From Geodermatophilus sp. DSM 44513 (GTDB lineage Bacteria; Actinomycetota; Actinomycetes; Mycobacteriales; Geodermatophilaceae): DNA of 64,000 nt. The position numbers and the translations under genes are program-made. Shown here one piece after another: positions 1-64,000 of this stretch (positions are counted from its first letter, which is position 1; each line of letters starts with the position of its first letter). Below the pieces are notes generated by a model that saw nothing but the letters and a program-made list of their open reading frames with translations, made no database searches and was not told where the DNA came from. Location of the stretch: assembly GCF_032460525.1 (NCBI RefSeq), contig NZ_CP135963.1:2294001-2358000 (forward strand), written 5' to 3'.

Positions 1-13
1 TCCCCGACTTACA

Positions 14-35
14 GGTGGTTGCGAGTACAACCACC
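14..35. promoter_or_regulatory. Inverted-repeat operator upstream of ene-reductase
   Basis: GGTGGTTG (14-21) and CAACCACC (28-35) form a perfect 8-bp dyad around a 6-base spacer. It sits 15 bases before the likely TTG start at 51 and just upstream of the ribosome binding site at 38-43. Its position suggests a repressor site. The regulator may lie beyond the left edge of the window. Confidence 0.55.
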
Positions 36-50
36 ACGGAGGGACCCGTC

Positions 51-1115
51 TTGAGCACCGACCTGTTCGCGCCCTACCAGCTCGGCCCGTTCACCCTGCA
101 GAACCGCTTCGTCATGGCCCCCATGACCCGCAACCGCGCCGGGGAGGGCACCGCCCCCACCGCGCTGAACGCCGAGTACTACGCGCAGCGCGCCGGCGCC
201 GGCCTGATCATCACCGAGGGCACCCAGCCCTCCGCCGTCGGCCAGGGCTACCCGAACACCCCGGGCCTGCACACCGACGCCCAGGTCGCCGGCTGGCGCC
301 TGGTCGCCGACGCCGTGCACGCCCGTGGCGGCGTCGTCTTCGCCCAGCTGATGCACGCCGGGCGGATCGGGCACACCTCGATCACCGGGCAGCGCAGCGT
401 CGCGCCGTCGCCGGTCACCACCGCCGGCGAGGTGTTCACGCCCGAGGGCATGCAGCCGTTCGAGGAGCCGCGCGAGCTCGCCACCGACGAGCTGCCCGGT
501 GTCGTCGGCGAGTTCGTCGACGCCGCCCGGCGCGCCCGCGAGGCCGGGCTCGACGGGGTCGAGCTGCACGCCGCCAACGGCTACCTGCTGCACCAGTTCC
601 TCGCCGACAACACCAACGTCCGCACCGACGCGTACGGCGGCTCGCCCGCGAACCGGGCCCGGTTCGTCGTCGAGGTCGCGACGGCCGTCGCCGAGGCGAT
701 CGGCGCGGAGCGCGTCGGCATCCGGGTCTCCCCCGGTGGCGTCTTCAACGACATCGCCGAGACCGAGACCGAGGCCACCTACGCCGCGCTGGTCGAGGGC
801 CTGGACCCGCTCCGCCTGGCCTACCTGCACATCACCGAGGGTCCGGAGACGTCCTTCGGCGAGGCCATCGCCAAGCAGTTCACCGGCGTGGTCATCGCCT
901 CGACGGGCTTCACCGGCGCCTCGACGCTTGAGGCCGCCCAGCACGCCGTCGACAGCGGTCACGGCGACCTGTTCGCCATCGGGCGCGACTTCCTCGCCAA
1001 CCCCGACCTGGTCGAGCGGCTGCGCGTCGGCGCCCCGCTCAACGAGCAGCGCCAGGACCTGTTCTACGGCGGCGGCGCCGAGGGCTACACCGACTACCCG
1101 CGGCTGTCCGCCTAG
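51..1115 (+). CDS. Old Yellow Enzyme family alkene reductase (FMN)
   Basis: This is an FMN-dependent NAD(P)H:flavin oxidoreductase of the Old Yellow Enzyme family, a cytoplasmic TIM barrel that reduces activated C=C bonds or nitro compounds. Family signatures are clear: the N-terminal L-F-x-P-x-x-L-G-P-like segment, NRFVMAPMTRNRA, the substrate-binding HAAN motif (ELHAANGYLLHQFL), NVRTDAYGGS and a C-terminal AIGRDFLANPDLV phosphate-binding segment. The 354-residue length is normal. A GTG at 15 would extend the protein, but GGAGGG at 38-43 with 7-base spacing favours the TTG at 51. It ends in TAG, one of the few genes here to do so. An inverted-repeat operator precedes it, so it is probably induced by a reactive electrophile. 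Family assignment is firm, the physiological substrate unknown. Confidence 0.93.
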   Translation: MSTDLFAPYQLGPFTLQNRFVMAPMTRNRAGEGTAPTALNAEYYAQRAGAGLIITEGTQPSAVGQGYPNTPGLHTDAQVAGWRLVADAVHARGGVVFAQLMHAGRIGHTSITGQRSVAPSPVTTAGEVFTPEGMQPFEEPRELATDELPGVVGEFVDAARRAREAGLDGVELHAANGYLLHQFLADNTNVRTDAYGGSPANRARFVVEVATAVAEAIGAERVGIRVSPGGVFNDIAETETEATYAALVEGLDPLRLAYLHITEGPETSFGEAIAKQFTGVVIASTGFTGASTLEAAQHAVDSGHGDLFAIGRDFLANPDLVERLRVGAPLNEQRQDLFYGGGAEGYTDYPRLSA

Positions 1116-1157
1116 GGGGTCGGCAGCTTCCAGCCCACGGCGGACTCTCGGTCCGAC

Positions 1158-1245
1158 CGAGGGCCGGAGCGGGGGTAGGCGCGGGCACTGTCGTGCTGTC
1201 CGGTGCACGGCCCCCGCTCCCGCCGTGGACGCCCCGCCACCCACC
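1158..1245 (+). repeat. Degenerate copy of the region upstream of the 30.5-kb MFS gene
   Basis: This stretch resembles 30495-30594, which holds the promoter and start of an MFS gene. The best matched part is CACTGTCGTGCTG followed by CACGGCCCCCGCTC here, against CACTGTCATGCTG followed by GACGGCCCCCGCTC there. A GTG at 1203 would begin HGPRSRRGRPATHPA, close to DGPRSPRERPATAPA at the start of the MFS protein. The reading frame here does not continue into a transporter. It is probably a decayed duplicate or a shared promoter module; no intact gene is seen between 1116 and 1371. Confidence 0.45.
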
Positions 1246-1371
1246 CCGCCCTCCCCGGGTCCCGTCTGCAGCGAGGACGCCACCCGGGCGGAGCGACCGG
1301 CCACCCCGGGGGGTGGCCGGTCGCCGGGTGCACCAAGCTGGCACCTGGACACCGATCGACGGGGAGGCCTC

Positions 1372-2217
1372 ATGGCGCGGGTGGCGGTCACCGGCAGCAG
1401 CGGCAAGCTCGGGCGGGCGGTGGTCACCGACCTCCTCGCCCACGGCTGGGACGTGGTCGCCCTCGACCGGGTGCCGTCCCCGCGGGGTGACGTCGTCTCC
1501 TCGGTCGTCGACCTCACCGACTTCGGGCAGGCGGTCGAGGCGCTCAGCGGGATCGACGACCGGCACTCCGGCGTCGACGCCCTGGTGCACCTGGCCGCCG
1601 TCCCGGCGCCCGGTCTCGTGCCGAACGCGGCGATCTTCGCCAACAACGTGACGGCGTCCTACAACGCCTACGCCGCTGCCCTGCGGGCCGGGGTGCGCAG
1701 GGTCGTCTGGGCGTCGAGCGAGACCGTGCTGGGCCTGCCGTTCGACGAGCCGCCGCCCTACGTGCCGGTCGACGAGGAGTACGCCCCCCGGCCGAACAGC
1801 ACCTACTCGCTGGTCAAGACGCTGGAGGAGGAGCTGGCCCGGCAGCTGTGCCGCTGGCACCCCGACCTGACGATGACCGGGCTGCGCTTCAGCAACGTCA
1901 TGGACCCCGGGGACTACGCGCAGTTCCCCGGCTACGACGCCGACCCCCGACTGCGGCGCTGGAACCTGTGGGGCTACATCGACGCCCGCGACGGCGCGCA
2001 GGCGGTGCGCCGCGCCCTGGACCACGACGTGCCGGGCGCGGACGTCTTCATCATCGCCAACGCCGACACCGTGATGGCCCGGCCGACCGCGGACCTCCTC
2101 GCCGCCGAGTTCCCCGACGTGCCGGTCACCCGACCGCTCGGTCAGCACGAGACGCTGCTGTCGATCGACAAGGCACGCCGCGTCCTCGGTTACCAACCCG
2201 AGCACTCGTGGCGCTGA
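1372..2217 (+). CDS. NAD-dependent epimerase/dehydratase family protein
   Basis: This is a 281-residue extended short-chain dehydrogenase/reductase. The Rossmann glycine motif GSSGKLG is at residues 8-14 and the catalytic YxxxK (YSLVK) at 145-149, preceded by the expected Ser region (WASSETV). Such proteins act on nucleotide sugars or related carbonyl substrates using NAD(P); the C-terminal substrate domain does not identify the substrate. GGGGAGG at 1361-1367 supports the ATG at 1372. It stands alone, convergent with the MFS gene that follows on the other strand. Confidence 0.85.
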   Translation: MARVAVTGSSGKLGRAVVTDLLAHGWDVVALDRVPSPRGDVVSSVVDLTDFGQAVEALSGIDDRHSGVDALVHLAAVPAPGLVPNAAIFANNVTASYNAYAAALRAGVRRVVWASSETVLGLPFDEPPPYVPVDEEYAPRPNSTYSLVKTLEEELARQLCRWHPDLTMTGLRFSNVMDPGDYAQFPGYDADPRLRRWNLWGYIDARDGAQAVRRALDHDVPGADVFIIANADTVMARPTADLLAAEFPDVPVTRPLGQHETLLSIDKARRVLGYQPEHSWR

Positions 2218-2392
2218 CCGCCGACGGGCACGACGGGGCCGGCCGGCTGCGAGGACCGAGGCTCCTGACCGGCTGAGCGCGGCAGTGGATGCCGATCTCC
2301 GCCGCGGCCTCCTCCCGACCACGGTCAGGCGCGGGTCCGGGTCGCAGTGGAGTGCAGCCTCCGTCGCTGGTCCGCGGTGGCCTCGTCGGTCC

Positions 2393-3559
2393 TCAGGCCG
2401 GCGTGGTGCGGGGATCGCGGGAGAGGGCGGCGACGGCGATGCTCAGCGGGACGCAGGCGAGGAAGACGGCGTCGGTGCCCCAGGTGTCGGCGGCCGCGCC
2501 GGCGAGGGGTGGTCCGATGACGAGGCCGGCTCCCATGGCGAGCATGGCGGTGGCCAGGCCGGTGGCCGCAGCGTCGGGCACCAGTCGGGTGTTCCAGATG
2601 ACCAGCAGGCCGATCGCGGCGATGAAGGCAGCGCCGTAGAACGCGGCGGACGGCAGGACCAGCCATCCGCGTCCGGTGGTGAGCAGCAGGCAGGCGGCGC
2701 CGAGTGCCAGCGCCGCCAGTCCGAGGAGCCGGGGTAGCGTCGCGCGGCTGAGGAGGGCTCCGACGGCGCCGCCGGCAACGCCGCTGAGGCCGACCACCAG
2801 CTGGAACACCGCGCCGCTGGAGCTGCCGACGGGAGCGGCTGCGGTGGCCGCCTGCACGCCGAAGGTCCAGTAACAGCCCCCCACGAGTCCGAGCAGGACC
2901 GCGGTGGTGAGCAGCCGGGGGCCCTGTCGGGCCGCCACGGGCCACAGCCGGGCGCTGGCGTCATCGGTGTCGACGAGCGGGCGGTGCGGGCCGAGCACGA
3001 GGGCGCACCAGGCGGTCACCGCCGCGGCCAGGACGGCGAAGACGATCCACACCGTCCGCCAGGAACTGCCCGCCAGCAGGCTCAACGGACCGGCCACGGC
3101 CACGCCGTAGCCGGTGCCGGAGTTGATGAGACCGTGCGCGCCCGGCCGCCGCCCGGCGGCGAGGTGGGTCTGGACGGCGGCGATGTAGGGCGGCCAGACC
3201 AGCGCCGAGCTGACGCCGGCCAGGGCGATGCCCGCACCCAGCGACACCGGGCCGGTCGCCGCAGCGCACAGCAGCATGCCGCCGGTCGCCGCCGCACCAC
3301 CGAGGACGACGGTCCAGCGCAGCCCGCACCGCGCCACCAGCCGCGACACGGCCAGCGAGGCGACCAGGTAGCTGGCGTAGGAGCCGGCCCCGATGACGCC
3401 CAGGGCTGCCAGATCCAGGCCCAGGGAGTCGCGCATCTGCGGCAGCAACAGCCCATAGCCGTACCGGGACAGCCCGAAGGCGACGGCGACGACCGCCAGA
3501 CCGGAGGCCACCACGGCCCAGGCAGCGGGCCGGTGCACCGGACGGCCGACGGCGGTCAC
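2393..3559 (-). CDS. MFS transporter
   Basis: This 388-residue protein has about twelve hydrophobic helices and the major facilitator pattern, including a loop 2-3 region (SRLVARCGLRWTVV) in place of motif A. Its GTG start overlaps the stop of the upstream marR gene by four bases (3556-3559), so the two are translationally coupled. A MarR-linked MFS gene is most often a drug or organic-acid exporter under local repression. The substrate cannot be told from sequence. Confidence 0.85.
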   Translation of the reverse strand: MTAVGRPVHRPAAWAVVASGLAVVAVAFGLSRYGYGLLLPQMRDSLGLDLAALGVIGAGSYASYLVASLAVSRLVARCGLRWTVVLGGAAATGGMLLCAAATGPVSLGAGIALAGVSSALVWPPYIAAVQTHLAAGRRPGAHGLINSGTGYGVAVAGPLSLLAGSSWRTVWIVFAVLAAAVTAWCALVLGPHRPLVDTDDASARLWPVAARQGPRLLTTAVLLGLVGGCYWTFGVQAATAAAPVGSSSGAVFQLVVGLSGVAGGAVGALLSRATLPRLLGLAALALGAACLLLTTGRGWLVLPSAAFYGAAFIAAIGLLVIWNTRLVPDAAATGLATAMLAMGAGLVIGPPLAGAAADTWGTDAVFLACVPLSIAVAALSRDPRTTPA

Positions 3560-4071
3560 GCCGACGTCCCGGGTTTCTCCAGCGGACAGCCCGGAGGCTG
3601 CCGGCAGGCGGCGCGGTCACACAGCCGGCAGGCCCGGTGGGACTGCACGCCCCGCCCGGACACCGAGGCCGTCAGCGCGCCGAGCAGCTCCTCCAGCTCC
3701 TGCCGACCGGCCTCGTCCAGGCCGTCCAGCACCGAGCCGATCGCCTCCTGGCGGGCGACCCGGACCCGGTCGGCGGTGCGGGCACCCTCCTCGGTGAGCC
3801 GCACCGTCACCGCGCGGCCGCCAGGACCGACCACCCGCCGGACCAGCCCCTGCTCCACCAGCCGATCGACCAGTCGCACACCGCCAGAACCCCCGACACC
3901 GACGGCGGCCGACAGCCCGCCCACGGACTCGCCGGGGTTCGCCTGCAGGTGTACCAACGCGGCCGCAGCGGCGCCACCGGCCGCACAGGCCTCCTCGGTC
4001 GCCTCGCGCACCCGATCCACCACCGCGAGCGCCACCACGCCCACCAGGTTCGCCAAGCGGTCCGCACCCAC
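3556..4071 (-). CDS. MarR-family regulator with C-terminal cysteine cluster
   Basis: This 171-residue winged-helix protein has a helix-turn-helix core (GGLSAAVGVGGSGGVRLVDRL) followed by a wing (VVGPGGRAVTVRLTEEG). Its last 25 residues hold four cysteines in a CRLCDRAACRQPPGCP arrangement that could bind a metal cluster or sense oxidation; this is inference. The GTG at 4071 is 6 bases downstream of a TAGGAT -10 element, so the mRNA is probably leaderless. A perfect palindrome overlaps the -35 region. It likely represses itself and the coupled MFS gene. Confidence 0.87.
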   Translation of the reverse strand: MGADRLANLVGVVALAVVDRVREATEEACAAGGAAAAALVHLQANPGESVGGLSAAVGVGGSGGVRLVDRLVEQGLVRRVVGPGGRAVTVRLTEEGARTADRVRVARQEAIGSVLDGLDEAGRQELEELLGALTASVSGRGVQSHRACRLCDRAACRQPPGCPLEKPGTSA

Positions 4072-4077
4072 CCGCTG

Positions 4078-4107
4078 ATCCTATCGCGGTTGACTGACTC
4101 AGTCAGT
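4078..4107 (-). promoter_or_regulatory. marR-MFS promoter and palindromic operator
   Basis: On the minus strand a TAGGAT -10 element (4083-4078) lies 6 bases before the GTG start, implying a leaderless transcript. A CTGACT -35-like hexamer lies 17 bases upstream of it. The perfect dyad ACTGACT-C-AGTCAGT (4093-4107) covers the -35 region, as expected for repression by the MarR protein. Confidence 0.65.
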
Positions 4108-4209
4108 TGGCCTGGCACATGGCGGTCCCGGTCGACTCGGCGGAGGCGCGACGTCCGGCGGTCGCGGGCATGCTGGCGCCACACGCCCCACCCGTAGGAC
4201 ACCGGTCTG

Positions 4210-5118
4210 TCAGGAGCGCGCCAGCAGGCCACGCCGCAGCTCGTCCATGGCCTGCGCCAGGCCCACCTGCGGCGTCCAGCCCCACCCGCGCGCCCGGTCG
4301 CTGAGCAGCCGCCCGGTCCAGGCCGGCTCGTCGGTCCACTCCGGCGCGACGCCCAGCGCGTCGGTCACCGTGCCCAGGTAGTCCCGCCACGTCGCGGGCT
4401 CGCCCGCGACGATCACCGGGGTCGTCCCACCGGCCACGGGGCCCCGCCGCGGGTCGTCGGCGGTCGCGACGGCGCCGGTGGCGACGTCCGCCACCAGGGC
4501 CGCGAGGTCCTCGACGTGCACCCAGGCGAAGCTCTTCAGCGGGTTGACCCGGCGCTCCCCGTCGCGGATCTCCCGCGGTCGCAGCGTGTTCCAGATCGAC
4601 GTGTCGCCGGCGCCCAGGATCGCCGGCGGCCGGACCAGCACGGTCGTGAGCCCGGTGACCTGCGCCAGCGCGGCGTCGGTGGCGTTCTTGGTGTCGGGGT
4701 GGTCACCGCTGCCCTCGGGCAGCAGCGCGCCGTCCTCGGCGACGTCCCCGACGCCGGCCGAGCGGTCGTAGACCCCGGCCGTGGACAGGTGCACCAGCCG
4801 GGCCACCCCGGCGTCCCGGGCCGCCCGGGCGAGGACCGGCGTGCCCTCGACGCCCACCCGGTGCTGCACCTCCCGCGGCGAGCCCATCGGGTGGACCGTC
4901 GTGACGACCGCGTCGGCGTCCCGGGTCACCGCCCGCGCGAGGTCCGCGTCGGTGGGGTCACCGACGTGCTCGGTGACCCCGTCGAGTGCGGGCGCGCTGC
5001 CCGCGCGGCGGACGATGGCGCGCACTCGCGCCGACCGCGCGACGAGCGCCCGGCACACCGCGGCGCCCACCAGTCCGTTCGCACCGGTCACCACGACGAC
5101 GGGGGTGTCCTCGGCCAT
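4210..5118 (-). CDS. NAD(P)-binding epimerase-like protein, atypical active site
   Basis: This 302-residue extended SDR has a clear N-terminal Rossmann motif (TGANGLVGAAVC) and an HLSTAGVYD segment typical of NAD-dependent epimerases. The usual catalytic YxxxK appears as HPDTK, so the Tyr is replaced while the Lys is kept. It may bind NAD(P)H as a regulator or use a different mechanism. ATG at 5118 is preferred over the in-frame GTG at 5127 because AGGGTGG lies at a normal distance from it. It is a single gene; the 102 bases separating it from marR hold only the marR promoter. Confidence 0.75.
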   Translation of the reverse strand: MAEDTPVVVVTGANGLVGAAVCRALVARSARVRAIVRRAGSAPALDGVTEHVGDPTDADLARAVTRDADAVVTTVHPMGSPREVQHRVGVEGTPVLARAARDAGVARLVHLSTAGVYDRSAGVGDVAEDGALLPEGSGDHPDTKNATDAALAQVTGLTTVLVRPPAILGAGDTSIWNTLRPREIRDGERRVNPLKSFAWVHVEDLAALVADVATGAVATADDPRRGPVAGGTTPVIVAGEPATWRDYLGTVTDALGVAPEWTDEPAWTGRLLSDRARGWGWTPQVGLAQAMDELRRGLLARS

Positions 5119-5208
5119 GCCGCCCACCCTGCCAGCGACCGGACGACGACGCCCCCGTGGAGGACGTCGTGGCGACCTCGGCCCGGACCCGACCGGCCGG
5201 GGTCCCGC

Positions 5209-6035
5209 TCAGGGCGCCACCGCCTCCCGTGCGGGCAGCGGACCCGGGGCCGGCAGGCCCGGGTCGACGGCGAGCACCTCGACGCGGTAACGCCCCCGCG
5301 GGGCGCTCACCACGGCGGACTCACCGGGAGCCCGCCCCAGCAGGGCCTGGGCCAGCGGGCCGGCCACCGAGATGCGCTCGGCGTCCAGCGCGGCCTCGGT
5401 GGGGTGGACGACACGCACGGTCTCGGGGCCCTCAGGGGTGCCGATGCGCACCCGGCAGCCGACCTCCACCCAGTGGACGTCGCGGTCGACGGGCAGCACC
5501 TCGGCCGAGCGCAGCACCACCCGGAGCGCCGCGACCTCGCTGTCCAGGTGCACCCGGGCGTCGAACAACCCGTCCGGGGGCAGGGCGGCCAGCTGCGCCC
5601 GGCAGTCGGCCAGCCGGCGCTCCAGCAGCGCGGCGCCGTCCGGGGTGAGCACCGGGTGGTCGCGGTCGACTCCGATGCCGACCTCGGTCACCAGCGCGGC
5701 CCCGAGCCGGTCCGCAGCCCGGACGGCCGCCTGGACCGCCCGGCGCCGACGGACGCCGGGGTCCACGGCATCCCGGTGGAGGGCGATGGCGGTCGAGCCC
5801 GTCGCCCCGATCTCCTCCAGCGCCGGCCGCACCCGGGCGGCGATGGCGGCGGCCTCGTCGAGCAGGTGCCGCGGCAGGGGGTCGGACGGGCGGTCCCGGG
5901 GAACACCGCGGTGCGGCAGGGCCACCAGCAGGACGAGGGGCACGGCCCGGTGGCGGGCGCGCCGGGCCGCCACCCGGGCGACCGGCAGTCGGAGGGCGCG
6001 TCCCGGAGGAAGGCGGCGACCGCGGCGGCGCTCAC
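5209..6035 (-). CDS. GreA/GreB-family protein with N-terminal extension (probable frameshift)
   Basis: The C-terminal half matches the GreA/GreB elongation-factor fold: a short helical stretch (LTPDGAALLERRLADCRAQL) followed by the FKBP-like domain with VEVGCRVRI, AERISVAGPLAQALLGR and APRGRYRVEVLAV. The N-terminal half has alternating strands and helices (VPLVLLVALPHRG, LLDEAAAIAARVRPALEE) resembling part of a universal-stress-protein fold. The expected start is the GTG at 6035, which overlaps the stop of the zinc-finger gene by four bases, but its frame (SAAAVAAFLRDA) runs out near 5997 and the Gre-like frame takes over. One missing base there would join them. A GTG at 5973 could start a shorter 254-residue product without a frameshift. 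Confidence 0.6.
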
Positions 6036-6193
6036 GGTGCGACCAGGGGGGTGGGCGCGTCCTGTGCCGGCTCGGGCACAGGCGTCGGTGCGGGGGTCCG
6101 GGCCCGGCGCGGCCGGTGGTCCTCACGCACGTGGTACTCCAGCACGGTGCGCTGCCCGAACCGGAGACCGCACAACGGACACTGGTAGCTCAT
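6032..6193 (-). CDS. Small C2H2 zinc-finger protein (53 aa)
   Basis: This 53-residue protein starts at an ATG preceded by GGTGGGGA. Residues 5-26 form a C-x2-C-x12-H-x4-H finger (CPLCGLRF, then YHVREDH), followed by a basic, proline-rich tail. It probably binds DNA or RNA. Its stop overlaps the GTG of the Gre-family gene, so the two may form one transcription-related unit. A strong promoter with a regulator site lies 38-66 bases upstream. Confidence 0.75.
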   Translation of the reverse strand: MSYQCPLCGLRFGQRTVLEYHVREDHRPRRARTPAPTPVPEPAQDAPTPLVAP

Positions 6194-6230
6194 CGCTGTC
6201 CCCACCTTCCGCATCGGCGTCGACAGGCCC

Positions 6231-6259
6231 AGAATAGCGAAACAGTTCTCGCGCAACAA
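6231..6259 (-). promoter_or_regulatory. Promoter of zinc-finger/Gre operon with CGAA-N6-CTCG operator
   Basis: On the minus strand TTGTTG (6259-6254) and TATTCT (6236-6231) are separated by exactly 17 bases. The dyad CGAA-ACAGTT-CTCG (6238-6251) fills the spacer between them. The same dyad type recurs in three other promoters of this window. The divergent regulator gene at 6315 is the obvious candidate to bind here. Confidence 0.7.
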
Positions 6260-6314
6260 GGTGCGCTTCTGGCGATCCGACCGGAGCCGGGGGCGTCCCG
6301 CCGAGGTGGTGGAC

Positions 6315-6689
6315 ATGCGGATCGACCCCCCCGTCGCCGACCCGACCCCGACGGCTGCTGCCGGGCGCGGCGCAGCCCGGCCGGGACGGTCCCGGCCGTG
6401 GACCCTGCTCACCCACCACGCGCAGATGCTGCTGGCCGTGGCCCGCCAGCCCGACGCGCGCATCCCGGACCTCGCCGCGGTGATCGGCGTGACGCCGCGC
6501 GCGGCCCTCACCCTGCTCCAGGACCTCGAGGACGCCGGCCACCTGCACCGCACCCGGGTCGGCCGGCGCAACCGCTACACCGTCCACCCGGAGTCCGCAG
6601 TGCTGGGGACCGGCCACGGGGTGCGCAGCGTCCGGCAGTTCCTCGCCGCCTTCGGGACAGTGACCGCGGACACCGTCGACACGGCTTGA
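6315..6689 (+). CDS. Small winged-helix transcriptional regulator
   Basis: This 124-residue protein contains one MarR-like winged helix: an N-terminal helix beginning WTLLTHHAQMLL, a helix-turn-helix (IPDLAAVIGVTPRAALTLLQDLE) and a wing with VGRRNRYTV, ending in a short VRQFL helix. It is clearly paralogous to the protein encoded at 26076-26396, sharing WTxLxxH, DLExAG and RVGRRNxY. GAGGTGG at 6303-6309 precedes the ATG at 6315; an earlier start at 6261 would add a basic, unlikely extension. Its stop codon overlaps the -35 element of the V-ATPase promoter. It probably binds the CGAA-N6-TTCG sites flanking it on both sides. Confidence 0.8.
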   Translation: MRIDPPVADPTPTAAAGRGAARPGRSRPWTLLTHHAQMLLAVARQPDARIPDLAAVIGVTPRAALTLLQDLEDAGHLHRTRVGRRNRYTVHPESAVLGTGHGVRSVRQFLAAFGTVTADTVDTA

Positions 6690-6715
6690 CAAGCGAAGCA
6701 AACTTCGTGCATTGT
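6686..6715 (+). promoter_or_regulatory. V-ATPase/heliorhodopsin operon promoter with CGAA-N6-TTCG operator
   Basis: A consensus TTGACA (6686-6691) is followed by a weak -10 (CATTGT, 6710-6715; spacer 18). The perfect dyad CGAAG-CAAA-CTTCG (6694-6707) occupies the spacer, a classical repressor position. The operon's first gene begins at 6774 behind AGGGAGGA (6763-6770). Confidence 0.65.
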
Positions 6716-6773
6716 CGTGCTACGTCCAAGAGAGCGCGGACGCCGGTCCCCCACCGACGCCCAGGGAGGACGC

Positions 6774-7457
6774 GTGGACGCACCGACCCCCACCCGCAGC
6801 GAGCTGCTCGCCCGCCGCCGTCGGGCCACCCTGGCGGTCCAGGGCCGAGACCTCCTCCAGGACAAGCGCGCCGCCCTCGTCCGCGCCTTCCAGGCACGCA
6901 GCACCGCCCTGCTGGTGCGGCTGGAGGAACTGTCCCGCACCGCCGCCCGGGCCCACGCCCGGCTGGACCGGGCCCGCGCCGAGCTGGGCACCGAGGCGGT
7001 GGCGTCCGCGTCCTTCGCCGCCACCGGCCGGGTGGGCGTGCGGCTGACCAGCTCCTCGGTGGCCGGTGTCGTCGTCGTCGACGCCGAGCACGCGCCGGTG
7101 CGCCGCGACCCGGCCGCGCGGGGCTACGCGACCACCCTGGTCGACCCGCACGTCGACGCCGCCGCCGACGCCTACGAGCAGGAGGTCCAGGACCTGCTCG
7201 ACCTGGCCGCGCTGGAGCTCACCGTCCGGCGGCTGGCCGAGGAGATCGCCAGCACCACCCGCCGGGTCAACGGCCTGGAGCACGTCGTCATCCCCCGGCT
7301 GCGCAGCGAGGCCCGGCGGATCGCCCTCGCCCTCGACGAGCGCGAGCGCGAGGAGACCGCACGGCTCAAGCGCGCCCGCGCCCGGGCCCGGCGCCGCGCC
7401 ACCGCCCGGGCGACCCACCCCGTCCCCACCCCGTCCACCCCAGGGAGCACCCGGTGA
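6774..7457 (+). CDS. V/A-type ATP synthase subunit D
   Basis: Subunit D is the central rotor shaft of the V/A-type ATPase. The 227-residue protein has the family hallmarks: PTRSELLARRRRATLAVQG followed by a long N-terminal coiled coil, and a C-terminal coiled coil with RRVNGLEHVVIPRL. GTG at 6774 is chosen because AGGGAGGA lies three bases before it and because PTPTR is the natural N-terminus. The tail is rich in Arg and Ala. It is the first gene of the operon, whereas D is last in the Thermus operon. Confidence 0.93.
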   Translation: MDAPTPTRSELLARRRRATLAVQGRDLLQDKRAALVRAFQARSTALLVRLEELSRTAARAHARLDRARAELGTEAVASASFAATGRVGVRLTSSSVAGVVVVDAEHAPVRRDPAARGYATTLVDPHVDAAADAYEQEVQDLLDLAALELTVRRLAEEIASTTRRVNGLEHVVIPRLRSEARRIALALDEREREETARLKRARARARRRATARATHPVPTPSTPGSTR

Positions 7458-7801
7458 GCACCGAGTCACTGCGCGCCGTCCGCGAGCTGGAGCACGAGAT
7501 CGGGCAGCGGCTGGCCGCCGCCCGCTCCTCCCGCGCCGTGGTCGACCGCGCCACCGCGGAGGCCCGCCAGCTGGCCGAGGCCGCGACCGTCGAGGCGCGC
7601 GAGCTGGCCCGCCGCCGCGTCGCCGCACTGGTCGAGGACGCCGGACGCCGGGCGGCCGAGCTGCGGGCCGCCGGAACCCGGCGCGCGCAGCGGCTGCGGG
7701 CCGAGGCCGCCGCCCGGCTGGACGCCGACGTCGAGGACCTGCTGGCCGTGGTCGCGCCCACGCGTCCCCCCGCCTGGGCGCGCGGCACCAGGGAGGGCTG
7801 A
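7454..7801 (+). CDS. V/A-type ATPase peripheral-stalk subunit G/H-like coiled coil
   Basis: This 115-residue protein is almost all charged and Ala-rich alpha helix (LRAVRELEHEIGQRLAAA onward) with heptad character. It overlaps the end of subunit D by four bases (GTGA) and precedes subunit I, which matches the place of subunit G (NtpH/Thermus G) that pairs with E in the peripheral stalk. Similarity in such coiled coils is weak, so the assignment rests on size, composition and position. Confidence 0.75.
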   Translation: MSTESLRAVRELEHEIGQRLAAARSSRAVVDRATAEARQLAEAATVEARELARRRVAALVEDAGRRAAELRAAGTRRAQRLRAEAAARLDADVEDLLAVVAPTRPPAWARGTREG

Positions 7802-7803
7802 CC

Positions 7804-9858
7804 GTGCTGGTGCCCATGACCCAGCTCGAGCTGCTGGGCCACCGCGAGCAGCTCGACGAGGTGCTGCGCCGGCTGCAGCAGCTGCGCGCGGTGGAGGTGG
7901 CCGGTGCGGACACCCCTCCGGCCGGTGGCGCGCCCGCGCCCGCACCGGCCGGCGACCCGCCCGCCGGGGGACCCGGTCCGGAGCTCCGCGAGGTGGCCGA
8001 CCTGCTGGCCCGGGTCGAGCGGCTGCTGGAGCTGGCCGCCCCTGACGACCCGACCCCGCAGCTGCCCCCGCCGGGGACGCCCGAGCCGCCCACCTCCGCC
8101 CTCGCCGAGATCGTCCGGCAGCAGGAGGACCGGACCGACGGGTTGCTGACCCGGCTGGAGCAGCTGCGCGCCGAGGGCGACGCGCTGCCCCGCAGCGCCG
8201 CCTCACTCGCCGCACTGCTGCCCCTGGTGCCCGAGCTGGCCGAGCTGTCCGACGCCGAGCTGGCCGACCTGCACCTGACCACGATCGCCCTGGTGCTCGA
8301 CGACCCGGAGGGGCGGGTCGCCGGCGAGCTGCGCGACCAGCTGACCGACGCACTCGGGGACAGGTTCCTGCTGGTCACCGCCGCGGTCGACGGCGGCTCG
8401 GTCAGCTGCCTGCTCATCGTGCCCAGCGCCGCCGCGGCCGACGTGGAGGCCCTGCTGGGGCGCGACCGCATCGCCCGGGTCACCATGCCGGAGGCCTACG
8501 CGCACCGGTCGCTGGCCTCGACGGTCACCACGATGCAGGCCCGGCTGGCGGCACTGCCCGGTGAGCTGGCCCAGGCCGAGGCCGCGGTGCGCGAGGCCCT
8601 GGCGCCTGCCGTGCCGGCGCTGCGGCTGGCCCGCGGCGTGCTCGCCGCCCGGGCCGAACGACGGGCGGCCGCGGCACACGCCGACCTCGGCGAGCGCACC
8701 TTCGCGCTGCGGGCCTGGACGCCGCGGGCCCACGTCACCGCGGTCGCCGACGCGCTCACCGGCCTGGACCGCCCGGTCGTGGTCGCCGAGGTGCGCGCCC
8801 GCGAGCGCGTCGGCACCCCACCGACGCTGCTGCGCAACAGCCGGCTGTTCCGGCCCTTCGAGCGGCTGGTCGGCTTCCTGTCCTGGCCGGGACAGGGTGG
8901 GCTGGACCCGACCGGGCTGATGGCCGTGGTACTGCCGCTGCTGTTCGGCATCATGGTCGGCGACGTCGGCTACGGGGTGCTCCTGGTCGCGATCGGCTGG
9001 TGGGCCCGGCGGCGCTGGGGCCGCCGCAGCCAGGTCGCCGACGACGCCGGGCGCATCCTGGTCGCCGGAGGCGCCTGGTCGGTGGTCTTCGGCGCCCTGT
9101 ACGGGGAGCTGTTCGGCGACCTCGGCCGCTACGCCCTCGGGATGCCGGCGCTGTGGTTCTACCGGGGCGGGCCGGACGCGCTGACCCCGCTGCTGCTGTT
9201 CGTGCTCGGCGTCGGCGTGGCCCACGTCGTCCTGGGACTGCTGCTCGGGCTGTGGACGGCGGTCCGCGAGCGGCACGGCGGCCACGTCGCGGAGCGACTC
9301 GGCACCCTGCTGGTGCTCTGCGGCCTGTTCGCCCTCGCCGGCGTCGCGGTCCAGGCCCTGCCCGGCGGCGCGGTCCCCCCGGCGGTGGCCGCCGTGGTGG
9401 TGGGCATCGTGCTCACCTCGGTGGTGCACGGGGCGCTGGGCGCGCTGCTCGGGCCGCTGGAGGTCATCGGCGCCATCGGCAACGTGCTGTCCTACTTGCG
9501 GCTGGCCGCCGTGGGCCTGGCCTCGGTGTACCTGGCGGTCGTGGCCAACGAGCTGGCCCGTCAGGCGCCGCTGCTCCTCGGCCTGGTGATCGCGGTCTTC
9601 TTCCACGCGCTGAACCTGGCCCTGGCTGCCTTCAGCCCCATGGTGCAGGCGCTGCGGCTGCACTACGTGGAGTTCTTCGGCACGTTCTACGAGGGCGGCG
9701 GGCGCGCCTTCGCCCCGCTGGGCGCCGGTCTGCCGGCCGCCGCGGCGATGGCGCCGCCCACCGTCGTCCCGGCCGAGGTCGCGGGACCCGCGACCGTGCC
9801 GGCGCAGGCGGCCACCGAGCCGGGGACCGGGGTCCTACCCGAACCAGCCCGGTCCTGA
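7804..9858 (+). CDS. V/A-type ATPase membrane subunit I (a-subunit homologue)
   Basis: Subunit I is the stator membrane protein that forms the ion half-channels facing the K ring. The 684-residue product has a cytoplasmic coiled-coil half (residues 1-360) and a C-terminal half with about seven to eight transmembrane helices containing LLFGIMVGDVGYGVLL, FGALYGELFGDL, GNVLSYLRLAAVGLA and FFHALNLALAAFSP, all typical of the V-type a/I family. The conserved SYLRL arginine is present. AGGGAGGG supports the GTG at 7804. An Ala/Pro-rich tail of about 40 residues follows the usual end. Confidence 0.95.
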   Translation: MLVPMTQLELLGHREQLDEVLRRLQQLRAVEVAGADTPPAGGAPAPAPAGDPPAGGPGPELREVADLLARVERLLELAAPDDPTPQLPPPGTPEPPTSALAEIVRQQEDRTDGLLTRLEQLRAEGDALPRSAASLAALLPLVPELAELSDAELADLHLTTIALVLDDPEGRVAGELRDQLTDALGDRFLLVTAAVDGGSVSCLLIVPSAAAADVEALLGRDRIARVTMPEAYAHRSLASTVTTMQARLAALPGELAQAEAAVREALAPAVPALRLARGVLAARAERRAAAAHADLGERTFALRAWTPRAHVTAVADALTGLDRPVVVAEVRARERVGTPPTLLRNSRLFRPFERLVGFLSWPGQGGLDPTGLMAVVLPLLFGIMVGDVGYGVLLVAIGWWARRRWGRRSQVADDAGRILVAGGAWSVVFGALYGELFGDLGRYALGMPALWFYRGGPDALTPLLLFVLGVGVAHVVLGLLLGLWTAVRERHGGHVAERLGTLLVLCGLFALAGVAVQALPGGAVPPAVAAVVVGIVLTSVVHGALGALLGPLEVIGAIGNVLSYLRLAAVGLASVYLAVVANELARQAPLLLGLVIAVFFHALNLALAAFSPMVQALRLHYVEFFGTFYEGGGRAFAPLGAGLPAAAAMAPPTVVPAEVAGPATVPAQAATEPGTGVLPEPARS

Positions 9859-9889
9859 CCCCCACCCGACCGACAGGAGGACACCTGCC

Positions 9890-10111
9890 ATGGAACTCGG
9901 ACTGCTCGCCATCGGTGCCGGTCTCGCCGTGGGCCTGGCCGCGCTCGCCGCGGGCATCGCCCAGGCCCGGATCGGTGCCGCGGCGATGGGCGCCATCGCC
10001 GAGAAGCCGGAGCTGACCGGCCGCGCCATCCTCTTCGTGGCCCTGCCCGAGACGACGGTGATCCTCGGCTTCGCCGTCGCGGCCATGATCATCCTGCTGC
10101 TGGGCGGTTGA
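9890..10111 (+). CDS. V/A-type ATPase proteolipid subunit K/L (c-ring)
   Basis: This 73-residue double-helix hairpin forms the ion-translocating ring. The two membrane helices are residues 3-24 and 46-71, joined by the polar loop ARIGAAAMGAIAEKPELTG. The ion-binding carboxylate is Glu54 in LPETTVILGF. At one hairpin it has the size of an F-type c subunit, as in Thermus. Gln25 together with Glu54-Thr55 recalls residues of sodium-binding rings, but this alone does not decide ion specificity. AGGAGG (9876-9881) precedes the ATG. Confidence 0.95.
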   Translation: MELGLLAIGAGLAVGLAALAAGIAQARIGAAAMGAIAEKPELTGRAILFVALPETTVILGFAVAAMIILLLGG

Positions 10112-10112
10112 C

Positions 10113-10730
10113 GTGGGCCTGACCGACCTGCTGACCGCCCTCGACGAGGAGGCCGCCGCCGAGCTCGAGCAGGCCCGGCGGCAGGCCGAGGAGGAGGCCC
10201 GCCGGATCGCCGCCGAGGCGCGGTCGGCCGCCGACGCGCTGCGGGCCGGGGCGCTGGCCGAGGCGGAGGCGGAGGGCCGCCGGGCCGCCGCCCGGCTGCT
10301 GGCCCGGGCCCGGGCGGAGGTCGCCGCCGAGTGGCGCGAGGCCCGCGAGGAGGCGCTGCGGGAGGTGCTCGACCGCACCGAGGCCCGGCTCGCGGGACTG
10401 CGGGACTCCGCCGGCCACGACGCGGTGCTGGCCGCGTGCCTGGCGGAGGCCCTCGCCGCACTGCCCGCTGCGGTGGTGGTGCACGTCGACCGGCGTGACG
10501 CCGACCTGGCCGGCCGGGAGCTGTCGCAGCGGGACGGCGGGTCGCCGCCGGTGCGCGCCGACCTGGACACCTGGGGCGGCTGCGTGGTGGCCGACGGCGC
10601 GGGCCGGTTCGTCGACGACACCCTGGAGACCCGGCTGCGGTCGGCCTGGCCCGCCTGGCGGGCCGGGGCGGCGGCCCGCTGGGCGCAGGCCGCGGGCACC
10701 GGGGACGGCGGCCCGGCGGTGCGGCCGTGA
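10113..10730 (+). CDS. V/A-type ATPase subunit E
   Basis: This is the peripheral-stalk subunit E, 205 residues. The N-terminal half is one long charged helix (AAAELEQARRQAEEEARR onward) that pairs with subunit G, and the C-terminal half is a small alpha/beta domain (WGGCVVADGAGRFVDDTLETRL) with the typical GG(C/V)V and NTLexRL-like motifs that bind the A3B3 head. The GTG start is one base after the stop of K. Confidence 0.9.
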   Translation: MGLTDLLTALDEEAAAELEQARRQAEEEARRIAAEARSAADALRAGALAEAEAEGRRAAARLLARARAEVAAEWREAREEALREVLDRTEARLAGLRDSAGHDAVLAACLAEALAALPAAVVVHVDRRDADLAGRELSQRDGGSPPVRADLDTWGGCVVADGAGRFVDDTLETRLRSAWPAWRAGAAARWAQAAGTGDGGPAVRP

Positions 10731-11770
10731 GCCGGCCGGACCTGGTCACGGGCAACACCCGGCTGCGCGCCCGCCGGACCGCCCTGCTCGACGCCGGGCA
10801 GCTCGCCCGGCTCGCCGAGCGGGACCGGGCGGGCCTGGCGGCCGACCTGCGCGCCACCGCGTACGGGCCCCTCCTCGGGTCCGGGCCGGTGGACCGGCCG
10901 GCGCTGCTGCGGGCGGTCGAGGAGCGCCGGCGGGAGGCGCTGCGCGGGGTGCGCACGGTCTACCGCGGCGAGGCGGCCGAGGTCGTCGGTGTGCTGCTGG
11001 CGCGCTACGACCTGGCCGACACCCTCACCCTGCTGCGCGGCGCGGCCCACGACCTGCCCGACGACGACGTGCTCCCGGCCCTGCACTGCGTGGGGGCCCT
11101 GACCCCGGCCGGCGCGCGGCACGTGGTGGCCGAGGAGGCCGAGGCGGTGGTGCACCGGCTGGCCGCCGCCCGGCTGCCGGACCCGGAGACCGCGGCGGCC
11201 GCCCGGCGGGCGTGGGAGCGGTACCTGCTGCACGGCGACCTCGCCGAGCTGGAGCTGACCGTGGCCCGGGCCGCCACCGCCCGGGCCGACCGGCTGCTGG
11301 CCGCCGTCGGCCGCCCGGCCGCCCCGCTGCGCGCCTTCCTCGCCGCCGAGCGCGACGCCGCCAACCTGCTCACCGCCCTGCGGCTGGCGCGGGCGGGCAC
11401 CGCCGACCCGGGCGCCGTGCGGGCACAGCTGCTCCTCCCGGGCACCGTCCCGGAGCGGGTGCTGCTGGCCGTGGCCGCGGGCGGCGACCCGGGGGCCGCC
11501 GCGCCCGCCGCCTGGCGGGCGGACCTCGCCCGGGCCCTCGGCACCGGGGACCTGCCGGGCCTGGCGCGCACGCTCGAGCAGCGCCGGCTCGCCGCGGCGG
11601 CCGCCGGCTGGCGGACCGGCGACCCGCTCGGCGTCGCGGTCCCGCTGGGCTACGTCGCCGCCGTGGAGGAGGAGGCGCGCCAGCTGCGCGAGCTGGTCAC
11701 CCTGGCCGCCGGGCCGCGGTTGCGCCCGGCCGACCCCGCGGCGCGCGAGCCGGTGGGGGTGGCGGCGTGA
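10727..11770 (+). CDS. V/A-type ATPase subunit C
   Basis: Subunit C is the funnel-shaped adaptor that seats the central rotor shaft on the K ring. The 347-residue, wholly helical protein matches the family in length and includes the segment NTRLRARRTALLD at the start and WERYLLHGDLAELEL and ERDAANLLTALRLA, which mark the repeated helical bundles. Its GTG start overlaps the stop of E by four bases. Confidence 0.9.
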   Translation: MSRPDLVTGNTRLRARRTALLDAGQLARLAERDRAGLAADLRATAYGPLLGSGPVDRPALLRAVEERRREALRGVRTVYRGEAAEVVGVLLARYDLADTLTLLRGAAHDLPDDDVLPALHCVGALTPAGARHVVAEEAEAVVHRLAAARLPDPETAAAARRAWERYLLHGDLAELELTVARAATARADRLLAAVGRPAAPLRAFLAAERDAANLLTALRLARAGTADPGAVRAQLLLPGTVPERVLLAVAAGGDPGAAAPAAWRADLARALGTGDLPGLARTLEQRRLAAAAAGWRTGDPLGVAVPLGYVAAVEEEARQLRELVTLAAGPRLRPADPAAREPVGVAA

Positions 11771-12153
11771 ACGCGGGCGGGCCGGTGGGCACGGTGCCCC
11801 CCGCCCCGGAGGAGTGGCCGGCCGACCTGCTGGTGCTCGCGCCGCCGGACACCGCGGCCGGGTTCCGGCTCGCCGGCACCCGCACGGTCGCCGTCGACGA
11901 CCCGGCCGCCGCCCGGCGGCTGGTCGAGGCCGAGGTCGCCGCCGGGTCCGGCGGCGTGATCGCGGTCGCCGAGCGGCTGTGGGCGGCCCTGCCGGCCGGC
12001 GTCCGTGCGGAGTGGGCCGCCCGCACCGTCCCCCTGGTCGTGCCCCTGCCCGCGGAGGAGGACGCGGCCGCCGCCGCCCGGCGGTCCCGGGTGCAGGAGC
12101 TGCTGGCCCGGTCCGTCGGCTACGAGATCACCTTCACCCCGGAGGAGACCTGA
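11767..12153 (+). CDS. V/A-type ATPase subunit F
   Basis: This 128-residue protein fits subunit F, the small regulatory part of the central rotor bound to subunit D. It has a Rossmann-like alpha/beta domain with AGFRLAGTRTV near the start and VIAVAERLWAALP in the middle, and ends in a helix before VGYEITFTPEE. GTGA overlap with C and position before A support it. Pairwise similarity in this family is modest. Confidence 0.87.
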   Translation: MNAGGPVGTVPPAPEEWPADLLVLAPPDTAAGFRLAGTRTVAVDDPAAARRLVEAEVAAGSGGVIAVAERLWAALPAGVRAEWAARTVPLVVPLPAEEDAAAAARRSRVQELLARSVGYEITFTPEET

Positions 12154-12154
12154 C

Positions 12155-13966
12155 ATGAGCTCCGACACCGCCCCGGCCCCGACGGGCACCTCTCTCGGCG
12201 ACGCCGCCACCGGCCGCCTGGCCCGGATCGCCGGCCCGGTGGTCACCGCCGTCGGGCTGCCCGGCACCCGGCTGTTCGACGTGGTGCGGGTCGGCGCCGA
12301 CGGCCTGCCCGGGGAGGTCATCCGCATCGAGGGCGACCGGGTCACCATCCAGGTGTTCGAGGACACCACCGGCCTGCGGGTGGGCGACCCGGTCGTGGAC
12401 ACCGGCGCGCCGCTGCTCGCCGAGCTCGGCCCCGGGCTGCTGGGCAGCATCGTCGACGGCACCGGCCGCCCGCTGACCGTCCTGGCCGGCAGCACGCCGG
12501 ACGGCGGCGTGGCCCGGCCCTTCGTGGCCCGAGGCGCGGACCCGCCCCGGCTGGACCGCACCCGGCGCTGGGACTTCCGCCCCGCGGTCGCCGTCGGCCA
12601 GCGGGTCGGCCCCGGCGACGTGCTGGGCACCGTGGCCGAGACGCCCGCGCTGGAGCACCGCGTGCTGGTGCCGCCGGACGTGCGCGGGACCGTCACCGCC
12701 GTCCACCCGGGGCCGGCCACCGTCACCGACCCGGTCGTCGCCGTCGACGGCGAGCCGGTGGCGATGCTGCGGCGCTGGCCGGTGCGCGAGCCCCGGCCGG
12801 TGCGCGCCCGGCTGCCGCTGGACCGGCCGCTGGTGACCGGCCAGCGGGTGCTCGACGTCCTGTTCCCGGTCGCCGCCGGGGGCAGTGCGATCATCCCGGG
12901 CGGTTTCGGCACCGGGAAGACGATGACCGAGCAGGCGCTGGCCAAGCACGCCGCAGCCGACGTCGTCGTCTACGTCGGCTGCGGCGAGCGCGGCAACGAG
13001 CTCACCGAGGTGCTGCAGGAGTTCCCCGAGCTGGTCGACCCGCGCACCGGCGCGCCGCTGGTGCAGCGCACCGTGCTGGTGGCCAACACCAGCAACATGC
13101 CGGTCGCCGCCCGGGAGGCCAGCATCTACCTGGGCATCACCTACGCCGAGTACTTCCGCGACCAGGGCCACGACGTCGCGCTGATGGCCGACAGCACCAG
13201 CCGGTGGGGCGAGGCACTGCGCGAGGTGTCCACCCGGCTGGAGGAGATCCCCGCCGAGGACGGCTACCCGGCCTACCTGGCCTCCCGGCTGGCCGGCTTC
13301 TACGAGCGCTCCGGCCGGGTGGTCTGCCTCGGCGAGGGCACCGGGGACGGCGACCGCACCGGCTCGGTCACCGTGATCGGCGCGGTGTCCCCCGCCGGCG
13401 GCGACTTCTCCGAGCCGATCACGCAGAACAGCCTGCGGCTGGCCGGGGCCTTCTGGGGCCTGGACACCGCGCTGGCCCGGCAGCGGCACTACCCGGCGGT
13501 GAACTGGACCCGCAGCTTCACCCAGTACGACGTCACCGGCTGGTTCGACGCCGAGGTGGCGCCGGACTGGTCGGCGCTGCGGTCCTGGGCACTGGCGCTG
13601 CTGCAGCAGGAGGGCGCGCTGCAGGACGTCGTCCAGCTGCTGGGGGTGGAGGCGCTGGCCCCCGAGCAGCGGGTGGTGCTGCGCACCGGGCGGCTGCTGC
13701 GCGAGGCCTTCCTGCAGCAGTCCTCCTTCGACGAGCGCGACGCCAGCAGCCCGCCGGCGAAGTCGGTGGCCATGCTGCGGGTGCTGTCGGAGACGCACGC
13801 GGCCATGACCGCGGCGCTGGCCCGCGGCGCCCCGCCCTCGGCGCTGGTGACCGCGCCGGTGCTCGGCGAGCTGGCCGGCATGAAGCAGTGGGACGCCGAG
13901 CAGGCGACCGCCCAGGCGCCCGCGCTGGCCGCGCGGGTGCGTGCCGCCCTGGAGGGAGTGCGATGA
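12155..13966 (+). CDS. V/A-type ATPase catalytic subunit A
   Basis: This 603-residue protein is the catalytic subunit that binds and hydrolyses or makes ATP. It has the beta-barrel N-terminus (GRLARIAGPVVTA), the A-specific bulge domain (about 115-190), Walker A GGFGTGKT at 249-256, the catalytic GERGNE at 277-282 and Walker B-like VALMADSTSRWGEALRE. GGAGGAG upstream supports the ATG at 12155. The length is slightly above the usual 580 or so because of an N-terminal extension. Confidence 0.97.
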   Translation: MSSDTAPAPTGTSLGDAATGRLARIAGPVVTAVGLPGTRLFDVVRVGADGLPGEVIRIEGDRVTIQVFEDTTGLRVGDPVVDTGAPLLAELGPGLLGSIVDGTGRPLTVLAGSTPDGGVARPFVARGADPPRLDRTRRWDFRPAVAVGQRVGPGDVLGTVAETPALEHRVLVPPDVRGTVTAVHPGPATVTDPVVAVDGEPVAMLRRWPVREPRPVRARLPLDRPLVTGQRVLDVLFPVAAGGSAIIPGGFGTGKTMTEQALAKHAAADVVVYVGCGERGNELTEVLQEFPELVDPRTGAPLVQRTVLVANTSNMPVAAREASIYLGITYAEYFRDQGHDVALMADSTSRWGEALREVSTRLEEIPAEDGYPAYLASRLAGFYERSGRVVCLGEGTGDGDRTGSVTVIGAVSPAGGDFSEPITQNSLRLAGAFWGLDTALARQRHYPAVNWTRSFTQYDVTGWFDAEVAPDWSALRSWALALLQQEGALQDVVQLLGVEALAPEQRVVLRTGRLLREAFLQQSSFDERDASSPPAKSVAMLRVLSETHAAMTAALARGAPPSALVTAPVLGELAGMKQWDAEQATAQAPALAARVRAALEGVR

Positions 13967-15390
13967 CCACCACCCCGACGACGACCACCGAGCCGCTCTA
14001 CACCGTCGGGCACACCGCGGTGGACCGGGTCGCCGGCCCGCTGCTGGTCATCGACAGCGCCGACGACCTCGCCTACGGCGAGTTCGTCCAGGTCGAGACC
14101 GGCGGAGGCGCCCTCGGCGCCCCGGTCACCCGCCGAGGGCAGGTGCTCGAGGTCGACGGCTCCCGGGCGGTCGTGCAGGTGTTCGCGGGCACGGCCGGCA
14201 TCGGCCGGGAGGGCACCACCGTGCTCTCCCGGGGCCGGCCGGCGCGCACCGGCGTCGGCCGCGACCTGCTCGGCCGGGTCCTCGACGGCGCCGGCCGGCC
14301 CCGCGACGGCGGGCCCGAACCGGTCGCCGAGGACGAGCGCGACGTCAACGGCCTGCCGCTGAACCCGGTGGCCCGCGACCACCCCGACGAGTTCATCGAG
14401 ACCGGCGTCTCGGCGATAGACGGGCTGCTGACCCTGGTCCGGGGTCAGAAGCTGCCGGTGTTCTCCGGCTACGGGCTGCCCGCCGACGAGCTGGCCGCCC
14501 GCATCGCCACCGAGGCGCGGGTGCCCGGCGACGACGGGGCCGGCTTCGCGGTCGTGTTCGCCGCCATGGGCGTCACCCGGCGCACCGCGGACTTCTTCAC
14601 CGAGCGGCTGGCGGCCAGCGGCGCGCTGGAGCACTCGGTGCTGCTGCTCAACCTCGCCGAGGACCCGACCGTGGAGCGCATCCTCACCCCCCGGGTGGGG
14701 CTGACCATCGCCGAGCACCTGGCCTACGAGCACGGGCTGCACGTGCTGGTGGTGCTCACCGACATGACCAGCTACTGCGAGGCGCTGCGGGAGATCTCCG
14801 CGGCCCGCGAGGAGCTGCCCGGCCGGCGCGGCTACCCCGGCTACACCTACACCGACCTCGCCACCCTCTACGAGCGCGCCGGCCGGGTGCGCGGGCGGCC
14901 GGGCTCGGTGACCCAGCTGCCCATCCTGTCCATGCCCGACGACGACATCAGCCACCCGGTGCCCGACCTGACCGGCTACATCACCGAGGGCCAGGTGGTG
15001 CTGTCCCGGGAGCTGAACCGCACCGGGGTCTCCCCACCGATCGACGTGCTGCCCTCGCTGTCGCGGCTGATGAACGCCGGCATCGGGGCCGGGAGGACGC
15101 GGGAGGACCACCGCGCGGTCGCCGACCAGCTGTACGCCTGCCACGCTCGGGGCATGGAGGTGCGCCGGCTGCTGTCGATCGTCGGGGAGGGGGCGCTGGC
15201 CGACGACGACCGCCGCTTCCTCGCCTTCTCCGCGGCGTTCGAGCGGGAGTTCGTCGGCCAGGGCGGGGGGCGGCGCAGCATCGCCGAGACACTGGACACC
15301 GCCTGGCGGCTGCTCGCGCCGTTCCCGGACGACGAGCTGACCCGCATCCCGGCGACGCTGCGGGAGCGGTACCGCCCGTCGCCGGCATGA
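13963..15390 (+). CDS. V/A-type ATPase regulatory subunit B
   Basis: This is the non-catalytic nucleotide-binding partner of subunit A, 475 residues. It has the beta barrel (GPLLVIDSADDLAYGE), the degenerate P-loop region KLPVFSGYGLPADELAARI that lacks a Walker lysine, and the strongly conserved SMPDDDISHPVPDLTGYIT and SPPIDVLPSLSRLMN segments. It overlaps A by ATGA and is itself overlapped by the heliorhodopsin start in the same way. Confidence 0.97.
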   Translation: MTTTPTTTTEPLYTVGHTAVDRVAGPLLVIDSADDLAYGEFVQVETGGGALGAPVTRRGQVLEVDGSRAVVQVFAGTAGIGREGTTVLSRGRPARTGVGRDLLGRVLDGAGRPRDGGPEPVAEDERDVNGLPLNPVARDHPDEFIETGVSAIDGLLTLVRGQKLPVFSGYGLPADELAARIATEARVPGDDGAGFAVVFAAMGVTRRTADFFTERLAASGALEHSVLLLNLAEDPTVERILTPRVGLTIAEHLAYEHGLHVLVVLTDMTSYCEALREISAAREELPGRRGYPGYTYTDLATLYERAGRVRGRPGSVTQLPILSMPDDDISHPVPDLTGYITEGQVVLSRELNRTGVSPPIDVLPSLSRLMNAGIGAGRTREDHRAVADQLYACHARGMEVRRLLSIVGEGALADDDRRFLAFSAAFEREFVGQGGGRRSIAETLDTAWRLLAPFPDDELTRIPATLRERYRPSPA

Positions 15391-16178
15391 GCGGCACCGC
15401 GCTGGACCGGCCCGCCGCCGTCGCCACGGGGGTGGACGACGCGCGGCTGGCCGGGCTTCAGCGCTGGAACCTGGCGCTGACCGTGCTGCACGCGGCGCAG
15501 GCCGCCGCGGTGCTGGTGCTGGCGAGCGGCTTCGCGATCACCGTGACGTCGTCCTTCCCGGCCGGTCCACCCGGGGCTCCGGTGCCGGCGCCGGAGCCGC
15601 TGGTCGACGTCGGCGTGGGGGCGGCGATCGCGGTCTTCCTCGCCCTCGCCGCGGTCGACCACCTGGTCACCGCCACGGTGGCGCGCCGGCGCTACGAGGA
15701 CGACCTGCGGCGGGGCATCAACCGGTTCCGCTGGCTGGAGTACTCGGTCAGCTCGACGGTCATGGTGCTGCTGATCGCCGCCTACACCGGGATCACCGGG
15801 CTCAGCGCGCTGATCGGCATCGCCGGCGCCAACGTCGCGATGATCCTGTTCGGCTGGGTGCAGGAGCGGGTGAACCCGCCCGGGCGGACGCGGACGACGA
15901 TGCTGCCGTTCTGGTTCGGCTGCGTCGCCGGAGCGGCGCCCTGGGTGGCGATCACCGCCAACATCCTCGGCGCCGAGCAGATCCCCGGCTTCGTCTACGG
16001 GATCTTCGGCTCGCTGTTCGTGTTCTTCGCGAGCTTCGCGGTCAACCAGTGGCTGCAGTACCGGGCGATCGGCCCGTGGCGCAGCTACGCCTACGGCGAG
16101 CGGGCCTACCTGGTGCTCAGCCTGGTCGCCAAGAGCGCGCTGGCCTGGCAGGTCTTCGCCGGGTCGCTGGCCACCTGA
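15387..16178 (+). CDS. Heliorhodopsin
   Basis: This 263-residue seven-helix protein is a heliorhodopsin, a retinal photoreceptor inserted with its N-terminus inside the cell. Diagnostic residues are present: the retinal-binding Lys249 in SLVAKSALAWQVFAG (helix 7), counterion Glu118 in RWLEYSVSSTVM (helix 3), and His35 and His92, matching the His pair of the type protein. Its ATG overlaps the stop of V-ATPase subunit B (ATGA), so it is the tenth gene of that operon and is presumably expressed with it. Heliorhodopsins generally show no pump activity; a signalling or modulating role on the ATPase is inference. Confidence 0.95.
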   Translation: MSGTALDRPAAVATGVDDARLAGLQRWNLALTVLHAAQAAAVLVLASGFAITVTSSFPAGPPGAPVPAPEPLVDVGVGAAIAVFLALAAVDHLVTATVARRRYEDDLRRGINRFRWLEYSVSSTVMVLLIAAYTGITGLSALIGIAGANVAMILFGWVQERVNPPGRTRTTMLPFWFGCVAGAAPWVAITANILGAEQIPGFVYGIFGSLFVFFASFAVNQWLQYRAIGPWRSYAYGERAYLVLSLVAKSALAWQVFAGSLAT

Positions 16179-16203
16179 TCCCGACGCCGCCGCGGCACCG
16201 CGG

Positions 16204-16806
16204 TCAGACCGGTGTGGCCCGGGCGCCCAACGCGCCGGCGGGCAGGCCCAGCAGCGCCTCGGCCCCGGCGGCGGCCAGCCGGTCGTGCTGCGCGCGGTCG
16301 AGGACGTGCAACGCGTGCAGCTGGACGGCGAGGCCGTCGACCAGCGCGGTGAGCGCGCGGGCGGCCTCCGCCGGGTCGGGGACGTCGAGCAGCCCGGCGC
16401 GGACGCCGGCCTCGATCACCCGGCGGGTGTGGTCCTCGCACGCGCGGTGGTGGTGGACCAGCGTGCCCGCCAGCTCCGGGTCCCTCGGCGCCTCCGCCCA
16501 GGCGTCCACCCACAGCAGGTAGTGCTGCTCGTCGGTGCCCCGGCACACCTCGACCAGCCGGGCCAGCGGGTCGCCGAGGTCGGCGCCCGCCAGCTCGTCG
16601 AGCTCCTCACCGGCCGCCCGGTCGAAGGCGGCGGCGAGCAGCGCCCCGCGCGAGGGGAAGTAGTGCCGGAGCAGGCCGTGCGCCACGCCGACCTCCGCGG
16701 CCACGTCGCGCAGGGTGACCGCGGCGAAGCCCTTGCGCGCGATGAGGGCCAGCGCCGCGTCCAGCAGCTGCTCGCGGCGGTCCTCCGGGGATCTGCGTTC
16801 GGCCAC
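16204..16806 (-). CDS. TetR-family repressor
   Basis: This 200-residue TetR protein has the N-terminal helix-turn-helix (REQLLDAALALIARKGF, then TLRDVAAEVGVAHGLLRHYF) and a variable ligand domain. The GTG at 16806 is 6 bases downstream of a TACCCT -10 (16818-16813), giving a leaderless mRNA; longer in-frame extensions run back through the operators and are unlikely. It is divergent from an MFS gene, and two copies of TGTTGTCC-N4-GGACAAC lie between them. It most likely represses the exporter and itself. Confidence 0.88.
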   Translation of the reverse strand: MAERRSPEDRREQLLDAALALIARKGFAAVTLRDVAAEVGVAHGLLRHYFPSRGALLAAAFDRAAGEELDELAGADLGDPLARLVEVCRGTDEQHYLLWVDAWAEAPRDPELAGTLVHHHRACEDHTRRVIEAGVRAGLLDVPDPAEAARALTALVDGLAVQLHALHVLDRAQHDRLAAAGAEALLGLPAGALGARATPV

Positions 16807-16812
16807 GGGACG

Positions 16813-16877
16813 AGGGTAGCGCCTGCTGTTGTCCATGTGGACAACACCGCGGTAGCCTGTTGTCCATGCGGACAACG
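16813..16877. promoter_or_regulatory. Divergent tetR/MFS promoters with two TTGTCC-N4-GGACAA operators
   Basis: Two dyads are present: TGTTGTCC-ATGT-GGACAACA (16827-16846) and GTTGTCC-ATGC-GGACAAC (16859-16876), with centres 31 bp apart, close to three helical turns. The leftward -10 (TACCCT) is at 16818-16813, the rightward -10 (TAGCCT) at 16853-16858, 7 bases before the ATG at 16866. The second operator contains the MFS start codon, so repressor binding would block both transcription start and early elongation. Confidence 0.75.
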
Positions 16878-18095
16878 ACTTCACGCCGGGCGGCCACCGG
16901 CGCCTACGCCGGGATGGTCGTGGTCGCCGGCGGCAGCATGGTGGTCTTCCCGCTGTTCCCCGCGCTGCAGGATCGGCTGGGGCTGTCGACGGCGGCCCTG
17001 GGGCTGGTCGCGGCGGCCGGGTTCCTCGCCGCACTGGTCGTCGAACTGACCCTCGCCCCGCAGGCCGACCGGGGGCACGGCCGGTCCATGGCCGTCGTCG
17101 CGGCGCTGCTCGTGGCCGCCTCCCTGGCCTGGTCGGCGGTGGCCGCCGAGGCCTGGCAGCTGGTCGCCGCCCGGGCCCTCGGCGGAGCGGGTCTCGGGCT
17201 GTTCTCACCGGCCGCGGCGGGGCTGCTGATCCGGCGGGCGCCCGAGCGGTCCGGTGAGGCCCTGGGGCGGCTGAGCACGGCCGAACTCGGCGGCCTGGCC
17301 GTGGGCCCGATGCTCGCGGCGGTCGCGCTGCGCTGGACCGAGCCCGGCACGGTGTTCGCCGGCGCGGCCGCGGTCAGCGCGGTCACGGCGGTCGTCGTCG
17401 GCGTTCTCCTGGGTGGCGAGCAGCGCCCCGCCCCGGGGCACCGCCCCCCGGCGCTGGCCTTCGACCTGCTGCGCCACCGGCGGGTGCTGGGCGCGGTGCT
17501 GCTCGCGGTCGCGGTGATGGTGCCGGTCGGCGCCTACGACGCCATCTGGCCGCGGTACCTGGCCGACCTGGGCGCCGACCCGCTGCTCATCGGCCTGTCC
17601 TACCTGCTCTTCGCGCTGCCCTTCATGGTGGTGGCCGCACCGGCGGGCCGGCTCGCCGACCGGGTCGGCGGACCGGTCGCGTTCACCCGGGGCACCGCCG
17701 TCCTCGTGCCGTTCATCGCGCTCTACGCCGTCGTGACCGACCCGTGGGTCGCCACCGTCGCCGGGGTGGCGGAGTCGACGGTGCAGGCGCTGGCCCTCGT
17801 CGGCGCGGTCGCCACCATGGCCCAGGCGGTGGACCCGTCCCGGGCCGGCTCCGGCCAGGGGCTGGCCCGCGCCGCCGGGCTGGTCGCCGCGACGGCCGTG
17901 GCGGCCGCCTCGGGCGCGGTCTACGCGCTGGGCGGCCCCCTGCTGCTGTTCCTCGGGACGGCGGTCGCCGTCGTCCTGGTGTCCCTGGCCGCCTGGCCCC
18001 TGCTGCGCCGCGGCCGCACCGCGCCGGACGGGGTGCGCGCGGTCCCGGCCGCGACGGCCGGCCCGGCGGTCGCCCGGGCGGAGCGGTCCCGGTGA
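16866..18095 (+). CDS. MFS transporter, TetR-controlled
   Basis: This is a 409-residue twelve-helix major facilitator protein with the loop 2-3 motif reduced to APQADRGHGRS and a helix-5 region GGAGLGLFSPAAAGLL. The ATG lies inside the second TetR operator and 7 bases after the -10, so translation starts on a leaderless mRNA. It is presumably a drug or metabolite exporter induced by the TetR ligand. Its stop overlaps a truncated SDR reading frame. Confidence 0.87.
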   Translation: MRTTTSRRAATGAYAGMVVVAGGSMVVFPLFPALQDRLGLSTAALGLVAAAGFLAALVVELTLAPQADRGHGRSMAVVAALLVAASLAWSAVAAEAWQLVAARALGGAGLGLFSPAAAGLLIRRAPERSGEALGRLSTAELGGLAVGPMLAAVALRWTEPGTVFAGAAAVSAVTAVVVGVLLGGEQRPAPGHRPPALAFDLLRHRRVLGAVLLAVAVMVPVGAYDAIWPRYLADLGADPLLIGLSYLLFALPFMVVAAPAGRLADRVGGPVAFTRGTAVLVPFIALYAVVTDPWVATVAGVAESTVQALALVGAVATMAQAVDPSRAGSGQGLARAAGLVAATAVAAASGAVYALGGPLLLFLGTAVAVVLVSLAAWPLLRRGRTAPDGVRAVPAATAGPAVARAERSR

Positions 18096-18223
18096 CCGGC
18101 CGCACGGTCCTCGTGGGCGCCACCGGCGGCATCGGCGCGGCGACGGCCGCGCACCACGCGGCCCGGGTGGGCGAGCTGGTGACCGTGTCCGACTCCCTTT
18201 CACACGAGATGTGTTTCGTGTGA
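18092..18223 (+). pseudogene. Truncated short-chain dehydrogenase (N-terminal 30 residues)
   Basis: From the GTG at 18092, overlapping the MFS stop by four bases, the frame encodes TGRTVLVGATGGIGAATAAH, a standard SDR nucleotide-binding start. After about 30 residues the frame runs into the promoter of the acyl-CoA ligase gene and stops at 18223. The rest of the SDR is absent, so a deletion or insertion near 18190 probably removed it and joined the ligase promoter. Confidence 0.6.
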
Positions 18224-18227
18224 TGAT
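18199..18227 (+). promoter_or_regulatory. Leaderless promoter and palindromic operator of acyl-CoA ligase
   Basis: TTCACA (18199-18204) and GATGAT (18222-18227) are 17 bases apart, and the ATG at 18234 follows 6 bases after the -10. The perfect dyad TCACACGA (18200-18207) / TCGTGTGA (18216-18223) spans the whole spacer. This looks like a fatty-acid or acyl-CoA responsive repressor site. Confidence 0.65.
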
Positions 18228-18233
18228 CTTCTT

Positions 18234-20018
18234 ATGAATGAGCGTGTGGAGGACACCGCCCGGAGGCGGGCCGCCGGGCCGGGCGACCCGCCGGCCGCCG
18301 GATCCGACCCTCCCCCGGTCGTGCCGTTCGACAGCCTGCCGGAGATGCTGACCGCGGCCGCCGCGGAGCACGCCACGGCGACGGCGTTCACCGCCTGCTT
18401 GCCCAACGGCATGAACGGCAGCCTGTCCTTCGCCGCCGTCGACCGGGCCGCCGACTGCTTCGCGGCCTTCCTGCGCGAGGAGCTCGGCCTGGCCCCGGGT
18501 GACCGGGTGGCGGTGCAGGTGCCCAACTGCCTGGCCTACCCGGTGGTGGCCTTCGGCGTCCTCAAGGCCGGCTGCGTGCTGGTGAACACCAACCCGCTCT
18601 ACACCACGCCGGAGCTGCAGCGGCAGTACGCCGACGCCGGGGTGGCCGCCGTCGTCGTGGTGGACCTCTTCGCCGACCGGCTGGCCCCCGCGCTGCCGGC
18701 GCTGGGCGACCCGCCCGTCGTCCTGGTGCGGGTGACCGAGTTCTTCCCCGGCTACGTCGCCGGCATCGTCCGGCTGGTCCAGCGGTACTGGGACCGCTCG
18801 CTGCCGGCGGTCGCCTTCCCGGCCACGACGCTGGCCGACGCGCTCGGCCGGGGCGCGGCCCACCTCGGGGACGGCGACGCGCGGCGCTACTGGCACGACC
18901 TGCGCCCGGGCGACCTCGCCGCCCTGCAGTACACCGGCGGCACGACCGGGGTGAGCAAGGGGGCGGTGCTGACCCACGGCGCCCTGCTGGCCAACGTCGA
19001 GCAGGTGCTGGCGTCCGTCGGCGACGCGGTGCGCCCGGGACGGGAGACGGTGCTCACCGCGCTGCCGCTGTACCACGTCTTCGCCTTCACGGTGAACCTG
19101 CTGGGCTTCTACCGCCGGGGCGCGCACGACGTCCTCATCCCGTCCCCGCGGCCGCTGGGCAACCTGAAGCGGGCGCTGGAGAACCACCCGGTCACCTGGA
19201 TCACCGGGGTGAACACCCTCTTCGACGGCCTGTGCCGGGAGCGCTGGTTCACCGAGCACCCGCCGGCGCAGCTGCGCGCCGCGGTCGCCGGCGGCATGGC
19301 CCTGCACGGGTCGGTCGCGCAGCGCTGGGAGCAGGTCACCGGCGTCCCGGTGGTCGAGGGGTACGGGCTGACCGAGGCGTCCCCGGTGCTGACCTTCAAC
19401 CCGCTGGACGGGCGGGCGCGCGCGGGCACGGTGGGCCTGCCCGTGCCGGGCACGGTGCTGCGCTGCACCGACGACTCCGGGCGGACGGTGCCGGCCGGTG
19501 AACCCGGCGAGCTGCGCGCCCGCGGACCGCAGGTGATGGCCGGCTACTGGCGCCGTCCGGAGGAGACGGCGGCGGTGCTGCGGGACGGCGAGCTGCGCAC
19601 CGGCGACGTGGCGGTCGTCGACGCGGACGGCTACGTGCGGCTGGTGGACCGGACCAAGGACCTGGTCCTGGTGAGCGGCTTCAACGTCTACCCGAGCGAG
19701 GTGGAGGAGGTGCTCACCGCGCACCCCGGCATCCGGGAGGCCGCGGTCGTCGGCGTGCCGGCCGACGGGTCCGGGGAGCGGGTGCGCGCGGTCGTCGTCC
19801 GCACCGACCCGGCACTGACCGCCGAGCAGGTGCGGGCCTGGGCGGCGCAGCGGCTGGCCGCCTACAAGGTCCCCCGGGACGTCGTGTTCACCGACGACCT
19901 GCCCAAGTCGCCGATCGGGAAGGTCCTGCGCAAGGACGTCCGGGCGGCGCAGGCCGCCCACCCGGCGCCGGCTCCGCAGGCCGCCCCCCCGGCGCCGGCT
20001 CCGCAGGCGGGGGGCTGA
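18234..20018 (+). CDS. Long-chain fatty-acid-CoA ligase
   Basis: This 594-residue AMP-forming enzyme activates a fatty acid with ATP and CoA. Motifs include YTGGTTGVSKGAVLTH (P-loop), EGYGLTEASPVLTFNP, the ATP-binding RTGDVAVVDADGYVRLVDR and the C-terminal catalytic lysine in KSPIGKVLRKD. The extended N-terminus and length match FadD-type ligases. The C-terminus ends in a short Pro/Ala repeat made by a direct repeat of CCGGCGCCGGCTCCGCAGGC. The next gene starts 5 bases after its stop. Confidence 0.92.
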   Translation: MNERVEDTARRRAAGPGDPPAAGSDPPPVVPFDSLPEMLTAAAAEHATATAFTACLPNGMNGSLSFAAVDRAADCFAAFLREELGLAPGDRVAVQVPNCLAYPVVAFGVLKAGCVLVNTNPLYTTPELQRQYADAGVAAVVVVDLFADRLAPALPALGDPPVVLVRVTEFFPGYVAGIVRLVQRYWDRSLPAVAFPATTLADALGRGAAHLGDGDARRYWHDLRPGDLAALQYTGGTTGVSKGAVLTHGALLANVEQVLASVGDAVRPGRETVLTALPLYHVFAFTVNLLGFYRRGAHDVLIPSPRPLGNLKRALENHPVTWITGVNTLFDGLCRERWFTEHPPAQLRAAVAGGMALHGSVAQRWEQVTGVPVVEGYGLTEASPVLTFNPLDGRARAGTVGLPVPGTVLRCTDDSGRTVPAGEPGELRARGPQVMAGYWRRPEETAAVLRDGELRTGDVAVVDADGYVRLVDRTKDLVLVSGFNVYPSEVEEVLTAHPGIREAAVVGVPADGSGERVRAVVVRTDPALTAEQVRAWAAQRLAAYKVPRDVVFTDDLPKSPIGKVLRKDVRAAQAAHPAPAPQAAPPAPAPQAGG

Positions 20019-20023
20019 GCGCG

Positions 20024-20908
20024 GTGGTCGGGCCGTTCGAGCAGGCCGTGCTCACCGCCATCCTGGCGGTGGTGATGCTGGGCATGGGCGCGGCGATGAC
20101 GCCCCGCGACCTGGGCGACGAGGTGCGCCGCCCCCGCGCCCTTCTCCTCGCGGTGGTCGGCCAGTTCGGCATCATGCCGCTGACCGCCTTCGCGCTGGCC
20201 CGGCTGCTGGACCTCCCCCCGGCCCAGGCGATCGGCCTGCTGATCGTCGGCTGCATGCCGGGCGGGACGACGTCGAACCTCTACACCTACTTCGCCCGGG
20301 CCAACCTGGCGCTCAGCGTGGTCGTCACCATCGCCACCACGCTCACCGCCACCGTGCTCACCCCGCTGGTGCTGCTGCTCTACGGCGGCGCCCTGGCCGA
20401 GGACATCGCGGTCCCCACGGGCACCGTGGTGGCCAGCCTGGTGCTGCTCGTCCTCCCGGTGCTGCTCGGCCTGTGGGTCCGCCGGCGCACCGCCAACCTC
20501 GGGGCGACCCTGGAGCTCGTCGGCAGCGTGCTCGGGGTGCTGTTCATCGTGCTGCTGATGGTCACCTGGGTGCCGCGCAACTGGCAGCTGCTGGTCCAGT
20601 CCCCCTGGCAGGTCTACGCCGGGGCCATCGGGCTGCCGCTGCTGGGCATGGCCGCCGCGTACGGCTACGCGCGGGTGCTGGGCCTGCGGGTGCCCGACCG
20701 GCGCACGCTGGCCCTGGAGATCGGCATCGTCAACGGGCCGCTGGCGATCACCATCGTGCTGCTGTCGTTCACCGGCGCCCTCGAGCAGGAGGTGCTGTTG
20801 CTGCCGGCGCTCTACTCGCTGTTCGTGGTGCTCACCGCGACGGTCGTGACGATCGGCTTCCGCCGGGCCCACGACCGCGCGCAGCAGCGGATCCCCGAGC
20901 TGCTGTGA
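20024..20908 (+). CDS. Bile acid:sodium symporter (SBF/BASS) family protein
   Basis: This 294-residue membrane protein has about nine to ten helices and the SBF family signatures MPLTAFALARLL, GCMPGGTTSNLYTYFARAN and IGIVNGPLAITIVLL. Members cotransport organic anions with sodium. The gene follows the acyl-CoA ligase by five bases, so transport of a carboxylate or fatty-acid-like compound is a reasonable guess, not a demonstrated role. Confidence 0.88.
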   Translation: MVGPFEQAVLTAILAVVMLGMGAAMTPRDLGDEVRRPRALLLAVVGQFGIMPLTAFALARLLDLPPAQAIGLLIVGCMPGGTTSNLYTYFARANLALSVVVTIATTLTATVLTPLVLLLYGGALAEDIAVPTGTVVASLVLLVLPVLLGLWVRRRTANLGATLELVGSVLGVLFIVLLMVTWVPRNWQLLVQSPWQVYAGAIGLPLLGMAAAYGYARVLGLRVPDRRTLALEIGIVNGPLAITIVLLSFTGALEQEVLLLPALYSLFVVLTATVVTIGFRRAHDRAQQRIPELL

Positions 20909-20948
20909 CCCCCCGCCCCCGCCGGGGGACGCCCGGAGGTGGCCGGCC

Positions 20949-22289
20949 GTGACCCGGGCCCCGTCGATCCGCACGCTGGTCGAGCAGACCCCCGACAGCC
21001 GCGACCGGGTGGTCGACCTGCTGCGGGCCGCGGCGGTCCTCACCGTGGTCGTCGGGCACTGGACGGCCGTGGTCGTCGTCGTCCGCGACGGCGGGCTGAC
21101 CGGCACCAACGGGCTCGGCCTGTGGCCGCCGGCGCAGTGGCTGTCCTGGCTCCTGCAGGTCGTGCCGCTGTTCTTCCTGGTCGGCGGGTACGCGGGCACG
21201 GCGTCCTGGCAGTCGGCCCGCGCCCGCGGCCGCCCGCCGCTGGGCTGGCTGGCCGACCGGCTGCACCGCCTGCTGCGGCCGACGACGCTCTTCCTGGCCG
21301 CGGTCCTCACCGGCACCGCGCTCGGCCGGCTGGTCGCCGACGCCGACCTGGTCGCCACCGCGGCGTGGCTGGTGGCCGTCCCGCTGTGGTTCCTCGCCGT
21401 CTACGTCGCCGTCGTGGCCACCACCCCGCTGCTCGTGGCCGCGCACGACCGCTGGGGGCTGCGGGTGCCCCTGGTCCTGGCGCTCGCGGTCGCCGCCTCC
21501 GACGCACTGCGGCTGGCCACCGGCGTCCCGGGCGCCGGCGCGGCCAACGCCCTGCTCGTGTGGGCCTGCCTCTACGCGCTCGGCGTGGCCTGGCGGGCGG
21601 GCACGCTGCTGCGCCGGCGCTCCACACCGGCGGTCCTGCTGGCCGGCGGCGGGCTGGCCGCCGTCGGACTGGTCGCCCTGGGCCCCTACCCGCTGAGCAT
21701 GCTGGGCGTCCCCGGCCAGGAGTTCCAGAACACCGCGCCGCCCACCCTGGCCCTGCTGGCCCACGGCGTGGCCCAGACGGGGGCGGCGCTGCTGCTGCAC
21801 GGCCCGCTGGGGCGGCTGGCCCGCCGGCCCGCGGTGTGGACGGCGACCGCCGCGGTCAACGGGACCGTCCTGACCGTCTACCTGTGGCACCTCGTCCCGG
21901 TGCTGGTCGCCGCACCGGCGCTGTACCTCACCGGCGTCCTGCCGCAGCCGGAGCCGCTGACCGCCGGCTGGTTCGCCCTCCGCCCGGTCTGGGTCCTCAC
22001 CTGCGCGGTGGTGCTGCTGGTCGTCGTGCTCACCGTGGGCGGGTTCGAGCGGCCCTCCGGACGCCGGCCCGCCGCACGGCCCGCGGCCCGGGCCACGCCG
22101 GTCCGGACCGGGGCGGCGGCGCTCGGGGTCGGGGCGACCTGCGCCGGCCTGGCCCTGCTCACCGCCGCCGGGGTCGACGACGTCACCCGACCCGCCGTCC
22201 TGGCCGGCACCGCACTGCTGTACGGCGGCGGGCTGGCGGTGGTGCACCTGGCCTGCCGTGCGCGCCTGCATGCGAAGTTGTTTTCGTAA
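20949..22289 (+). CDS. Acyltransferase-3 family integral membrane protein
   Basis: This 446-residue protein has an N-terminal VVDLLRAAAVLTVVVGHW segment, the R/H signature of the acyltransferase-3 (OafA-like) family, and about ten further helices. Such enzymes O-acylate surface sugars or lipids. It ends in TAA, unlike most neighbours, and its last codons overlap the operator and -35 element of the P-type ATPase promoter. Confidence 0.82.
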   Translation: MTRAPSIRTLVEQTPDSRDRVVDLLRAAAVLTVVVGHWTAVVVVVRDGGLTGTNGLGLWPPAQWLSWLLQVVPLFFLVGGYAGTASWQSARARGRPPLGWLADRLHRLLRPTTLFLAAVLTGTALGRLVADADLVATAAWLVAVPLWFLAVYVAVVATTPLLVAAHDRWGLRVPLVLALAVAASDALRLATGVPGAGAANALLVWACLYALGVAWRAGTLLRRRSTPAVLLAGGGLAAVGLVALGPYPLSMLGVPGQEFQNTAPPTLALLAHGVAQTGAALLLHGPLGRLARRPAVWTATAAVNGTVLTVYLWHLVPVLVAAPALYLTGVLPQPEPLTAGWFALRPVWVLTCAVVLLVVVLTVGGFERPSGRRPAARPAARATPVRTGAAALGVGATCAGLALLTAAGVDDVTRPAVLAGTALLYGGGLAVVHLACRARLHAKLFS

Positions 22290-22307
22290 CACGGGTTGCG
22301 CTATTCT
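22273..22307 (+). promoter_or_regulatory. P-type ATPase operon promoter with CGAA-N6-TTCG operator
   Basis: TTGTTT (22278-22283) and TATTCT (22302-22307) are 18 bases apart. The dyad CGAA-GTTGTT-TTCG (22273-22286) overlaps the -35. The -10 hexamer is identical to that of the zinc-finger gene promoter at 6231-6236, and the operator is the same type as at the V-ATPase promoter. Confidence 0.65.
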
Positions 22308-22315
22308 GAACGGGA

Positions 22316-22339
22316 CCGGTCACCGGCCCGGGTGACCGG
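22316..22339 (+). promoter_or_regulatory. Leader hairpin before P-type ATPase operon
   Basis: CCGGTCACC (22316-22324) and GGTGACCGG (22331-22339) form a perfect 9-bp stem with a 6-base loop. It begins within a few bases of the expected transcription start. It could stabilise the mRNA or be a second operator. Confidence 0.4.
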
Positions 22340-22359
22340 ACCCGGAGGGGGTGGTCACC

Positions 22360-22635
22360 GTGTCAGACCTGGTCCCGTGGCTGGCCCTGCTGCTGTGGGG
22401 CGGGGCCATCGTCCTCCGGGTGCACCCGCGCACCCGCTGCTGGGCGCCCCGCGGAGTGGCCGGCCGGGCCGCCGCCGCGGCACGGCCGGCGGCACGACGG
22501 CGCACCCCCCGACCCGGTCCCGGCCGGACCGACCTCCCGGGGCCACGGCCGGCCGAGGACCACCCGTTCGCACCGAGCACGGGCGAGGTCCCGCGGCAGG
22601 TGCACCCCCGCCCAGGACGAGAGGTGTCCCGATGA
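22360..22635 (+). CDS. Small membrane protein ahead of P-type ATPase
   Basis: This 91-residue product begins at a GTG 8 bases after GGAGGGGG. It has one transmembrane helix near the N-terminus (LVPWLALLLWGGAIVLRV) and then an Arg/Pro/Ala-rich cytoplasmic tail. Its stop overlaps an ATG at 22632 (ATGA) that is the natural but frame-broken start of the P-type ATPase. A regulatory partner of the pump is possible; no family was recognised. Confidence 0.55.
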   Translation: MSDLVPWLALLLWGGAIVLRVHPRTRCWAPRGVAGRAAAAARPAARRRTPRPGPGRTDLPGPRPAEDHPFAPSTGEVPRQVHPRPGREVSR

Positions 22636-22714
22636 CCCAGTCACCCCCCGCCGGCAGGACCCTCGGTGCGCCCGGCACGGAGCTGCCGACCCGTACCTGC
22701 TGCCCACGACCGCC

Positions 22715-25363
22715 GTGGCGGAGTCCCTGGACGTCGACCCGGCCCGTGGGCTGGACGACGCCGAGGTCGCCCACCGGCGGGCCGAGCACGGGGAGAACCG
22801 GCTGGCCGAACGAGCCCGCCGGCCGGCCTGGCTGCGCTTCCTCGACCAGTTCCGCAGCCTGCTGATCCTCATCCTGCTCGGCGCGGCCGTCCTCGCCGGC
22901 CTGGTCGGGGACCTGAAGGACACCGTCGTCATCCTCGTCGTCCTGCTGGTCAACGCCACGATCGGCTTCGTCCAGGAGAACAAGGCCGAGCGCAGCCTGG
23001 CCGCGCTGCGCGACATGCTGGTGCCCACCGCGCGCGTCCGCCGGCAGGGCGAGGCGCGCGTCGTCGACGCCGCCGAGCTGGTCCCCGGCGACGTGGTGCT
23101 GCTGGAGGCCGGCGACCGGGTGCCCGCCGACGGCCGGCTGCTGGTCGCCGAGTCCGTCGAGGTCGACGAGTCGGCGCTGACCGGGGAGTCCCAGCCGGTG
23201 GCCAAGGACACCTCGGCGGTCGGCGCCGCGCCGGGCGAGCGGGTCCCGCTGGCCGAGCGCAGCGGGATGGCCTACATGAACACCACGCTGACCCGCGGCC
23301 GGGCGGAGCTGGTCGTCACCGCCACCGGCATGCGCACCGAGGTCGGTGCCATCGCCGAGCTGCTGCAGCGCGGCGAGGAACCCGAGACGCCGCTGCAGGT
23401 CCAGCTGGACTCGGTGGGCAAGCGGATCGCGGCCATCGGTGGCGTCGCGATCACCGCCTACGCCGCCGTCGCGCTCGCCCGCGGTGAGTCCGTCGGCGAG
23501 CTGGCGCTCTCGGCGGTGGCGCTCGCGGTGGCCACGGTCCCCGAGGGCCTGCCCGCCGTCCTGGCGCTCACCCTCGCGCTCGGCGTGGCGCGGATGGCCC
23601 GCCGCGGCGCCATCGTCAAGCGGCTCGCGTCGGTGGAGACGCTGGGCGCCGCCACCGTGGTCTGCAGCGACAAGACCGGGACGCTGACCCTCAACCAGAT
23701 GACCGCCCGCGCGCTGGTCTACGCCGGGCGCCGGGTGCGCGTGGACGGGGAGGGCTACGCGCCGTCGGGCACGCTGGTCGACGAGGACACCGGCCGGCCG
23801 GCCACCGACGCCGGCCTGCTGCTCGAGCCGCTGGCGCTGTGCAGCGACGCCACCCTCTCCCCCGGTGGAGGGCAGCGCCCGGGCATCGTCGGTGACCCCA
23901 CCGAGGGCGCCCTCGTGGTCGCGGCGGCCAAGGCCGGCCTCGCCGCGCCGGCGCTGCGGGCGGCCCGCCCGCGGGTCGCGGAGCTGCCCTTCGACAGCGC
24001 CCGCAAGTTCATGGCGACGGTGCACGACGAGGACGGCCGCGCCCGGGTGTACGTCAAGGGTGCGCCCGACGTGCTGCTGGCGCGCAGCGCCGCCGTGCTG
24101 ACCGCCGACGGCGTGCGGGAGCTGGACGACGCCGGCCGGGCGGCGCTCGCCGCAGAGGTCTCCACCCTGGCCTCGCGCGGGCTGCGGGTGCTCGCCGCGG
24201 CCACCACCCTCGCCGACGACCTGCCCGCCGACGCCGACGAGCTCGCCGGCCGGCTGACCGGGCTGACCCTGCTCGGGCTGGTCGGCATCGCCGACCCGCC
24301 CCGTCCGCAGGCCGGGGACGCCATCGCCCTGGCCCACCGCGCCGGCGTGTCGGTCAAGATGATCACGGGGGACCACCGGGACACCGCCGCCGCGATCGCC
24401 CGCGAGCTCGGCATCCGCGGCGCGGTGGTCACCGGCGCGGAGCTGGACCGCATGGGCCGGGAGGAGCTGGCGGCGCGGGTCGAGGACATCGGCGTCTTCG
24501 CCCGCGTCGCACCCGAGCACAAGGTCGCCATCGTCTCCGCGCTCACGTCCCGCGGCCACGTGGTGGCCATGACCGGGGACGGCGTCAACGACGCCGCGGC
24601 GCTGCGCGCGGCGCACATGGGCGTGGCCATGGGGATCACCGGCACGGAGGTGACCAAGGAGGCCGGCGACATGATCCTCACCGACGACGACTTCGCCACC
24701 ATCGTCGCCTCGGTGCGGGAGGGGCGGTCGATCTACGACAACGTGGTGAAGTTCGTCCGCTTCCAGCTGTCCACCAACATCGGCGCGATCCTGTCCTTCC
24801 TCGGCGCCTCCGTGGCCGGCCTGGCCGCGCCGCTGACCGCCATCCAGGTGCTGTGGGTCAACATCATCATGGACGGTCCGCCGGCGATGGCCCTCGGTGT
24901 CGACCCGGCCCGCCCCGGGCTGATGGACGCCCCGCCGCGGCGGCCCAGCGAGCGCATCCTCAACCGGACCCGGCTGTTCCGGATGTCCCGGGCCGGCGTG
25001 GTCATGGCGGCCGGCACGCTGTCGGTCCTCGCCCTGGCCGAGGAGGCCCACGGCGCCGCCGTGGCGGCCACGATGGCGTTCACCACGTTCGTGCTCTTCC
25101 AGTTCTTCAACGCGCTCAACGCCCGCGCCGAGACCGAGACGGTGTTCACCGGGCACCTGTTCACCAACCGCTGGCTGTGGACGTCGTTCGCGGTGGTCGT
25201 GCTGCTGCAGGTGCTCGTCGTGCAGGTCCCGCTGCTGCAGGAGCTCTTCGACACCACCGCGCTCACCCTCGGCCAGTGGCTGACCTGCGCCGCGGTGTCC
25301 GCCACCGTCCTCGTGGTCGAGGAGGCGGTCAAGCTCGCCCGCCGCCTCACCGGACGGCGGTGA
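22715..25363 (+). CDS. P-type cation-transporting ATPase (type II, Ca2+-like)
   Basis: This 882-residue pump has all core motifs: TGES (ALTGESQPV), PEGLPAVL in M4, the phosphorylated Asp in CSDKTGTLTLNQM, KGAPDVLL, and TGDGVNDAAALRAAHMGVAMG. The M6 sequence LWVNIIMDGPPAMALGVDP is typical of type II (Ca2+/Na+-like) pumps. The GTG at 22715 opens the continuous frame, but an ATG at 22632 coupled to the upstream gene reads MTQSPPAGRTLG before losing frame; DPYLLPTTAV then continues in the ATPase frame. One missing base near 22690 would give a normal N-terminus. The promoter carries the same operator as the V-ATPase operon. Confidence 0.92.
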   Translation: MAESLDVDPARGLDDAEVAHRRAEHGENRLAERARRPAWLRFLDQFRSLLILILLGAAVLAGLVGDLKDTVVILVVLLVNATIGFVQENKAERSLAALRDMLVPTARVRRQGEARVVDAAELVPGDVVLLEAGDRVPADGRLLVAESVEVDESALTGESQPVAKDTSAVGAAPGERVPLAERSGMAYMNTTLTRGRAELVVTATGMRTEVGAIAELLQRGEEPETPLQVQLDSVGKRIAAIGGVAITAYAAVALARGESVGELALSAVALAVATVPEGLPAVLALTLALGVARMARRGAIVKRLASVETLGAATVVCSDKTGTLTLNQMTARALVYAGRRVRVDGEGYAPSGTLVDEDTGRPATDAGLLLEPLALCSDATLSPGGGQRPGIVGDPTEGALVVAAAKAGLAAPALRAARPRVAELPFDSARKFMATVHDEDGRARVYVKGAPDVLLARSAAVLTADGVRELDDAGRAALAAEVSTLASRGLRVLAAATTLADDLPADADELAGRLTGLTLLGLVGIADPPRPQAGDAIALAHRAGVSVKMITGDHRDTAAAIARELGIRGAVVTGAELDRMGREELAARVEDIGVFARVAPEHKVAIVSALTSRGHVVAMTGDGVNDAAALRAAHMGVAMGITGTEVTKEAGDMILTDDDFATIVASVREGRSIYDNVVKFVRFQLSTNIGAILSFLGASVAGLAAPLTAIQVLWVNIIMDGPPAMALGVDPARPGLMDAPPRRPSERILNRTRLFRMSRAGVVMAAGTLSVLALAEEAHGAAVAATMAFTTFVLFQFFNALNARAETETVFTGHLFTNRWLWTSFAVVVLLQVLVVQVPLLQELFDTTALTLGQWLTCAAVSATVLVVEEAVKLARRLTGRR

Positions 25364-25370
25364 GGGCGCC

Positions 25371-26048
25371 GTGGGCACGCTCGCGACCGGCACCCGTCCC
25401 GGCCGGCGACGTCGTCCGGCCGTGATCGCCCTGCTGCTGCTGGCCCCGCTGGTGCTCGGGGCGTGCGGGGCCGGTCAGGTCACCCAGACCGCCACGCAGG
25501 ACCGCGACCGCACCGGCGGGCAGGGCCAGGTGGGCGGGATCGCCGTCCGCGCGGTCCAGCTCGCCCACCCGCCCGACGGCGTCCACGCACCGGGCGACCC
25601 GGTGCCGCTGACCATGGCCGTCGTCAACACCGGGCGGACCGACGACCGGCTGGTCGGGGTCAGCGGTCCGGACTTCGCCGCCGCCGGGCTCGGCGCCGCG
25701 TCCCCGGCCGCCACACCCCCCGACGGCACCCGCGCGCTGCTGGGGCCGGCTCCGGCGACGGCGCCGACCGTGGACCTCCCCGTCCCGGCCGGCGAGGCGG
25801 TCCTGGTGGGCACCGACACGCCACCCGTCGTGCTCACCGGGCTCACCCGGCCCCTCGACGCGGCGCAGTCGCTGGCGGTGACCCTGACCTTCGCCCGCGC
25901 CGGGACGGCGACGGTCCCGGCGATCACCGCACCGGCACCCGGGCTCGTCCCGCGCGGGCCGGCCTTCGACTTCCACGCGGAGGACGGAGCCGGCCGGCCG
26001 GGTCCGCCGGCCGCCGCAGGGGGTGGACCGCCCCGGACGGAGCCCTGA
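25371..26048 (+). CDS. Secreted lipoprotein, LpqE-like
   Basis: This 225-residue protein has a basic N-terminus, a hydrophobic stretch and a lipobox (LVLGAC), so it should be a membrane-anchored lipoprotein. The mature part (GGIAVRAVQLAHPPDG, then VPLTMAVVNTG) resembles the beta-sandwich of mycobacterial LpqE and PCuAC-like proteins. It starts 7 bases after the P-type ATPase stop and is probably in its operon. Cation or copper binding is not shown by any clear Met/His motif. Confidence 0.7.
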   Translation: MGTLATGTRPGRRRRPAVIALLLLAPLVLGACGAGQVTQTATQDRDRTGGQGQVGGIAVRAVQLAHPPDGVHAPGDPVPLTMAVVNTGRTDDRLVGVSGPDFAAAGLGAASPAATPPDGTRALLGPAPATAPTVDLPVPAGEAVLVGTDTPPVVLTGLTRPLDAAQSLAVTLTFARAGTATVPAITAPAPGLVPRGPAFDFHAEDGAGRPGPPAAAGGGPPRTEP

Positions 26049-26075
26049 CCGGCCGGGGCCGGGGGGCGGTCCCGC

Positions 26076-26396
26076 TCACCGGGCGGCGGAGGCGTCGGCG
26101 TCGTGGTCGGCTCCGGCCTGCACGAGCCGCAGGAAGTCACCGATCCGCACGTGCTGCTCCAGCGGGTGCCGGAAGCGGCTGTTGCCGACCACCACGTAGT
26201 GGTTGCGCCGGCCCACGCGCTCCCGGACGACGTAGCCGGCCCGCTCGAGGTCGGCGACGATCATCTGCACCGCGCGCTCGGTGATGCCCACCCGTGCGGC
26301 GACGTCGCGCATGCGGACCTCGGGGTCCAGGGCGAGGCTGACGAGCACGTGGCCGTGGTTGGACAGGAACGTCCACCCCGTGGAGAGACCGTTCAT
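26076..26396 (-). CDS. Small winged-helix regulator, paralogue of the 6.3-kb regulator
   Basis: This 106-residue MarR-like protein has WTFLSNHGHVLVSLAL, a helix-turn-helix (RDVAARVGITERAVQMIVADLE) and a wing with RVGRRNHYVVV, ending in a DFLRLV helix. The same anchor residues occur in the protein at 6315-6689. ATG at 26396 is preferred: a TACTCT -10 lies 7 bases upstream, giving a leaderless transcript, while the GTG at 26432 lies upstream of that promoter. The operator CGAA-GCAGAG-TACG abuts the start codon, implying autoregulation. It is convergent with the P-type ATPase operon. Confidence 0.8.
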   Translation of the reverse strand: MNGLSTGWTFLSNHGHVLVSLALDPEVRMRDVAARVGITERAVQMIVADLERAGYVVRERVGRRNHYVVVGNSRFRHPLEQHVRIGDFLRLVQAGADHDADASAAR

Positions 26397-26397
26397 G

Positions 26398-26411
26398 CGA
26401 AGCAGAGTACG
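26398..26411 (-). promoter_or_regulatory. Autoregulatory CGAA-N6-TACG operator over -10 element
   Basis: The dyad CGAA-GCAGAG-TACG overlaps the TACTCT -10 (26409-26404 on the minus strand) directly before the ATG at 26396. It is a weaker copy of the sites at 6238, 6694 and 22273. Confidence 0.55.
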
Positions 26412-26486
26412 GGTGATCGCGCGGATGGCCACTCCGCCGACCCGTCCGGGGCACGTGGTACCCCGGCCCGGACGCGTCGGCCCGAA

Positions 26487-26515
26487 TTGACAACCACGTG
26501 TCCGTGGCGATTCCG
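26487..26515 (+). promoter_or_regulatory. Promoter of amino-acid permease gene
   Basis: A consensus TTGACA lies at 26487-26492. The spacer holds the short dyad CCACG-TGTC-CGTGG (26494-26507). The -10 (about 26510-26515, ATTCCG) is weak. It precedes the permease start at 26561. Confidence 0.45.
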
Positions 26516-26560
26516 TGAACGACGTCAGAAGCTCGCCCTCGACGCCGAGACGGGAACCCC

Positions 26561-27985
26561 GTGGCCGAGACCAGCACCAGCACAGTCGGCGACGAGGACA
26601 GCGGTCTCCGGAGGTCCATCACCGGGAGGCAGCTGTTCTTCTACACGCTCGGTGACGTCCTCGGCTCCGGGATCTACGTCCTGATCGGCCTGGTCGCGGC
26701 CGCCGTCGGCGGGGCGTTCTGGATCGCGTTCGCCCTCGGGGTCACCGTCGCGGCCATCACCGGGGCCGCCTACGCCGAGCTCGTCACCAAGTACCCCCAG
26801 GCCGCCGGCGCCGCCCTCTACGTCAAGAAGGCCTTCGGCAGCACCGCGCTGACCTTCCTGGTCACGGTGTCCTTCCTGTCGGCCAGCTTCGCCGCGACCG
26901 GTTCGCTGGCGACCGGCTTCGCCTCCTACTTCGCCACGCTGTGGGCCGGTCCGCCCGCGCTGCTGGTGTCGCTGGTCTTCCTGCTGGCCCTGGTGGTCGT
27001 CAACTTCATCGGCATCACCGAGTCGGTGGTCATGAACATGCTGATGACCTTCGTCGAGGTCGCCGGCTTGCTGATCATCATGGTGATCGGCGTCTGGTAC
27101 GTCGTGCAGGGCGACGCCGACTTCGGCGTGCTGGCCGACATCAGCGTCTCGGGCAACCCGGCGCTGGCCGTCCTCGCCGGCATCGCCTTCTCCTTCTTCG
27201 CGATGACCGGCTTCGAGAACACGGCCAACGTCGCGGAGGAGACGATCGAGCCGCACCGCGCCTTCCCGCGGTCGCTCGTCGGCGGCATGGTCGTCGCGGG
27301 ACTCGTGTACGTGCTGGTCTCCATGGCCGCCGCCCTCACCGTGCCCACCGACGTGCTCGCGGACTCCGACGCGGCCCTGCTGGAGGTCGTCCGGCAGGGC
27401 ATCCTGCCCTTCTCCACCGACGTCATGACCACGCTGTTCTCGGTCATCGCGCTGATCGCGATCACCAACACCACGCTGGTCACCATCGTCACCCAGCCGC
27501 GGATCCTCTACGGCATGGCCAAGGAGGACGTCGTCCCCGGCGTCTTCGCCCGGATCCACGCCACCCGCCGCAGCCCGTGGGTCGGGCTGCTGTTCAGCGG
27601 AGCGGTGGTCGCGGCCCTGCTGGTCGCCGGCAGCCTCGTGGTCAGCGCCGGTGGCATCGACCTGGTCAACGAGCTCGCCCTGGTCACCGTCGTCCTGCTG
27701 CTGGCCATCTACGCCCTGGTCATCGTCGCCTGCCTCAAGCTGCGCGGGCAGGACGAGGACGAGCGCACCTACCGGGCCAACACCCCGCTGCTGGTCGTCG
27801 GGCTGGTCGGCAACCTGGCCATCCTCGGGTTCGCCGTCTACGACGACCCGTGGTCGCTGGTGTGGTGCGCGGGCCTGATCGCCATCGGCGTGGTGCTGTT
27901 CCTCATCGAGTACACGGTCGGCTCGCGGAACCGTCCCGCGGGCGCCAGGCGCGGCGATCCGGCCGCCACACGGACGGAGGTCTGA
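26561..27985 (+). CDS. APC-family amino-acid permease
   Basis: This 474-residue protein has about twelve helices and the APC family opening GDVLGSGIYVLIG with later GFENTANVAEET, where the family places its substrate-contacting helix 6. It likely imports an amino acid or amine. A universal stress protein starts one base after its stop; permease-UspA pairs of this type are common and suggest nucleotide-linked control. Confidence 0.88.
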   Translation: MAETSTSTVGDEDSGLRRSITGRQLFFYTLGDVLGSGIYVLIGLVAAAVGGAFWIAFALGVTVAAITGAAYAELVTKYPQAAGAALYVKKAFGSTALTFLVTVSFLSASFAATGSLATGFASYFATLWAGPPALLVSLVFLLALVVVNFIGITESVVMNMLMTFVEVAGLLIIMVIGVWYVVQGDADFGVLADISVSGNPALAVLAGIAFSFFAMTGFENTANVAEETIEPHRAFPRSLVGGMVVAGLVYVLVSMAAALTVPTDVLADSDAALLEVVRQGILPFSTDVMTTLFSVIALIAITNTTLVTIVTQPRILYGMAKEDVVPGVFARIHATRRSPWVGLLFSGAVVAALLVAGSLVVSAGGIDLVNELALVTVVLLLAIYALVIVACLKLRGQDEDERTYRANTPLLVVGLVGNLAILGFAVYDDPWSLVWCAGLIAIGVVLFLIEYTVGSRNRPAGARRGDPAATRTEV

Positions 27986-27986
27986 G

Positions 27987-28466
27987 GTGCACGTCGTCGT
28001 CGCGACCGACGGGTCGCCGCAGTCGCTGGCCGCGGCCCACCACCTGACGTCCTTCGCGGACCCGCACAAGATCACCGGGATCTCGGTGGTCGCGGTCCTC
28101 CGGCCGCTGGCCTCGGTCGCCTTCGCCGACGAGATCTCCGACGCCGAGCAGCGCGGGGCCGGCCAGTGGACCGGCAGCTTCACGGAGGCGGCGCAGCGCG
28201 CCGTCGACGCCGTCGCGGCCGTCTTCGACGGCTGGGGACCCCGGGTGGACACGCAGATCCGCAGCGGGTCGCCGGCCGCCGAGATCATCGAGGCGGCGCA
28301 GGAGCGCGACGCCGGCCTGGTCGTGGTGGCGGCCGGGGGTCGCGGGATCAGCGACGCGATCCTCATCGGCAGCACCGCCCAGCGCGTCCAGCACTACGCG
28401 CCGTGCCCGGTCCTCGTCGTGCGCCCCGCACCCCGGACGAGGAGGACCGAGCGGCGGGACGCCTGA
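27987..28466 (+). CDS. Universal stress protein (UspA family)
   Basis: This 159-residue cytoplasmic alpha/beta protein starts HVVVATDGSPQSLAAA and has the ATP-binding-type signature at the end, GGRGISDAILIGSTAQRVQHYAPCPVLVVR (written here only in parts: GGRGIS, GSTAQRV, CPVLVVR). It belongs to the ATP-binding UspA group. It is coupled to the permease gene and probably modulates it. Confidence 0.88.
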   Translation: MHVVVATDGSPQSLAAAHHLTSFADPHKITGISVVAVLRPLASVAFADEISDAEQRGAGQWTGSFTEAAQRAVDAVAAVFDGWGPRVDTQIRSGSPAAEIIEAAQERDAGLVVVAAGGRGISDAILIGSTAQRVQHYAPCPVLVVRPAPRTRRTERRDA

Positions 28467-28524
28467 CCCCGCGCCGTCCGGGCACCGCCGACGTCCGCCC
28501 ACGGGTGCGCGCGGGGGGGGGGCC

Positions 28525-29583
28525 TCACCGCGCCGCGGTCGGGCCCCCACCGGCCGGTGGTGACGCCACCGAGGTGGTCGTGACCCAGGCGTCGATCGTC
28601 GCCCACCACCGGTAGAGCCACTCGGTCAGCTGCGCCTCCCCCCGGGGGACCTCCGCGGCGGGGACGAACCACCAGCGCAGGTGCAGGGTCTTGTCCATGG
28701 GCAGGCCGCGCCACAGGTCCCCGACCGTGCTCAGGTGCTCCAGTCCGGTGTGCGCGACGAACACGACGTCCGCGTGCGGGGCCGCGGTCAGGGCCGCCAC
28801 GACCCCGCCCGGCCGCGGTGGCAGCACCCGGCGCATCGCCTCGGCCCGGCGGACGGCCGACCCCAGCCCCCGGTCGCGGAGCCGCTGGATGGCCCGCACC
28901 CGGCGCTGCGGGGTGAAGTTGGCCCCCTCGGGGAAGAGCAGCAGCGCGTCCTCCTCGCCCAGGCCGCGGGCCAGCTCCGCGATCGCCGCCTCGGACCTGT
29001 CCCCCGCGCCCGGGCCGGCGGAGACGAAGTGGTTGGGCAGCCGGTTGAGGTGGACGTCGATCAGGGGGTCGAGCTGCAGCACGTCCTTGAGCACGATGCG
29101 CGGCCGGCGCAGGTGGTCGCGGTCCATCAGCGTGTGCACGAGCAGCAGCGAGTCACCGGGGCCGGCGTGGCGGGACAGCACGACCATGGCGTTCGTCGAG
29201 CCGGGCACCCCGTCGTCCAGGGGTGACCAGGACTCGCCGTCGGTGACCAGCCGCAGCGCGAACAGCCGCCGCGCCGCCCGCATCAGGGCGTCGAGGACCA
29301 GCCGCAGGACGGTGTAGTGGGCCGCCTGGAACGCCGGGGTGCCCAGCCGGCGACCGCACCCGCTGAGCAGCCACAGCGCGGCCGCGGCCACCTGCGCGGT
29401 GACCTCCAGCGCGAGGTACACGAGCGCGAAGGCCAGCAGCCGCAGCGCACGCCAGCGCCCGGGCAGCCACACCGAGACCACCACCGCCACGACGACGAGC
29501 ACGGGCAGCAGGACGACCGCGGCCACCAGCACCCCGAGCAGCAGCGGGCCGGTGACCCGGCGGACGCCGCGGGGCGGGAGCAC
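28525..29583 (-). CDS. Lysophospholipid acyltransferase family membrane protein
   Basis: This 352-residue protein has two or three N-terminal membrane helices and an acyltransferase domain with the H-x4-D box (SRHAGPGDS) and the glycerol-phosphate site FPEGANFTPQRR, as in PlsC-type enzymes that acylate lysophosphatidic acid or related lipids. The GTG start is one base after the patatin stop, so the phospholipase and this enzyme form a deacylation/reacylation pair. Confidence 0.82.
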   Translation of the reverse strand: MLPPRGVRRVTGPLLLGVLVAAVVLLPVLVVVAVVVSVWLPGRWRALRLLAFALVYLALEVTAQVAAAALWLLSGCGRRLGTPAFQAAHYTVLRLVLDALMRAARRLFALRLVTDGESWSPLDDGVPGSTNAMVVLSRHAGPGDSLLLVHTLMDRDHLRRPRIVLKDVLQLDPLIDVHLNRLPNHFVSAGPGAGDRSEAAIAELARGLGEEDALLLFPEGANFTPQRRVRAIQRLRDRGLGSAVRRAEAMRRVLPPRPGGVVAALTAAPHADVVFVAHTGLEHLSTVGDLWRGLPMDKTLHLRWWFVPAAEVPRGEAQLTEWLYRWWATIDAWVTTTSVASPPAGGGPTAAR

Positions 29584-29584
29584 C

Positions 29585-30454
29585 TCAGGCTCCCCCGTCC
29601 CGCGACGCGCGGACACCGTCGAGGTAGCCGCGGGCCGCGGCGTGCGCCTGCTCGATGCGGGCGGGCACGCCGGAGAAGTCGCGGTAGCGCAGGTTGCCCG
29701 CCCCGGGGGGAGCCGGGTCGCCCGCCGGCAGCACGTGCACGGTGACCCCCGGCGGCAGCGCGGCCAGGTCGGCGGCGAACCGGTGCCGGCGGGCGATCTC
29801 GAAGGCGACGGTCGCGACCTCCCACGGCCGGGTCGGCGGGCGCAGGGGACGGTCGATCCGCCCGACGTGCAGCACGTACACCGTGTCGGCGCCGAGCGCG
29901 ACCGCGCGGCCGACCGGGATGCTGTGCACCAGCCCCCCGTCGAGGTGGTGCTCGCCGTCCAGCTCGACCGGCGGCAGCAGCCCCGGGACGGCGGAGGAGG
30001 CGAGCACCGCGTCGACCAGCGGGCCGTCGGTGAACCAGCGTTCGGCGGCCCGCTCGATGCTGGCCGCCACGCACTGGAACGGGACGGGCAGCTCGGCGAA
30101 GGTCGCCACCGGCAGGTGCGCGGCGAGCAGGTCCCGCAGCGGCTCGCGCGGGTGGAGGTGGGTGCGGGTCCGCACGAGGGTGCCCACCCGGGACAGCACG
30201 GACCCGGCGAAGACGCCGGCGGCGGCCAGGTCCTCCCAGAGGGCGCGCAGCCGGTCCACCGCGCCCGGTGTCGGGTCGGCGGCGACGAACGCGCCGTTGA
30301 TCGCCCCCACCGACGTCCCCACGACGAGGTCGGGCCGCACGCCGTGCTCGACCAGCGCCTGCAGCATGCCGACCTCGGCCGCGCCGAGGACTCCCCCGCC
30401 ACCGAGGACGAACGCCGTCCCGCCCCGGGCGGCCGGTGCCGGCGGCGGTGCCAT
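29585..30454 (-). CDS. Patatin-like phospholipase
   Basis: This 289-residue patatin-domain hydrolase has the oxyanion glycine loop FVLGGGGVLGAAEVGML, the nucleophile Ser in GTSVGAING and the catalytic Asp in HLDGGLV, in the expected order. It should be a cytoplasmic or peripheral lipid acyl hydrolase. The ATG at 30454 gives a normal N-terminus. It is immediately followed by the acyltransferase gene. Confidence 0.88.
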   Translation of the reverse strand: MAPPPAPAARGGTAFVLGGGGVLGAAEVGMLQALVEHGVRPDLVVGTSVGAINGAFVAADPTPGAVDRLRALWEDLAAAGVFAGSVLSRVGTLVRTRTHLHPREPLRDLLAAHLPVATFAELPVPFQCVAASIERAAERWFTDGPLVDAVLASSAVPGLLPPVELDGEHHLDGGLVHSIPVGRAVALGADTVYVLHVGRIDRPLRPPTRPWEVATVAFEIARRHRFAADLAALPPGVTVHVLPAGDPAPPGAGNLRYRDFSGVPARIEQAHAAARGYLDGVRASRDGGA

Positions 30455-30494
30455 GCCGGCATCGTGCCACCCGCGGCAGCGCGGGACGGCGGCA

Positions 30495-30594
30495 CCGAGC
30501 GGAGGCCCGGGGGCGGGGGCAGGGACGGGCGGGGCCACTGTCATGCTGCCCGGGTGGACGGCCCCCGCTCGCCGCGCGAGCGCCCCGCCACCGC
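30495..30594 (+). repeat. Promoter/start module shared with 1158-1245
   Basis: This segment covers the putative promoter and first codons of the MFS gene at 30554 and matches 1158-1245 well, mainly around CACTGTCATGCTG and GACGGCCCCCGCTC. See the entry at 1158. Confidence 0.45.
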
Positions 30595-32023
30595 GCCGGC
30601 ACCCGGTCCGGACGGGTACAGCGAGCAGGCCGCCCGGCTGGCCGGGACCGCTGCCGGCGCACCGTGCCGCCCCGTCGCGCCACCGGCCGGTGCCACGGCC
30701 CAGGTGCCGGCGCGGACGGCGCCACGGCTGGCCCTGGCGCTGGGCGGCCTGTTCGCCCTGGCCGGCAGCGGCTCCTCGGCCGCGGCCGTGGCGCTGCCCG
30801 GGCTCGGCACCGGTCTCGACGTGCCGGCGAGCGCGACGGCGTGGGTGCTCAGCGTCTACGTGCTGGCGCTGGCGGTCACCACCGCGGTCTACGGCCGGCT
30901 GGCCGACCTGGCCGGTGTCCGGTGGCCGCTGGTGGCGGGGGTGGGCCTCATGGCCGGCGGTGCCGTGCTCGGTGCGCTGGCCCCCAGCCTGCCGGTCCTG
31001 CTGGTCGGCCGGATGCTGCAGGGCGCCGGTGCCGGCGCGGTGCCGGTCCTGGCGACCGCCCTGCTCAGCGCGCGGTACACCGGCGAGGTGCGGGCGGCGG
31101 CGCTCACCCGGGTGGCCGGGGTGGCCGCCGCCGGTGGCGCGCTGGGGCCCTTCGCCGGGGGCCTGCTGCAGACCTGGGGAGGCTGGCGCGCCGTCCTGGT
31201 GCTGCCGGCCGTCGGCCTGCTCCTGCTCCCGCTGATCGCCCCCGCAGCCGGCCGGCGCGGCCGCGGGGGGCCGATCGACGTCCTCGGGGCGGTGCTGGTC
31301 ACCGCCTGCGCCGCGGGGCTGGTGCTGCTCGTGCAGTCCCCGGCGGCCGGGGTGACCGTCGCCGTCGTCGGGGCGGCGCTGCTCGCGGTGGCCGGCCCGG
31401 CGGCGGCGGTGCACCTGGCCCGGACCCCGCTGGGGTTCCTGCCGCGCCGGGTGGTCACCTCGCGTGCCGCGGTGACGGCCGCCGGCTGCGCGGCCGTCGT
31501 CCCGGCGGGGTGGTTCGGGCTGCTCCTGGCCGTGCCCGAGGTGCTCACCGCCCGCGGCTGGTCGCCGCTGCTCACCGGGGCCAGCCTGGTGCCGGCGGCC
31601 GCGGTCGGCCTGTTCGCCTCCCGCTACGCCGGGCGGCTCCTGGCCCGGGCCGGTGCGGTGCGCACGCTGGCGCTGGCCTCCGCCCTGACGGTGTTCGCGC
31701 TGCTCGACGCCGCCGTGGGGGCCGCCGTCGGGATCCCCGCGCTGCTCGCCGTCGCGGTCGGCGTGGTGTCGGCCGCGTTCAGCCTGGGGCAGCCGGCCCT
31801 GGTCGAGGTCGTCGGCGCGGCGGTCCCGGCCGCCGACCGGGGGGTGGCGCTCGGCGCGGCGACGCTGCTGTTCCTGCTCGGCGGCGGTGTCGGGACCGCG
31901 GCCGTCGCCGGGGTGGGGGCGCTCACCGGGACGGCCGCCGCGCTGGCCGTGCTCGCCGTGCTGCCCGCCGTGGCGACCCTCGTGGCCGGGGTGTGGGCGG
32001 TGCGGACGGCCCGCACCGGCTGA
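30554..32023 (+). CDS. MFS transporter (14-helix drug-exporter type)
   Basis: This 489-residue protein has the DHA2-like layout: loop 2-3 motif (GRLADLAGVRWPLV), motif C region GAGAGAVPVLATALL, and roughly fourteen hydrophobic helices. A basic and proline-rich N-terminus of about 55 residues precedes helix 1, so a start further inside cannot be excluded. Its last 400 bases are overlapped by the antisense reading frame of the esterase gene. Confidence 0.85.
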   Translation: MDGPRSPRERPATAPAPGPDGYSEQAARLAGTAAGAPCRPVAPPAGATAQVPARTAPRLALALGGLFALAGSGSSAAAVALPGLGTGLDVPASATAWVLSVYVLALAVTTAVYGRLADLAGVRWPLVAGVGLMAGGAVLGALAPSLPVLLVGRMLQGAGAGAVPVLATALLSARYTGEVRAAALTRVAGVAAAGGALGPFAGGLLQTWGGWRAVLVLPAVGLLLLPLIAPAAGRRGRGGPIDVLGAVLVTACAAGLVLLVQSPAAGVTVAVVGAALLAVAGPAAAVHLARTPLGFLPRRVVTSRAAVTAAGCAAVVPAGWFGLLLAVPEVLTARGWSPLLTGASLVPAAAVGLFASRYAGRLLARAGAVRTLALASALTVFALLDAAVGAAVGIPALLAVAVGVVSAAFSLGQPALVEVVGAAVPAADRGVALGAATLLFLLGGGVGTAAVAGVGALTGTAAALAVLAVLPAVATLVAGVWAVRTARTG

Positions 32024-34017
32024 CGGGGACGGGGCACGTCGCCCGGCTGCCGGGCGCCGGCGTGCACGTCCAGCCAGTCCCGCATCGCCGCCCGGGTGAC
32101 GCCGGAGAGCCGGTGCCAGTCGGCCAGCGGCACCCGGGGGACGCCGGCGGCCCGGCAGGCGGCGGCCACCGCGCCGGGCGGCGCCTCGGGGTCCCAGGCG
32201 GGGTCCAGCACGACCGTCGGGCGGTGGGCCGTCGCGGCGAGCAGGTCGGCCAGGGTGTACCCGGGTCGGGCCCGCAGCAGCGGCTCCCCGCAGCTGGGGG
32301 CGGCCAGCACCGCACCGGCCACCGGCACGTCCCCCGGCCCGGCGCCCAGGGCGAGCAGGTGCAGCGCGACCAGCGCCCCGGTGCCGTAGGCGGCGACCCA
32401 GACCCGGTCGTGCCCGGTGGCCGCCGCCGCGACGGTGGCCACGGCGGCCGCGTCGGCGGTCATCCAGCCCAGCGGGGAGGAGCCCGGCGCGGGGCGCTCA
32501 CCGTGCCGCGGGCCGGCGCCGACCGGGTCGTGGCAGGCGACCGCCCAGCCGGCCGCGGTCAGCAGCGCCGGCAGCGGCTCGGCCTGCTCGTAGCCGGCCC
32601 GCCACCCGGTCGCGGCACACGGCGGGCCGAGCCAGACCACCAGCCCGCGGCCGCGGCCGCCGTCCGGCGGGCGCAGCAGGGTGACCGGCACGCCGTCCGG
32701 GGTCCGCAGGGGGTCCTCGCCCGGCACCGCCGGTCCGCCGGTGGTCCGCCGGGCCGGGCCCAGGGCCGCGCGGACGGCGGCACGCAGCGCGGCCCCCCGC
32801 ACGGGCCGCGGTCCCGGGCGCACCCGGTCGGCCGGCCACGGGACCGGGGACGGCGCCACCGGGGCGCGCCCGGGGCGACGGGGCGGTCCGCCGAGCCGTG
32901 CCTGCGCCCAGTCCAGCTGGGCGGCCACCGCCGCCTCGTCGGCCCGGTGTCCGCCCGGGCGCAGCACCAGCTCGAGGGCGTCCGGGCGGCCCAGCAGGGC
33001 GAAGGCCTCCCGCGCCGCGTCGACGGCGGCCCGGGCGGCCGGGACGCGCTCGACCGGGTCCTCGACCGCCACCGACACGAGGACCGGCCGGGGTGCGGCC
33101 AGCGCCAGCAGCTCGTGGGCGTCGGTGGGCAGCCGGTGCTCCCGCCCGGCGAACCAGCGCAGCCGCGGGGAGTACCAGCCGGGGTAGTGCCGGGTGAGCA
33201 GCTCCACCCCCTCGCCGAAGTGCCGGTCGGTGCACAGCCGCGCGGGGATGGCCCCGAGCACGCCGCTGGAGCTGGAGACGACGCCGGCGAAGCGGTCGTC
33301 GGAGGCGGCGGCCAGCAGCGCGGTCTTGCCGTTGCGGCTGTGCCCGCCGACCAGCACCCGGCGGGGGTCGACCCCGGGCTGGTCGGCCAGGGCGTCGAGG
33401 ACCCGGGACAGCGCCCACGCCCGCCAGGCCAGCCGGCCGGCGACGACCGAGGGGTGCGCCCGCTCGACGGCCTCGGTGTCGTCGTCGCCGTCCGCGGCCG
33501 AGACCAGGCAGGCGCCCCACCCCCGGGCCACCGCCGCCTCCGCCCAGGGCCCGTGGCTGGACTGCAGCAGGTAGACCGGCACGTCGCGGCGGACGCCGGC
33601 CTCCGGCACGGGCAGCAGCAGCCGCGCGCGCAGCGACCAGCCGTCGCCGACGACGAGGTCGCGGACCTGCACGCCGCCGGCCGTGTGCACCCGCCGCACC
33701 CGGACGGGCGTGCGGCGGGGCGCGGGCGGGGGTGCCCCGGTCAGCCACCGGCGCCAGCGGGCGCGCAGCAGCGCGCGGCGCGCCGGCCACCCGCCGGCTC
33801 CGGGGAGGCCCTCGACCGGCGACCACAGACCCGTGCGCGCGGGGAGGCGGGCGAAGTCCGGCGCCAGGCCCCCGCCGGCGGCCAGCCACGCCGCGAAGGG
33901 GTCGCTCGGGGGCAGTGCTGCGGCCAGCTCGGCGGTGTAGCGCCGCCGGCGTGCCGTCGCCGACCGCCCGGCGTCCCCGTCCCCGTCCCCGGGGCGGGCC
34001 GGCACCAGCGGGGTCAT
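31624..34017 (-). CDS. Two-domain alpha/beta hydrolase (esterase) with antisense 3' tail
   Basis: The first domain (about residues 85-380) resembles glucuronoyl or acetylxylan esterases, with a nucleophile in GGHSRNGKTALLAA and the conserved APRPVLVSVAVEDPVE Asp loop. The second (about 420-665) is another alpha/beta-hydrolase fold, but its nucleophile elbow reads AYGTGALVAL, with Thr for Ser, so it may be inactive. ATG at 34017 follows TACCGT (34031-34026) by 8 bases. Protein-like sequence ends near LDVHAGARQPGD, yet no stop occurs for a further 130 or so codons, all antisense to the MFS gene. The tail (Ala/Thr/Ser-rich) is probably an accident of a lost stop codon. Confidence 0.7.
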   Translation of the reverse strand: MTPLVPARPGDGDGDAGRSATARRRRYTAELAAALPPSDPFAAWLAAGGGLAPDFARLPARTGLWSPVEGLPGAGGWPARRALLRARWRRWLTGAPPPAPRRTPVRVRRVHTAGGVQVRDLVVGDGWSLRARLLLPVPEAGVRRDVPVYLLQSSHGPWAEAAVARGWGACLVSAADGDDDTEAVERAHPSVVAGRLAWRAWALSRVLDALADQPGVDPRRVLVGGHSRNGKTALLAAASDDRFAGVVSSSSGVLGAIPARLCTDRHFGEGVELLTRHYPGWYSPRLRWFAGREHRLPTDAHELLALAAPRPVLVSVAVEDPVERVPAARAAVDAAREAFALLGRPDALELVLRPGGHRADEAAVAAQLDWAQARLGGPPRRPGRAPVAPSPVPWPADRVRPGPRPVRGAALRAAVRAALGPARRTTGGPAVPGEDPLRTPDGVPVTLLRPPDGGRGRGLVVWLGPPCAATGWRAGYEQAEPLPALLTAAGWAVACHDPVGAGPRHGERPAPGSSPLGWMTADAAAVATVAAAATGHDRVWVAAYGTGALVALHLLALGAGPGDVPVAGAVLAAPSCGEPLLRARPGYTLADLLAATAHRPTVVLDPAWDPEAPPGAVAAACRAAGVPRVPLADWHRLSGVTRAAMRDWLDVHAGARQPGDVPRPRQPVRAVRTAHTPATRVATAGSTASTASAAAVPVSAPTPATAAVPTPPPSRNSSVAAPSATPRSAAGTAAPTTSTRAGCPRLNAADTTPTATASSAGIPTAAPTAASSSANTVRAEASASVRTAPARARSRPA

Positions 34018-34126
34018 GCGCGTGAACGGTAGGGCCGGCAGGTGTCCTCCGGGTGTCACCGGTGGTGCGTCCGTGCCGCGGCGGGCCGGTGGTTCGGGAG
34101 GCCCGGCCGGCGGGCACAGGGACGGC

Positions 34127-35011
34127 GTGCGCGTGCTGCTGGTGATCACCGACGTGGACTGGTACGAGGACGCCGGCTACGCGGCCGCCTGGGTGCGGGC
34201 GCTGGAGGAGCAGGGTGCGGAGGTCGAGCGGCTGGCCCGGGTGCCGGCCGACTGGCCGGTGTCCGGTCCGCCACGGGGCCGCTACGACCTGGCGATCGCC
34301 CACGTGCTGGTCGAGGAGGTGGTCGGCTACGCGCCGACCTTCGCCCTGGCCGTGCTGCTGGAGGCCGCCGGCGTGCCGCTGCTCAACCCGGTCGCCTCGC
34401 TGGTCGCCTCCGCCGACAAGCTGGTGACCCACGCCGTGTGGGCGGCCGCCGGCGTGCCGCAACCGGCCGCGTGGGACCTCGCCCGGCTGACGGAGTGGCC
34501 GCTGCCGGGACGGCGGATGGTGCTCAAGCCCGCGCTCGGCGACGGCGCGCGCTACATCGAGCTGGTCGGTGACCTCGACGCCGCGCACGCCGTCGACGCG
34601 GCCTGGCGCGCCGCCGAGGCCGCCGGCGGGCACCGGCGCGGCGCGGCGCTGCTGCAGGAGTGGATCGCCGAGCCGGCGTGCGCGCGGGTCTTCGCCACCC
34701 CGGCCGCCACCTCCCTGGTCTACGAGAAGTCCCGGGCCGAAGGCGCGCTGGTCACCCACGGCACGGTCTACCCGCGGGTGTACGAGGCGCCGCCGGCGAT
34801 GGCGCAGCTGGCGCAGCGCACGGTCGCCGCCCTCGGCGGCGGGCTGATGGGCGTCGACGTGCTGGTCGAGCCGGGCGGCCGGCTGCTGGCGCTGGAGGCC
34901 AACGCGCCCTTCGGCTTCGACGTCACCGACCCGCAGCAGGCGCGGTGGGTGGCCCGCGCCGCCCTGACCGCCGCCGAGCGGGCGGCCGCGGCGCGCTCGG
35001 CGGCGGCGTGA
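34127..35011 (+). CDS. RimK-like ATP-grasp ligase
   Basis: This 294-residue protein has the ATP-grasp layout: an N-terminal pre-ATP-grasp domain (VRVLLVITDVDWYEDAG), a central lysine strand (RRMVLKPALGDGARYIELV), a second lysine region (LLQEWIA) and the metal site MGVDVLVEPGGRLLALEAN with the ExN pair. It should join a carboxylate to an amine through an acyl phosphate. The GTG at 34127 follows CACAGGGA. It is coupled by GTGA to a second, circularly permuted ATP-grasp enzyme. Confidence 0.85.
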   Translation: MRVLLVITDVDWYEDAGYAAAWVRALEEQGAEVERLARVPADWPVSGPPRGRYDLAIAHVLVEEVVGYAPTFALAVLLEAAGVPLLNPVASLVASADKLVTHAVWAAAGVPQPAAWDLARLTEWPLPGRRMVLKPALGDGARYIELVGDLDAAHAVDAAWRAAEAAGGHRRGAALLQEWIAEPACARVFATPAATSLVYEKSRAEGALVTHGTVYPRVYEAPPAMAQLAQRTVAALGGGLMGVDVLVEPGGRLLALEANAPFGFDVTDPQQARWVARAALTAAERAAAARSAAA

Positions 35012-36366
35012 GCCCCGAGCCGAGCCTCGACGAGGCGCTGCTGCCCGACGGCAGCGACCGGGACCACGCGGCGGCCGCGCTGGCCGCCGTCCGCGCGTAC
35101 GGCCCGCGGGCACTGGCCGCGGACGTCGCGCGCGCGGCCGCGGACCTCGGCCTGCGGCACGGGCCCGCTGAGGAGTCCCACCTCTTCACGGTCGACCCGG
35201 TGCCGCGGGTGCTGCACCGTGCCGAGTGGGCGCGGCTGGCCGCCGGCCTCACCCAGCGGTTGCGGGCGCTGGAGGCCTTCGTCGCCGACGCGCACGGGCC
35301 GCGCGAGGCCGTCCGCGCCGGCGTGGTCCCGGCCGCGGTGCTCGACACCAACCGCTACCTGACCCCGGGCCTGCCCACCCCGCGGCGCTGGATCGGCATG
35401 GCCGGGCCCGACGTCGTCCGCGGCGCCGACGGAGAGCTCGTCGTCCTGGAGGACAACGTGCGGACGCCGTCGCTGCTGGCCTACGCCCTGGCCGCGCGGG
35501 ACCTGGTCGCGCCACTGCTCGACGTGCGACCGGGACCAGCGCCGGTGCGGGAGGCCGCCGTCGCGGCGGTGCGGCGGATGCTGGCCGCGGCCACCGACGT
35601 GCCCGACCCGGTGGTGGCCGTGCTCGGGGACGGGCCGCGCAGCGCGGTGGCCTGGGAGATCGACCGGTTCGGGGAGATGGTCGACGCGCCGGTGGTGCTG
35701 CCCGCGCAGCTGGCCGCCCGCGGCGACGCGCTGGTGCTGCCCGACGGGCGCCGCGTGGACCTGCTGTGGCGGCGCACCAGCGAGGAGCGGCTGACCGACG
35801 ACGACGGTCGGCCCAACGAGCTGGGCGAGCTGCTGCTGGGGCCCCTGCGTGCCGGGACGGTGACCGTGGTGAACGCCTTCGGCACCGGCGTCGCCGACGA
35901 CAAGCGCACCTTCCCCTACGTGGAGGACCTGGTCCGCTTCTTTCTCGGCGAGGAACCGCAGCTGCGCTCGGTGCCCGCCTACGACCTCGGCGAGCCGGCG
36001 CAGTGCCGGGCCGCGCTCGAGCGGCTGGCCGAGCTGGTGCTCAAGCCGCGGTCCGGCTCGGGCGGCCACGGGGTGCTCATCGGCCCGCGGGCGGACGCCG
36101 CGGCGCTCGAGCGCGCCCGCGCCGCCGTGCTGGCCGCCCCCGGGGAGTGGATCGCCCAGGAGCCCGTGGCGCTGTCGACCCACCCCACGGTCGTCGACGG
36201 CGCGCTCGTGCCCCGGCACGTCGACCACCGGCCGTACGCGTTCTGCGCCGGTGACGAGACGGTCGTGCTGCCCGGCGGCTTCACCCGGGTGTCCCTGACC
36301 GAGGGCGAGCTGGTCGTCAACGCCTCGCAGGGCGGTGGCGGCAAGGACACCTGGGTGGTCGGCTGA
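35008..36366 (+). CDS. Circularly permuted ATP-grasp protein
   Basis: This 452-residue protein belongs to the circularly permuted ATP-grasp type 2 group: the VLEDNVRTPS (ExN metal site) comes early (about 150) and the lysine strand LVLKPRSGSGGHGVLIG late (about 345), the reverse of the normal order. A central nucleotide-binding Rossmann-like section with DLLWRRTSEERL lies between. Members are predicted peptide ligases. The usual partners, an alpha-E protein and a transglutaminase, are absent; the partner is the RimK-like ATP-grasp. Confidence 0.83.
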   Translation: MSPEPSLDEALLPDGSDRDHAAAALAAVRAYGPRALAADVARAAADLGLRHGPAEESHLFTVDPVPRVLHRAEWARLAAGLTQRLRALEAFVADAHGPREAVRAGVVPAAVLDTNRYLTPGLPTPRRWIGMAGPDVVRGADGELVVLEDNVRTPSLLAYALAARDLVAPLLDVRPGPAPVREAAVAAVRRMLAAATDVPDPVVAVLGDGPRSAVAWEIDRFGEMVDAPVVLPAQLAARGDALVLPDGRRVDLLWRRTSEERLTDDDGRPNELGELLLGPLRAGTVTVVNAFGTGVADDKRTFPYVEDLVRFFLGEEPQLRSVPAYDLGEPAQCRAALERLAELVLKPRSGSGGHGVLIGPRADAAALERARAAVLAAPGEWIAQEPVALSTHPTVVDGALVPRHVDHRPYAFCAGDETVVLPGGFTRVSLTEGELVVNASQGGGGKDTWVVG

Positions 36367-36409
36367 GCCGGCCTGCCTGCGTCCGCCGGACGGCTTCGGT
36401 GACCGGCCG

Positions 36410-36769
36410 CTACCGCTCCCGCGGCGGCGGCACCGCGACCGCCCGCAGCGGCAGACGCCGGGTGTGCCCGTCGACGACCGGGTCGGGGCCGTCGGCCACC
36501 GGCACCGCCCGGTGCCGGCCGGGGCCCGGGTCCGGGCGGGCGGGGGTGCTGCCCACGGCCTCGGCCGCGGTCGGCACCACCAGCCGCACGTCGCCCGCGG
36601 GCGCCCACACGGTGCGCCGTCCCCCGTCCCCGGTGAACCTGACCAGGACGTTCGCCCCGTCGGGGTGGACGCTCAGGACGACGGCACGCCGCCAGCTCCC
36701 CTCGTGCCGGACCTCCACCTCGTCGCGGCGAGAGGAGGAGGGGATGCGGGCGGTCTCGTCTGACGGCAC
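36410..36769 (-). CDS. Small SH3/Tudor-like beta-barrel protein
   Basis: This 119-residue protein contains one small beta barrel (VEVRHEGSWRRAVVLSVHP, then VLVRFTGDGGRRTVWAP) resembling Tudor or SH3-like folds, with a Pro-rich tail. GTG at 36769 lies 7 bases after a TAGCGT -10 (36782-36777), implying a leaderless mRNA. It is convergent with the ATP-grasp pair. No function is recognised. Confidence 0.62.
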   Translation of the reverse strand: MPSDETARIPSSSRRDEVEVRHEGSWRRAVVLSVHPDGANVLVRFTGDGGRRTVWAPAGDVRLVVPTAAEAVGSTPARPDPGPGRHRAVPVADGPDPVVDGHTRRLPLRAVAVPPPRER

Positions 36770-36944
36770 GGCCCTGACGCTAGGGAGCCGCGCACCCGCC
36801 GGTCGGAGGACACGCCCGTCCGGACCGAGAAACGAGACTCCCCCTCTCACCTACCACGGGGGACGCCCTGACCCGCCCCGGCGTCGACCCGGGTCGGACA
36901 CGCGGCTCGTCCCCGGGGTGGACGACGCCGCCAGGCCGGGCTCC

Positions 36945-36993
36945 TACCGTCTGGCCCATGACCTGCCGCTCCTCCCCCGACGACGCGCGGTGA
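36945..36993 (+). promoter_or_regulatory. Leaderless promoter with 11-codon leader peptide
   Basis: TACCGT (36945-36950) lies 7 bases before an ATG at 36958. That ATG opens a frame of 11 codons (MTCRSSPDDAR) ending at TGA 36991-36993, which overlaps the GTG start of the membrane protein by four bases. This suggests coupled translation through a leader peptide. The rest of 36770-36944 shows only the divergent small-protein promoter. Confidence 0.5.
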
Positions 36994-37625
36994 GCAGCGA
37001 CACGCGGACTCCCCCGGCGGCGACCGGGCCGGTCGGGATCGCGGCCGTCGCAGCGCTGCTGACCGGTGCCGCCGCCACGGTCGGGGCCCTCGGCTGGCCG
37101 GCTCCCGAGCGGACGCTGTCGGGCTGGCAGGTCGCCGACGTGCCGCCGGCCACGCTGCTGGTGGTCGCCGGGACGGCGCTGGTGTCCCTGGCGGCCGCGA
37201 CCGTGCTGGTGCGCCCGGCCACGCTGCCCGCGTGGGCGGCGGCCACCTGGTGGCTGCTGGTGCTGGCGTCGGTGTTCGCGCTGGGCTGGAACGCGGTGTT
37301 CTCCGCGGCCCTGTCCACCGACGACGGCCCGGTCATCCCGGTGTTCCACTGGCTGTTCACCCTCGTCCCGGCGCTGGTCGTCGGGCTGCAGCTGCGCCGG
37401 GCCGGCGCCCGGGCCCTGCTGCGCGGCGCGCTGGGCACCGCCGTGGTCACCCTGCCGCTGTTCGCCCTCGGCTGGGCGCTGCTGACCTCCTCGGGCTCCC
37501 CCGACGGCCTGTCCGGCGCCCTGGCCGGCGTACCGGACACGGTGCGGGTGACCGCCGTCCTCGGCGTCGTCCCGCTGCTGCTCGCGGTCGCCGCCACTCG
37601 GCCCTGGACGGCCGCCCGCCGCTGA
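36990..37625 (+). CDS. Integral membrane protein, unknown function
   Basis: This 211-residue protein has six predicted membrane helices (for example GIAAVAALLTGAAATVGAL, ATLLVVAGTALVSLAAATVL, WWLLVLASVFALGWNAVFSA and VTAVLGVVPLLLAVAA). No family was recognised. The GTG start overlaps the stop of an 11-codon leader. A DMT transporter follows 53 bases later with its own ribosome binding site. Confidence 0.65.
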   Translation: MSSDTRTPPAATGPVGIAAVAALLTGAAATVGALGWPAPERTLSGWQVADVPPATLLVVAGTALVSLAAATVLVRPATLPAWAAATWWLLVLASVFALGWNAVFSAALSTDDGPVIPVFHWLFTLVPALVVGLQLRRAGARALLRGALGTAVVTLPLFALGWALLTSSGSPDGLSGALAGVPDTVRVTAVLGVVPLLLAVAATRPWTAARR

Positions 37626-37678
37626 CGCGTACCGGGCGGCGACCGGGAGGCGGGCCCGGGGGGAGGGAGACTCACCCG

Positions 37679-38578
37679 GTGACGGGGACGACCTCTCGGG
37701 TCCAGACGCTCGGCGGGCCGGCGCTGTTCGTGCTGCTGTGGAGCACCGGGTTCGTGGGCGCCAAGTACGGCCTGCCCTACGCCGAGCCGTTCACCTTCCT
37801 GGCCCTGCGGCTCGGCGTCGCCGCGGCCCTGCTCGGGGTCCTCGCCGTCGCGCTGCACTCGGCCGCCATGGCCGCCCGCTCGCAGTACGGCCACGCCTCG
37901 GTCGTCGGGCTGCTGCTGCACGGCGGGTACCTGGGCGGGGTCTTCTACGGCATCTCGCTGGGCGTGCCGGCCGGCGTGGCCGCGGTCGTGGTGAGCCTGC
38001 AGCCGGTGCTCACCGCCGTCCTCGCCGCCCGGGTGCTGGGCGAGCACCCCAGCCGGCGCCAGTGGCTCGGCCTCGCCCTCGGCGTGGCCGGCGTCGTCCT
38101 GGTCGTCGGCCCGGGCGTCGTCGCCGCCGGCCCGGCCGGGCCGCTCCCGGCGGCCGGCGTGCTCGCCTGCCTGGTGGCGCTGGCCTCGGGGACGGCCGGC
38201 ACCGTCCACCAGAAGCGGCACGGCGACGCCATCCCGCTGGTCTGGGGGACGGCGGTGCAGTACGCCGCGGCGGCGGCCGTGCTGCTGGCCGTGGCGCTGG
38301 CCACCGAGGACGTGACGATCCGGTGGACCGGGGAGTTCGTCGCCGCGTTCGTCTGGCTGGTGCTCGTGCTGTCCATCGGCGCGGTCCTGCTGCTGCTCCT
38401 GCTGCTCCGCCGCGGTACGGCCGCCGGCGTCTCCAGCCTCTACTACCTCGTCCCGGTGGCCACCGCCGTCGAGGCCTACCTGCTCTTCGGCGAGCGGGTG
38501 AGCGGGCTGTCCTTCGTCGGGATCGGCGTGACCGCGCTGGGCGTCGCCCTGGTGGTGGCGCCACCGCGGGCGCGCTGA
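37679..38578 (+). CDS. EamA/DMT-family transporter
   Basis: This 299-residue protein has ten membrane helices in two EamA repeats, with FVLLWSTGFVGAKYGLPY at the start and GVPAGVAAVVVSLQPVLTAV and GVSSLYYLVPVATAVEAYL at the conserved repeat ends. It is a likely amino-acid or metabolite exporter. GGGAGGGAGA at 37660-37669 supports the GTG at 37679. Confidence 0.9.
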   Translation: MTGTTSRVQTLGGPALFVLLWSTGFVGAKYGLPYAEPFTFLALRLGVAAALLGVLAVALHSAAMAARSQYGHASVVGLLLHGGYLGGVFYGISLGVPAGVAAVVVSLQPVLTAVLAARVLGEHPSRRQWLGLALGVAGVVLVVGPGVVAAGPAGPLPAAGVLACLVALASGTAGTVHQKRHGDAIPLVWGTAVQYAAAAAVLLAVALATEDVTIRWTGEFVAAFVWLVLVLSIGAVLLLLLLLRRGTAAGVSSLYYLVPVATAVEAYLLFGERVSGLSFVGIGVTALGVALVVAPPRAR

Positions 38579-38688
38579 GCGCACCCCTCGCGCCGCAGGA
38601 CGACGGCGCTACGGTGATCACCCTGGTGGAGGAGTGCTGCGGCGGACCGCGGGTCCGCCACGCCCGGCGGGGAGGAGGCGGACGTCTG

Positions 38689-39333
38689 GTGGTCACCACC
38701 TCGGCGGTGCTCGGCATCGCCGCCGTCGCGCTGGGACTGGTGCTCACCCCGGGCCCGAACATGCTCTACCTGGTCTCCCGGTCGATCACGCAGGGCCGCC
38801 GGGCCGGGCTGGTCTCCCTGCTGGGCGTGGCCGCCGGCTTCGGGGTCTACCTGGCCGCGGCGGCCACGGGCCTGGCAGCGGTCTTCACCGCCGTGCCCAC
38901 CGCGTACACGGTGCTCAAGCTCGCCGGTGCCGCCTACCTGCTGTTCCTGGCGTGGCAGGCCGTGCGCCCCGGCGGGACCTCGGTCTTCGCGGTCGGGCAG
39001 CTGCCGGTGGACCCTGCGCGCCGTCTGTTCGCCATGGGCCTGGTGACGAACCTGCTCAACCCCAAGATCGCCGTGCTGTACGTGAGCCTGCTGCCGCAGT
39101 TCATCGATCCCGCTCAGGGTTCGGTGGCCGTGCAGAGCCTGCTCCTGGGCGCCACGCAGATCGCCGTCGCCCTCACCGTCAACGCGCTGATCGTCGTCTT
39201 CGCCGGCACGCTGGCCGGCTTCCTGGCCAGCCGGCCGACCTGGGTGCGCGTGCAGCGGTACCTGATGGGCGCCGTGCTCGCCGCCCTGGCGCTGCGGCTG
39301 GCCACCGACCGGTCCCGTCCGCTGCCGGTCTGA
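38689..39333 (+). CDS. LysE-family amino-acid exporter
   Basis: This 214-residue six-helix protein shows LysE/RhtB signatures: LTPGPNMLYLVSRSITQGRRAG near the N-terminus (partial: LTPGPNMLYLVSRS), LKLAGAAYLLFLAWQAVR and TNLLNPKIAVLYVSLLPQF. GGAGGAGG at 38671-38678 favours the GTG at 38689, although in-frame GTGs exist upstream. Beside a DMT exporter, it suggests export of amino acids or homoserine-like compounds. Confidence 0.9.
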   Translation: MVTTSAVLGIAAVALGLVLTPGPNMLYLVSRSITQGRRAGLVSLLGVAAGFGVYLAAAATGLAAVFTAVPTAYTVLKLAGAAYLLFLAWQAVRPGGTSVFAVGQLPVDPARRLFAMGLVTNLLNPKIAVLYVSLLPQFIDPAQGSVAVQSLLLGATQIAVALTVNALIVVFAGTLAGFLASRPTWVRVQRYLMGAVLAALALRLATDRSRPLPV

Positions 39334-39352
39334 TCCGGCCGGGGTGGGGGCG

Positions 39353-40129
39353 GTGACGCGACGGTCCCACGTGGTGACCGGCGGAGGCCGGGGGGTCGGC
39401 CGGGCGGTCGCCGAGCGGCTGCTGGCCGACGGCGACGCGGTCGTGGTGGTCGAGTTCGACCCGGCGGCGGTCGACTGGGTGGCGGCCCACCCGGTGGCCG
39501 GGCGGCTGGCCGCGGTGACCGGGGACGCCGCCGATCCGGCGGTCGCCGCGCAGGCCGCCGACCGGGCCGAGGCGATGGGCCCGCTGGCGGGGTGGGTGAA
39601 CAACGCCGCGGTCTTCCGGGACGCCGCTCTGCACACCGCCGAGCCGGGTGAGGTGCTGGACCTCGTGGTGGCCAACCTGGCGCCCGCGGTGGTGGGCTGC
39701 GCGACCGCCGTCCGCCGCTTCCTGGCGGCCGGGACCGGCGGCTCGATCGTCAACGTCTCCAGTCACCAGGCGCAGCGGGCGGTGCGCGGTGCCCTGCCGT
39801 ACGTGACCGCCAAGGCCGCCACCGAGGGGCTCACCCGGGCGGTCGCGGTCGACCACGGGCACGCCGGGATCCGCTGCAACGCCGTCGCCCTCGGGTCGGT
39901 CGACACGGAGCGGTACCGGGCGCACCTGCACCGGCAGGGTCCGCGGGCGGCCGCACGCACCGCGGACCGGATGGCCGAGCTGCACCCGCTCGGACGGGTG
40001 GGGCGCCCCGAGGAGGTCGCCGACGTGGTGGCCCACCTGCTGTCCGACGCGGCCGGCTTCGTCAGCGGCGCCGTGCTGCCCGTCGACGGCGGCCGCGCCG
40101 CCCGCGGCGCCGACCCCGAGGAGACCTGA
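39353..40129 (+). CDS. Short-chain dehydrogenase/reductase (SDR)
   Basis: This 258-residue classical SDR has the cofactor motif TGGGRGVG, the NNAA motif (WVNNAAVF), catalytic Ser in IVNVSSHQ and YxxxK in PYVTAKAA, and the C-terminal SGAVLPVDGG. An acidic residue at the end of strand 2 (VVEFD) suggests NAD(H). It is a FabG-like oxidoreductase of unknown substrate. A GTG at 39344 is an alternative start. Confidence 0.88.
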   Translation: MTRRSHVVTGGGRGVGRAVAERLLADGDAVVVVEFDPAAVDWVAAHPVAGRLAAVTGDAADPAVAAQAADRAEAMGPLAGWVNNAAVFRDAALHTAEPGEVLDLVVANLAPAVVGCATAVRRFLAAGTGGSIVNVSSHQAQRAVRGALPYVTAKAATEGLTRAVAVDHGHAGIRCNAVALGSVDTERYRAHLHRQGPRAAARTADRMAELHPLGRVGRPEEVADVVAHLLSDAAGFVSGAVLPVDGGRAARGADPEET

Positions 40130-40157
40130 GCGGGGAGGAACGAGCGGGGACCGGCGG

Positions 40158-42167
40158 TCAGGACGCCGCGGCGGCCCCGTGTCCCGGCTCGGCCCGCAGC
40201 GCGTCGGTCAGCAGCGCCACCAGCGCCTCGACCCGCACGTCGGCGGTCCCGCCGACCTCCTCGTCGGACCCGTCCAGCGCCCGCGCGGCGAGCCCCGCCT
40301 TGCTCTCGACGAGCTCGGCGATGCGGGCGTCGATGGTCTGCGCGGCGATGATGCGCCAGGCGGTGACCGGCTCGGTCTGCCCGATGCGGTGGCTGCGGTC
40401 GATGGCCTGGGTCTGCTCCGCGTCGGTCCAGGACAGCTCGGCCAGCACGACGTTGGAGGCGACCTGCAGGTTGAGCCCCACGCCGGCCGCGGTCAGCGAG
40501 CACACCGCGACCGCGACGCCGGGGTCCTGCACGAAGGCGTCCACGTTGGCCTGGCGCACCCGCGGTGTCTGGTCGCCGCGGATGGAGGAGAACCGCACCC
40601 CCTGCCGGGTGAACGCGGCCTCGGCGGCGTCCATCACGTCCACGTGCTTGGCGAAGAAGACCACCTTGCCGGCGCTGCGGGCCAGCTGGGCGGCGTAGTC
40701 CGCGGCCAGGTCAGCCTTCGCCAGGCCGATGCGGCGCATCATGCTGAACACGTTCTCGCCGGACTGCGCGGTGCTCGCGTCCTTGAGCTCCGAGCGGACC
40801 ACCCGGCGGACGAGCTCGGCGTCGATGCCGCCGTCGGGGTCCGGGCCGGACCGGGTGGCCAGCGCGGTCTCGTACCGCGCCACCATCCGGCGGGCGAGGT
40901 CGCGCTCGGCCGCCCGGATCGACCGGCCGACCGGCCCGTCCAGCTCGACGGGGAGGTCGGCGATGCGCCGCGCGGGGATGTCGGCGGCGACGTCGACCTT
41001 GCGGCGGCGCACGACGCCGAGGTCGATGACGCACCGGCGCGCGGCGGCGGAGAAGCCGGGGTCCGCGGGGGTCAGCCCGGTGTCCTCCAGCGCGTCCATC
41101 AGCTCACCGAGGGGCGTGCTGGCGTCGATCCAGCCGAGGAACTGCCAGATCGCCCGGAAGTCCTCCACGTCGTTGATCAGCGGGGTCCCGGTCAGCGCCA
41201 TGAGCAGCGGCCGGGGGGTGCGGGACCGCAGGCGGTCGGCCAGGGCCAGCACGTGCTGCGAGCGCTGCGACGACCGGTTCTTGATGAAGTGCGCCTCGTC
41301 CACCACCATGCCGCGGAAGCCGAGGTCACCCAGCCAGCTGGCGTGCCGGTCGAGCACCTCGTAGTTGACGACGACGACGTCGGCGAACCCGTCGACGGTC
41401 TCGCCGTCGCCCTGCACGACGGTGGCCGCGCGGTGCGGCGTCCAGCGCGCCGCCTCCCGGGCCCAGTTGGTCTTGACCACGTTGGGCACCACGACGAGCA
41501 GCGGGTAGGCGTCGGCCGCCTCCGCGGCGAGCAGCGCCTGCGCGGTCTTGCCCAGGCCCGGCTCGTCGGCGAGCAGGAAGGTGCGGTGGCCGGCCGCGGC
41601 CGCGGCCACCAGCTGGCCCTGGTGCGGCATGAGCTCCAGGCCCGCGGGGGTGAACCGGGCCGTCGGGAAGGGCAGCGCGGTGCACGCCGGGGCTCCCCCG
41701 CCGGCGCGCTCGAAGGAGCTCAGCAGCGGGCCGATCAGCTCCCAGCCGGCCAGCCGGCGCGGCCGCGGCGCGCGCTGCGGGGCGGCGGAGAAGTCCGGAG
41801 CGAGGAAGGGGTTGGCCAGCTGACGGGAGACCACCGACTGCGGCACGACCCGCCGTCCGGTGCCGGCCGGTGCGGCCTCCGGGGTCGCCGGGGCGGCCTC
41901 CTCGGGTGCGGGTTCGATGCCGAGCTCGCGCAGCAGCTCGCGGCGGCGCGACCGGGCGGCGTCGGAGACGACGGCGTCGTCGGCGAGCAGTGCCAGCAGC
42001 CCGGCGTCGCGGACGGCGGTCGTCGCGAGGACGGTCGCGATGCCGTCCAGCCGCTTGAGCTGCTCGGCCCGCTGCCCCTCACCGCCCGCCTCCGCGCGGA
42101 CGCGTGCCCGCTCCTCCCGCAGCAGCAGCGCGACGGCCTGGAAGGTGGTGCGCACGTCGGACGTCAC
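40158..42167 (-). CDS. SNF2-family DNA helicase-like ATPase (SMARCAL1-like)
   Basis: This 669-residue protein has an N-terminal helical region (1-170), then the SNF2 core: motif I LLADEPGLGKTAQALL, motif II VVDEAHFIKN, motif III LMALTGTPLINDVEDF, and the C-terminal helicase motifs VCSLTAAGVGLNLQVAS and QAIDRSHRIGQTEPV. It probably remodels DNA-protein or fork structures. GTG at 42167 is the first start in frame, but the upstream sequence stays protein-like (VVSLLTSTAREVEAAVRRGR); one extra G near 42232 would otherwise join it to an ATG at 42242-42230. Confidence 0.88.
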   Translation of the reverse strand: MTSDVRTTFQAVALLLREERARVRAEAGGEGQRAEQLKRLDGIATVLATTAVRDAGLLALLADDAVVSDAARSRRRELLRELGIEPAPEEAAPATPEAAPAGTGRRVVPQSVVSRQLANPFLAPDFSAAPQRAPRPRRLAGWELIGPLLSSFERAGGGAPACTALPFPTARFTPAGLELMPHQGQLVAAAAAGHRTFLLADEPGLGKTAQALLAAEAADAYPLLVVVPNVVKTNWAREAARWTPHRAATVVQGDGETVDGFADVVVVNYEVLDRHASWLGDLGFRGMVVDEAHFIKNRSSQRSQHVLALADRLRSRTPRPLLMALTGTPLINDVEDFRAIWQFLGWIDASTPLGELMDALEDTGLTPADPGFSAAARRCVIDLGVVRRRKVDVAADIPARRIADLPVELDGPVGRSIRAAERDLARRMVARYETALATRSGPDPDGGIDAELVRRVVRSELKDASTAQSGENVFSMMRRIGLAKADLAADYAAQLARSAGKVVFFAKHVDVMDAAEAAFTRQGVRFSSIRGDQTPRVRQANVDAFVQDPGVAVAVCSLTAAGVGLNLQVASNVVLAELSWTDAEQTQAIDRSHRIGQTEPVTAWRIIAAQTIDARIAELVESKAGLAARALDGSDEEVGGTADVRVEALVALLTDALRAEPGHGAAAAS

Positions 42168-42591
42168 GCGGCCACGGCGGACGGCCGCCTCGACCTCGCG
42201 GGCGGTGCTGGTCAGCAGCGAGACGACGTCCCGTCATCGGCCGACCCGTCGCTGGTCGCGCGGGGTGCTGCGGCGGGCGCCCGGCTGGCGCCGGCCCGGT
42301 CGAGCCACGGACTCCTCCTCTGCGGTGCCCGGCCACGGTGGCCACGGCAGCACGTCGCACGGTCCGCGGGACACCCGGGCGGTGCGACCCGGTGCCACGG
42401 ACGGCGGACCGTCGTACGGTGCCCGAGGTCCGTCGCTCCGGACCCGGGCGCCCCGGTGGACCTCCGGCCCTCGACACGGCGAGGGGCGTGGTCGGACGGC
42501 GGGGCGTGTCCCGGTGATCGGTGCCTGCCCCCTGACAACGCGCGTGCCCGCCCATCATTCCCCACCGACCACCGCTTCTCCCCGGCGACAC

Positions 42592-42624
42592 GGTCGCGGG
42601 AGGATGGGGTCGCGGGAGGACGGG
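42592..42624. repeat. Tandem 16-bp repeat in helicase/P450 intergenic region
   Basis: GGTCGCGGGAGGATGGG (42592-42608) and GGTCGCGGGAGGACGGG (42608-42624) are two near-identical tandem copies with a 16-bp period, upstream of the P450 start. The rest of 42168-42654 shows no convincing gene or promoter apart from the possible helicase N-terminus. Confidence 0.5.
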
Positions 42625-42654
42625 GTCGCCGGCGCAGGGGGACGAGGGGGCGCG

Positions 42655-44064
42655 ATGCCAGTGCAGGCGGGGCGGGCGGGGGCCGTGGAGCAGCAGGGGC
42701 GCAGCGCGGTCCGCTGGGCGGCGACGCACGCCGTGGTGCGGGTGGGGATCCGGGTCCGCGCCCGCGCGGGCAACCCGGACGCGCAGGTGCTGGCCGACCC
42801 GGCCGTCCGGGCCGACCCGTACCCGCACTACGAGCGCCTGCGGACGCCGGCCCCCCTCACAGACGGGGCCCTGGCCCGGGTCAGCGTGCACCACGACGTG
42901 TGCACCGACGTGCTGCGCAGCGAGGACTTCGGCCAGATCGGCGGGGCCCGCGCCGATCGGCTGCCCCCGGTGCTGCGGCTGGCGCTGCGGCTGGCCGGCC
43001 CCCGGCCGGGGGTGAGCCCGGTGGACCCGCCGTCGATGGTCGCCGTCGACCCGCCCGACCACACCCGCTACCGCCGGCTGGTCAGCCGGGCGTTCAGCGC
43101 CCGGGCGGTCGCCGCGCTGCGCGCGCGCACCCGCGAGGTCGCCGACGAGCTGCTCGACGGCCTGGAGCGGCAGGCCGCCGCCAACGGCGGGCGGGTCGAC
43201 CTGGCCGCCGGCTACGCGGACCTGCTGCCGGTCACGGTCGTCTCCGAGGTGCTCGGCGTCCCGGTCGAGATGCGCGAGCAGTTCCTGGAGTGGGGCGACC
43301 GCGCCGCGCCGGTCCTGGACCTGGGCCTGGACTGGGCCACCCACCGCGACGTCGAGGCGACCCTGGTCGAGCTGGACGCCTGGTGGCGCGGGCACCTGCG
43401 GCGGCTGCGCCGCGACCCGGGTGCGGACCTGCTGTCCCGGCTGGTCACCGAGGTCGACGACGACGGCGCCGGCCTCACCGAGCCGGAGCTGCGGGCCACG
43501 GCCGCGCTGGTCCTCGGCGCCGGCTTCGAGACCACCGTCAACCTCATCGGCAACGGCGCGGCCCTGCTGTTCGCCCACCCGGACCAGCGGCGGCTGCTCG
43601 CCGCGGACCCGTCGCTGTGGCCGAACGCGGTCGACGAGGTGCTCCGGGTCGACCCGCCGGTGCAGCGGACCGGCCGCCGGGCCCGGCGGGACACCACGGT
43701 GCATGGGGTGCCGGTGGCCGAGGGCGAGTGGCTGGTCCTGCTGCTCGCCGCCGCCAACCGGGACCCGCGGGTCTTCCCCGACCCGCACGTCTTCGACGTC
43801 ACCCGCCGCAACGCCCGCGAGCACCTCGCCTTCGCGAGCGGCATCCACTTCTGCCTCGGCGCCGCACTGGCACGGATGGAGGGCGAGGTGGCACTGCAGG
43901 CGCTGTTCGAGCGCTTCCCCGACCTGGCCCCCGCCGGGCCCGGGCAGCGCCGCGGCACGGTGATCCTGCGCGGCCACCGGTCGCTGCCCGTCGTCCTCCG
44001 GCCCGCGTCCCGGCACACCCGCCCCGTGCCCGGCCGGGAGCCGGCCGGCACCGGCCCGGCCTGA
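42655..44064 (+). CDS. Cytochrome P450
   Basis: This 469-residue soluble P450 has the I-helix oxygen-binding motif LGAGFETTVN, ExxR in EVLRVD, the PERF-like region and the heme-ligand loop FASGIHFCLGAALARME with its Cys. The N-terminus is about 50 residues longer than in most bacterial P450s. It would need separate ferredoxin partners, which are not adjacent. Substrate unknown. Confidence 0.93.
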   Translation: MPVQAGRAGAVEQQGRSAVRWAATHAVVRVGIRVRARAGNPDAQVLADPAVRADPYPHYERLRTPAPLTDGALARVSVHHDVCTDVLRSEDFGQIGGARADRLPPVLRLALRLAGPRPGVSPVDPPSMVAVDPPDHTRYRRLVSRAFSARAVAALRARTREVADELLDGLERQAAANGGRVDLAAGYADLLPVTVVSEVLGVPVEMREQFLEWGDRAAPVLDLGLDWATHRDVEATLVELDAWWRGHLRRLRRDPGADLLSRLVTEVDDDGAGLTEPELRATAALVLGAGFETTVNLIGNGAALLFAHPDQRRLLAADPSLWPNAVDEVLRVDPPVQRTGRRARRDTTVHGVPVAEGEWLVLLLAAANRDPRVFPDPHVFDVTRRNAREHLAFASGIHFCLGAALARMEGEVALQALFERFPDLAPAGPGQRRGTVILRGHRSLPVVLRPASRHTRPVPGREPAGTGPA

Positions 44065-44071
44065 CGCCGGC

Positions 44072-44809
44072 TCAGCCCCGGGCGGCGCCCAGGTGCCGGG
44101 CCGCGGCCTCGCGCAGGCAGACGGTGTCGACGGCGACCGTGGCGATGGTGGCGCCCTCGGCGACGTAGCCGGCCGCCTCCTCGCCGCTGTAGGCGTGCAC
44201 CCCGACCGGCACCCCGGCGGCGACGGCGCGGGCGATGACCGAGGACAGCACGCCGCGCAGCTCCGCCCGGCGCTCCGGGCCGGTGAGCTGCAGGGCCAGC
44301 GACAGGTCGCCGGGGCCGACGTACACGCCGTCCAGGCCCTCCACGGCGAGCACGGCGTCCAGGTCGTCGAGCGCGCTGGCGGTCTCCACCATCACCACCA
44401 CCAGGGGCTCGCCGGCCCCGCCGGACAGCCGCCCGATCGACCGGCCGCCGGCCGGGGCGTACCGGGCGGCGGCGACCACCTCGCGGGCGTGCGCGGCGTC
44501 GCGCACGTTGGGCACGACGACGCCGCGGGCGCCGAGGTCCAGGGGCCGGCCGACGTCGGGGAACAGCGGGCTGCGGGTGCGCACCAGCGGCACCGACCCC
44601 CCCGCGGTGACCGCGGCGGCGATGCCCGGCAGGTCGGCCTCGGCCGCGGCGCCGTGCTGCAGGTCGACGACGACGAAGTCCGCGCCGGTCCCGGCCAGGA
44701 CCTCGCCGACGACCGCTCCCGGCAGCTGGCTCCACAGGCCGTGGCACGGCTCGCCCGCCGCCCACCGCCGCCGCAGCCCGCTCTCGCTGGTCTCCACAGG
44801 CGTACCCAT
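44072..44809 (-). CDS. HpcH/HpaI-family aldolase
   Basis: This 245-residue TIM-barrel class II aldolase has GLWSQLPGAVVGEVLAGTG at the N-terminus, FVVVDLQHG (catalytic His), VVVMVETASALDDLD (metal Glu) and GLDGVYVGPGDLSLAL (metal Asp). It should split 2-keto-3-deoxy or 4-hydroxy-2-oxo acids to pyruvate and an aldehyde. ATG at 44809 follows a purine-rich stretch. The 256 bases between it and the upstream monooxygenase hold a short plus-strand frame beginning at 44973 (VDTYDPADRLCYVCVPRG) of uncertain status. Confidence 0.88.
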   Translation of the reverse strand: MGTPVETSESGLRRRWAAGEPCHGLWSQLPGAVVGEVLAGTGADFVVVDLQHGAAAEADLPGIAAAVTAGGSVPLVRTRSPLFPDVGRPLDLGARGVVVPNVRDAAHAREVVAAARYAPAGGRSIGRLSGGAGEPLVVVMVETASALDDLDAVLAVEGLDGVYVGPGDLSLALQLTGPERRAELRGVLSSVIARAVAAGVPVGVHAYSGEEAAGYVAEGATIATVAVDTVCLREAAARHLGAARG

Positions 44810-45065
44810 CGCCGTCCCCGCCTCCCGCCTGGGCGTCGCGGGCACCGACCGGCGGCCGCACCGGCCATCCTGCCGCAGCGGCCCGGGCACCGCGCCGGAC
44901 CGGTGTCAGGGGGCGCCCGCCGGCGCCCTGGGGGACAGGACCCTGTCGACGACGCAGCCACGGGAGCGAGCGGTGGACACCTACGACCCCGCCGACCGAC
45001 TCTGCTACGTGTGCGTCCCGCGCGGCCCGGAGCTGCGGCTGGCGCCGCCGGGCGGACGGTGGACC

Positions 45066-46256
45066 TCAGGCCGCCCCGGTCACGGGGGCGTCCCAGTCGA
45101 CGTGGTGCGCGCGGACCCAGGACTGCGGGTCGCGCCCGCGGCGCAGCAGCACCGGCATCACCAGGTCGCGGACCACCCGGCCGACCGGCGGGGGCGACTT
45201 GGCGCTGCTCACCCCGAAACCCTGGGCGACGACCCGCTCGACCCGCGCCCGGCGCAGCCGCTCGAACGCCGTGAACGCCTCCGGCACCGGCAGGTCGCGC
45301 AGGCAGCGGGCGAGGACGACGGCGTCCTCGATGGCCAGGGAGGACCCCTGACCGGAGGCCGGCGAGGTGGCGTGCACCGCGTCCCCGATGAGCACCGTGC
45401 GCCCGCGGTGCCAGCGCGCCACGCGGGGCACGTCGTGGGTCGCCCAGCCGCGCAGCGGGCCGGGGGTGGCCTCGACCAGGGCCACCGCCGGGGACCGGTC
45501 GTCGCGGTGGAGCTCGTGCAGGCGGCGGCGCCACTCGGCGTCGGAGATCCCGGCGACCTCGGCCGGCGCCGGCTCCCGGGACACCGGCGGGTTGGCGAAC
45601 CACCAGGTGCCGCCCGACGGCGCGCGCAGGTAACCGAAGAAGGCCCGCCGGCCGAAGACCATGGTCAGCCGGCCGACCTCGGCGCCGGGCGGCACGTGCT
45701 CGGAGACGCCGGCGGTGTTGAGCACCGGGACGAAGCGGGGCGGCGGGGCGGCGGGGTCCACCAGCCCGCGGACGGCGGAGCGGACGCCGTCGGCGCCGAC
45801 GAGCACGTCGGCGGTGTCGGTGCTGCCGTCGGCGAACACCGCGGTCACGCCGTCCCCGGTGTCGTGCACGTCGACCAGCCGGGCGCCGTAGCGGAGGTCC
45901 AGGCCGCGCCGCAGGGCCTCCTCGTGCAGCGCCCGGTACAGGTCGGCGCGCCGCAGGGACAACCCGACCGTGCGGGCCGGGGGCGGGCCGGTCGCCGACA
46001 GCTCGCCGAGCACCCGGCCGGTCCCGCTGCGGAACTCGATGACCGGCGTCGGGAAGCCCACGTCGCGGACCGCCTGCTCGGCGCCGATCGCCCGCAGCGC
46101 GTCCAGGCCGTTGACCTGCACGCCCAGCCACGCGCCGACGTCGTCGACCGCGGCCGGCCGCATCTCGTGCACGGTCGCCTCGATCCCCGCCCGCTGCAGC
46201 GCCATGGCCGCCACCGGCCCGGCCACCCCGCCGCCGACGACCAGCGCTCGCCTCAT
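45066..46256 (-). CDS. FAD-dependent monooxygenase (PHBH fold)
   Basis: This 396-residue flavoprotein has the FAD dinucleotide motif VVGGGVAGPVAAMAL, the DG motif DVLVGADGVRSAVR and the second FAD motif VLIGDAVHATSPASGQG, as in salicylate- and p-hydroxybenzoate-hydroxylase-like enzymes. Its ATG overlaps the stop of the UGSC selenoprotein gene (ATGA), tying it to the selenoprotein operon. It probably hydroxylates a small aromatic or cyclic compound with NAD(P)H and O2. Confidence 0.9.
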   Translation of the reverse strand: MRRALVVGGGVAGPVAAMALQRAGIEATVHEMRPAAVDDVGAWLGVQVNGLDALRAIGAEQAVRDVGFPTPVIEFRSGTGRVLGELSATGPPPARTVGLSLRRADLYRALHEEALRRGLDLRYGARLVDVHDTGDGVTAVFADGSTDTADVLVGADGVRSAVRGLVDPAAPPPRFVPVLNTAGVSEHVPPGAEVGRLTMVFGRRAFFGYLRAPSGGTWWFANPPVSREPAPAEVAGISDAEWRRRLHELHRDDRSPAVALVEATPGPLRGWATHDVPRVARWHRGRTVLIGDAVHATSPASGQGSSLAIEDAVVLARCLRDLPVPEAFTAFERLRRARVERVVAQGFGVSSAKSPPPVGRVVRDLVMPVLLRRGRDPQSWVRAHHVDWDAPVTGAA

Positions 46257-46813
46257 CCCGCCGTCCTCCCCCTCCGGTCCTCCCCTGTCGCACCGGGTGG
46301 CGCGGCGGTCACCGCGGCCACCACCGCGGGGTGCACCCGCTCGGCGACCGCCCGCAGCTCGGCGTCCGTGCGGTCCTGCACCGGGTGCGGCACCAGCACG
46401 TGCGGGGCCGGGAAGCCCAGCGCGGCGCCCTGCACGCGGGCGGCCTCGGCGAACGCCTCGCTGGCGAGGAAGACCCCCACCACGCCGCGGCGCTCCAGGT
46501 CGGCGATGTCGTGCACACTGCACGACGTGCAGGAGCCCTAGTCGGCCAGCGCCTCGACGACCACCTCGCACTGCTCGGTGATCCGCTGCCGCAGGTCCAG
46601 CGGCGCGACCCGGGCGAAGGTCGGCTTGCGGTAGCGCAGCACGGTGGCGCCGTCCGCGGCGAGCAGCTCGGCTAGCCGGTCCAGGACGACGTCGCCGCGG
46701 GCCTTGCCGATGTCCAGCAGGCCCACGGTGCGCCCCCGCAGCGACGGCGGGCGCGGCAGTGGCGCGCGCTCCGGCGGCTGCCGCTCGCCGGTCGGATCGA
46801 GGACCGTGGTCAC
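46253..46813 (-). CDS. UGSC-family selenoprotein with UAG as selenocysteine codon
   Basis: Read with TAG at 46538-46540 (codon 92) as selenocysteine, the gene encodes a 186-residue protein. The N-terminal half has VGLLDIGKARGDVVLDRLAE and ends EVVVEALAD; after the TAG comes GSCTSCSVHDIADLERRG and then AAALGFPAPHVLVPHPVQ. The stop therefore stands exactly at the U of the family's UGSC motif. The flanking halves are in the same frame and protein-like, so this is not ordinary decay. The GTG start overlaps the stop of the thioredoxin-fusion gene and the TGA stop overlaps the monooxygenase ATG. A perfect hairpin follows the TAG. Sec insertion at UAG is known in Geodermatophilus and Blastococcus. 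Confidence 0.88.
46508..46526 (-). promoter_or_regulatory. Putative bacterial SECIS element of the UGSC gene
   Basis: In the mRNA sense, GUCGUGCA and UGCACGAC form a perfect 8-bp stem closed by a GUG loop. The stem begins 11 bases after the UAG codon and the loop lies 20-22 bases after it, within the range known for bacterial SECIS elements, with a G in the loop as required for SelB binding. Confidence 0.7.
46538..46540 (-). other. In-frame UAG, selenocysteine codon (UGSC motif)
   Basis: TAG (CTA on the plus strand) occupies the U position of the UGSC motif, codon 92 of the gene. Confidence 0.85.
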
Positions 46814-48204
46814 ACCCGCACCTCCCGTGTCACCGGGACGCTCCCGGTCTCCCCGGCGACCCACCCGCCGACGATCGCACTGAACAGGCCGGCGTCACCA
46901 CCGGCGTGGGCCACCAGCAGGCCCCCGGGCCGGAACTTCGGCACGCCGCCGTCGCCGACCCCGGGCGGCAGGCCCTCGGCCATGCCGCCGGCCCCCCGCA
47001 CCAGCTCGCCGGCCGGCAGCCGCAGCAGCCCGTCCAGCTCGGTCAGCAGCCGGGCGCGGTCCCAGCCGGCCTCCCGCAGCACCCGGCCGTGCTCCGGGGA
47101 GACCACGAGCAGCGCGTCGAAGGCCATCGGCAGCTTGGGGTGGGCGTTGACCCGCAGGCAGGCGGCGAAGGTGCGGGCCAGGGACTCCGGGTCCCGGCTG
47201 AGCTGGTCGACCACCGGCTGCACACCGGAGCCGGCGACCACGGTGACCGCGTCGCCGGGCACCCCGCGGTCGGCGGCCAGCGGCGCGAAGGGGCTGTCCT
47301 CCTCGCGCTCGGCGAAGCAGAACGTGTACTTGCCCGGGTTGCCGAGGGTGGCGCGGTCCACCTCGCCGGGTCGCCCGCCGCCGACGTTGCGCACCACCAG
47401 CTGCAGCGCCCGGCCGATGGTGGCGTTGGCCCGGTTGCCCTGGCCGAGGGCGTTGACGCCGCTGTTCATCCCGATCCGCCGGGCGACCGGCCCGTTCACC
47501 ACGACGACGGGGCCGGCGAAGTAGGTGGTGGCCAGCAGCCCGTGCAGCGCGAACTCCTCGGCGCAGGCCGCCTCCACCGCGGCCAGCACGACCGGCAGGT
47601 GCTCGGGCCGGCAGCCGGCCAGCACCGCGTTGACCGCGACCTTCTCCACGGTGCACGGCACCAGGTCCGGCGGGACGACGGCGACCACCTCACCCGGGTC
47701 GCGCGACGTGCCGCGCAGCATGCGCACCACCCGCTCCGGGGTCGGGGGGACGACCGGCAGCCCGTCGGTCCAGCCGCGGTCGAACAGCGCCTCGTGCTCG
47801 TCCTCCAGCTCGGCCAGCTGCACCCGCCGGCTGGCCAGCCGGCCGCCGTGGCGGGCCTCCAGCGCGTCGGCGCGGGACGGGTCCACCGACAGCGACCCGC
47901 AGCCGGGCCGGTGCTCGGGCAGCCCCGCGCCCAGCCCGGGCACACCGGTCAGCTCCGCCCAGCGCTCCCGGCTCCAGCCGACCGTGCGCGCGGTCTCCCG
48001 GCCGCCGGCCACCCGCAGCAGGGTCGGCACCGTCTCCACGCCGAGTGACCAGGACAGCTCCAGGGAGGTGTCGTCGCCGTCGAACCAGGCGGGGTCGTCC
48101 TGGCACCACACCGCGGCGCCGAGCTCGCGGAGCACCGGCTCGACCAGCACGCACGTCGGGCAGTCCCGCTTGACGACGGCGACCAGCCCGTCCGGCAGCT
48201 GCAC
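46810..48204 (-). CDS. Thioredoxin-domain fusion protein, partner of UGSC selenoprotein
   Basis: This 464-residue protein begins with a thioredoxin-like domain (about 1-90) whose CxxC is at 15-18 (KRDCPTCVLVEP). A larger domain of unrecognised fold follows from about residue 145 (RGWTDGLPVVPPTPERV, ALGQGNRANATIGRALQL, GNPGKYTFCFAERE). Members of this arrangement are found next to UGSC genes. The GTG at 48204 lies 7 bases after a TAGGGT -10 (48217-48212), so the mRNA is leaderless. The stop overlaps the GTG of the UGSC gene. It may deliver electrons to the selenoprotein; that role is inferred. Confidence 0.8.
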   Translation of the reverse strand: MQLPDGLVAVVKRDCPTCVLVEPVLRELGAAVWCQDDPAWFDGDDTSLELSWSLGVETVPTLLRVAGGRETARTVGWSRERWAELTGVPGLGAGLPEHRPGCGSLSVDPSRADALEARHGGRLASRRVQLAELEDEHEALFDRGWTDGLPVVPPTPERVVRMLRGTSRDPGEVVAVVPPDLVPCTVEKVAVNAVLAGCRPEHLPVVLAAVEAACAEEFALHGLLATTYFAGPVVVVNGPVARRIGMNSGVNALGQGNRANATIGRALQLVVRNVGGGRPGEVDRATLGNPGKYTFCFAEREEDSPFAPLAADRGVPGDAVTVVAGSGVQPVVDQLSRDPESLARTFAACLRVNAHPKLPMAFDALLVVSPEHGRVLREAGWDRARLLTELDGLLRLPAGELVRGAGGMAEGLPPGVGDGGVPKFRPGGLLVAHAGGDAGLFSAIVGGWVAGETGSVPVTREVRV

Positions 48205-48211
48205 GACCCGG

Positions 48212-48217
48212 ACCCTA
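48212..48217 (-). promoter_or_regulatory. -10 element of thioredoxin-fusion/UGSC/monooxygenase operon
   Basis: TAGGGT on the minus strand lies 7 bases before the GTG at 48204, the leaderless geometry seen repeatedly in this window. Confidence 0.5.
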
Positions 48218-48306
48218 GCCCCCCGCCGGCGCACCGGCCCATGCGCGGTTGCCCGGGGCGGGCGCGGGGCATGCCCACCCCGACGATCCACGAGAGCGGA
48301 GGGCGA

Positions 48307-48762
48307 GTGTCCGAGATCGCGTACGTGTCCGAGGTCCGCGTCGAGCGCCTGGGTGGGCCGCTGCGCGCGGCGTACCTGCCCGGCGAGGAGCAGCCGACCG
48401 TGTACGGCATGCACGGGGCCATCGCCGAGCACTACGGCATGGAGCCGGGCTCGGCCCCCAGCCACGCCAGCACGATCGACCACCTGGTCGGCGCCGCGCT
48501 CGGTTAGCTGACCGGGACGTTCGCCGGGGCCCTGACGGCCCGGCGGATCGACCCCACCGGTCTGGTGGGGCACGCGCGCGGTGAGGTGGAGCTCGAGGGG
48601 CGGGTCCTGGTGGTCAAGCGGATCGCGGTGACCTACACCGGCCTGGAGGTCGCCGACGAGGACGCGGAGAAGGTGCAGCGGGTGCTCGCCGTGCACGCGG
48701 ACGGGTGCCCGGTGGCGCGCAGCCTCCGGGGGTCGATCGAGATCACCACCCGGCTCGGCTGA
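48307..48762 (+). CDS. OsmC-family selenoprotein with UAG as selenocysteine codon
   Basis: Read through TAG at 48505-48507 (codon 67), this gene encodes a 151-residue OsmC/Ohr-fold peroxidase-like protein. Before the codon is STIDHLVGAALG, after it LTGTFAGALTARRIDP, where ordinary members read GCLTGT with the peroxidatic Cys; the codon is therefore at the catalytic position. The second Cys is kept in HADGCPVARSLRGSIEITT. Frame and family similarity continue on both sides. GGAGGG at 48298-48303 supports the GTG at 48307; an ATG at 48271 is an alternative. It is divergent from the UGSC operon. Confidence 0.87.
48505..48507 (+). other. In-frame UAG, selenocysteine codon (OsmC active site)
   Basis: TAG replaces the peroxidatic cysteine codon of an OsmC-family gene, codon 67. 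Confidence 0.85.
48523..48544 (+). promoter_or_regulatory. Candidate SECIS hairpin of the OsmC gene
   Basis: GCCGGG-G-CC pairs with GG-CCCGGC around a CUGAC loop, giving eight base pairs with one bulged G. The loop lies 25-29 bases after the UAG. The fit to a bacterial SECIS is weaker than for the UGSC gene, and an alternative CCGG/CCGG stem (48512-48527) competes with it. Confidence 0.4.
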
Positions 48763-49002
48763 CCGCCGTCCGGGAGTCGGCGCCGGGGCCGGAACCGCGC
48801 CCGGTGCGCTGCCCCGGACGGGTGGGTGCGCCCGCCCCGGCGGCCCGGGGCGCGTAGCGTCGGCGCTGCGGGACCGTCCGGTGCCCGCACCACCGACCCG
48901 GCGCCGACGGCAGCGCCGCCCGCCCGGGTCCCGGCGCCGACCCGGCGCCCACGACCGCGGAGCGGCTCCGGCCCCCGCCCGTCCCCGTTGGGAACCCCCC
49001 GC

Positions 49003-49338
49003 ATGAGCGCTCCCGCTCTCACCTTCCTCGCCCCGCCGCCCACCGGGTACGACCCGGCCGACGACCCCGGGGACGACACGGCCGCCGTCGCGCCGCGCCC
49101 CGGCGCCGCGGCGCCGCGCAGCGGTCCGGCCCCGGCGCTGCGCATGACCCGCGGCGCCCGGGCGGCGGCGGCCGGCGCGCGGATCAGCGACGCCGACGTC
49201 CGGCGCTGCCTGGACGCGCCCGACGACGTCACCCCCGACGCGGACACCCCCTCGCGCACCCACGTCCGCCGCGGCACGCTGGTCGTGCTGACCGCCGCCG
49301 ACGGCACGGTCCTGCGGGTCAGCCGCCGCGGCCGCTGA
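49003..49338 (+). CDS. Small hypothetical protein, DUF4258-like C-terminus
   Basis: This 111-residue protein has a disordered Pro/Ala/Asp-rich N-terminal half and a compact C-terminal part (GARISDADVRRCLDAPDD, then RGTLVVLTAADGTVLRVSR) that recalls DUF4258/BrnT-like small beta domains. The similarity is weak. It lies alone before a small zinc-ribbon gene. The region 48763-49002 holds no recognisable gene. Confidence 0.5.
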   Translation: MSAPALTFLAPPPTGYDPADDPGDDTAAVAPRPGAAAPRSGPAPALRMTRGARAAAAGARISDADVRRCLDAPDDVTPDADTPSRTHVRRGTLVVLTAADGTVLRVSRRGR

Positions 49339-49363
49339 CCGGCACCCCGCCCGGAGGAGTCCC

Positions 49364-49600
49364 ATGACCACCCGACGCGCCCGCTGCGCCGAGGCCCACC
49401 TGGGCTGCCCCTGCCGGGGCGACGCGACCGTCCACGAGGAGCGCACCCGCGTGCTCGCCGAGGCCCGCACCCGGGGCGGTGAGTCCGTCGACTGCCCGGA
49501 GTGCGGCTCCCCCACCACACCGCTGTCCCTGGTCACCTGGGGCAACTGCCGGGTCTGCCGCACCGCCCAGTCCCGGCTGACCGACCCCCTGCGGTGGTGA
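49364..49600 (+). CDS. Small zinc-ribbon-like protein (78 aa)
   Basis: This 78-residue Cys-rich protein has CxxC pairs in VDCPECGSPTTPL and GNCRVCRTAQ, a four-Cys zinc ribbon, plus CAEAHLGCPC near the N-terminus. GGAGGAG just before the ATG supports the start. Function unknown. Confidence 0.65.
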   Translation: MTTRRARCAEAHLGCPCRGDATVHEERTRVLAEARTRGGESVDCPECGSPTTPLSLVTWGNCRVCRTAQSRLTDPLRW

Positions 49601-49631
49601 GCGCGGGCCAGTGACCCCACGGGGCAGCCGG

Positions 49632-49637
49632 TAGCGT
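49632..49637 (+). promoter_or_regulatory. -10 element of MFS gene (leaderless)
   Basis: TAGCGT lies 7 bases before the GTG at 49645. Confidence 0.45.
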
Positions 49638-49644
49638 CCGGCGG

Positions 49645-50823
49645 GTGCCGGACGCCACGCTGCCGCGCGAGGACACCCGGCGCCGGCTGGACGCCCTCAC
49701 GTTCGGGCTGTTCACCGTGGCCCTGGGCACCAACGTGCCCACCCCGCTGCTGCTGGTCTACCGGCGGACCCTGGACCTGTCCGCCGCCGACCTGACCGCC
49801 GTCTTCGGCTGCTACGCCCTCGGCCTGATCGCCGCGCTGAGCGTGTCCGGCGGGCTGTCCGACCGGTTCGGCCGGCGGTCCCTCGTGCTGCCGTTCGCGG
49901 TGCTCGCCGGCCTGGTCTCGCTGCTGTTCCTCCCCGCCGCCGGCAGCCTCCCCCTGCTGTTCACCGGCCGGCTGCTGCAGGGCGTGGTGTCCGGGGTGGT
50001 GTTCTCCGTGGCCAACGCATGGCTGCAGGAGCTGGCCGGGCCCGGCGGGCAGCAGTCGGCGGCCACCCGCGGCGCGGTGTCGACGTCGCTGGGGTTCGCC
50101 GTCGCCCCGGCGATGAGCGGGGTGCTGGCCCAGTACGGCCCGGGGCCGACGACGCTGCCCTACCTCGTGCACGTCGCCGTCCTCGTCGTGGGGGTCGGGG
50201 CGCTGCTGACCGTCCCGGAGACCGTGCAGGGCAGGCGCCGCGGCCGGCTCATGGCGCTGGGCCTGCCGCCGGAGGCGCGGCGGCCGTTCTGGGCGGTGCT
50301 GGCGCCCACCGCCGTCGGCGTGTTCGCCTTCCCCGCCGTCGCGGCGACCCTGCTGCCGCTGCTCGTGGTCCCGGCCGGGGTCGGGGTGGCCTACGCCGGG
50401 CTGATCGCCGGACTGGCCCTGGCGGCCAGCGCGGTGACCGCGCGCCTGGGCCGCCGGGCGGCACGCGGCGCGGCGCCGCTGGGCATGGTGCTCGGCGCGC
50501 TCGGCCTGGCGACCGGGGTGGCCGCGGTGGTCCTGGGCGCGGAGCCGCTGCTGCTCCCGGCCACGCTCGTGCTGGGCGCCGGCGGCGGGCTGTGCCTGGC
50601 CGCCGGGCTCGCCCTCACCGCCCGGCTGGCGCCACCGTCGGCCCGGGGGGCGATGAACAGCGCGTTCTACGCGTTCGCCTACACCGGCTTCGGCACCCCG
50701 CTGCTGCTGGCCTGGCTCGGGTCGGTCGTCGGCGCCGTCCCGGCGCTGGCCGGGTTCGTCGCCGTGCCGGTCGCGCTGGCCGCCTGGCTGTGGCGGGAGC
50801 TGCGCCCCCGCACCGGCGGCTGA
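49645..50823 (+). CDS. MFS transporter
   Basis: This 392-residue protein has twelve helices and a good motif A (GGLSDRFGRRSLVLP) between helices 2 and 3, with GRLLQGVVSGVVFSVANAWL in the motif C area. It looks like a sugar- or drug-type exporter of the MFS. The GTG is leaderless-positioned after TAGCGT. It precedes the siderophore region but is separated from it by a pseudogene remnant and the iron box. Confidence 0.87.
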   Translation: MPDATLPREDTRRRLDALTFGLFTVALGTNVPTPLLLVYRRTLDLSAADLTAVFGCYALGLIAALSVSGGLSDRFGRRSLVLPFAVLAGLVSLLFLPAAGSLPLLFTGRLLQGVVSGVVFSVANAWLQELAGPGGQQSAATRGAVSTSLGFAVAPAMSGVLAQYGPGPTTLPYLVHVAVLVVGVGALLTVPETVQGRRRGRLMALGLPPEARRPFWAVLAPTAVGVFAFPAVAATLLPLLVVPAGVGVAYAGLIAGLALAASAVTARLGRRAARGAAPLGMVLGALGLATGVAAVVLGAEPLLLPATLVLGAGGGLCLAAGLALTARLAPPSARGAMNSAFYAFAYTGFGTPLLLAWLGSVVGAVPALAGFVAVPVALAAWLWRELRPRTGG

Positions 50824-50901
50824 CGGGGGCACCCGGCCTGCCCTCCCCGCGCGGCACGGCCCGCGGGCTGCTGGCCACGCCCACCCAGCCCCGGCCGGTG
50901 T

Positions 50902-51060
50902 CGCGCGAAGCCCTCCGGCAGCTGGTGGGAGCCGTGGTCGGAGTGGGCGGTCGGGCACTCCGGGGAGGAGGTGCCCGCACCGGAGCACCTCGGCAGCGCG
51001 GCGCACCCGCCGCTGGAGCCGGCCCCCGGCAGCTACGTCCGGGACCGCGTCCCCGACTGA
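50902..51060 (+). pseudogene. Remnant of polyhydroxyalkanoate synthase (C-terminal end)
   Basis: In the frame ending at TGA 51058-51060 the last 50 or so codons read KPSGSWWEPWSEWAVGHSG, then PAPEHLGS, HPPLEPAPGSYVRD. This matches the GSWWPHW...PAPxxLG...PPLxPAPGxYV end of class I/III PHA synthases (PhaC). Nothing upstream of about 50900 matches, and the frame has no start. It appears to be the surviving 3' end of a deleted phaC. Confidence 0.6.
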
Positions 51061-51103
51061 CACCGGGCGCACCCCGGCCGGTGCCCCGGTCCGGACGATC
51101 TGC

Positions 51104-51122
51104 TTAGGTGAGGCTGCCCTAA
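51104..51122. promoter_or_regulatory. Iron box (DmdR/IdeR-type operator)
   Basis: TTAGGTGAGGCTGCCCTAA matches the actinobacterial iron-box consensus TTAGGTTAGGCTCACCTAA at 16 of 19 positions and keeps the palindromic TTAGG/CCTAA ends. It lies 59 bases before the siderophore-binding lipoprotein gene. Binding of an Fe2+-loaded DtxR-family repressor would turn the operon off in iron-replete cells. Confidence 0.85.
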
Positions 51123-51180
51123 GACGATCGGGCGGGCGGCCGGGTCCCCGGCTGCCCGCCCCGTGCCGGAAGGACCCCCC

Positions 51181-52134
51181 GTGCGCCTGCGCCCGCTCAC
51201 CACCGCCGTCCTCGCCGCGGCGGCCCTCCCCGCGATGGCCCTGTCCGCCTGCGGCACCCCCGCCGACGACACCTCGACGGCCGCCGCCCAGGAGACCACC
51301 GCCCCGGAGACCCGCTCGGTCACCCACGTCCAGGGGACGACGGAGGTGCCCGCCGACCCGCAGCGGGTGGTCACCCTGGACACCCCGCACCTGGACACCG
51401 CGCTGTCGCTGGGCATCACCCCGGTCGGCTCGGTGCAGTCCGACGTGTCCACCGGGCTGCCGGAGTACCTCGGCGACCGCACCCAGGGCATCGAGCTCGT
51501 CGGCACCATCGAGGAGCCCGAGCTGGAGGCCATCGCCGCGCTGGACCCCGACCTCATCCTGTCCTCCAGCGTGCGGCACGAGCAGATCTACGACCAGCTC
51601 AGCGAGATCGCCCCCACCGTCTTCACCGACTACACCGAGGGCTGGCGGGCGATGTTCAGCACCACCGCCGACGCCCTCGGCCGCGCCGCCGACGGCGAGG
51701 AGGCGCTGGCCGGGTACGACGCGCGCGCCGACGAGGTCGGCCAGACCGTGGGCGCGGAGGGCGCCACGGCGTCGATCGTGCGCTTCCTGCCCGACGAGAC
51801 GCGGATCTACGGACCGGAGACCTTCTCCGGCAGCGTGCTCACCGACGTCGGGTTCGGCCTGCCGGAGCTGGCCTACGACGAGTACTCCATGGCCTACGTG
51901 AGCGCCGAGCAGATCGACCAGGCCGACGCCGACGTGGTCTTCTCCACCGCCTACGGCGACCCGGCGGCCACCACGCAGGCCGGCGTCACCGCCGTCTGGG
52001 ACTTCCTCGAGGCCGTCCCGGACTGCGCCTTCGAGGTGGACGACGACGAGTGGATGCTCGGGATCGGCCTGATCGGCGCGGAGACCGTCCTGGCCGACGT
52101 CGAGACGCTGCTGGCCGACGGCTCCTGCCTCTGA
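51181..52134 (+). CDS. Iron-siderophore ABC transporter substrate-binding lipoprotein
   Basis: This 317-residue FecB/FepB-like protein has a signal peptide with lipobox ALSAC (Cys24) and two periplasmic-binding-protein lobes beginning ADPQRVVTLDTPHLDTALSLG, with DPDLILSS and WDFLEAVPDCAFEVDD. It captures ferric siderophore outside the cell; the permease and ATPase genes are not adjacent. GGAAGGA at 51168-51174 supports the GTG at 51181. It is first behind the iron box. Confidence 0.92.
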   Translation: MRLRPLTTAVLAAAALPAMALSACGTPADDTSTAAAQETTAPETRSVTHVQGTTEVPADPQRVVTLDTPHLDTALSLGITPVGSVQSDVSTGLPEYLGDRTQGIELVGTIEEPELEAIAALDPDLILSSSVRHEQIYDQLSEIAPTVFTDYTEGWRAMFSTTADALGRAADGEEALAGYDARADEVGQTVGAEGATASIVRFLPDETRIYGPETFSGSVLTDVGFGLPELAYDEYSMAYVSAEQIDQADADVVFSTAYGDPAATTQAGVTAVWDFLEAVPDCAFEVDDDEWMLGIGLIGAETVLADVETLLADGSCL

Positions 52135-52152
52135 GCGGACCCGCGGCCGCCG

Positions 52153-52194
52153 GGCGGCTCCCCCGGCGCGGCCCCGGCCGCGCCGGGAGCCGCC
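52153..52194 (+). terminator. Strong hairpin between binding-protein gene and biosynthesis genes
   Basis: GGCGGCTCCCCCGGCGCGG (52153-52171) pairs with CCGCGCCGGGAGCCGCC (52178-52194): 17 base pairs with a two-base bulge and a CCCCGG loop. There is no T-tract, so it may act as a leaky terminator or as an mRNA 3' stabiliser that raises expression of the binding protein over the downstream enzymes. Confidence 0.55.
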
Positions 52195-52242
52195 CCGCGC
52201 CCGGCGCACCCCACCCCGCCTGACCGAGACCCGGAGGCACCC

Positions 52243-53556
52243 GTGCTCCTCCCGCCCTCGGCCGCCGCCAGCGGCTGCGCGCACGCCCTCTCCCCGACCG
52301 TCCTCCCCGGCGCCGTCCGCGACCTGCTGCACGCCCGCGCGCGCACGGCCACCGTCAGCGGCTACGTCTACGACCCGCGGGTCGCCGCCGACCGCGCCCG
52401 GTCGCTGCGCGCCGCGCTCCCCCCGTGGGCCGCGCTGTTCTACGCGGCGAAGGCCAACGGCTGTCCCGAGGTGCTCGCCGCGCTGGCCGGGCCCGGCGGC
52501 GTGGACGGCTTCGAGGTCGCCTCCGCGGCCGAGGCGGCCGCCGGGCGGGCCGCCCTGCTCGCCGCCGGCCGCCCGCCGCGGCTGGTGGCCGCCGGGCCGG
52601 CGAAGACCACCGCCCTGCTCGCCGCGCTGCTGGACGCCGGCACCGAGGTGCTGCACGCCGAGAGCCCCCTGGAGCTGGCCCGGCTGTCCGCGCTGGCCGT
52701 CGCCCGCGGGGAGACGGTGCGGGTGGGCCTGCGGGTCAACCCCGCCGCGGTCGCGGTGCGCGGCACCTTGACCATGGGCGGGCGGGCGGCGCCGTTCGGC
52801 GTCCCGGAGGCCGACGTCCCCGCGGTCCTCGCGCTGGCCCGCTCCCTGCCGGGGCTGGACGTCGCCGGCTTCCACGTGCACGCCGTCTGCGGCAACCGCG
52901 ACGCCCGCGCGCACGCCGCCTACGTGGCCTGGTGCCTGGACTGGGCGGCCCGCACCGCCCGGGAGCACCGGGTGGACCTGCGCTGGGTCGACGTCGGTGG
53001 CGGCCTGGGCGTCGCCTACGGCGGGGAGGCGCCGCTGGACGTCGACGCGCTCGGCGAGGAGCTGCACCGGCTCACGCCCCCGGCCGGCGTGCAGGTCGCC
53101 CTGGAGCCCGGCCGCTGGCTGGTCGCCGACTGCGGCTGGTACGCCGCCGAGGTCGTCGACGTGAAGCGCTCCTCCGGGACGGCGTACGTCCTGGTGCGCG
53201 GCGGCATCGGCGGCTTCGCCCTGCCCGGCACCGAGGACTTCCCCCTCCCGCTCACCGTGCTCCCCGTCGAGGACTGGCCGCCCGGCCTGCCGCGCCCGGA
53301 GCTGCGCGGCACCGCGGTCACCGTCGCCGGGGAGCTGTGCACCCCCGAGGACGTCCTGGCCCGCGACGTCGTCGTCGACCGGGTGCGCGCCGGCGACCTG
53401 GTGGTGTTCCCCCGCGCCGGCGCCTACGGCTGGGAGTTCGCGCTGCAGGCCTTCCTCGGCCACCCCCCGGCCACCCGGGACGTCGTCGCCGCCCCGGTGA
53501 CCGGCGTCCGCCCCGCCCCGCCCGTCCCCGTCCCGGCCCTGGAGGTCGTCCCGTGA
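52243..53556 (+). CDS. Type III PLP-dependent decarboxylase (siderophore biosynthesis)
   Basis: This 437-residue enzyme has the fold type III (alanine-racemase/DAP-decarboxylase-like) layout: PLP lysine in FYAAKANGCPEVLAAL, FHVHAVCGNRD, and the glycine motif WVDVGGGLGVAYGG. Similar enzymes in NIS siderophore clusters (SbnH for staphyloferrin B, PvsE for vibrioferrin) decarboxylate an amino-acid unit of the siderophore. GGAGG at 52231-52235 supports the GTG. It overlaps the next gene by GTGA. Confidence 0.87.
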   Translation: MLLPPSAAASGCAHALSPTVLPGAVRDLLHARARTATVSGYVYDPRVAADRARSLRAALPPWAALFYAAKANGCPEVLAALAGPGGVDGFEVASAAEAAAGRAALLAAGRPPRLVAAGPAKTTALLAALLDAGTEVLHAESPLELARLSALAVARGETVRVGLRVNPAAVAVRGTLTMGGRAAPFGVPEADVPAVLALARSLPGLDVAGFHVHAVCGNRDARAHAAYVAWCLDWAARTAREHRVDLRWVDVGGGLGVAYGGEAPLDVDALGEELHRLTPPAGVQVALEPGRWLVADCGWYAAEVVDVKRSSGTAYVLVRGGIGGFALPGTEDFPLPLTVLPVEDWPPGLPRPELRGTAVTVAGELCTPEDVLARDVVVDRVRAGDLVVFPRAGAYGWEFALQAFLGHPPATRDVVAAPVTGVRPAPPVPVPALEVVP

Positions 53557-54953
53557 GCACCGCCCTGGACCACACCGCCCTCGACCACACCGCCCTCGAC
53601 CACACCGCGCCGGCACCCGACCCCGCCGGCGTGCTGGCCCGGCAGGCGGCCCGCGAGTCCGCCGCCCGCACCTACGCCCGCACCTTCCGCATCGTGCCCG
53701 TGCACGCCCGCGGCATGACCGTGACCGGCGCGGACGGCCGCCGCTACCTGGACTGCCTGTCCGGCGCCGGCACGCTGGCGCTCGGCCACAACCACCCGGT
53801 GGTCGTCGAGGCGGTGCAGCGGGTCATCGAGCGCGGGGCGCCCTGGCACGCCCTGGACATCGCCACCCCGGAGAAGGACGAGTTCACCGACGCGCTGTTC
53901 GCCGCGCTGCCCCCCGGGCTGGCCGCCCGCGGGCGGGTGCACTTCTGCGGGCCGGCCGGCACCGACGCCGTCGAGGCGGCGCTCAAGCTGACCCGCACGG
54001 CCACCGGCCGCGCCGGGGTGGCGGCCTTCACCGGGGCCTACCACGGGATGACCGCCGGGGCGCTGGCCGCCTCCGGCGGGGTCGCGGTCAAGGAGCCGAT
54101 GACCGGGGTGGCCGCCGAGGCGGTCCGGCTGCCCTACCCGCACGCCTACCGCTGCCCGTTCGGCCTCGGCGACGCCACCGGCGAGGTGTCCGCGCGCTAC
54201 GTCGAGCGGCTGCTGGACGACCCCAACGGCGGGGTGGTGCCGCCCGCGGCGATGATCCTGGAGGCGCTGCAGGGCGAGGGCGGCGTGGTCCCGGCGCCGC
54301 TGCCCTGGTTGCGGGAGATGCGCCGGGTCACCGCCGAGCGCGGCATCCCGCTGGTCGTCGACGAGGTGCAGACCGGCGTGGGCCGCACCGGCACCATGTG
54401 GGCGGTCGACGCCGCCGGGGTCGAGCCGGACGTCATGGTGCTGTCCAAGGCGATCGGCGGCAGCCTGCCGCTGGCCGTCGTCGTGTACGCCGAGCACCTG
54501 GACACCTGGGCGCCCGGCGCGCACACCGGCACCTTCCGCGGCACCACCCTGGCGATGGCCGCCGGTGCGGCCACCCTGCGGCACGTGCTCGCCGAGCGGC
54601 TGCCCGAGCGGGCCGAGGAGCTCGGCCGCCGGCTGCGCGCCGGGCTGGCGGCGCTGGCCGGCGACCACCCCTCGATCGGCGAGGTGCGCGGCCGCGGGCT
54701 GATGATCGGCGTGGAGCTGGTCGAGCCGGGCGCGGAGCCCGACCGTTGCGGCGCCCGGCCGGCGGCCCCGGGGCTGGCCGTGGCCGTCCGGGCCGAGGCC
54801 CTGCGCCGCGGGCTGATCGTGGAGCTCGGCGGGCGGCACGACAGCGTGCTGCGGCTGCTGCCGCCGCTGGTGATGACCGACGAGGAGGCCGGCGCGGTCC
54901 TCGACCGCCTCGACGCCGCCCTCACCGCCGCCGAGCGGGAGCACCGCTCGTGA
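53553..54953 (+). CDS. Class III aminotransferase (diaminobutyrate-2-oxoglutarate type)
   Basis: This 466-residue PLP enzyme has DCLSGAGTLALGHNHP, the GPAGTDAVEAALKL cofactor loop, VVDEVQTGVGRTG and the PLP lysine in VLSKAIGGSLPL. It resembles RhbA/Dat enzymes that make L-2,4-diaminobutyrate from aspartate semialdehyde. The following decarboxylase would then give 1,3-diaminopropane. The N-terminus carries three tandem ALDHT repeats encoded by 15-bp repeats (53562-53606), probably from recent slippage. Confidence 0.9.
   Translation: MSTALDHTALDHTALDHTAPAPDPAGVLARQAARESAARTYARTFRIVPVHARGMTVTGADGRRYLDCLSGAGTLALGHNHPVVVEAVQRVIERGAPWHALDIATPEKDEFTDALFAALPPGLAARGRVHFCGPAGTDAVEAALKLTRTATGRAGVAAFTGAYHGMTAGALAASGGVAVKEPMTGVAAEAVRLPYPHAYRCPFGLGDATGEVSARYVERLLDDPNGGVVPPAAMILEALQGEGGVVPAPLPWLREMRRVTAERGIPLVVDEVQTGVGRTGTMWAVDAAGVEPDVMVLSKAIGGSLPLAVVVYAEHLDTWAPGAHTGTFRGTTLAMAAGAATLRHVLAERLPERAEELGRRLRAGLAALAGDHPSIGEVRGRGLMIGVELVEPGAEPDRCGARPAAPGLAVAVRAEALRRGLIVELGGRHDSVLRLLPPLVMTDEEAGAVLDRLDAALTAAEREHRS
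53562..53606 (+). repeat. Three tandem 15-bp repeats at aminotransferase N-terminus
   Basis: GCCCTGGACCACACC is followed by two copies of GCCCTCGACCACACC, giving ALDHT three times in the protein. Confidence 0.9.
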
Positions 54954-56356
54954 CCGCCGTCGTCCCCGGGCGGACCGCGCCCGCCGGGCCGCGCGGCTCC
55001 GACGAGCTGGCCGAGCTCGTGGCGCTGTCCCTCGACGCGCTGGCCGCCGGGCGGGCGGCGCGCGGCGGCCCGGTGCCCGCCGGCGACCCCGACCGGGTGG
55101 CCGCCGACGTGGACGCCGCGCTGGCCGGCGGGGTGCTGCCCCCGGTCGGCACCGGTGAGCAGGCCGCCCTGACCGGCCTGGTCACCGCGCTGGCGGCGGG
55201 CGCCGCCGACCCGGCCGACCCGCTGTGCGCCGCCCACCTGCACTGCCCGCCGCTGCCGGTCGCGGTCGCCGCCGACCTGGCCGCCAGCGCGCTCAACCAG
55301 TCGCTGGACAGCTGGGACCAAGCACCGGCGGCCACCGTGCTCGAGGAGCGGGTGGTCGCCGCGCTGGCCGCCCTCGCCGGCCTGCCCGGCGGCGGCGGGG
55401 TGCTGACCACCGGCGGGACGGGGTCGACCTACACCGCGCTGCTGCTGGCGCGCGACGCCGTCCCCGGGCCGGTCCGGCTGTACGCCGGCGCGGCCGCGCA
55501 CTTCTCCGTGGAGCGGGCGGCGCACCTGCTGGGCCTGCCGCCGGTCGTCGCCGTGCCGCCGGACGCCGGCCGGGCGGTGGACCCCGGCGCGCTGGCCGCC
55601 CTGCTGCGCGCGGCGCCGGCCGGCGAGCGCGCGGTGGTGGTGGCCACGGCCGGCACCACCGACCTCGGGACGATCGACCCGCTGCCCGCCGTGGCCGCGG
55701 CGGTGCGCGCGCACGGCGGGTGGCTGCACGTGGACGCCGCGTACGGCGGGGGCCTGCTGTTCAGCGACCGGCGCCGGCACCTGCTGGCCGGCCTCGGCGC
55801 GGCCGACAGCGTCACCCTCGACCTGCACAAGTTCGGCTGGCAGCCCGCCGCCGCCGGGGTGCTGCTGACCCGGGACCCGGCCGCTTTCGCGCCGCTGGCC
55901 CGGCGGGCGGCCTACCTCAACCCGGCCGACGACGAGGCCGCCGGCTACACCAGCCTGCTCGGCCGCTCGCTGCGCACCACCCGCCGCGCGGACGCGCTGA
56001 AGATCGCGGTCACCCTGCGCGCCCTCGGCCGGGCCGGGCTCGGCGCGCTGGTCGACACCTGCTGCGACCTGGCCGTGCACGCCGCCGCCCGGGTGCGGGC
56101 CGAACCGCGGCTGGAGCTGGCGGCGGCGCCCACGCTGAGCACCGTGGTGTTCCGCCACCGTGGTGGCGACGCGCTCAACGCCGCGCTGCGCCGCCGGCTG
56201 CTGCGCGAGGGGCGCGCGGTGGTGGGGCGCACCGAGCTGGACGGCCGGGTGCACCTCAAGCTCACCCTGCTCAACCCGGCGGCCACCCCGGCCGACGTGG
56301 ACGCGCTGCTGGACCTGGTGCTCGCCGCGGGCGCCGCCGAGGAGGCCGCCGCGTGA
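54950..56356 (+). CDS. Group II PLP decarboxylase (diaminobutyrate decarboxylase-like)
   Basis: This 468-residue enzyme has SALNQSLDSWDQAPAAT, typical of siderophore-linked decarboxylases, TTGGTGSTYTALLLARD, HVDAAYGGGLLFS and the PLP lysine in LDLHKFGWQPAAAG. It should convert L-2,4-diaminobutyrate to 1,3-diaminopropane (as RhbB) or, less likely, lysine/ornithine to the diamine. Coupled by GTGA overlaps on both sides. Confidence 0.9.
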   Translation: MTAVVPGRTAPAGPRGSDELAELVALSLDALAAGRAARGGPVPAGDPDRVAADVDAALAGGVLPPVGTGEQAALTGLVTALAAGAADPADPLCAAHLHCPPLPVAVAADLAASALNQSLDSWDQAPAATVLEERVVAALAALAGLPGGGGVLTTGGTGSTYTALLLARDAVPGPVRLYAGAAAHFSVERAAHLLGLPPVVAVPPDAGRAVDPGALAALLRAAPAGERAVVVATAGTTDLGTIDPLPAVAAAVRAHGGWLHVDAAYGGGLLFSDRRRHLLAGLGAADSVTLDLHKFGWQPAAAGVLLTRDPAAFAPLARRAAYLNPADDEAAGYTSLLGRSLRTTRRADALKIAVTLRALGRAGLGALVDTCCDLAVHAAARVRAEPRLELAAAPTLSTVVFRHRGGDALNAALRRRLLREGRAVVGRTELDGRVHLKLTLLNPAATPADVDALLDLVLAAGAAEEAAA

Positions 56357-58056
56357 CCGCGCCCGCCGTGCTGTCGCCGGCCGACCGGGCCCGGACCGGC
56401 GCCCTCGACGTGCTGGTGCGCTGCTGGCTGCGGGAGACCGGCACCCCGGTGCCCGGGCCCGGGCCGCTGCGGGTGGACCTGCCGGCCACCGGCCGGGCCC
56501 TGGTCGTCGACGTCGCCCGCCGCTCCCCCAGCGGGCACCACGACCTCGCCGCGGTCACCGACCCCGACGGCACCCCGCTGGACGTGGCCGCCGTCGCCGG
56601 CCGGCTCACCGCCGAGGCCGCCGCCCGCGCCGGCCTGCCGGAGGACCGGGCCGCGGACGCCCGGGCCCGGATCGGCGAGTCCGCCGAGCGGGCCGCGCGG
56701 TACGCGCTGCGGCGCGCCGCCGACCCCGACCCGCCGGCCGGCCTGCCACCGTGGCTGGCCGCCGAGCAGGGCCTGCTGGCCGGGCACCCCTGGCACCCGA
56801 TGACCAAGAGCCGCGACGGCCTGCCCGACGCCGAGGACGCCACCTACGCGCCCGAGGCCCGGGGCCGCTTCCCGCTGCACTGGTTCGCCGCCCGGCCCGG
56901 TGTGGTGGCCACCGGCAGTGCGGACCGCGACGTCCCCGCCCTGCTGCGGGAGCTGGCCGGGGACCTGGCCGTGCCCCCGGGGTGCGTCCCGGTCCCGGCC
57001 CACCCGTGGCAGGCCGCCCGGCTGGCCGCCCACCCCGGCGCGGCGGCCCTGCTGGCGCGCGGCGACCTGGTCGACCTGGGCCCGGCCGGGCCCCCGTGGT
57101 GGGCCACCTCCTCGCTGCGCACCGTCGCCCGCCCCGACGCGCCGGTGATGCTCAAGCTCAGCCTGGGGCTGCGGGTCACCAACAGCCGGCGGGAGAACCT
57201 GCGCGGCGAGCTGCTGCTCGGCGTGCGCACCGCCGGGCTGGTCGACGCCGGCCTCGGCGCCGCGCTGGCCGCGGCGCACCCGCGGTTCGCCGTCGTCCGC
57301 GACCCCGCCTGGGTGGGGGTCGACGGCCCGGACGGGCCGGTCGGCCTGGACACCGTGGTCCGCGACCAGCCGTTCGGCGCCACCGACCGGGTGGCCTGCG
57401 CCGGGGCGCTGGTCGACGCCCGCCCCGACCGGGGGCACCCGCCGGCCGCCGACCTGGTGCACGCGCTCGCCGCCCGGACCGGCCTGCCGGTGCCCCGCGC
57501 CGCCGCGCTGTGGTTCCGGCGCTGGCTGCACGCCGTCGCCTCGCCGCTGCTGTGGCTGCACGGCCGCTGGGGCATCGGCCTGGAGGCCCACCTGCAGAAC
57601 GTGCTGGTCGGGCTGGACGGCGACGGGCTGCCCGACCGCGGCTGGTACCGCGACAACCAGGGCTGGTACGCCGCGGCCTCCCGGGCCTCCGGGCTGGAGG
57701 CGCTGCTGCCGGGGGTCACCGGGGACGCCGGGCTGGTCTTCGACGACGCGCTGGTCACCGACCGGGTCGTGTACTACCTGGGCGTCAACAACCTGCTCGG
57801 CTGCGCGGCGGCGCTGGCCGGCGCCGGCCTGGCCGACGAGCGGGACCTGCTCGGCGTGCTCGCGGGCGTGCTGCGCGAGCACCTGGCCGGCCCCGACCCG
57901 TCCCCGGCCGCCGAGCTGCTGCTCACCGCCGACCGGCTGCCGGTCAAGGCCAACCTGCTCACCGGGGTCGAGGGCCGCGACGAGCTGGCCGGCCCGGTCG
58001 CCGCCCAGTCGGTGTACGTCCCGGTCCCCAACCCGCTGCGCGAGGTGCACCCGTGA
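56353..58056 (+). CDS. NIS siderophore synthetase 1 (IucA/IucC family)
   Basis: This 567-residue ATP-dependent synthetase condenses a carboxylic acid such as citrate with an amine or hydroxylamine. Family motifs are GHPWHPMTKSR, VPAHPWQ, SSLRTVA, KLSLGLRVTNSRREN, and EAHLQNVLV followed by YRDNQGWY. The SSLRTV and THPxHPxxKxRxG-type residues bind ATP. It is the RhbC-position gene, followed directly by the N-hydroxylase. Confidence 0.93.
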   Translation: MTAPAVLSPADRARTGALDVLVRCWLRETGTPVPGPGPLRVDLPATGRALVVDVARRSPSGHHDLAAVTDPDGTPLDVAAVAGRLTAEAAARAGLPEDRAADARARIGESAERAARYALRRAADPDPPAGLPPWLAAEQGLLAGHPWHPMTKSRDGLPDAEDATYAPEARGRFPLHWFAARPGVVATGSADRDVPALLRELAGDLAVPPGCVPVPAHPWQAARLAAHPGAAALLARGDLVDLGPAGPPWWATSSLRTVARPDAPVMLKLSLGLRVTNSRRENLRGELLLGVRTAGLVDAGLGAALAAAHPRFAVVRDPAWVGVDGPDGPVGLDTVVRDQPFGATDRVACAGALVDARPDRGHPPAADLVHALAARTGLPVPRAAALWFRRWLHAVASPLLWLHGRWGIGLEAHLQNVLVGLDGDGLPDRGWYRDNQGWYAAASRASGLEALLPGVTGDAGLVFDDALVTDRVVYYLGVNNLLGCAAALAGAGLADERDLLGVLAGVLREHLAGPDPSPAAELLLTADRLPVKANLLTGVEGRDELAGPVAAQSVYVPVPNPLREVHP

Positions 58057-59348
58057 GGACCCACGACCTGCTCGGCATCGGCCTGGGCCCCTTCGGCCTG
58101 TCGCTGGCCGCGCTCGCCGACGGCGTCGACGACCTCGACGCCGTCTTCCTCGACCAGCGCCCGGCGATGTCCTGGCACCCGGGGCTGCTGCTGGAGGGCG
58201 CCACGCTGCAGGTGCCCTTCCTGGCCGACCTGGTCACCCTGGTGGACCCGACCAGCCCGTGGTCCTACCTGTGCTACCTGCGCGCGCGGGGCCGGCTGTT
58301 CCGCTTCTACCTCGCCGAGCGGTTCCAGGTGCCGCGCGCGGAGTACGACGACTACCTGCGCTGGGTCGCGGAGTCGCTGCCCAGCTGCCGGTTCGGCCGG
58401 CGGGTGGAGGCGCTGACCTGGGACGGCGGTGCACCCGACGGCGGGGCCTTCGTCGCCACGGTCACCGACACCGCCACCTCGCGGCGCAGCACCGTCCGCG
58501 CCCGCGCCGTCGTCCTCGGGGTGGGCACCGAGCCGGTCGTGCCGGCGGCGTTCACCGACCTGCTCGGCAAGCGGGTGGTGCACGCCGGGCAGTACCTCGA
58601 CGCCCGTCCGGCGCTGCTGGAGGCCGGCTCGGTGACCGTGGTGGGGTCCGGGCAGTCCGGCGCGGAGGTCTTCCTGGACCTGCTGCGCGCCCAGCCGCAG
58701 ACCGGGACGGCGCTGCGCTGGCTCACCCGCACGCCGGCGTTCGCGCCCATGGAGTACTCCAAGCTCGGCCTGGAGCACTTCACCCCCGACTACACCGGCT
58801 ACTTCCACGGCCTGCCCCAGCCGGCCCGGGAGGCGCTGCTGCCGGCCCAGTGGCAGCTGTACAAGGGCATCAGCGCCGCCACCATCGCCGAGGTCTACGA
58901 CCTGCTCTACGAGCGCACCGTGGGCGGCCGGGGCGTGGACGCGGTGCTGCAGCCGGCCGTCGCGGTGGAGTCCGCCCGCGCCGAGGGTGACGGCCACGTC
59001 CTGGAGTGCCGGCAGGTGCAGCAGGACCGCACCTTCACGGTGGCCACCGACGCCGTGGTGCTGGCCACCGGCTACGCCGCCCGGCGCCCGGCGCTGCTGG
59101 ACCCGCTGCTGCCGCTGCTGGACCCCGACGAGCACGGCCGCTACCGGGTGGACGCCGACCACCGGGTGGCCCTGCGCTGCCCCGGCGGGCTGTTCGTGCA
59201 GAACGCCGAGACGCACACCCACGGGGTCGGGGCACCGGACCTGGGCCTGGGTGCCTGGCGGGCGGCCACGATCCTGTCCGCCGTCACCGGCCGGCCGCTG
59301 GTCGACGTCCCGCAGCAGGGGGCGTTCACCACCTTCGGCGCACCGTGA
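58053..59348 (+). CDS. Lysine/ornithine/diamine N-monooxygenase (siderophore)
   Basis: This 431-residue flavin N-hydroxylase (IucD/PvdA/RhbE type) has the FAD motif GIGLGPFGLSLAAL, the substrate region LVDPTSPWSYLCYL, the NADPH motif VVGSGQSGAEVFLD and the family C-terminal ATGYAARRP. It would hydroxylate the free amine of a diamine or its conjugate to give the hydroxamate precursor. No acetyltransferase (RhbD) gene is found next to it. Confidence 0.93.
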   Translation: MRTHDLLGIGLGPFGLSLAALADGVDDLDAVFLDQRPAMSWHPGLLLEGATLQVPFLADLVTLVDPTSPWSYLCYLRARGRLFRFYLAERFQVPRAEYDDYLRWVAESLPSCRFGRRVEALTWDGGAPDGGAFVATVTDTATSRRSTVRARAVVLGVGTEPVVPAAFTDLLGKRVVHAGQYLDARPALLEAGSVTVVGSGQSGAEVFLDLLRAQPQTGTALRWLTRTPAFAPMEYSKLGLEHFTPDYTGYFHGLPQPAREALLPAQWQLYKGISAATIAEVYDLLYERTVGGRGVDAVLQPAVAVESARAEGDGHVLECRQVQQDRTFTVATDAVVLATGYAARRPALLDPLLPLLDPDEHGRYRVDADHRVALRCPGGLFVQNAETHTHGVGAPDLGLGAWRAATILSAVTGRPLVDVPQQGAFTTFGAP

Positions 59349-60544
59349 GGGCCCGGGTCGTCCTGGCCGCGGTCGTCGCGCTGCAGCTGGTCGCCGAGAC
59401 CGCGCTGACCCCGTACTGGCCGCTGCTGCTGCGCACCCTGTTCGGCGTCGAGGACCTCGCCGCCACCGGCACCTACCTCACCGTGTGCCGGGTGGCCGGG
59501 CTGGCCGCCCTGCCGCTGTGGGGCCTGGCCGCCCGCCGGTGGCCGCTGCCGCACCTGCTGGTGGCCGGGCTGCTGGGCTCGGCGGTCCTCGACCTCGGGC
59601 TGGCGCTGGCGCCGTCGCTGGCGGTGTTCACCGCGCTGTCGGCCGGCGTGGTGGCCACCGGCAGCTCCATGGTGCTGGCCTACCCGGCGCTGGTCGCCGT
59701 CGCCGCCCGCGGCCGCGACGGCGACCGGCTGTCCGGGGTGATGGTCTACGCCGCGGTCTTCCACGCCGCCGCGGTGCTCGCCACGCTGGTCGGCGCCGGC
59801 GTGGTCGCGCTGCCCCAGCCCCGGCTGGGGCTGGCCGCCTTCGCCGTCGCCGACCTGCTGCTGGCCGCCGCGGTGTGGCGGGTGGTCGCCCGACGGCCCG
59901 TCCCGGTGCCGGCGGAGGGGCCCGGGCCGGCGCGGGACGCCGTCCGCCGGTGGCTGCCGGCCCGGGCGCTGGTCGCGGTCGCCGCGCTGGCCGTGCTGGC
60001 CGACCTCGGCACCGCCGTCCCCCGGCCGTTCTTCACCGAGCTGGTGCTGCGCGGCGGGGGCTCGCTGACCGCGGCCGCCGTGCTGTTCCTGCTGCCCGCC
60101 CTGGCCGCGCTCGCGGTGCTGCCGGCGGCCCGCCCGCTGGCCCGGCGGCTGGGCGGCGGGCTGCTGCCGGCCGCCGCCGCGCTGGCCGCCGGCGGGCTGG
60201 CACTGCAGGCGCTGGCCGCCGCGGCGGGCCCGGCCGCGCTGGCCGCCGGCCGGGTCGTCCTCGGCGCCGGGCTCGGGCTGCTGGTCGTCGCGGTGGACCT
60301 GCGGGTCTTCGCCGCCGTCGGCACCGCCGGGCCGGGCTTCACCGCCGTGGAGACCGCCCGCTCCGGCGCCCTGCTGGCCGCCCCGCTGCTGGCCACGGCC
60401 ACCGTGGCCGTCGCGCTGCCCGGGCCGCTGGTCGCCGCCGCGGCCCTGCTGGCCGCCGCCGCCCTGGTGTCCCCGCTGGCCCGCGAGGACGCCGCTCCCC
60501 CGCCCACCCCCCTCCCGGAGGTCCTGGATGCACCCGCCCGCTGA
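59345..60544 (+). CDS. MFS transporter, probable siderophore exporter
   Basis: This 399-residue protein has about twelve helices, beginning LAAVVALQLVAETALTPYWP. Motif A is reduced. It is embedded in the siderophore operon with GTGA overlap at its start, and the next gene begins inside its 3' end, so export of the siderophore is the natural role. Confidence 0.85.
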   Translation: MRARVVLAAVVALQLVAETALTPYWPLLLRTLFGVEDLAATGTYLTVCRVAGLAALPLWGLAARRWPLPHLLVAGLLGSAVLDLGLALAPSLAVFTALSAGVVATGSSMVLAYPALVAVAARGRDGDRLSGVMVYAAVFHAAAVLATLVGAGVVALPQPRLGLAAFAVADLLLAAAVWRVVARRPVPVPAEGPGPARDAVRRWLPARALVAVAALAVLADLGTAVPRPFFTELVLRGGGSLTAAAVLFLLPALAALAVLPAARPLARRLGGGLLPAAAALAAGGLALQALAAAAGPAALAAGRVVLGAGLGLLVVAVDLRVFAAVGTAGPGFTAVETARSGALLAAPLLATATVAVALPGPLVAAAALLAAAALVSPLAREDAAPPPTPLPEVLDAPAR

Positions 60545-62315
60545 CCCGACCGACCCGGCCTGGACCGACGCCGGCCGCCGGCTGGTGGCCAAGGCGCTGG
60601 CCGAGCTGTCCTACGAGGAGCTGCTCACCCCGGTCCCCGACGGCCCGGACCGCTGGCGCCTGGAGCTGCCCGGCGCGCCGGTGCACCGGTTCCGCGCCCG
60701 CCGCGGCGGCTTCGGCACCTGGCGGGTGGACCCCGGCAGCGTGCTGCGCGGCGACCGGCCGGCGGTCGACCCGGTGCGGCTGCTGCTCGACGCCCGCGCG
60801 GTGCTCGGCCTGGACGGCCCGACCACCGCCGAGGTGGTGCGCGAGCTGACCGCCACGCACGCCGCCGAGGCCCGGCTGCTGGCCGACGGCCTCCCGGCCG
60901 CGGCGCTGGCCGACCTGCCCCACGCCGAGCTCGAGCAGCACCTCACCGGTCACCCCGTGCTGGTGCTCAACAAGGGCCGGCTGGGTTTCGACGCCGCGGA
61001 CCTGGACCGGTACGCCCCGGAGTCCCGCGGCACCGTGCGGCTGCGCTGGTACGCCGCGCACCGGTCGGTCGCCGCCTTCTCCGCCGTCCCGGGGCTGGAC
61101 GCCGGACGGCTGCTGGCCGAGGAGCTGGACCCGGCCACCCGCGCCGGTCTCGCGGCGGCGCTGGCCGCCCGGGTCGCCGACCCGGGCGACTACGTGTGGC
61201 TGCCCGTGCACCCCTACCAGGACGACACCGTGGTGCGCACCCTGTTCGCCGCCCACCTGGCCGACCGGCGGCTGGTGCCGCTCGGCGAGGGACCGGCGGA
61301 CTACCGCCCGGTCGCCTCGGTGCGCACCCTGGTCGCCCCCGGACGGCGGGACGTGAAGACCCCGCTGCTGGTGCGCAACACCCTGGTCTGGCGGGGGCTC
61401 GGGACGCGGGCCACCGCGGCCGCCCCCGACGTCAGCGCCTGGCTGGCCACCCTGCCGGCCGGCGACCCCGAGCTGCGGGCCACCGGGCTGGGCCTGCTCG
61501 GGGAGGTGGCCAGCGTGGTCGTCGCCCACGACCTGTTCGACGAGGTCGACGACGTGCCCTACCGCTACCGGGAGCTGCTCGGCGCGGTGTGGCGCGAGCC
61601 GGTCGCCGCCCACCTGCGCCCGCGCGAGCGGGCCCGGTCGCTGGCCGCGCTGCTGCACGTCGACCCCGCCGGCCGGGCGCTGCTCGCCGAGCTGGTGGAC
61701 CGCTCCGGCCTGCCGCCGCGGGAGTGGCTGACCCGGCTGTGCGACGCGCTGCTGCCCGGCCTGCTGCTGTGCCTGACCCGGCACGGGGTCGCCTTCTGCC
61801 CGCACGGGGAGAACACCGTGGTCGTGTACGACGACGGCGACGTGCCGGTGCGGGTGCTGGTCAAGGACTTCGCCGAGGACGTCACGCTGCTGCCCGGCCG
61901 CCACTACCCGGGGCTGTCCGAGCGGGCCGACGCGGTGCTGGTGCGCTGGCCGGCCGCGGAGATGGCGCACAGCATCACCAGCGCCGTCCTGGCCGGGCAC
62001 TTCCGCTTCCTCGCCGGCGTCGCCGAGGAGCACCTCGGCGTCCCGGAGGGCGGGTTCTGGGCCCTGGTGCGCGACGCGCTGCTCGGCTGGCGGGCGGCCC
62101 ACCCCGACCTCGCCGCGGAGTTCGACGCCCTGGGCCTGCTGGCCCCGGAGGTCGAGCGGATCGCGCTCAACCGCGAGCACCTCACCGGCGGCGGGTTCCA
62201 CGACCGCGCCGAGCGCGACGCCGCCCCCGACGTCGTGCACGGCTGCGTGCCCAACCCCGTGGCGCCCGACCCGGTGGCCGCCGTCCCCGCCGTCCCCGCC
62301 GGGGTCCCGGCGTGA
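60528..62315 (+). CDS. NIS siderophore synthetase 2 (IucA/IucC family)
   Basis: This 595-residue synthetase has a modified GHPVLVLNKGRLGF region, WLPVHPYQDD, ASVRTLVAP, KTPLLVRNTLVWRGLG and the C-terminal metal/ATP site FCPHGENTVVV with VLVKDFAEDV. It is less canonical than synthetase 1 and would catalyse the second condensation. The ATG at 60528 lies 17 bases inside the MFS gene, behind GGAGG. Confidence 0.93.
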   Translation: MHPPADPTDPAWTDAGRRLVAKALAELSYEELLTPVPDGPDRWRLELPGAPVHRFRARRGGFGTWRVDPGSVLRGDRPAVDPVRLLLDARAVLGLDGPTTAEVVRELTATHAAEARLLADGLPAAALADLPHAELEQHLTGHPVLVLNKGRLGFDAADLDRYAPESRGTVRLRWYAAHRSVAAFSAVPGLDAGRLLAEELDPATRAGLAAALAARVADPGDYVWLPVHPYQDDTVVRTLFAAHLADRRLVPLGEGPADYRPVASVRTLVAPGRRDVKTPLLVRNTLVWRGLGTRATAAAPDVSAWLATLPAGDPELRATGLGLLGEVASVVVAHDLFDEVDDVPYRYRELLGAVWREPVAAHLRPRERARSLAALLHVDPAGRALLAELVDRSGLPPREWLTRLCDALLPGLLLCLTRHGVAFCPHGENTVVVYDDGDVPVRVLVKDFAEDVTLLPGRHYPGLSERADAVLVRWPAAEMAHSITSAVLAGHFRFLAGVAEEHLGVPEGGFWALVRDALLGWRAAHPDLAAEFDALGLLAPEVERIALNREHLTGGGFHDRAERDAAPDVVHGCVPNPVAPDPVAAVPAVPAGVPA

Positions 62316-63658
62316 CCGCGCTGCAGCGGCTGCGCGCCGACGTCGACGCCGGCCGCGTCGAGGAGGTGGTGCTCGCGCTGCCCGACCTGGCCGGCCGGCT
62401 GCAGGGCACCCGGCTGTCCGCCCGGCACTTCCTGGACAGCACCGTGACCGACGGCTTCGGCGCGTGCACCTACCTGCTCACCACCGACGTCGACATGGCG
62501 GTCACCGCGCGGTCGGGCGAGCTGGACCCGGAGGGCACCGGGTTCGGCGACATGGTGCTGGCCCCGGACCTCGCCACGCTGCGCCCGCTGCCCTGGGACC
62601 CCGGCACGGTCCTGGTGCTGGCCGACGCCCGCCACCCCGACGGCGGCCCGGTGCAGGTCGCGCCGCGGCAGGTGCTGCGCGCGCAGGTGGAGGCGCTGGC
62701 CGGGCACGGGCTGGTGCCCTACGCCGGGGTGGAGCTGGAGTTCCGGGTGTTCACCGAGTCCTACGCGCAGGCGCACGCGGCCGGCTGGGCGCGGCTCACC
62801 CCGGCCACCCGCACCGGGGTGGACTACGCGCTGGTCGGGCTGGAGCGGATGGACGCGCTCACCCGCCGGCTGCGCCGGGAGACCGCGGCGGCCGGGCTGG
62901 TGCTGGAGTCCGCGCGCGGGGAGTGCGCGCCCGGCCAGTACGAGATCGTGTTCCGCTACGACCGGGCCCTGGCCGCCGCCGACGCGGCCGCCTTCTACCG
63001 CACCGCCGCCCGGCAGGTCGCCGCGCAGGAGGGCATGGCGCTGACCTTCATGCCCAAGTACGACGACGCGGAGGGCAACTCCTGCCACCTGCACGTCAGC
63101 CTGCGCGGCGCCGACGGCACGCCGGTGCTGGCCGGGGACGGCGCGCACGGGGAGTCCGCGCTGCTGCGCCGGGTGCTGGCCGGGCAGCTCGCCTGCCTGC
63201 GCGAGCTGACCCTGCTGTTCGCGCCCACGGTCAACGCCTACAAGCGGCTGCGGCCGGGCGCGTTCGCGCCCACCTCGGTCGCCTGGGGCCCGGACAACCG
63301 GCTGGCCGCGCTGCGGCTGGTCGGCTCGGGCGCCTCGCTGCGCCTGGAGCACCGGGTGCCCGGCGGGGACGCCGACCCCTACCTGGCGCTGGCCGGGGTG
63401 CTGCTGGCCGCCCGGCACGGCATCGAGGAGGACCCGCCGCTGCCGGCACCGGTGCGCGGGGCACCCGGGCCGGGCGCAGCCGCGCTGCCGGCGTCCCTCG
63501 GGGAGGCCGCCGACGCACTCGACGGCAGCGCGGTCGCCCGCAAGGGCCTGGGCGACGCGGTGGTCGACGCCCTGGTCGCGGCCGCCCGCGCGGAGGAGGC
63601 CGGCTACGCGGGGACGGTCTCGGAGTGGGAGCGGGCCCGCGGCTTCGAGCGCCGCTGA
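62312..63658 (+). CDS. Glutamine-synthetase-family ligase in siderophore operon
   Basis: This 448-residue protein has the GS catalytic fold: YAGVELEFRVF (metal site), ESARGECAPGQYEI, NSCHLHVSL, and ATP/substrate loop FAPTVNAYKRLRPG with RLEHRVPGGDADPYLALA. The adenylylation loop of housekeeping GlnA is not apparent, and it resembles gamma-glutamylamine-forming GS-like enzymes more. GTGA overlap with NIS synthetase 2 puts it in the siderophore operon, so it may form an amide on the siderophore or on its amine precursor. Confidence 0.88.
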   Translation: MTALQRLRADVDAGRVEEVVLALPDLAGRLQGTRLSARHFLDSTVTDGFGACTYLLTTDVDMAVTARSGELDPEGTGFGDMVLAPDLATLRPLPWDPGTVLVLADARHPDGGPVQVAPRQVLRAQVEALAGHGLVPYAGVELEFRVFTESYAQAHAAGWARLTPATRTGVDYALVGLERMDALTRRLRRETAAAGLVLESARGECAPGQYEIVFRYDRALAAADAAAFYRTAARQVAAQEGMALTFMPKYDDAEGNSCHLHVSLRGADGTPVLAGDGAHGESALLRRVLAGQLACLRELTLLFAPTVNAYKRLRPGAFAPTSVAWGPDNRLAALRLVGSGASLRLEHRVPGGDADPYLALAGVLLAARHGIEEDPPLPAPVRGAPGPGAAALPASLGEAADALDGSAVARKGLGDAVVDALVAAARAEEAGYAGTVSEWERARGFERR

Positions 63659-63669
63659 CCCGGCCGGGG

Positions 63670-64000
63670 TCAGCCGGCGCCGGGCGCGCGGGCCAGCAGC
63701 GCGCGCAGCTCGGCGGCCATCACCTGCGGGTACTGCAGCGGCACGAAGTGGGTGCCGGCCAGCACGCGCAGCCGGGCACCAGCCACCGCCCGCGCCGCCG
63801 CCCGCACGTCGGCGACGTCGACCAGGGTGTCGTGGCTGCCCGCCACGAAGGTCACCGGGCAGCGCACCGGCGCCAGGTCGAGCGGGGCGTGCTCGGCGAC
63901 GGCCAGCGCCAGGTGCCGGTACCAGCCCCAGTCGTGCCGGGCGAACTCCCGCAGCACCTCCACCAGCGGGCCCGGGTGGGCGGCCTCGCGGGCCGGGCCG
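63670..64000 (-). CDS. Alpha/beta hydrolase, partial (right edge)
   Basis: The C-terminal part of an alpha/beta hydrolase reads leftward from the window edge. The last catalytic residues are visible: Asp in VTFVAGSHDTLVDV and His in GTHFVPLQYP. The frame continues unbroken to 64000, so the start and the nucleophile lie outside. It is convergent with the siderophore operon. Confidence 0.75.
   Translation of the reverse strand, partial: GPAREAAHPGPLVEVLREFARHDWGWYRHLALAVAEHAPLDLAPVRCPVTFVAGSHDTLVDVADVRAAARAVAGARLRVLAGTHFVPLQYPQVMAAELRALLARAPGAG

Follow-up and report, generated by a model that had tools for sequence, protein, structure and literature searches.

Mukai and co-workers are said to have obtained, in 2016, 75Se evidence for UAG-directed selenocysteine (Sec) in Geodermatophilus and Blastococcus. 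The use of UAG for Sec in some bacteria is restated in extracts of PMC10778597 and PMC8124441. The available passages of PMC5330540 describe tRNA-Sec(CUA) in three Geodermatophilaceae genomes, credit the UAG-coded formate dehydrogenase and the UGSC-motif selenoproteins of this family to their ref. 56 (Mukai 2016), and add a UAG-coded Sec-AhpC in Blastococcus saxobsidens DD2. The UGSC selenoprotein family itself, in which UGA is normally the Sec codon, was described from ocean metagenomes in PMC2398784. As far as excerpts of the published accounts go, the genome analysed here resembles the system of Mukai et al. 2016 in its bacterial family, its tRNA-Sec(CUA), and its UAG-coded formate dehydrogenase and UGSC genes, and differs from it in the particular genome and gene only. 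To the same extent, a survey of 112 genomes, the covariation of a hairpin, the three UGSC paralogues in a single genome and the UCA-using genera g5, g6 and g7 are additions. The gene of interest shares with the UGSC family (NF041046, PF24696; excerpts of PMC2398784) its profile match, the UGSC motif and perhaps a conserved neighbouring domain, but carries UAG in place of UGA. With the Sec-AhpC of Blastococcus saxobsidens DD2, as outlined in PMC5330540, it shares codon, tRNA and SECIS logic, although the protein family is another one. A preceding sequence-only reading of the locus had stated that UAG-directed Sec was known in this group, which is right in substance according to the same passages; it overlooked that such decoding occurs across the family and that UGSC proteins coded by UAG had already been published. 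A UAG-coded UGSC protein is known biology, to which this gene adds one more case.

The analysed stretch of 64,000 nucleotides, hereafter the window, covers positions 2294001-2358000 in the genome of a soil bacterium of the Geodermatophilus group, which consists of one contig of 4,628,844 bases (4.63 Mb). The features of the locus, in window coordinates, are as follows.

46253..46813, minus strand: predicted gene for a selenoprotein of the UGSC family; 186 codons, beginning with GTG and ended by TGA; codon 92 is the Sec site
46538..46540, minus strand: in-frame TAG, putatively read as selenocysteine
46508..46526, minus strand: SECIS-like hairpin, 8-bp stem, GTG triloop, beginning 11 nt past the TAG
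46810..48204, minus strand: upstream partner gene, thioredoxin-like N-terminus (CPTC) and an unnamed domain of about 330 aa; start placed after a 464-aa database entry
45066..46256, minus strand: downstream overlapping FAD-dependent monooxygenase gene (PF01494)

From 46894 down to its TGA (46253-46255), the minus-strand frame has the TAG at 46538-46540 as its sole interruption, and it reads ...ALAD-(TAG)-GSCTSCSVHD around it. With a GC content of 77.7%, an open frame by itself is weak evidence. Each half, however, has its own match to the UGSC profile, and the two matches are contiguous (profile positions 2-68 with 50.8 bits, 69-146 with 70.5 bits), which confirms the previously noted frame broken by one TAG. 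When the TAG is read as C, the whole protein passes the cut-offs of both family profiles: NF041046, 'UGSC family (seleno)protein', with 137.8 bits (125 required), and PF24696 with 145.4 bits (25 required). The TAG sits exactly at the U of the U-G-S-C motif, followed by GSC, and with the same substitution positions 92 (the TAG) and 95 are invariant among 28 aligned sequences. The GTG start at 46813 overlaps the stop of the upstream gene (GTGA) and the stop overlaps the ATG of the monooxygenase gene (ATGA); these overlaps suggest that it stands in the middle of an operon.

The genome contains a single tRNA-Sec above the Rfam cut-off, at 1413449-1413540, with the anticodon CTA; six weaker matches all fall below the cut-off. 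The genes selA (415 bits) and selB (285 bits) lie directly downstream of this tRNA and selD (1412493-1413401) just upstream. TAG also stands at the U of UGSC in two other genes of that family (2945727-2946134 and 2969831-2970262), and a formate dehydrogenase gene near 354108 has TAG at its Sec site (NQARI-(TAG)-HSATVPGL); a hairpin with GGTCT in its loop comes after it. These components support the earlier proposal of a reassigned Sec codon in the UGSC gene. The proposal withstood the refutation check set with it, for a UCA-type tRNA-Sec alone or missing Sec machinery. Another TAG, inside an RF2-like match, was set aside, as its frame suggests the gene's own terminal stop.

A CUA anticodon is also what a pyrrolysine tRNA would carry, and ARAGORN labels the tRNA at 1413449-1413540 'tRNA-Pyl'. 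The covariance model, however, identifies it as tRNA-Sec with 64.2 bits, selA, selB and selD adjoin it, and homologues of the UGSC protein have Cys at the site. A profile search of the genome did not find pyrrolysyl-tRNA synthetase: the best PylS match reached 23 bits, far below the cut-off of 178, and matches of this kind occur in 12 control genomes as well, with one control genome exceeding the cut-off. Barring an unrecognised PylRS, decoding of the UAG as pyrrolysine is thus of negligible probability.

The stretch past the TAG holds a candidate SECIS element. Over 36 bases from the codon onwards, we compared 71 TAG-bearing genes, which represent 18 distinct sequences, with 17 Cys homologues. 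The six inner pairs of the stem are formed in 18/18 distinct TAG sequences versus 1/17 Cys homologues, and the two outer pairs in half of the TAG sequences (9/18). Three stem pairs differ on both sides between UGSC subfamilies, that is, by compensatory changes. In the hairpin alignment, 126 of 144 cells are paired, and sliding the partner strand lowers this value to 37-70 of 144. Furthermore, the codons are nearly frozen: over codons +4 to +10, mean synonymous diversity among 36 orthologues falls to 0.022, from 0.209 upstream, and is back at 0.271 downstream. The loop Ser codon at +7 is AGT in all 71 TAG genes and in 0/17 Cys homologues; AGT accounts for 3 of the 283 Ser codons in 16 crude open reading frames of the window. 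The 72nd TAG gene, from genome G057, has the same hairpin bases. A complete 8-bp stem appears in 183 of 20000 synonymous recodings. Folding energy was dropped as SECIS evidence: that of the post-TAG stretch is unexceptional, with 358 of 2000 synonymous recodings equally stable. In minimum-energy folds of 51 bases, the named hairpin is absent from some sequences, the window's own included. The argument for a putative SECIS is carried by the pairing pattern and the codon freezing, and judged by sequence and covariation a likely bacterial SECIS hairpin lies just past the UAG.

To place the gene within its family, 112 Geodermatophilaceae genomes were surveyed. UGSC matches were found in 54 of them, and the 95 matches listed comprise 72 with exactly one TAG, 23 that are stop-free, and none with TGA or TAA. 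We read 91 of the 95, the remaining four being stop-free. In every TAG-bearing gene read (72/72, from several genera) the TAG stands at the U of UGSC; among the 19 stop-free matches read, 18 have Cys at this position and one lacks the motif. The comparison with homologues that the sequence-only reading had called for thus yielded no TGA among the matches listed, with Cys in 18 of the 19 stop-free ones read. In some genomes (L083 in G087 and L084 in G055), UGSC genes of the Cys type occur in pairs, separated by a few kilobases, along with UAG-type paralogues elsewhere.

This distribution bears on another reading, in which the TAG merely ends translation, making the gene a pseudogene or the source of a truncated protein. 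Release factor 1 (RF1) is present in the genome, and TAG does end one of the 27 crude open reading frames in the window. Such a reading is highly improbable, since the TAG keeps one position in 72/72 genes from several genera, the protein is strongly conserved downstream of it, and the hairpin is conserved too. Because RF1 is present, UAG also acts as a stop, and part of the UGSC product may be truncated.

Suppression of the UAG by Cys or Ser instead of Sec, for example at selenium limitation, would be in keeping with the existence of Cys homologues and with the fact that tRNA-Sec is initially charged with serine. The intact selA, selB and selD genes and the hairpin would be expected for Sec only, and we regard suppression of this kind as very unlikely.

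We conclude with high confidence, on genomic evidence, that the product of the gene is very probably a redox selenoprotein of the UGSC family, with UAG as the codon for its active-site selenocysteine, by the following mechanism. The tRNA-Sec(CUA) would be charged with serine, which SelA would convert into Sec on the tRNA, using selenophosphate supplied by SelD. SelB would deliver the Sec-tRNA to the ribosome on binding the hairpin just past the UAG. At hairpin-bearing UAGs this delivery would beat RF1, and hairpin-less UAGs would go on terminating. The parts are encoded in the genome and the conservation pattern is as described above; charging, SelB binding and Sec incorporation are suggested by homology.

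The sequence-only reading had proposed searching the genome for a CUA-type tRNA-Sec, and the outcome extends from this genome, in which the only tRNA-Sec above the Rfam cut-off has CTA with selA and selB adjoining and selD just upstream, to the family. tRNA-Sec was found in 108/112 Geodermatophilaceae genomes (110 matches, 102 with the anticodon CTA and eight with TCA): 100 genomes have the CUA form only, seven the UCA form only, and one has both. Seven genomes within the genera g5, g6 and g7 have TCA copies and lack a CTA copy; in genome G059, TCA is a second copy. Within the seven UCA-only genomes, UGSC matches were found solely in G066 and G072 and all are stop-free, and a search of all seven for the TIGR01553 formate dehydrogenase at E up to 1e-60 found none. 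Loci L040-L045 and L048 of these genera come from fragmented assemblies with tRNA-Sec(UCA), in which no TAG-bearing UGSC gene was found. At the same threshold, TIGR01553 formate dehydrogenase was found in 100/112 genomes of the family, and among the listed matches every stop is TAG except one in G079. That apparently UGA-coded gene (L148, G079:C12) was rejected: its Sec region is deleted and its TGA stems from a broken frame, so that it is no UGA-Sec gene. In a SelB tree, 14 CUA genomes form one side of a branch with 100/100 support versus six SelB sequences of g5-g7. Five of these six belong to genomes with the UCA form; the sixth is that of G067, where no tRNA-Sec was found. Genera g5-g7 mark the unswitched side of the change from UGA to UAG, and one codon switch within Geodermatophilaceae is the simplest history.

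Outside the family, a CUA tRNA-Sec pattern applied to a sample of the order matched 52/63 family genomes, missing 11/63 in a scan that is not exhaustive, and 1/285 others. The single non-family match (G280) is false, as the covariance model finds no tRNA-Sec there. In a scan of a named genome collection, 85 stretches matched the pattern and 80 were listed; 16 of these 80 have titles naming none of the genera that we presume to constitute Geodermatophilaceae, and were checked by ARAGORN. A CUA tRNA was present solely in L232, from a 'Frankiales' metagenome-assembled genome, and Rfam, run on 11 of the 16, gave concordant results. L232 was discarded as an outsider: its contig measures 21,059 bases, the same length as G061:C320 of the window's genus group.

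The partner domain of about 330 aa stands beside UGSC in 85/87 loci and the FAD monooxygenase adjoins UGSC in one of 87 other loci, both within the limited flanks searched. No Pfam or NCBIfam profile matches the upstream partner protein; its thioredoxin-like assignment comes from the CPTC motif, recognised by eye, and from relatives named 'thioredoxin family protein' in databases. In the UGSC subfamily with the motif U-GSCSSWSLHD (L072, L086-L089), two partner-domain stretches follow, not one. An extract of PMC2398784 mentions UGSC fused to a domain called Unknown_1, and the partner domain may be this Unknown_1. Fold prediction yields a Rossmann/flavodoxin-like arrangement, with the Sec located where a strand gives way to a helix. 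On this model, the UGSC protein probably presents a Sec/Cys pair at a helix start of a Rossmann/flavodoxin-like fold, with an adjacent thioredoxin-like partner, and we infer that the Sec/Cys redox centre would exchange electrons with that partner.

The genome with both tRNAs, G059, which we take to be Geodermatophilus sp. LHW52908 (its contig C11, 86,783 bases, agrees with NZ_QVQH01000019.1 in length and tRNA position), has its tRNA-Sec(CUA) beside its only selB above the cut-off and carries TAG in UGSC and formate dehydrogenase genes. Its second tRNA-Sec (C17:1173-1263, 81.8 bits) has the anticodon TCA. Beside this tRNA and divergent from it lies a gene (C17:1579-2151) for an AhpD-like protein that reads CFY-(TGA)-M, the two together forming locus L131:1169-2151 (G059:C17:1169-2151). 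The protein's match to TIGR01926 reaches 112.5 bits, above the cut-off of 81.8, and that to NF041238, 'AhpD_rel_CFYUT', 51.7 bits, below the cut-off of 175; a hairpin with an AGTTT loop lies past the TGA. Among 73 genomes in which this protein has any match, TGA occurs in G059 only, the rest having stop-free paralogues of 30-40% identity. Frames around the tRNA-Sec(UCA) resemble transposases by eye, and it lies in the low-GC end of C17, where 5-kb means are 64-74% GC in the first 25 kb and 73-79% beyond. A gene at the far end of C17 occurs in 13/13 genus genomes searched and shares 83% identity with its counterpart in the window genome, which assigns the contig to the genus; a mis-join within C17 is possible. 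SelA and SelB are not known to read the anticodon, so that acquiring a single tRNA gene could be enough to give a cell a second Sec codon. We tentatively raise the possibility, at somewhat less than an even chance, that genomes of the UAG-Sec clade can run two Sec codons at once and that G059 acquired a cassette of tRNA-Sec(UCA) and UGA-coded AhpD-like gene. No dual-Sec-codon genome of this sort was found in the literature at the level of titles and abstract openings. If true, such a relative would allow direct tests of how one Sec codon gives way to another.

The window genome is a clean single-contig example of a Sec codon moved from UGA to UAG; according to the survey, this switch took place within one family, Geodermatophilaceae. 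UAG-Sec genes are easily overlooked, as the stop cuts the frame and the tRNA is labelled as that of pyrrolysine. Since TGA ends 25 of the 27 crude open reading frames in this 78%-GC window, a rare UAG for Sec would reduce competition with termination, which offers an explanation of the codon switch that can be tested.
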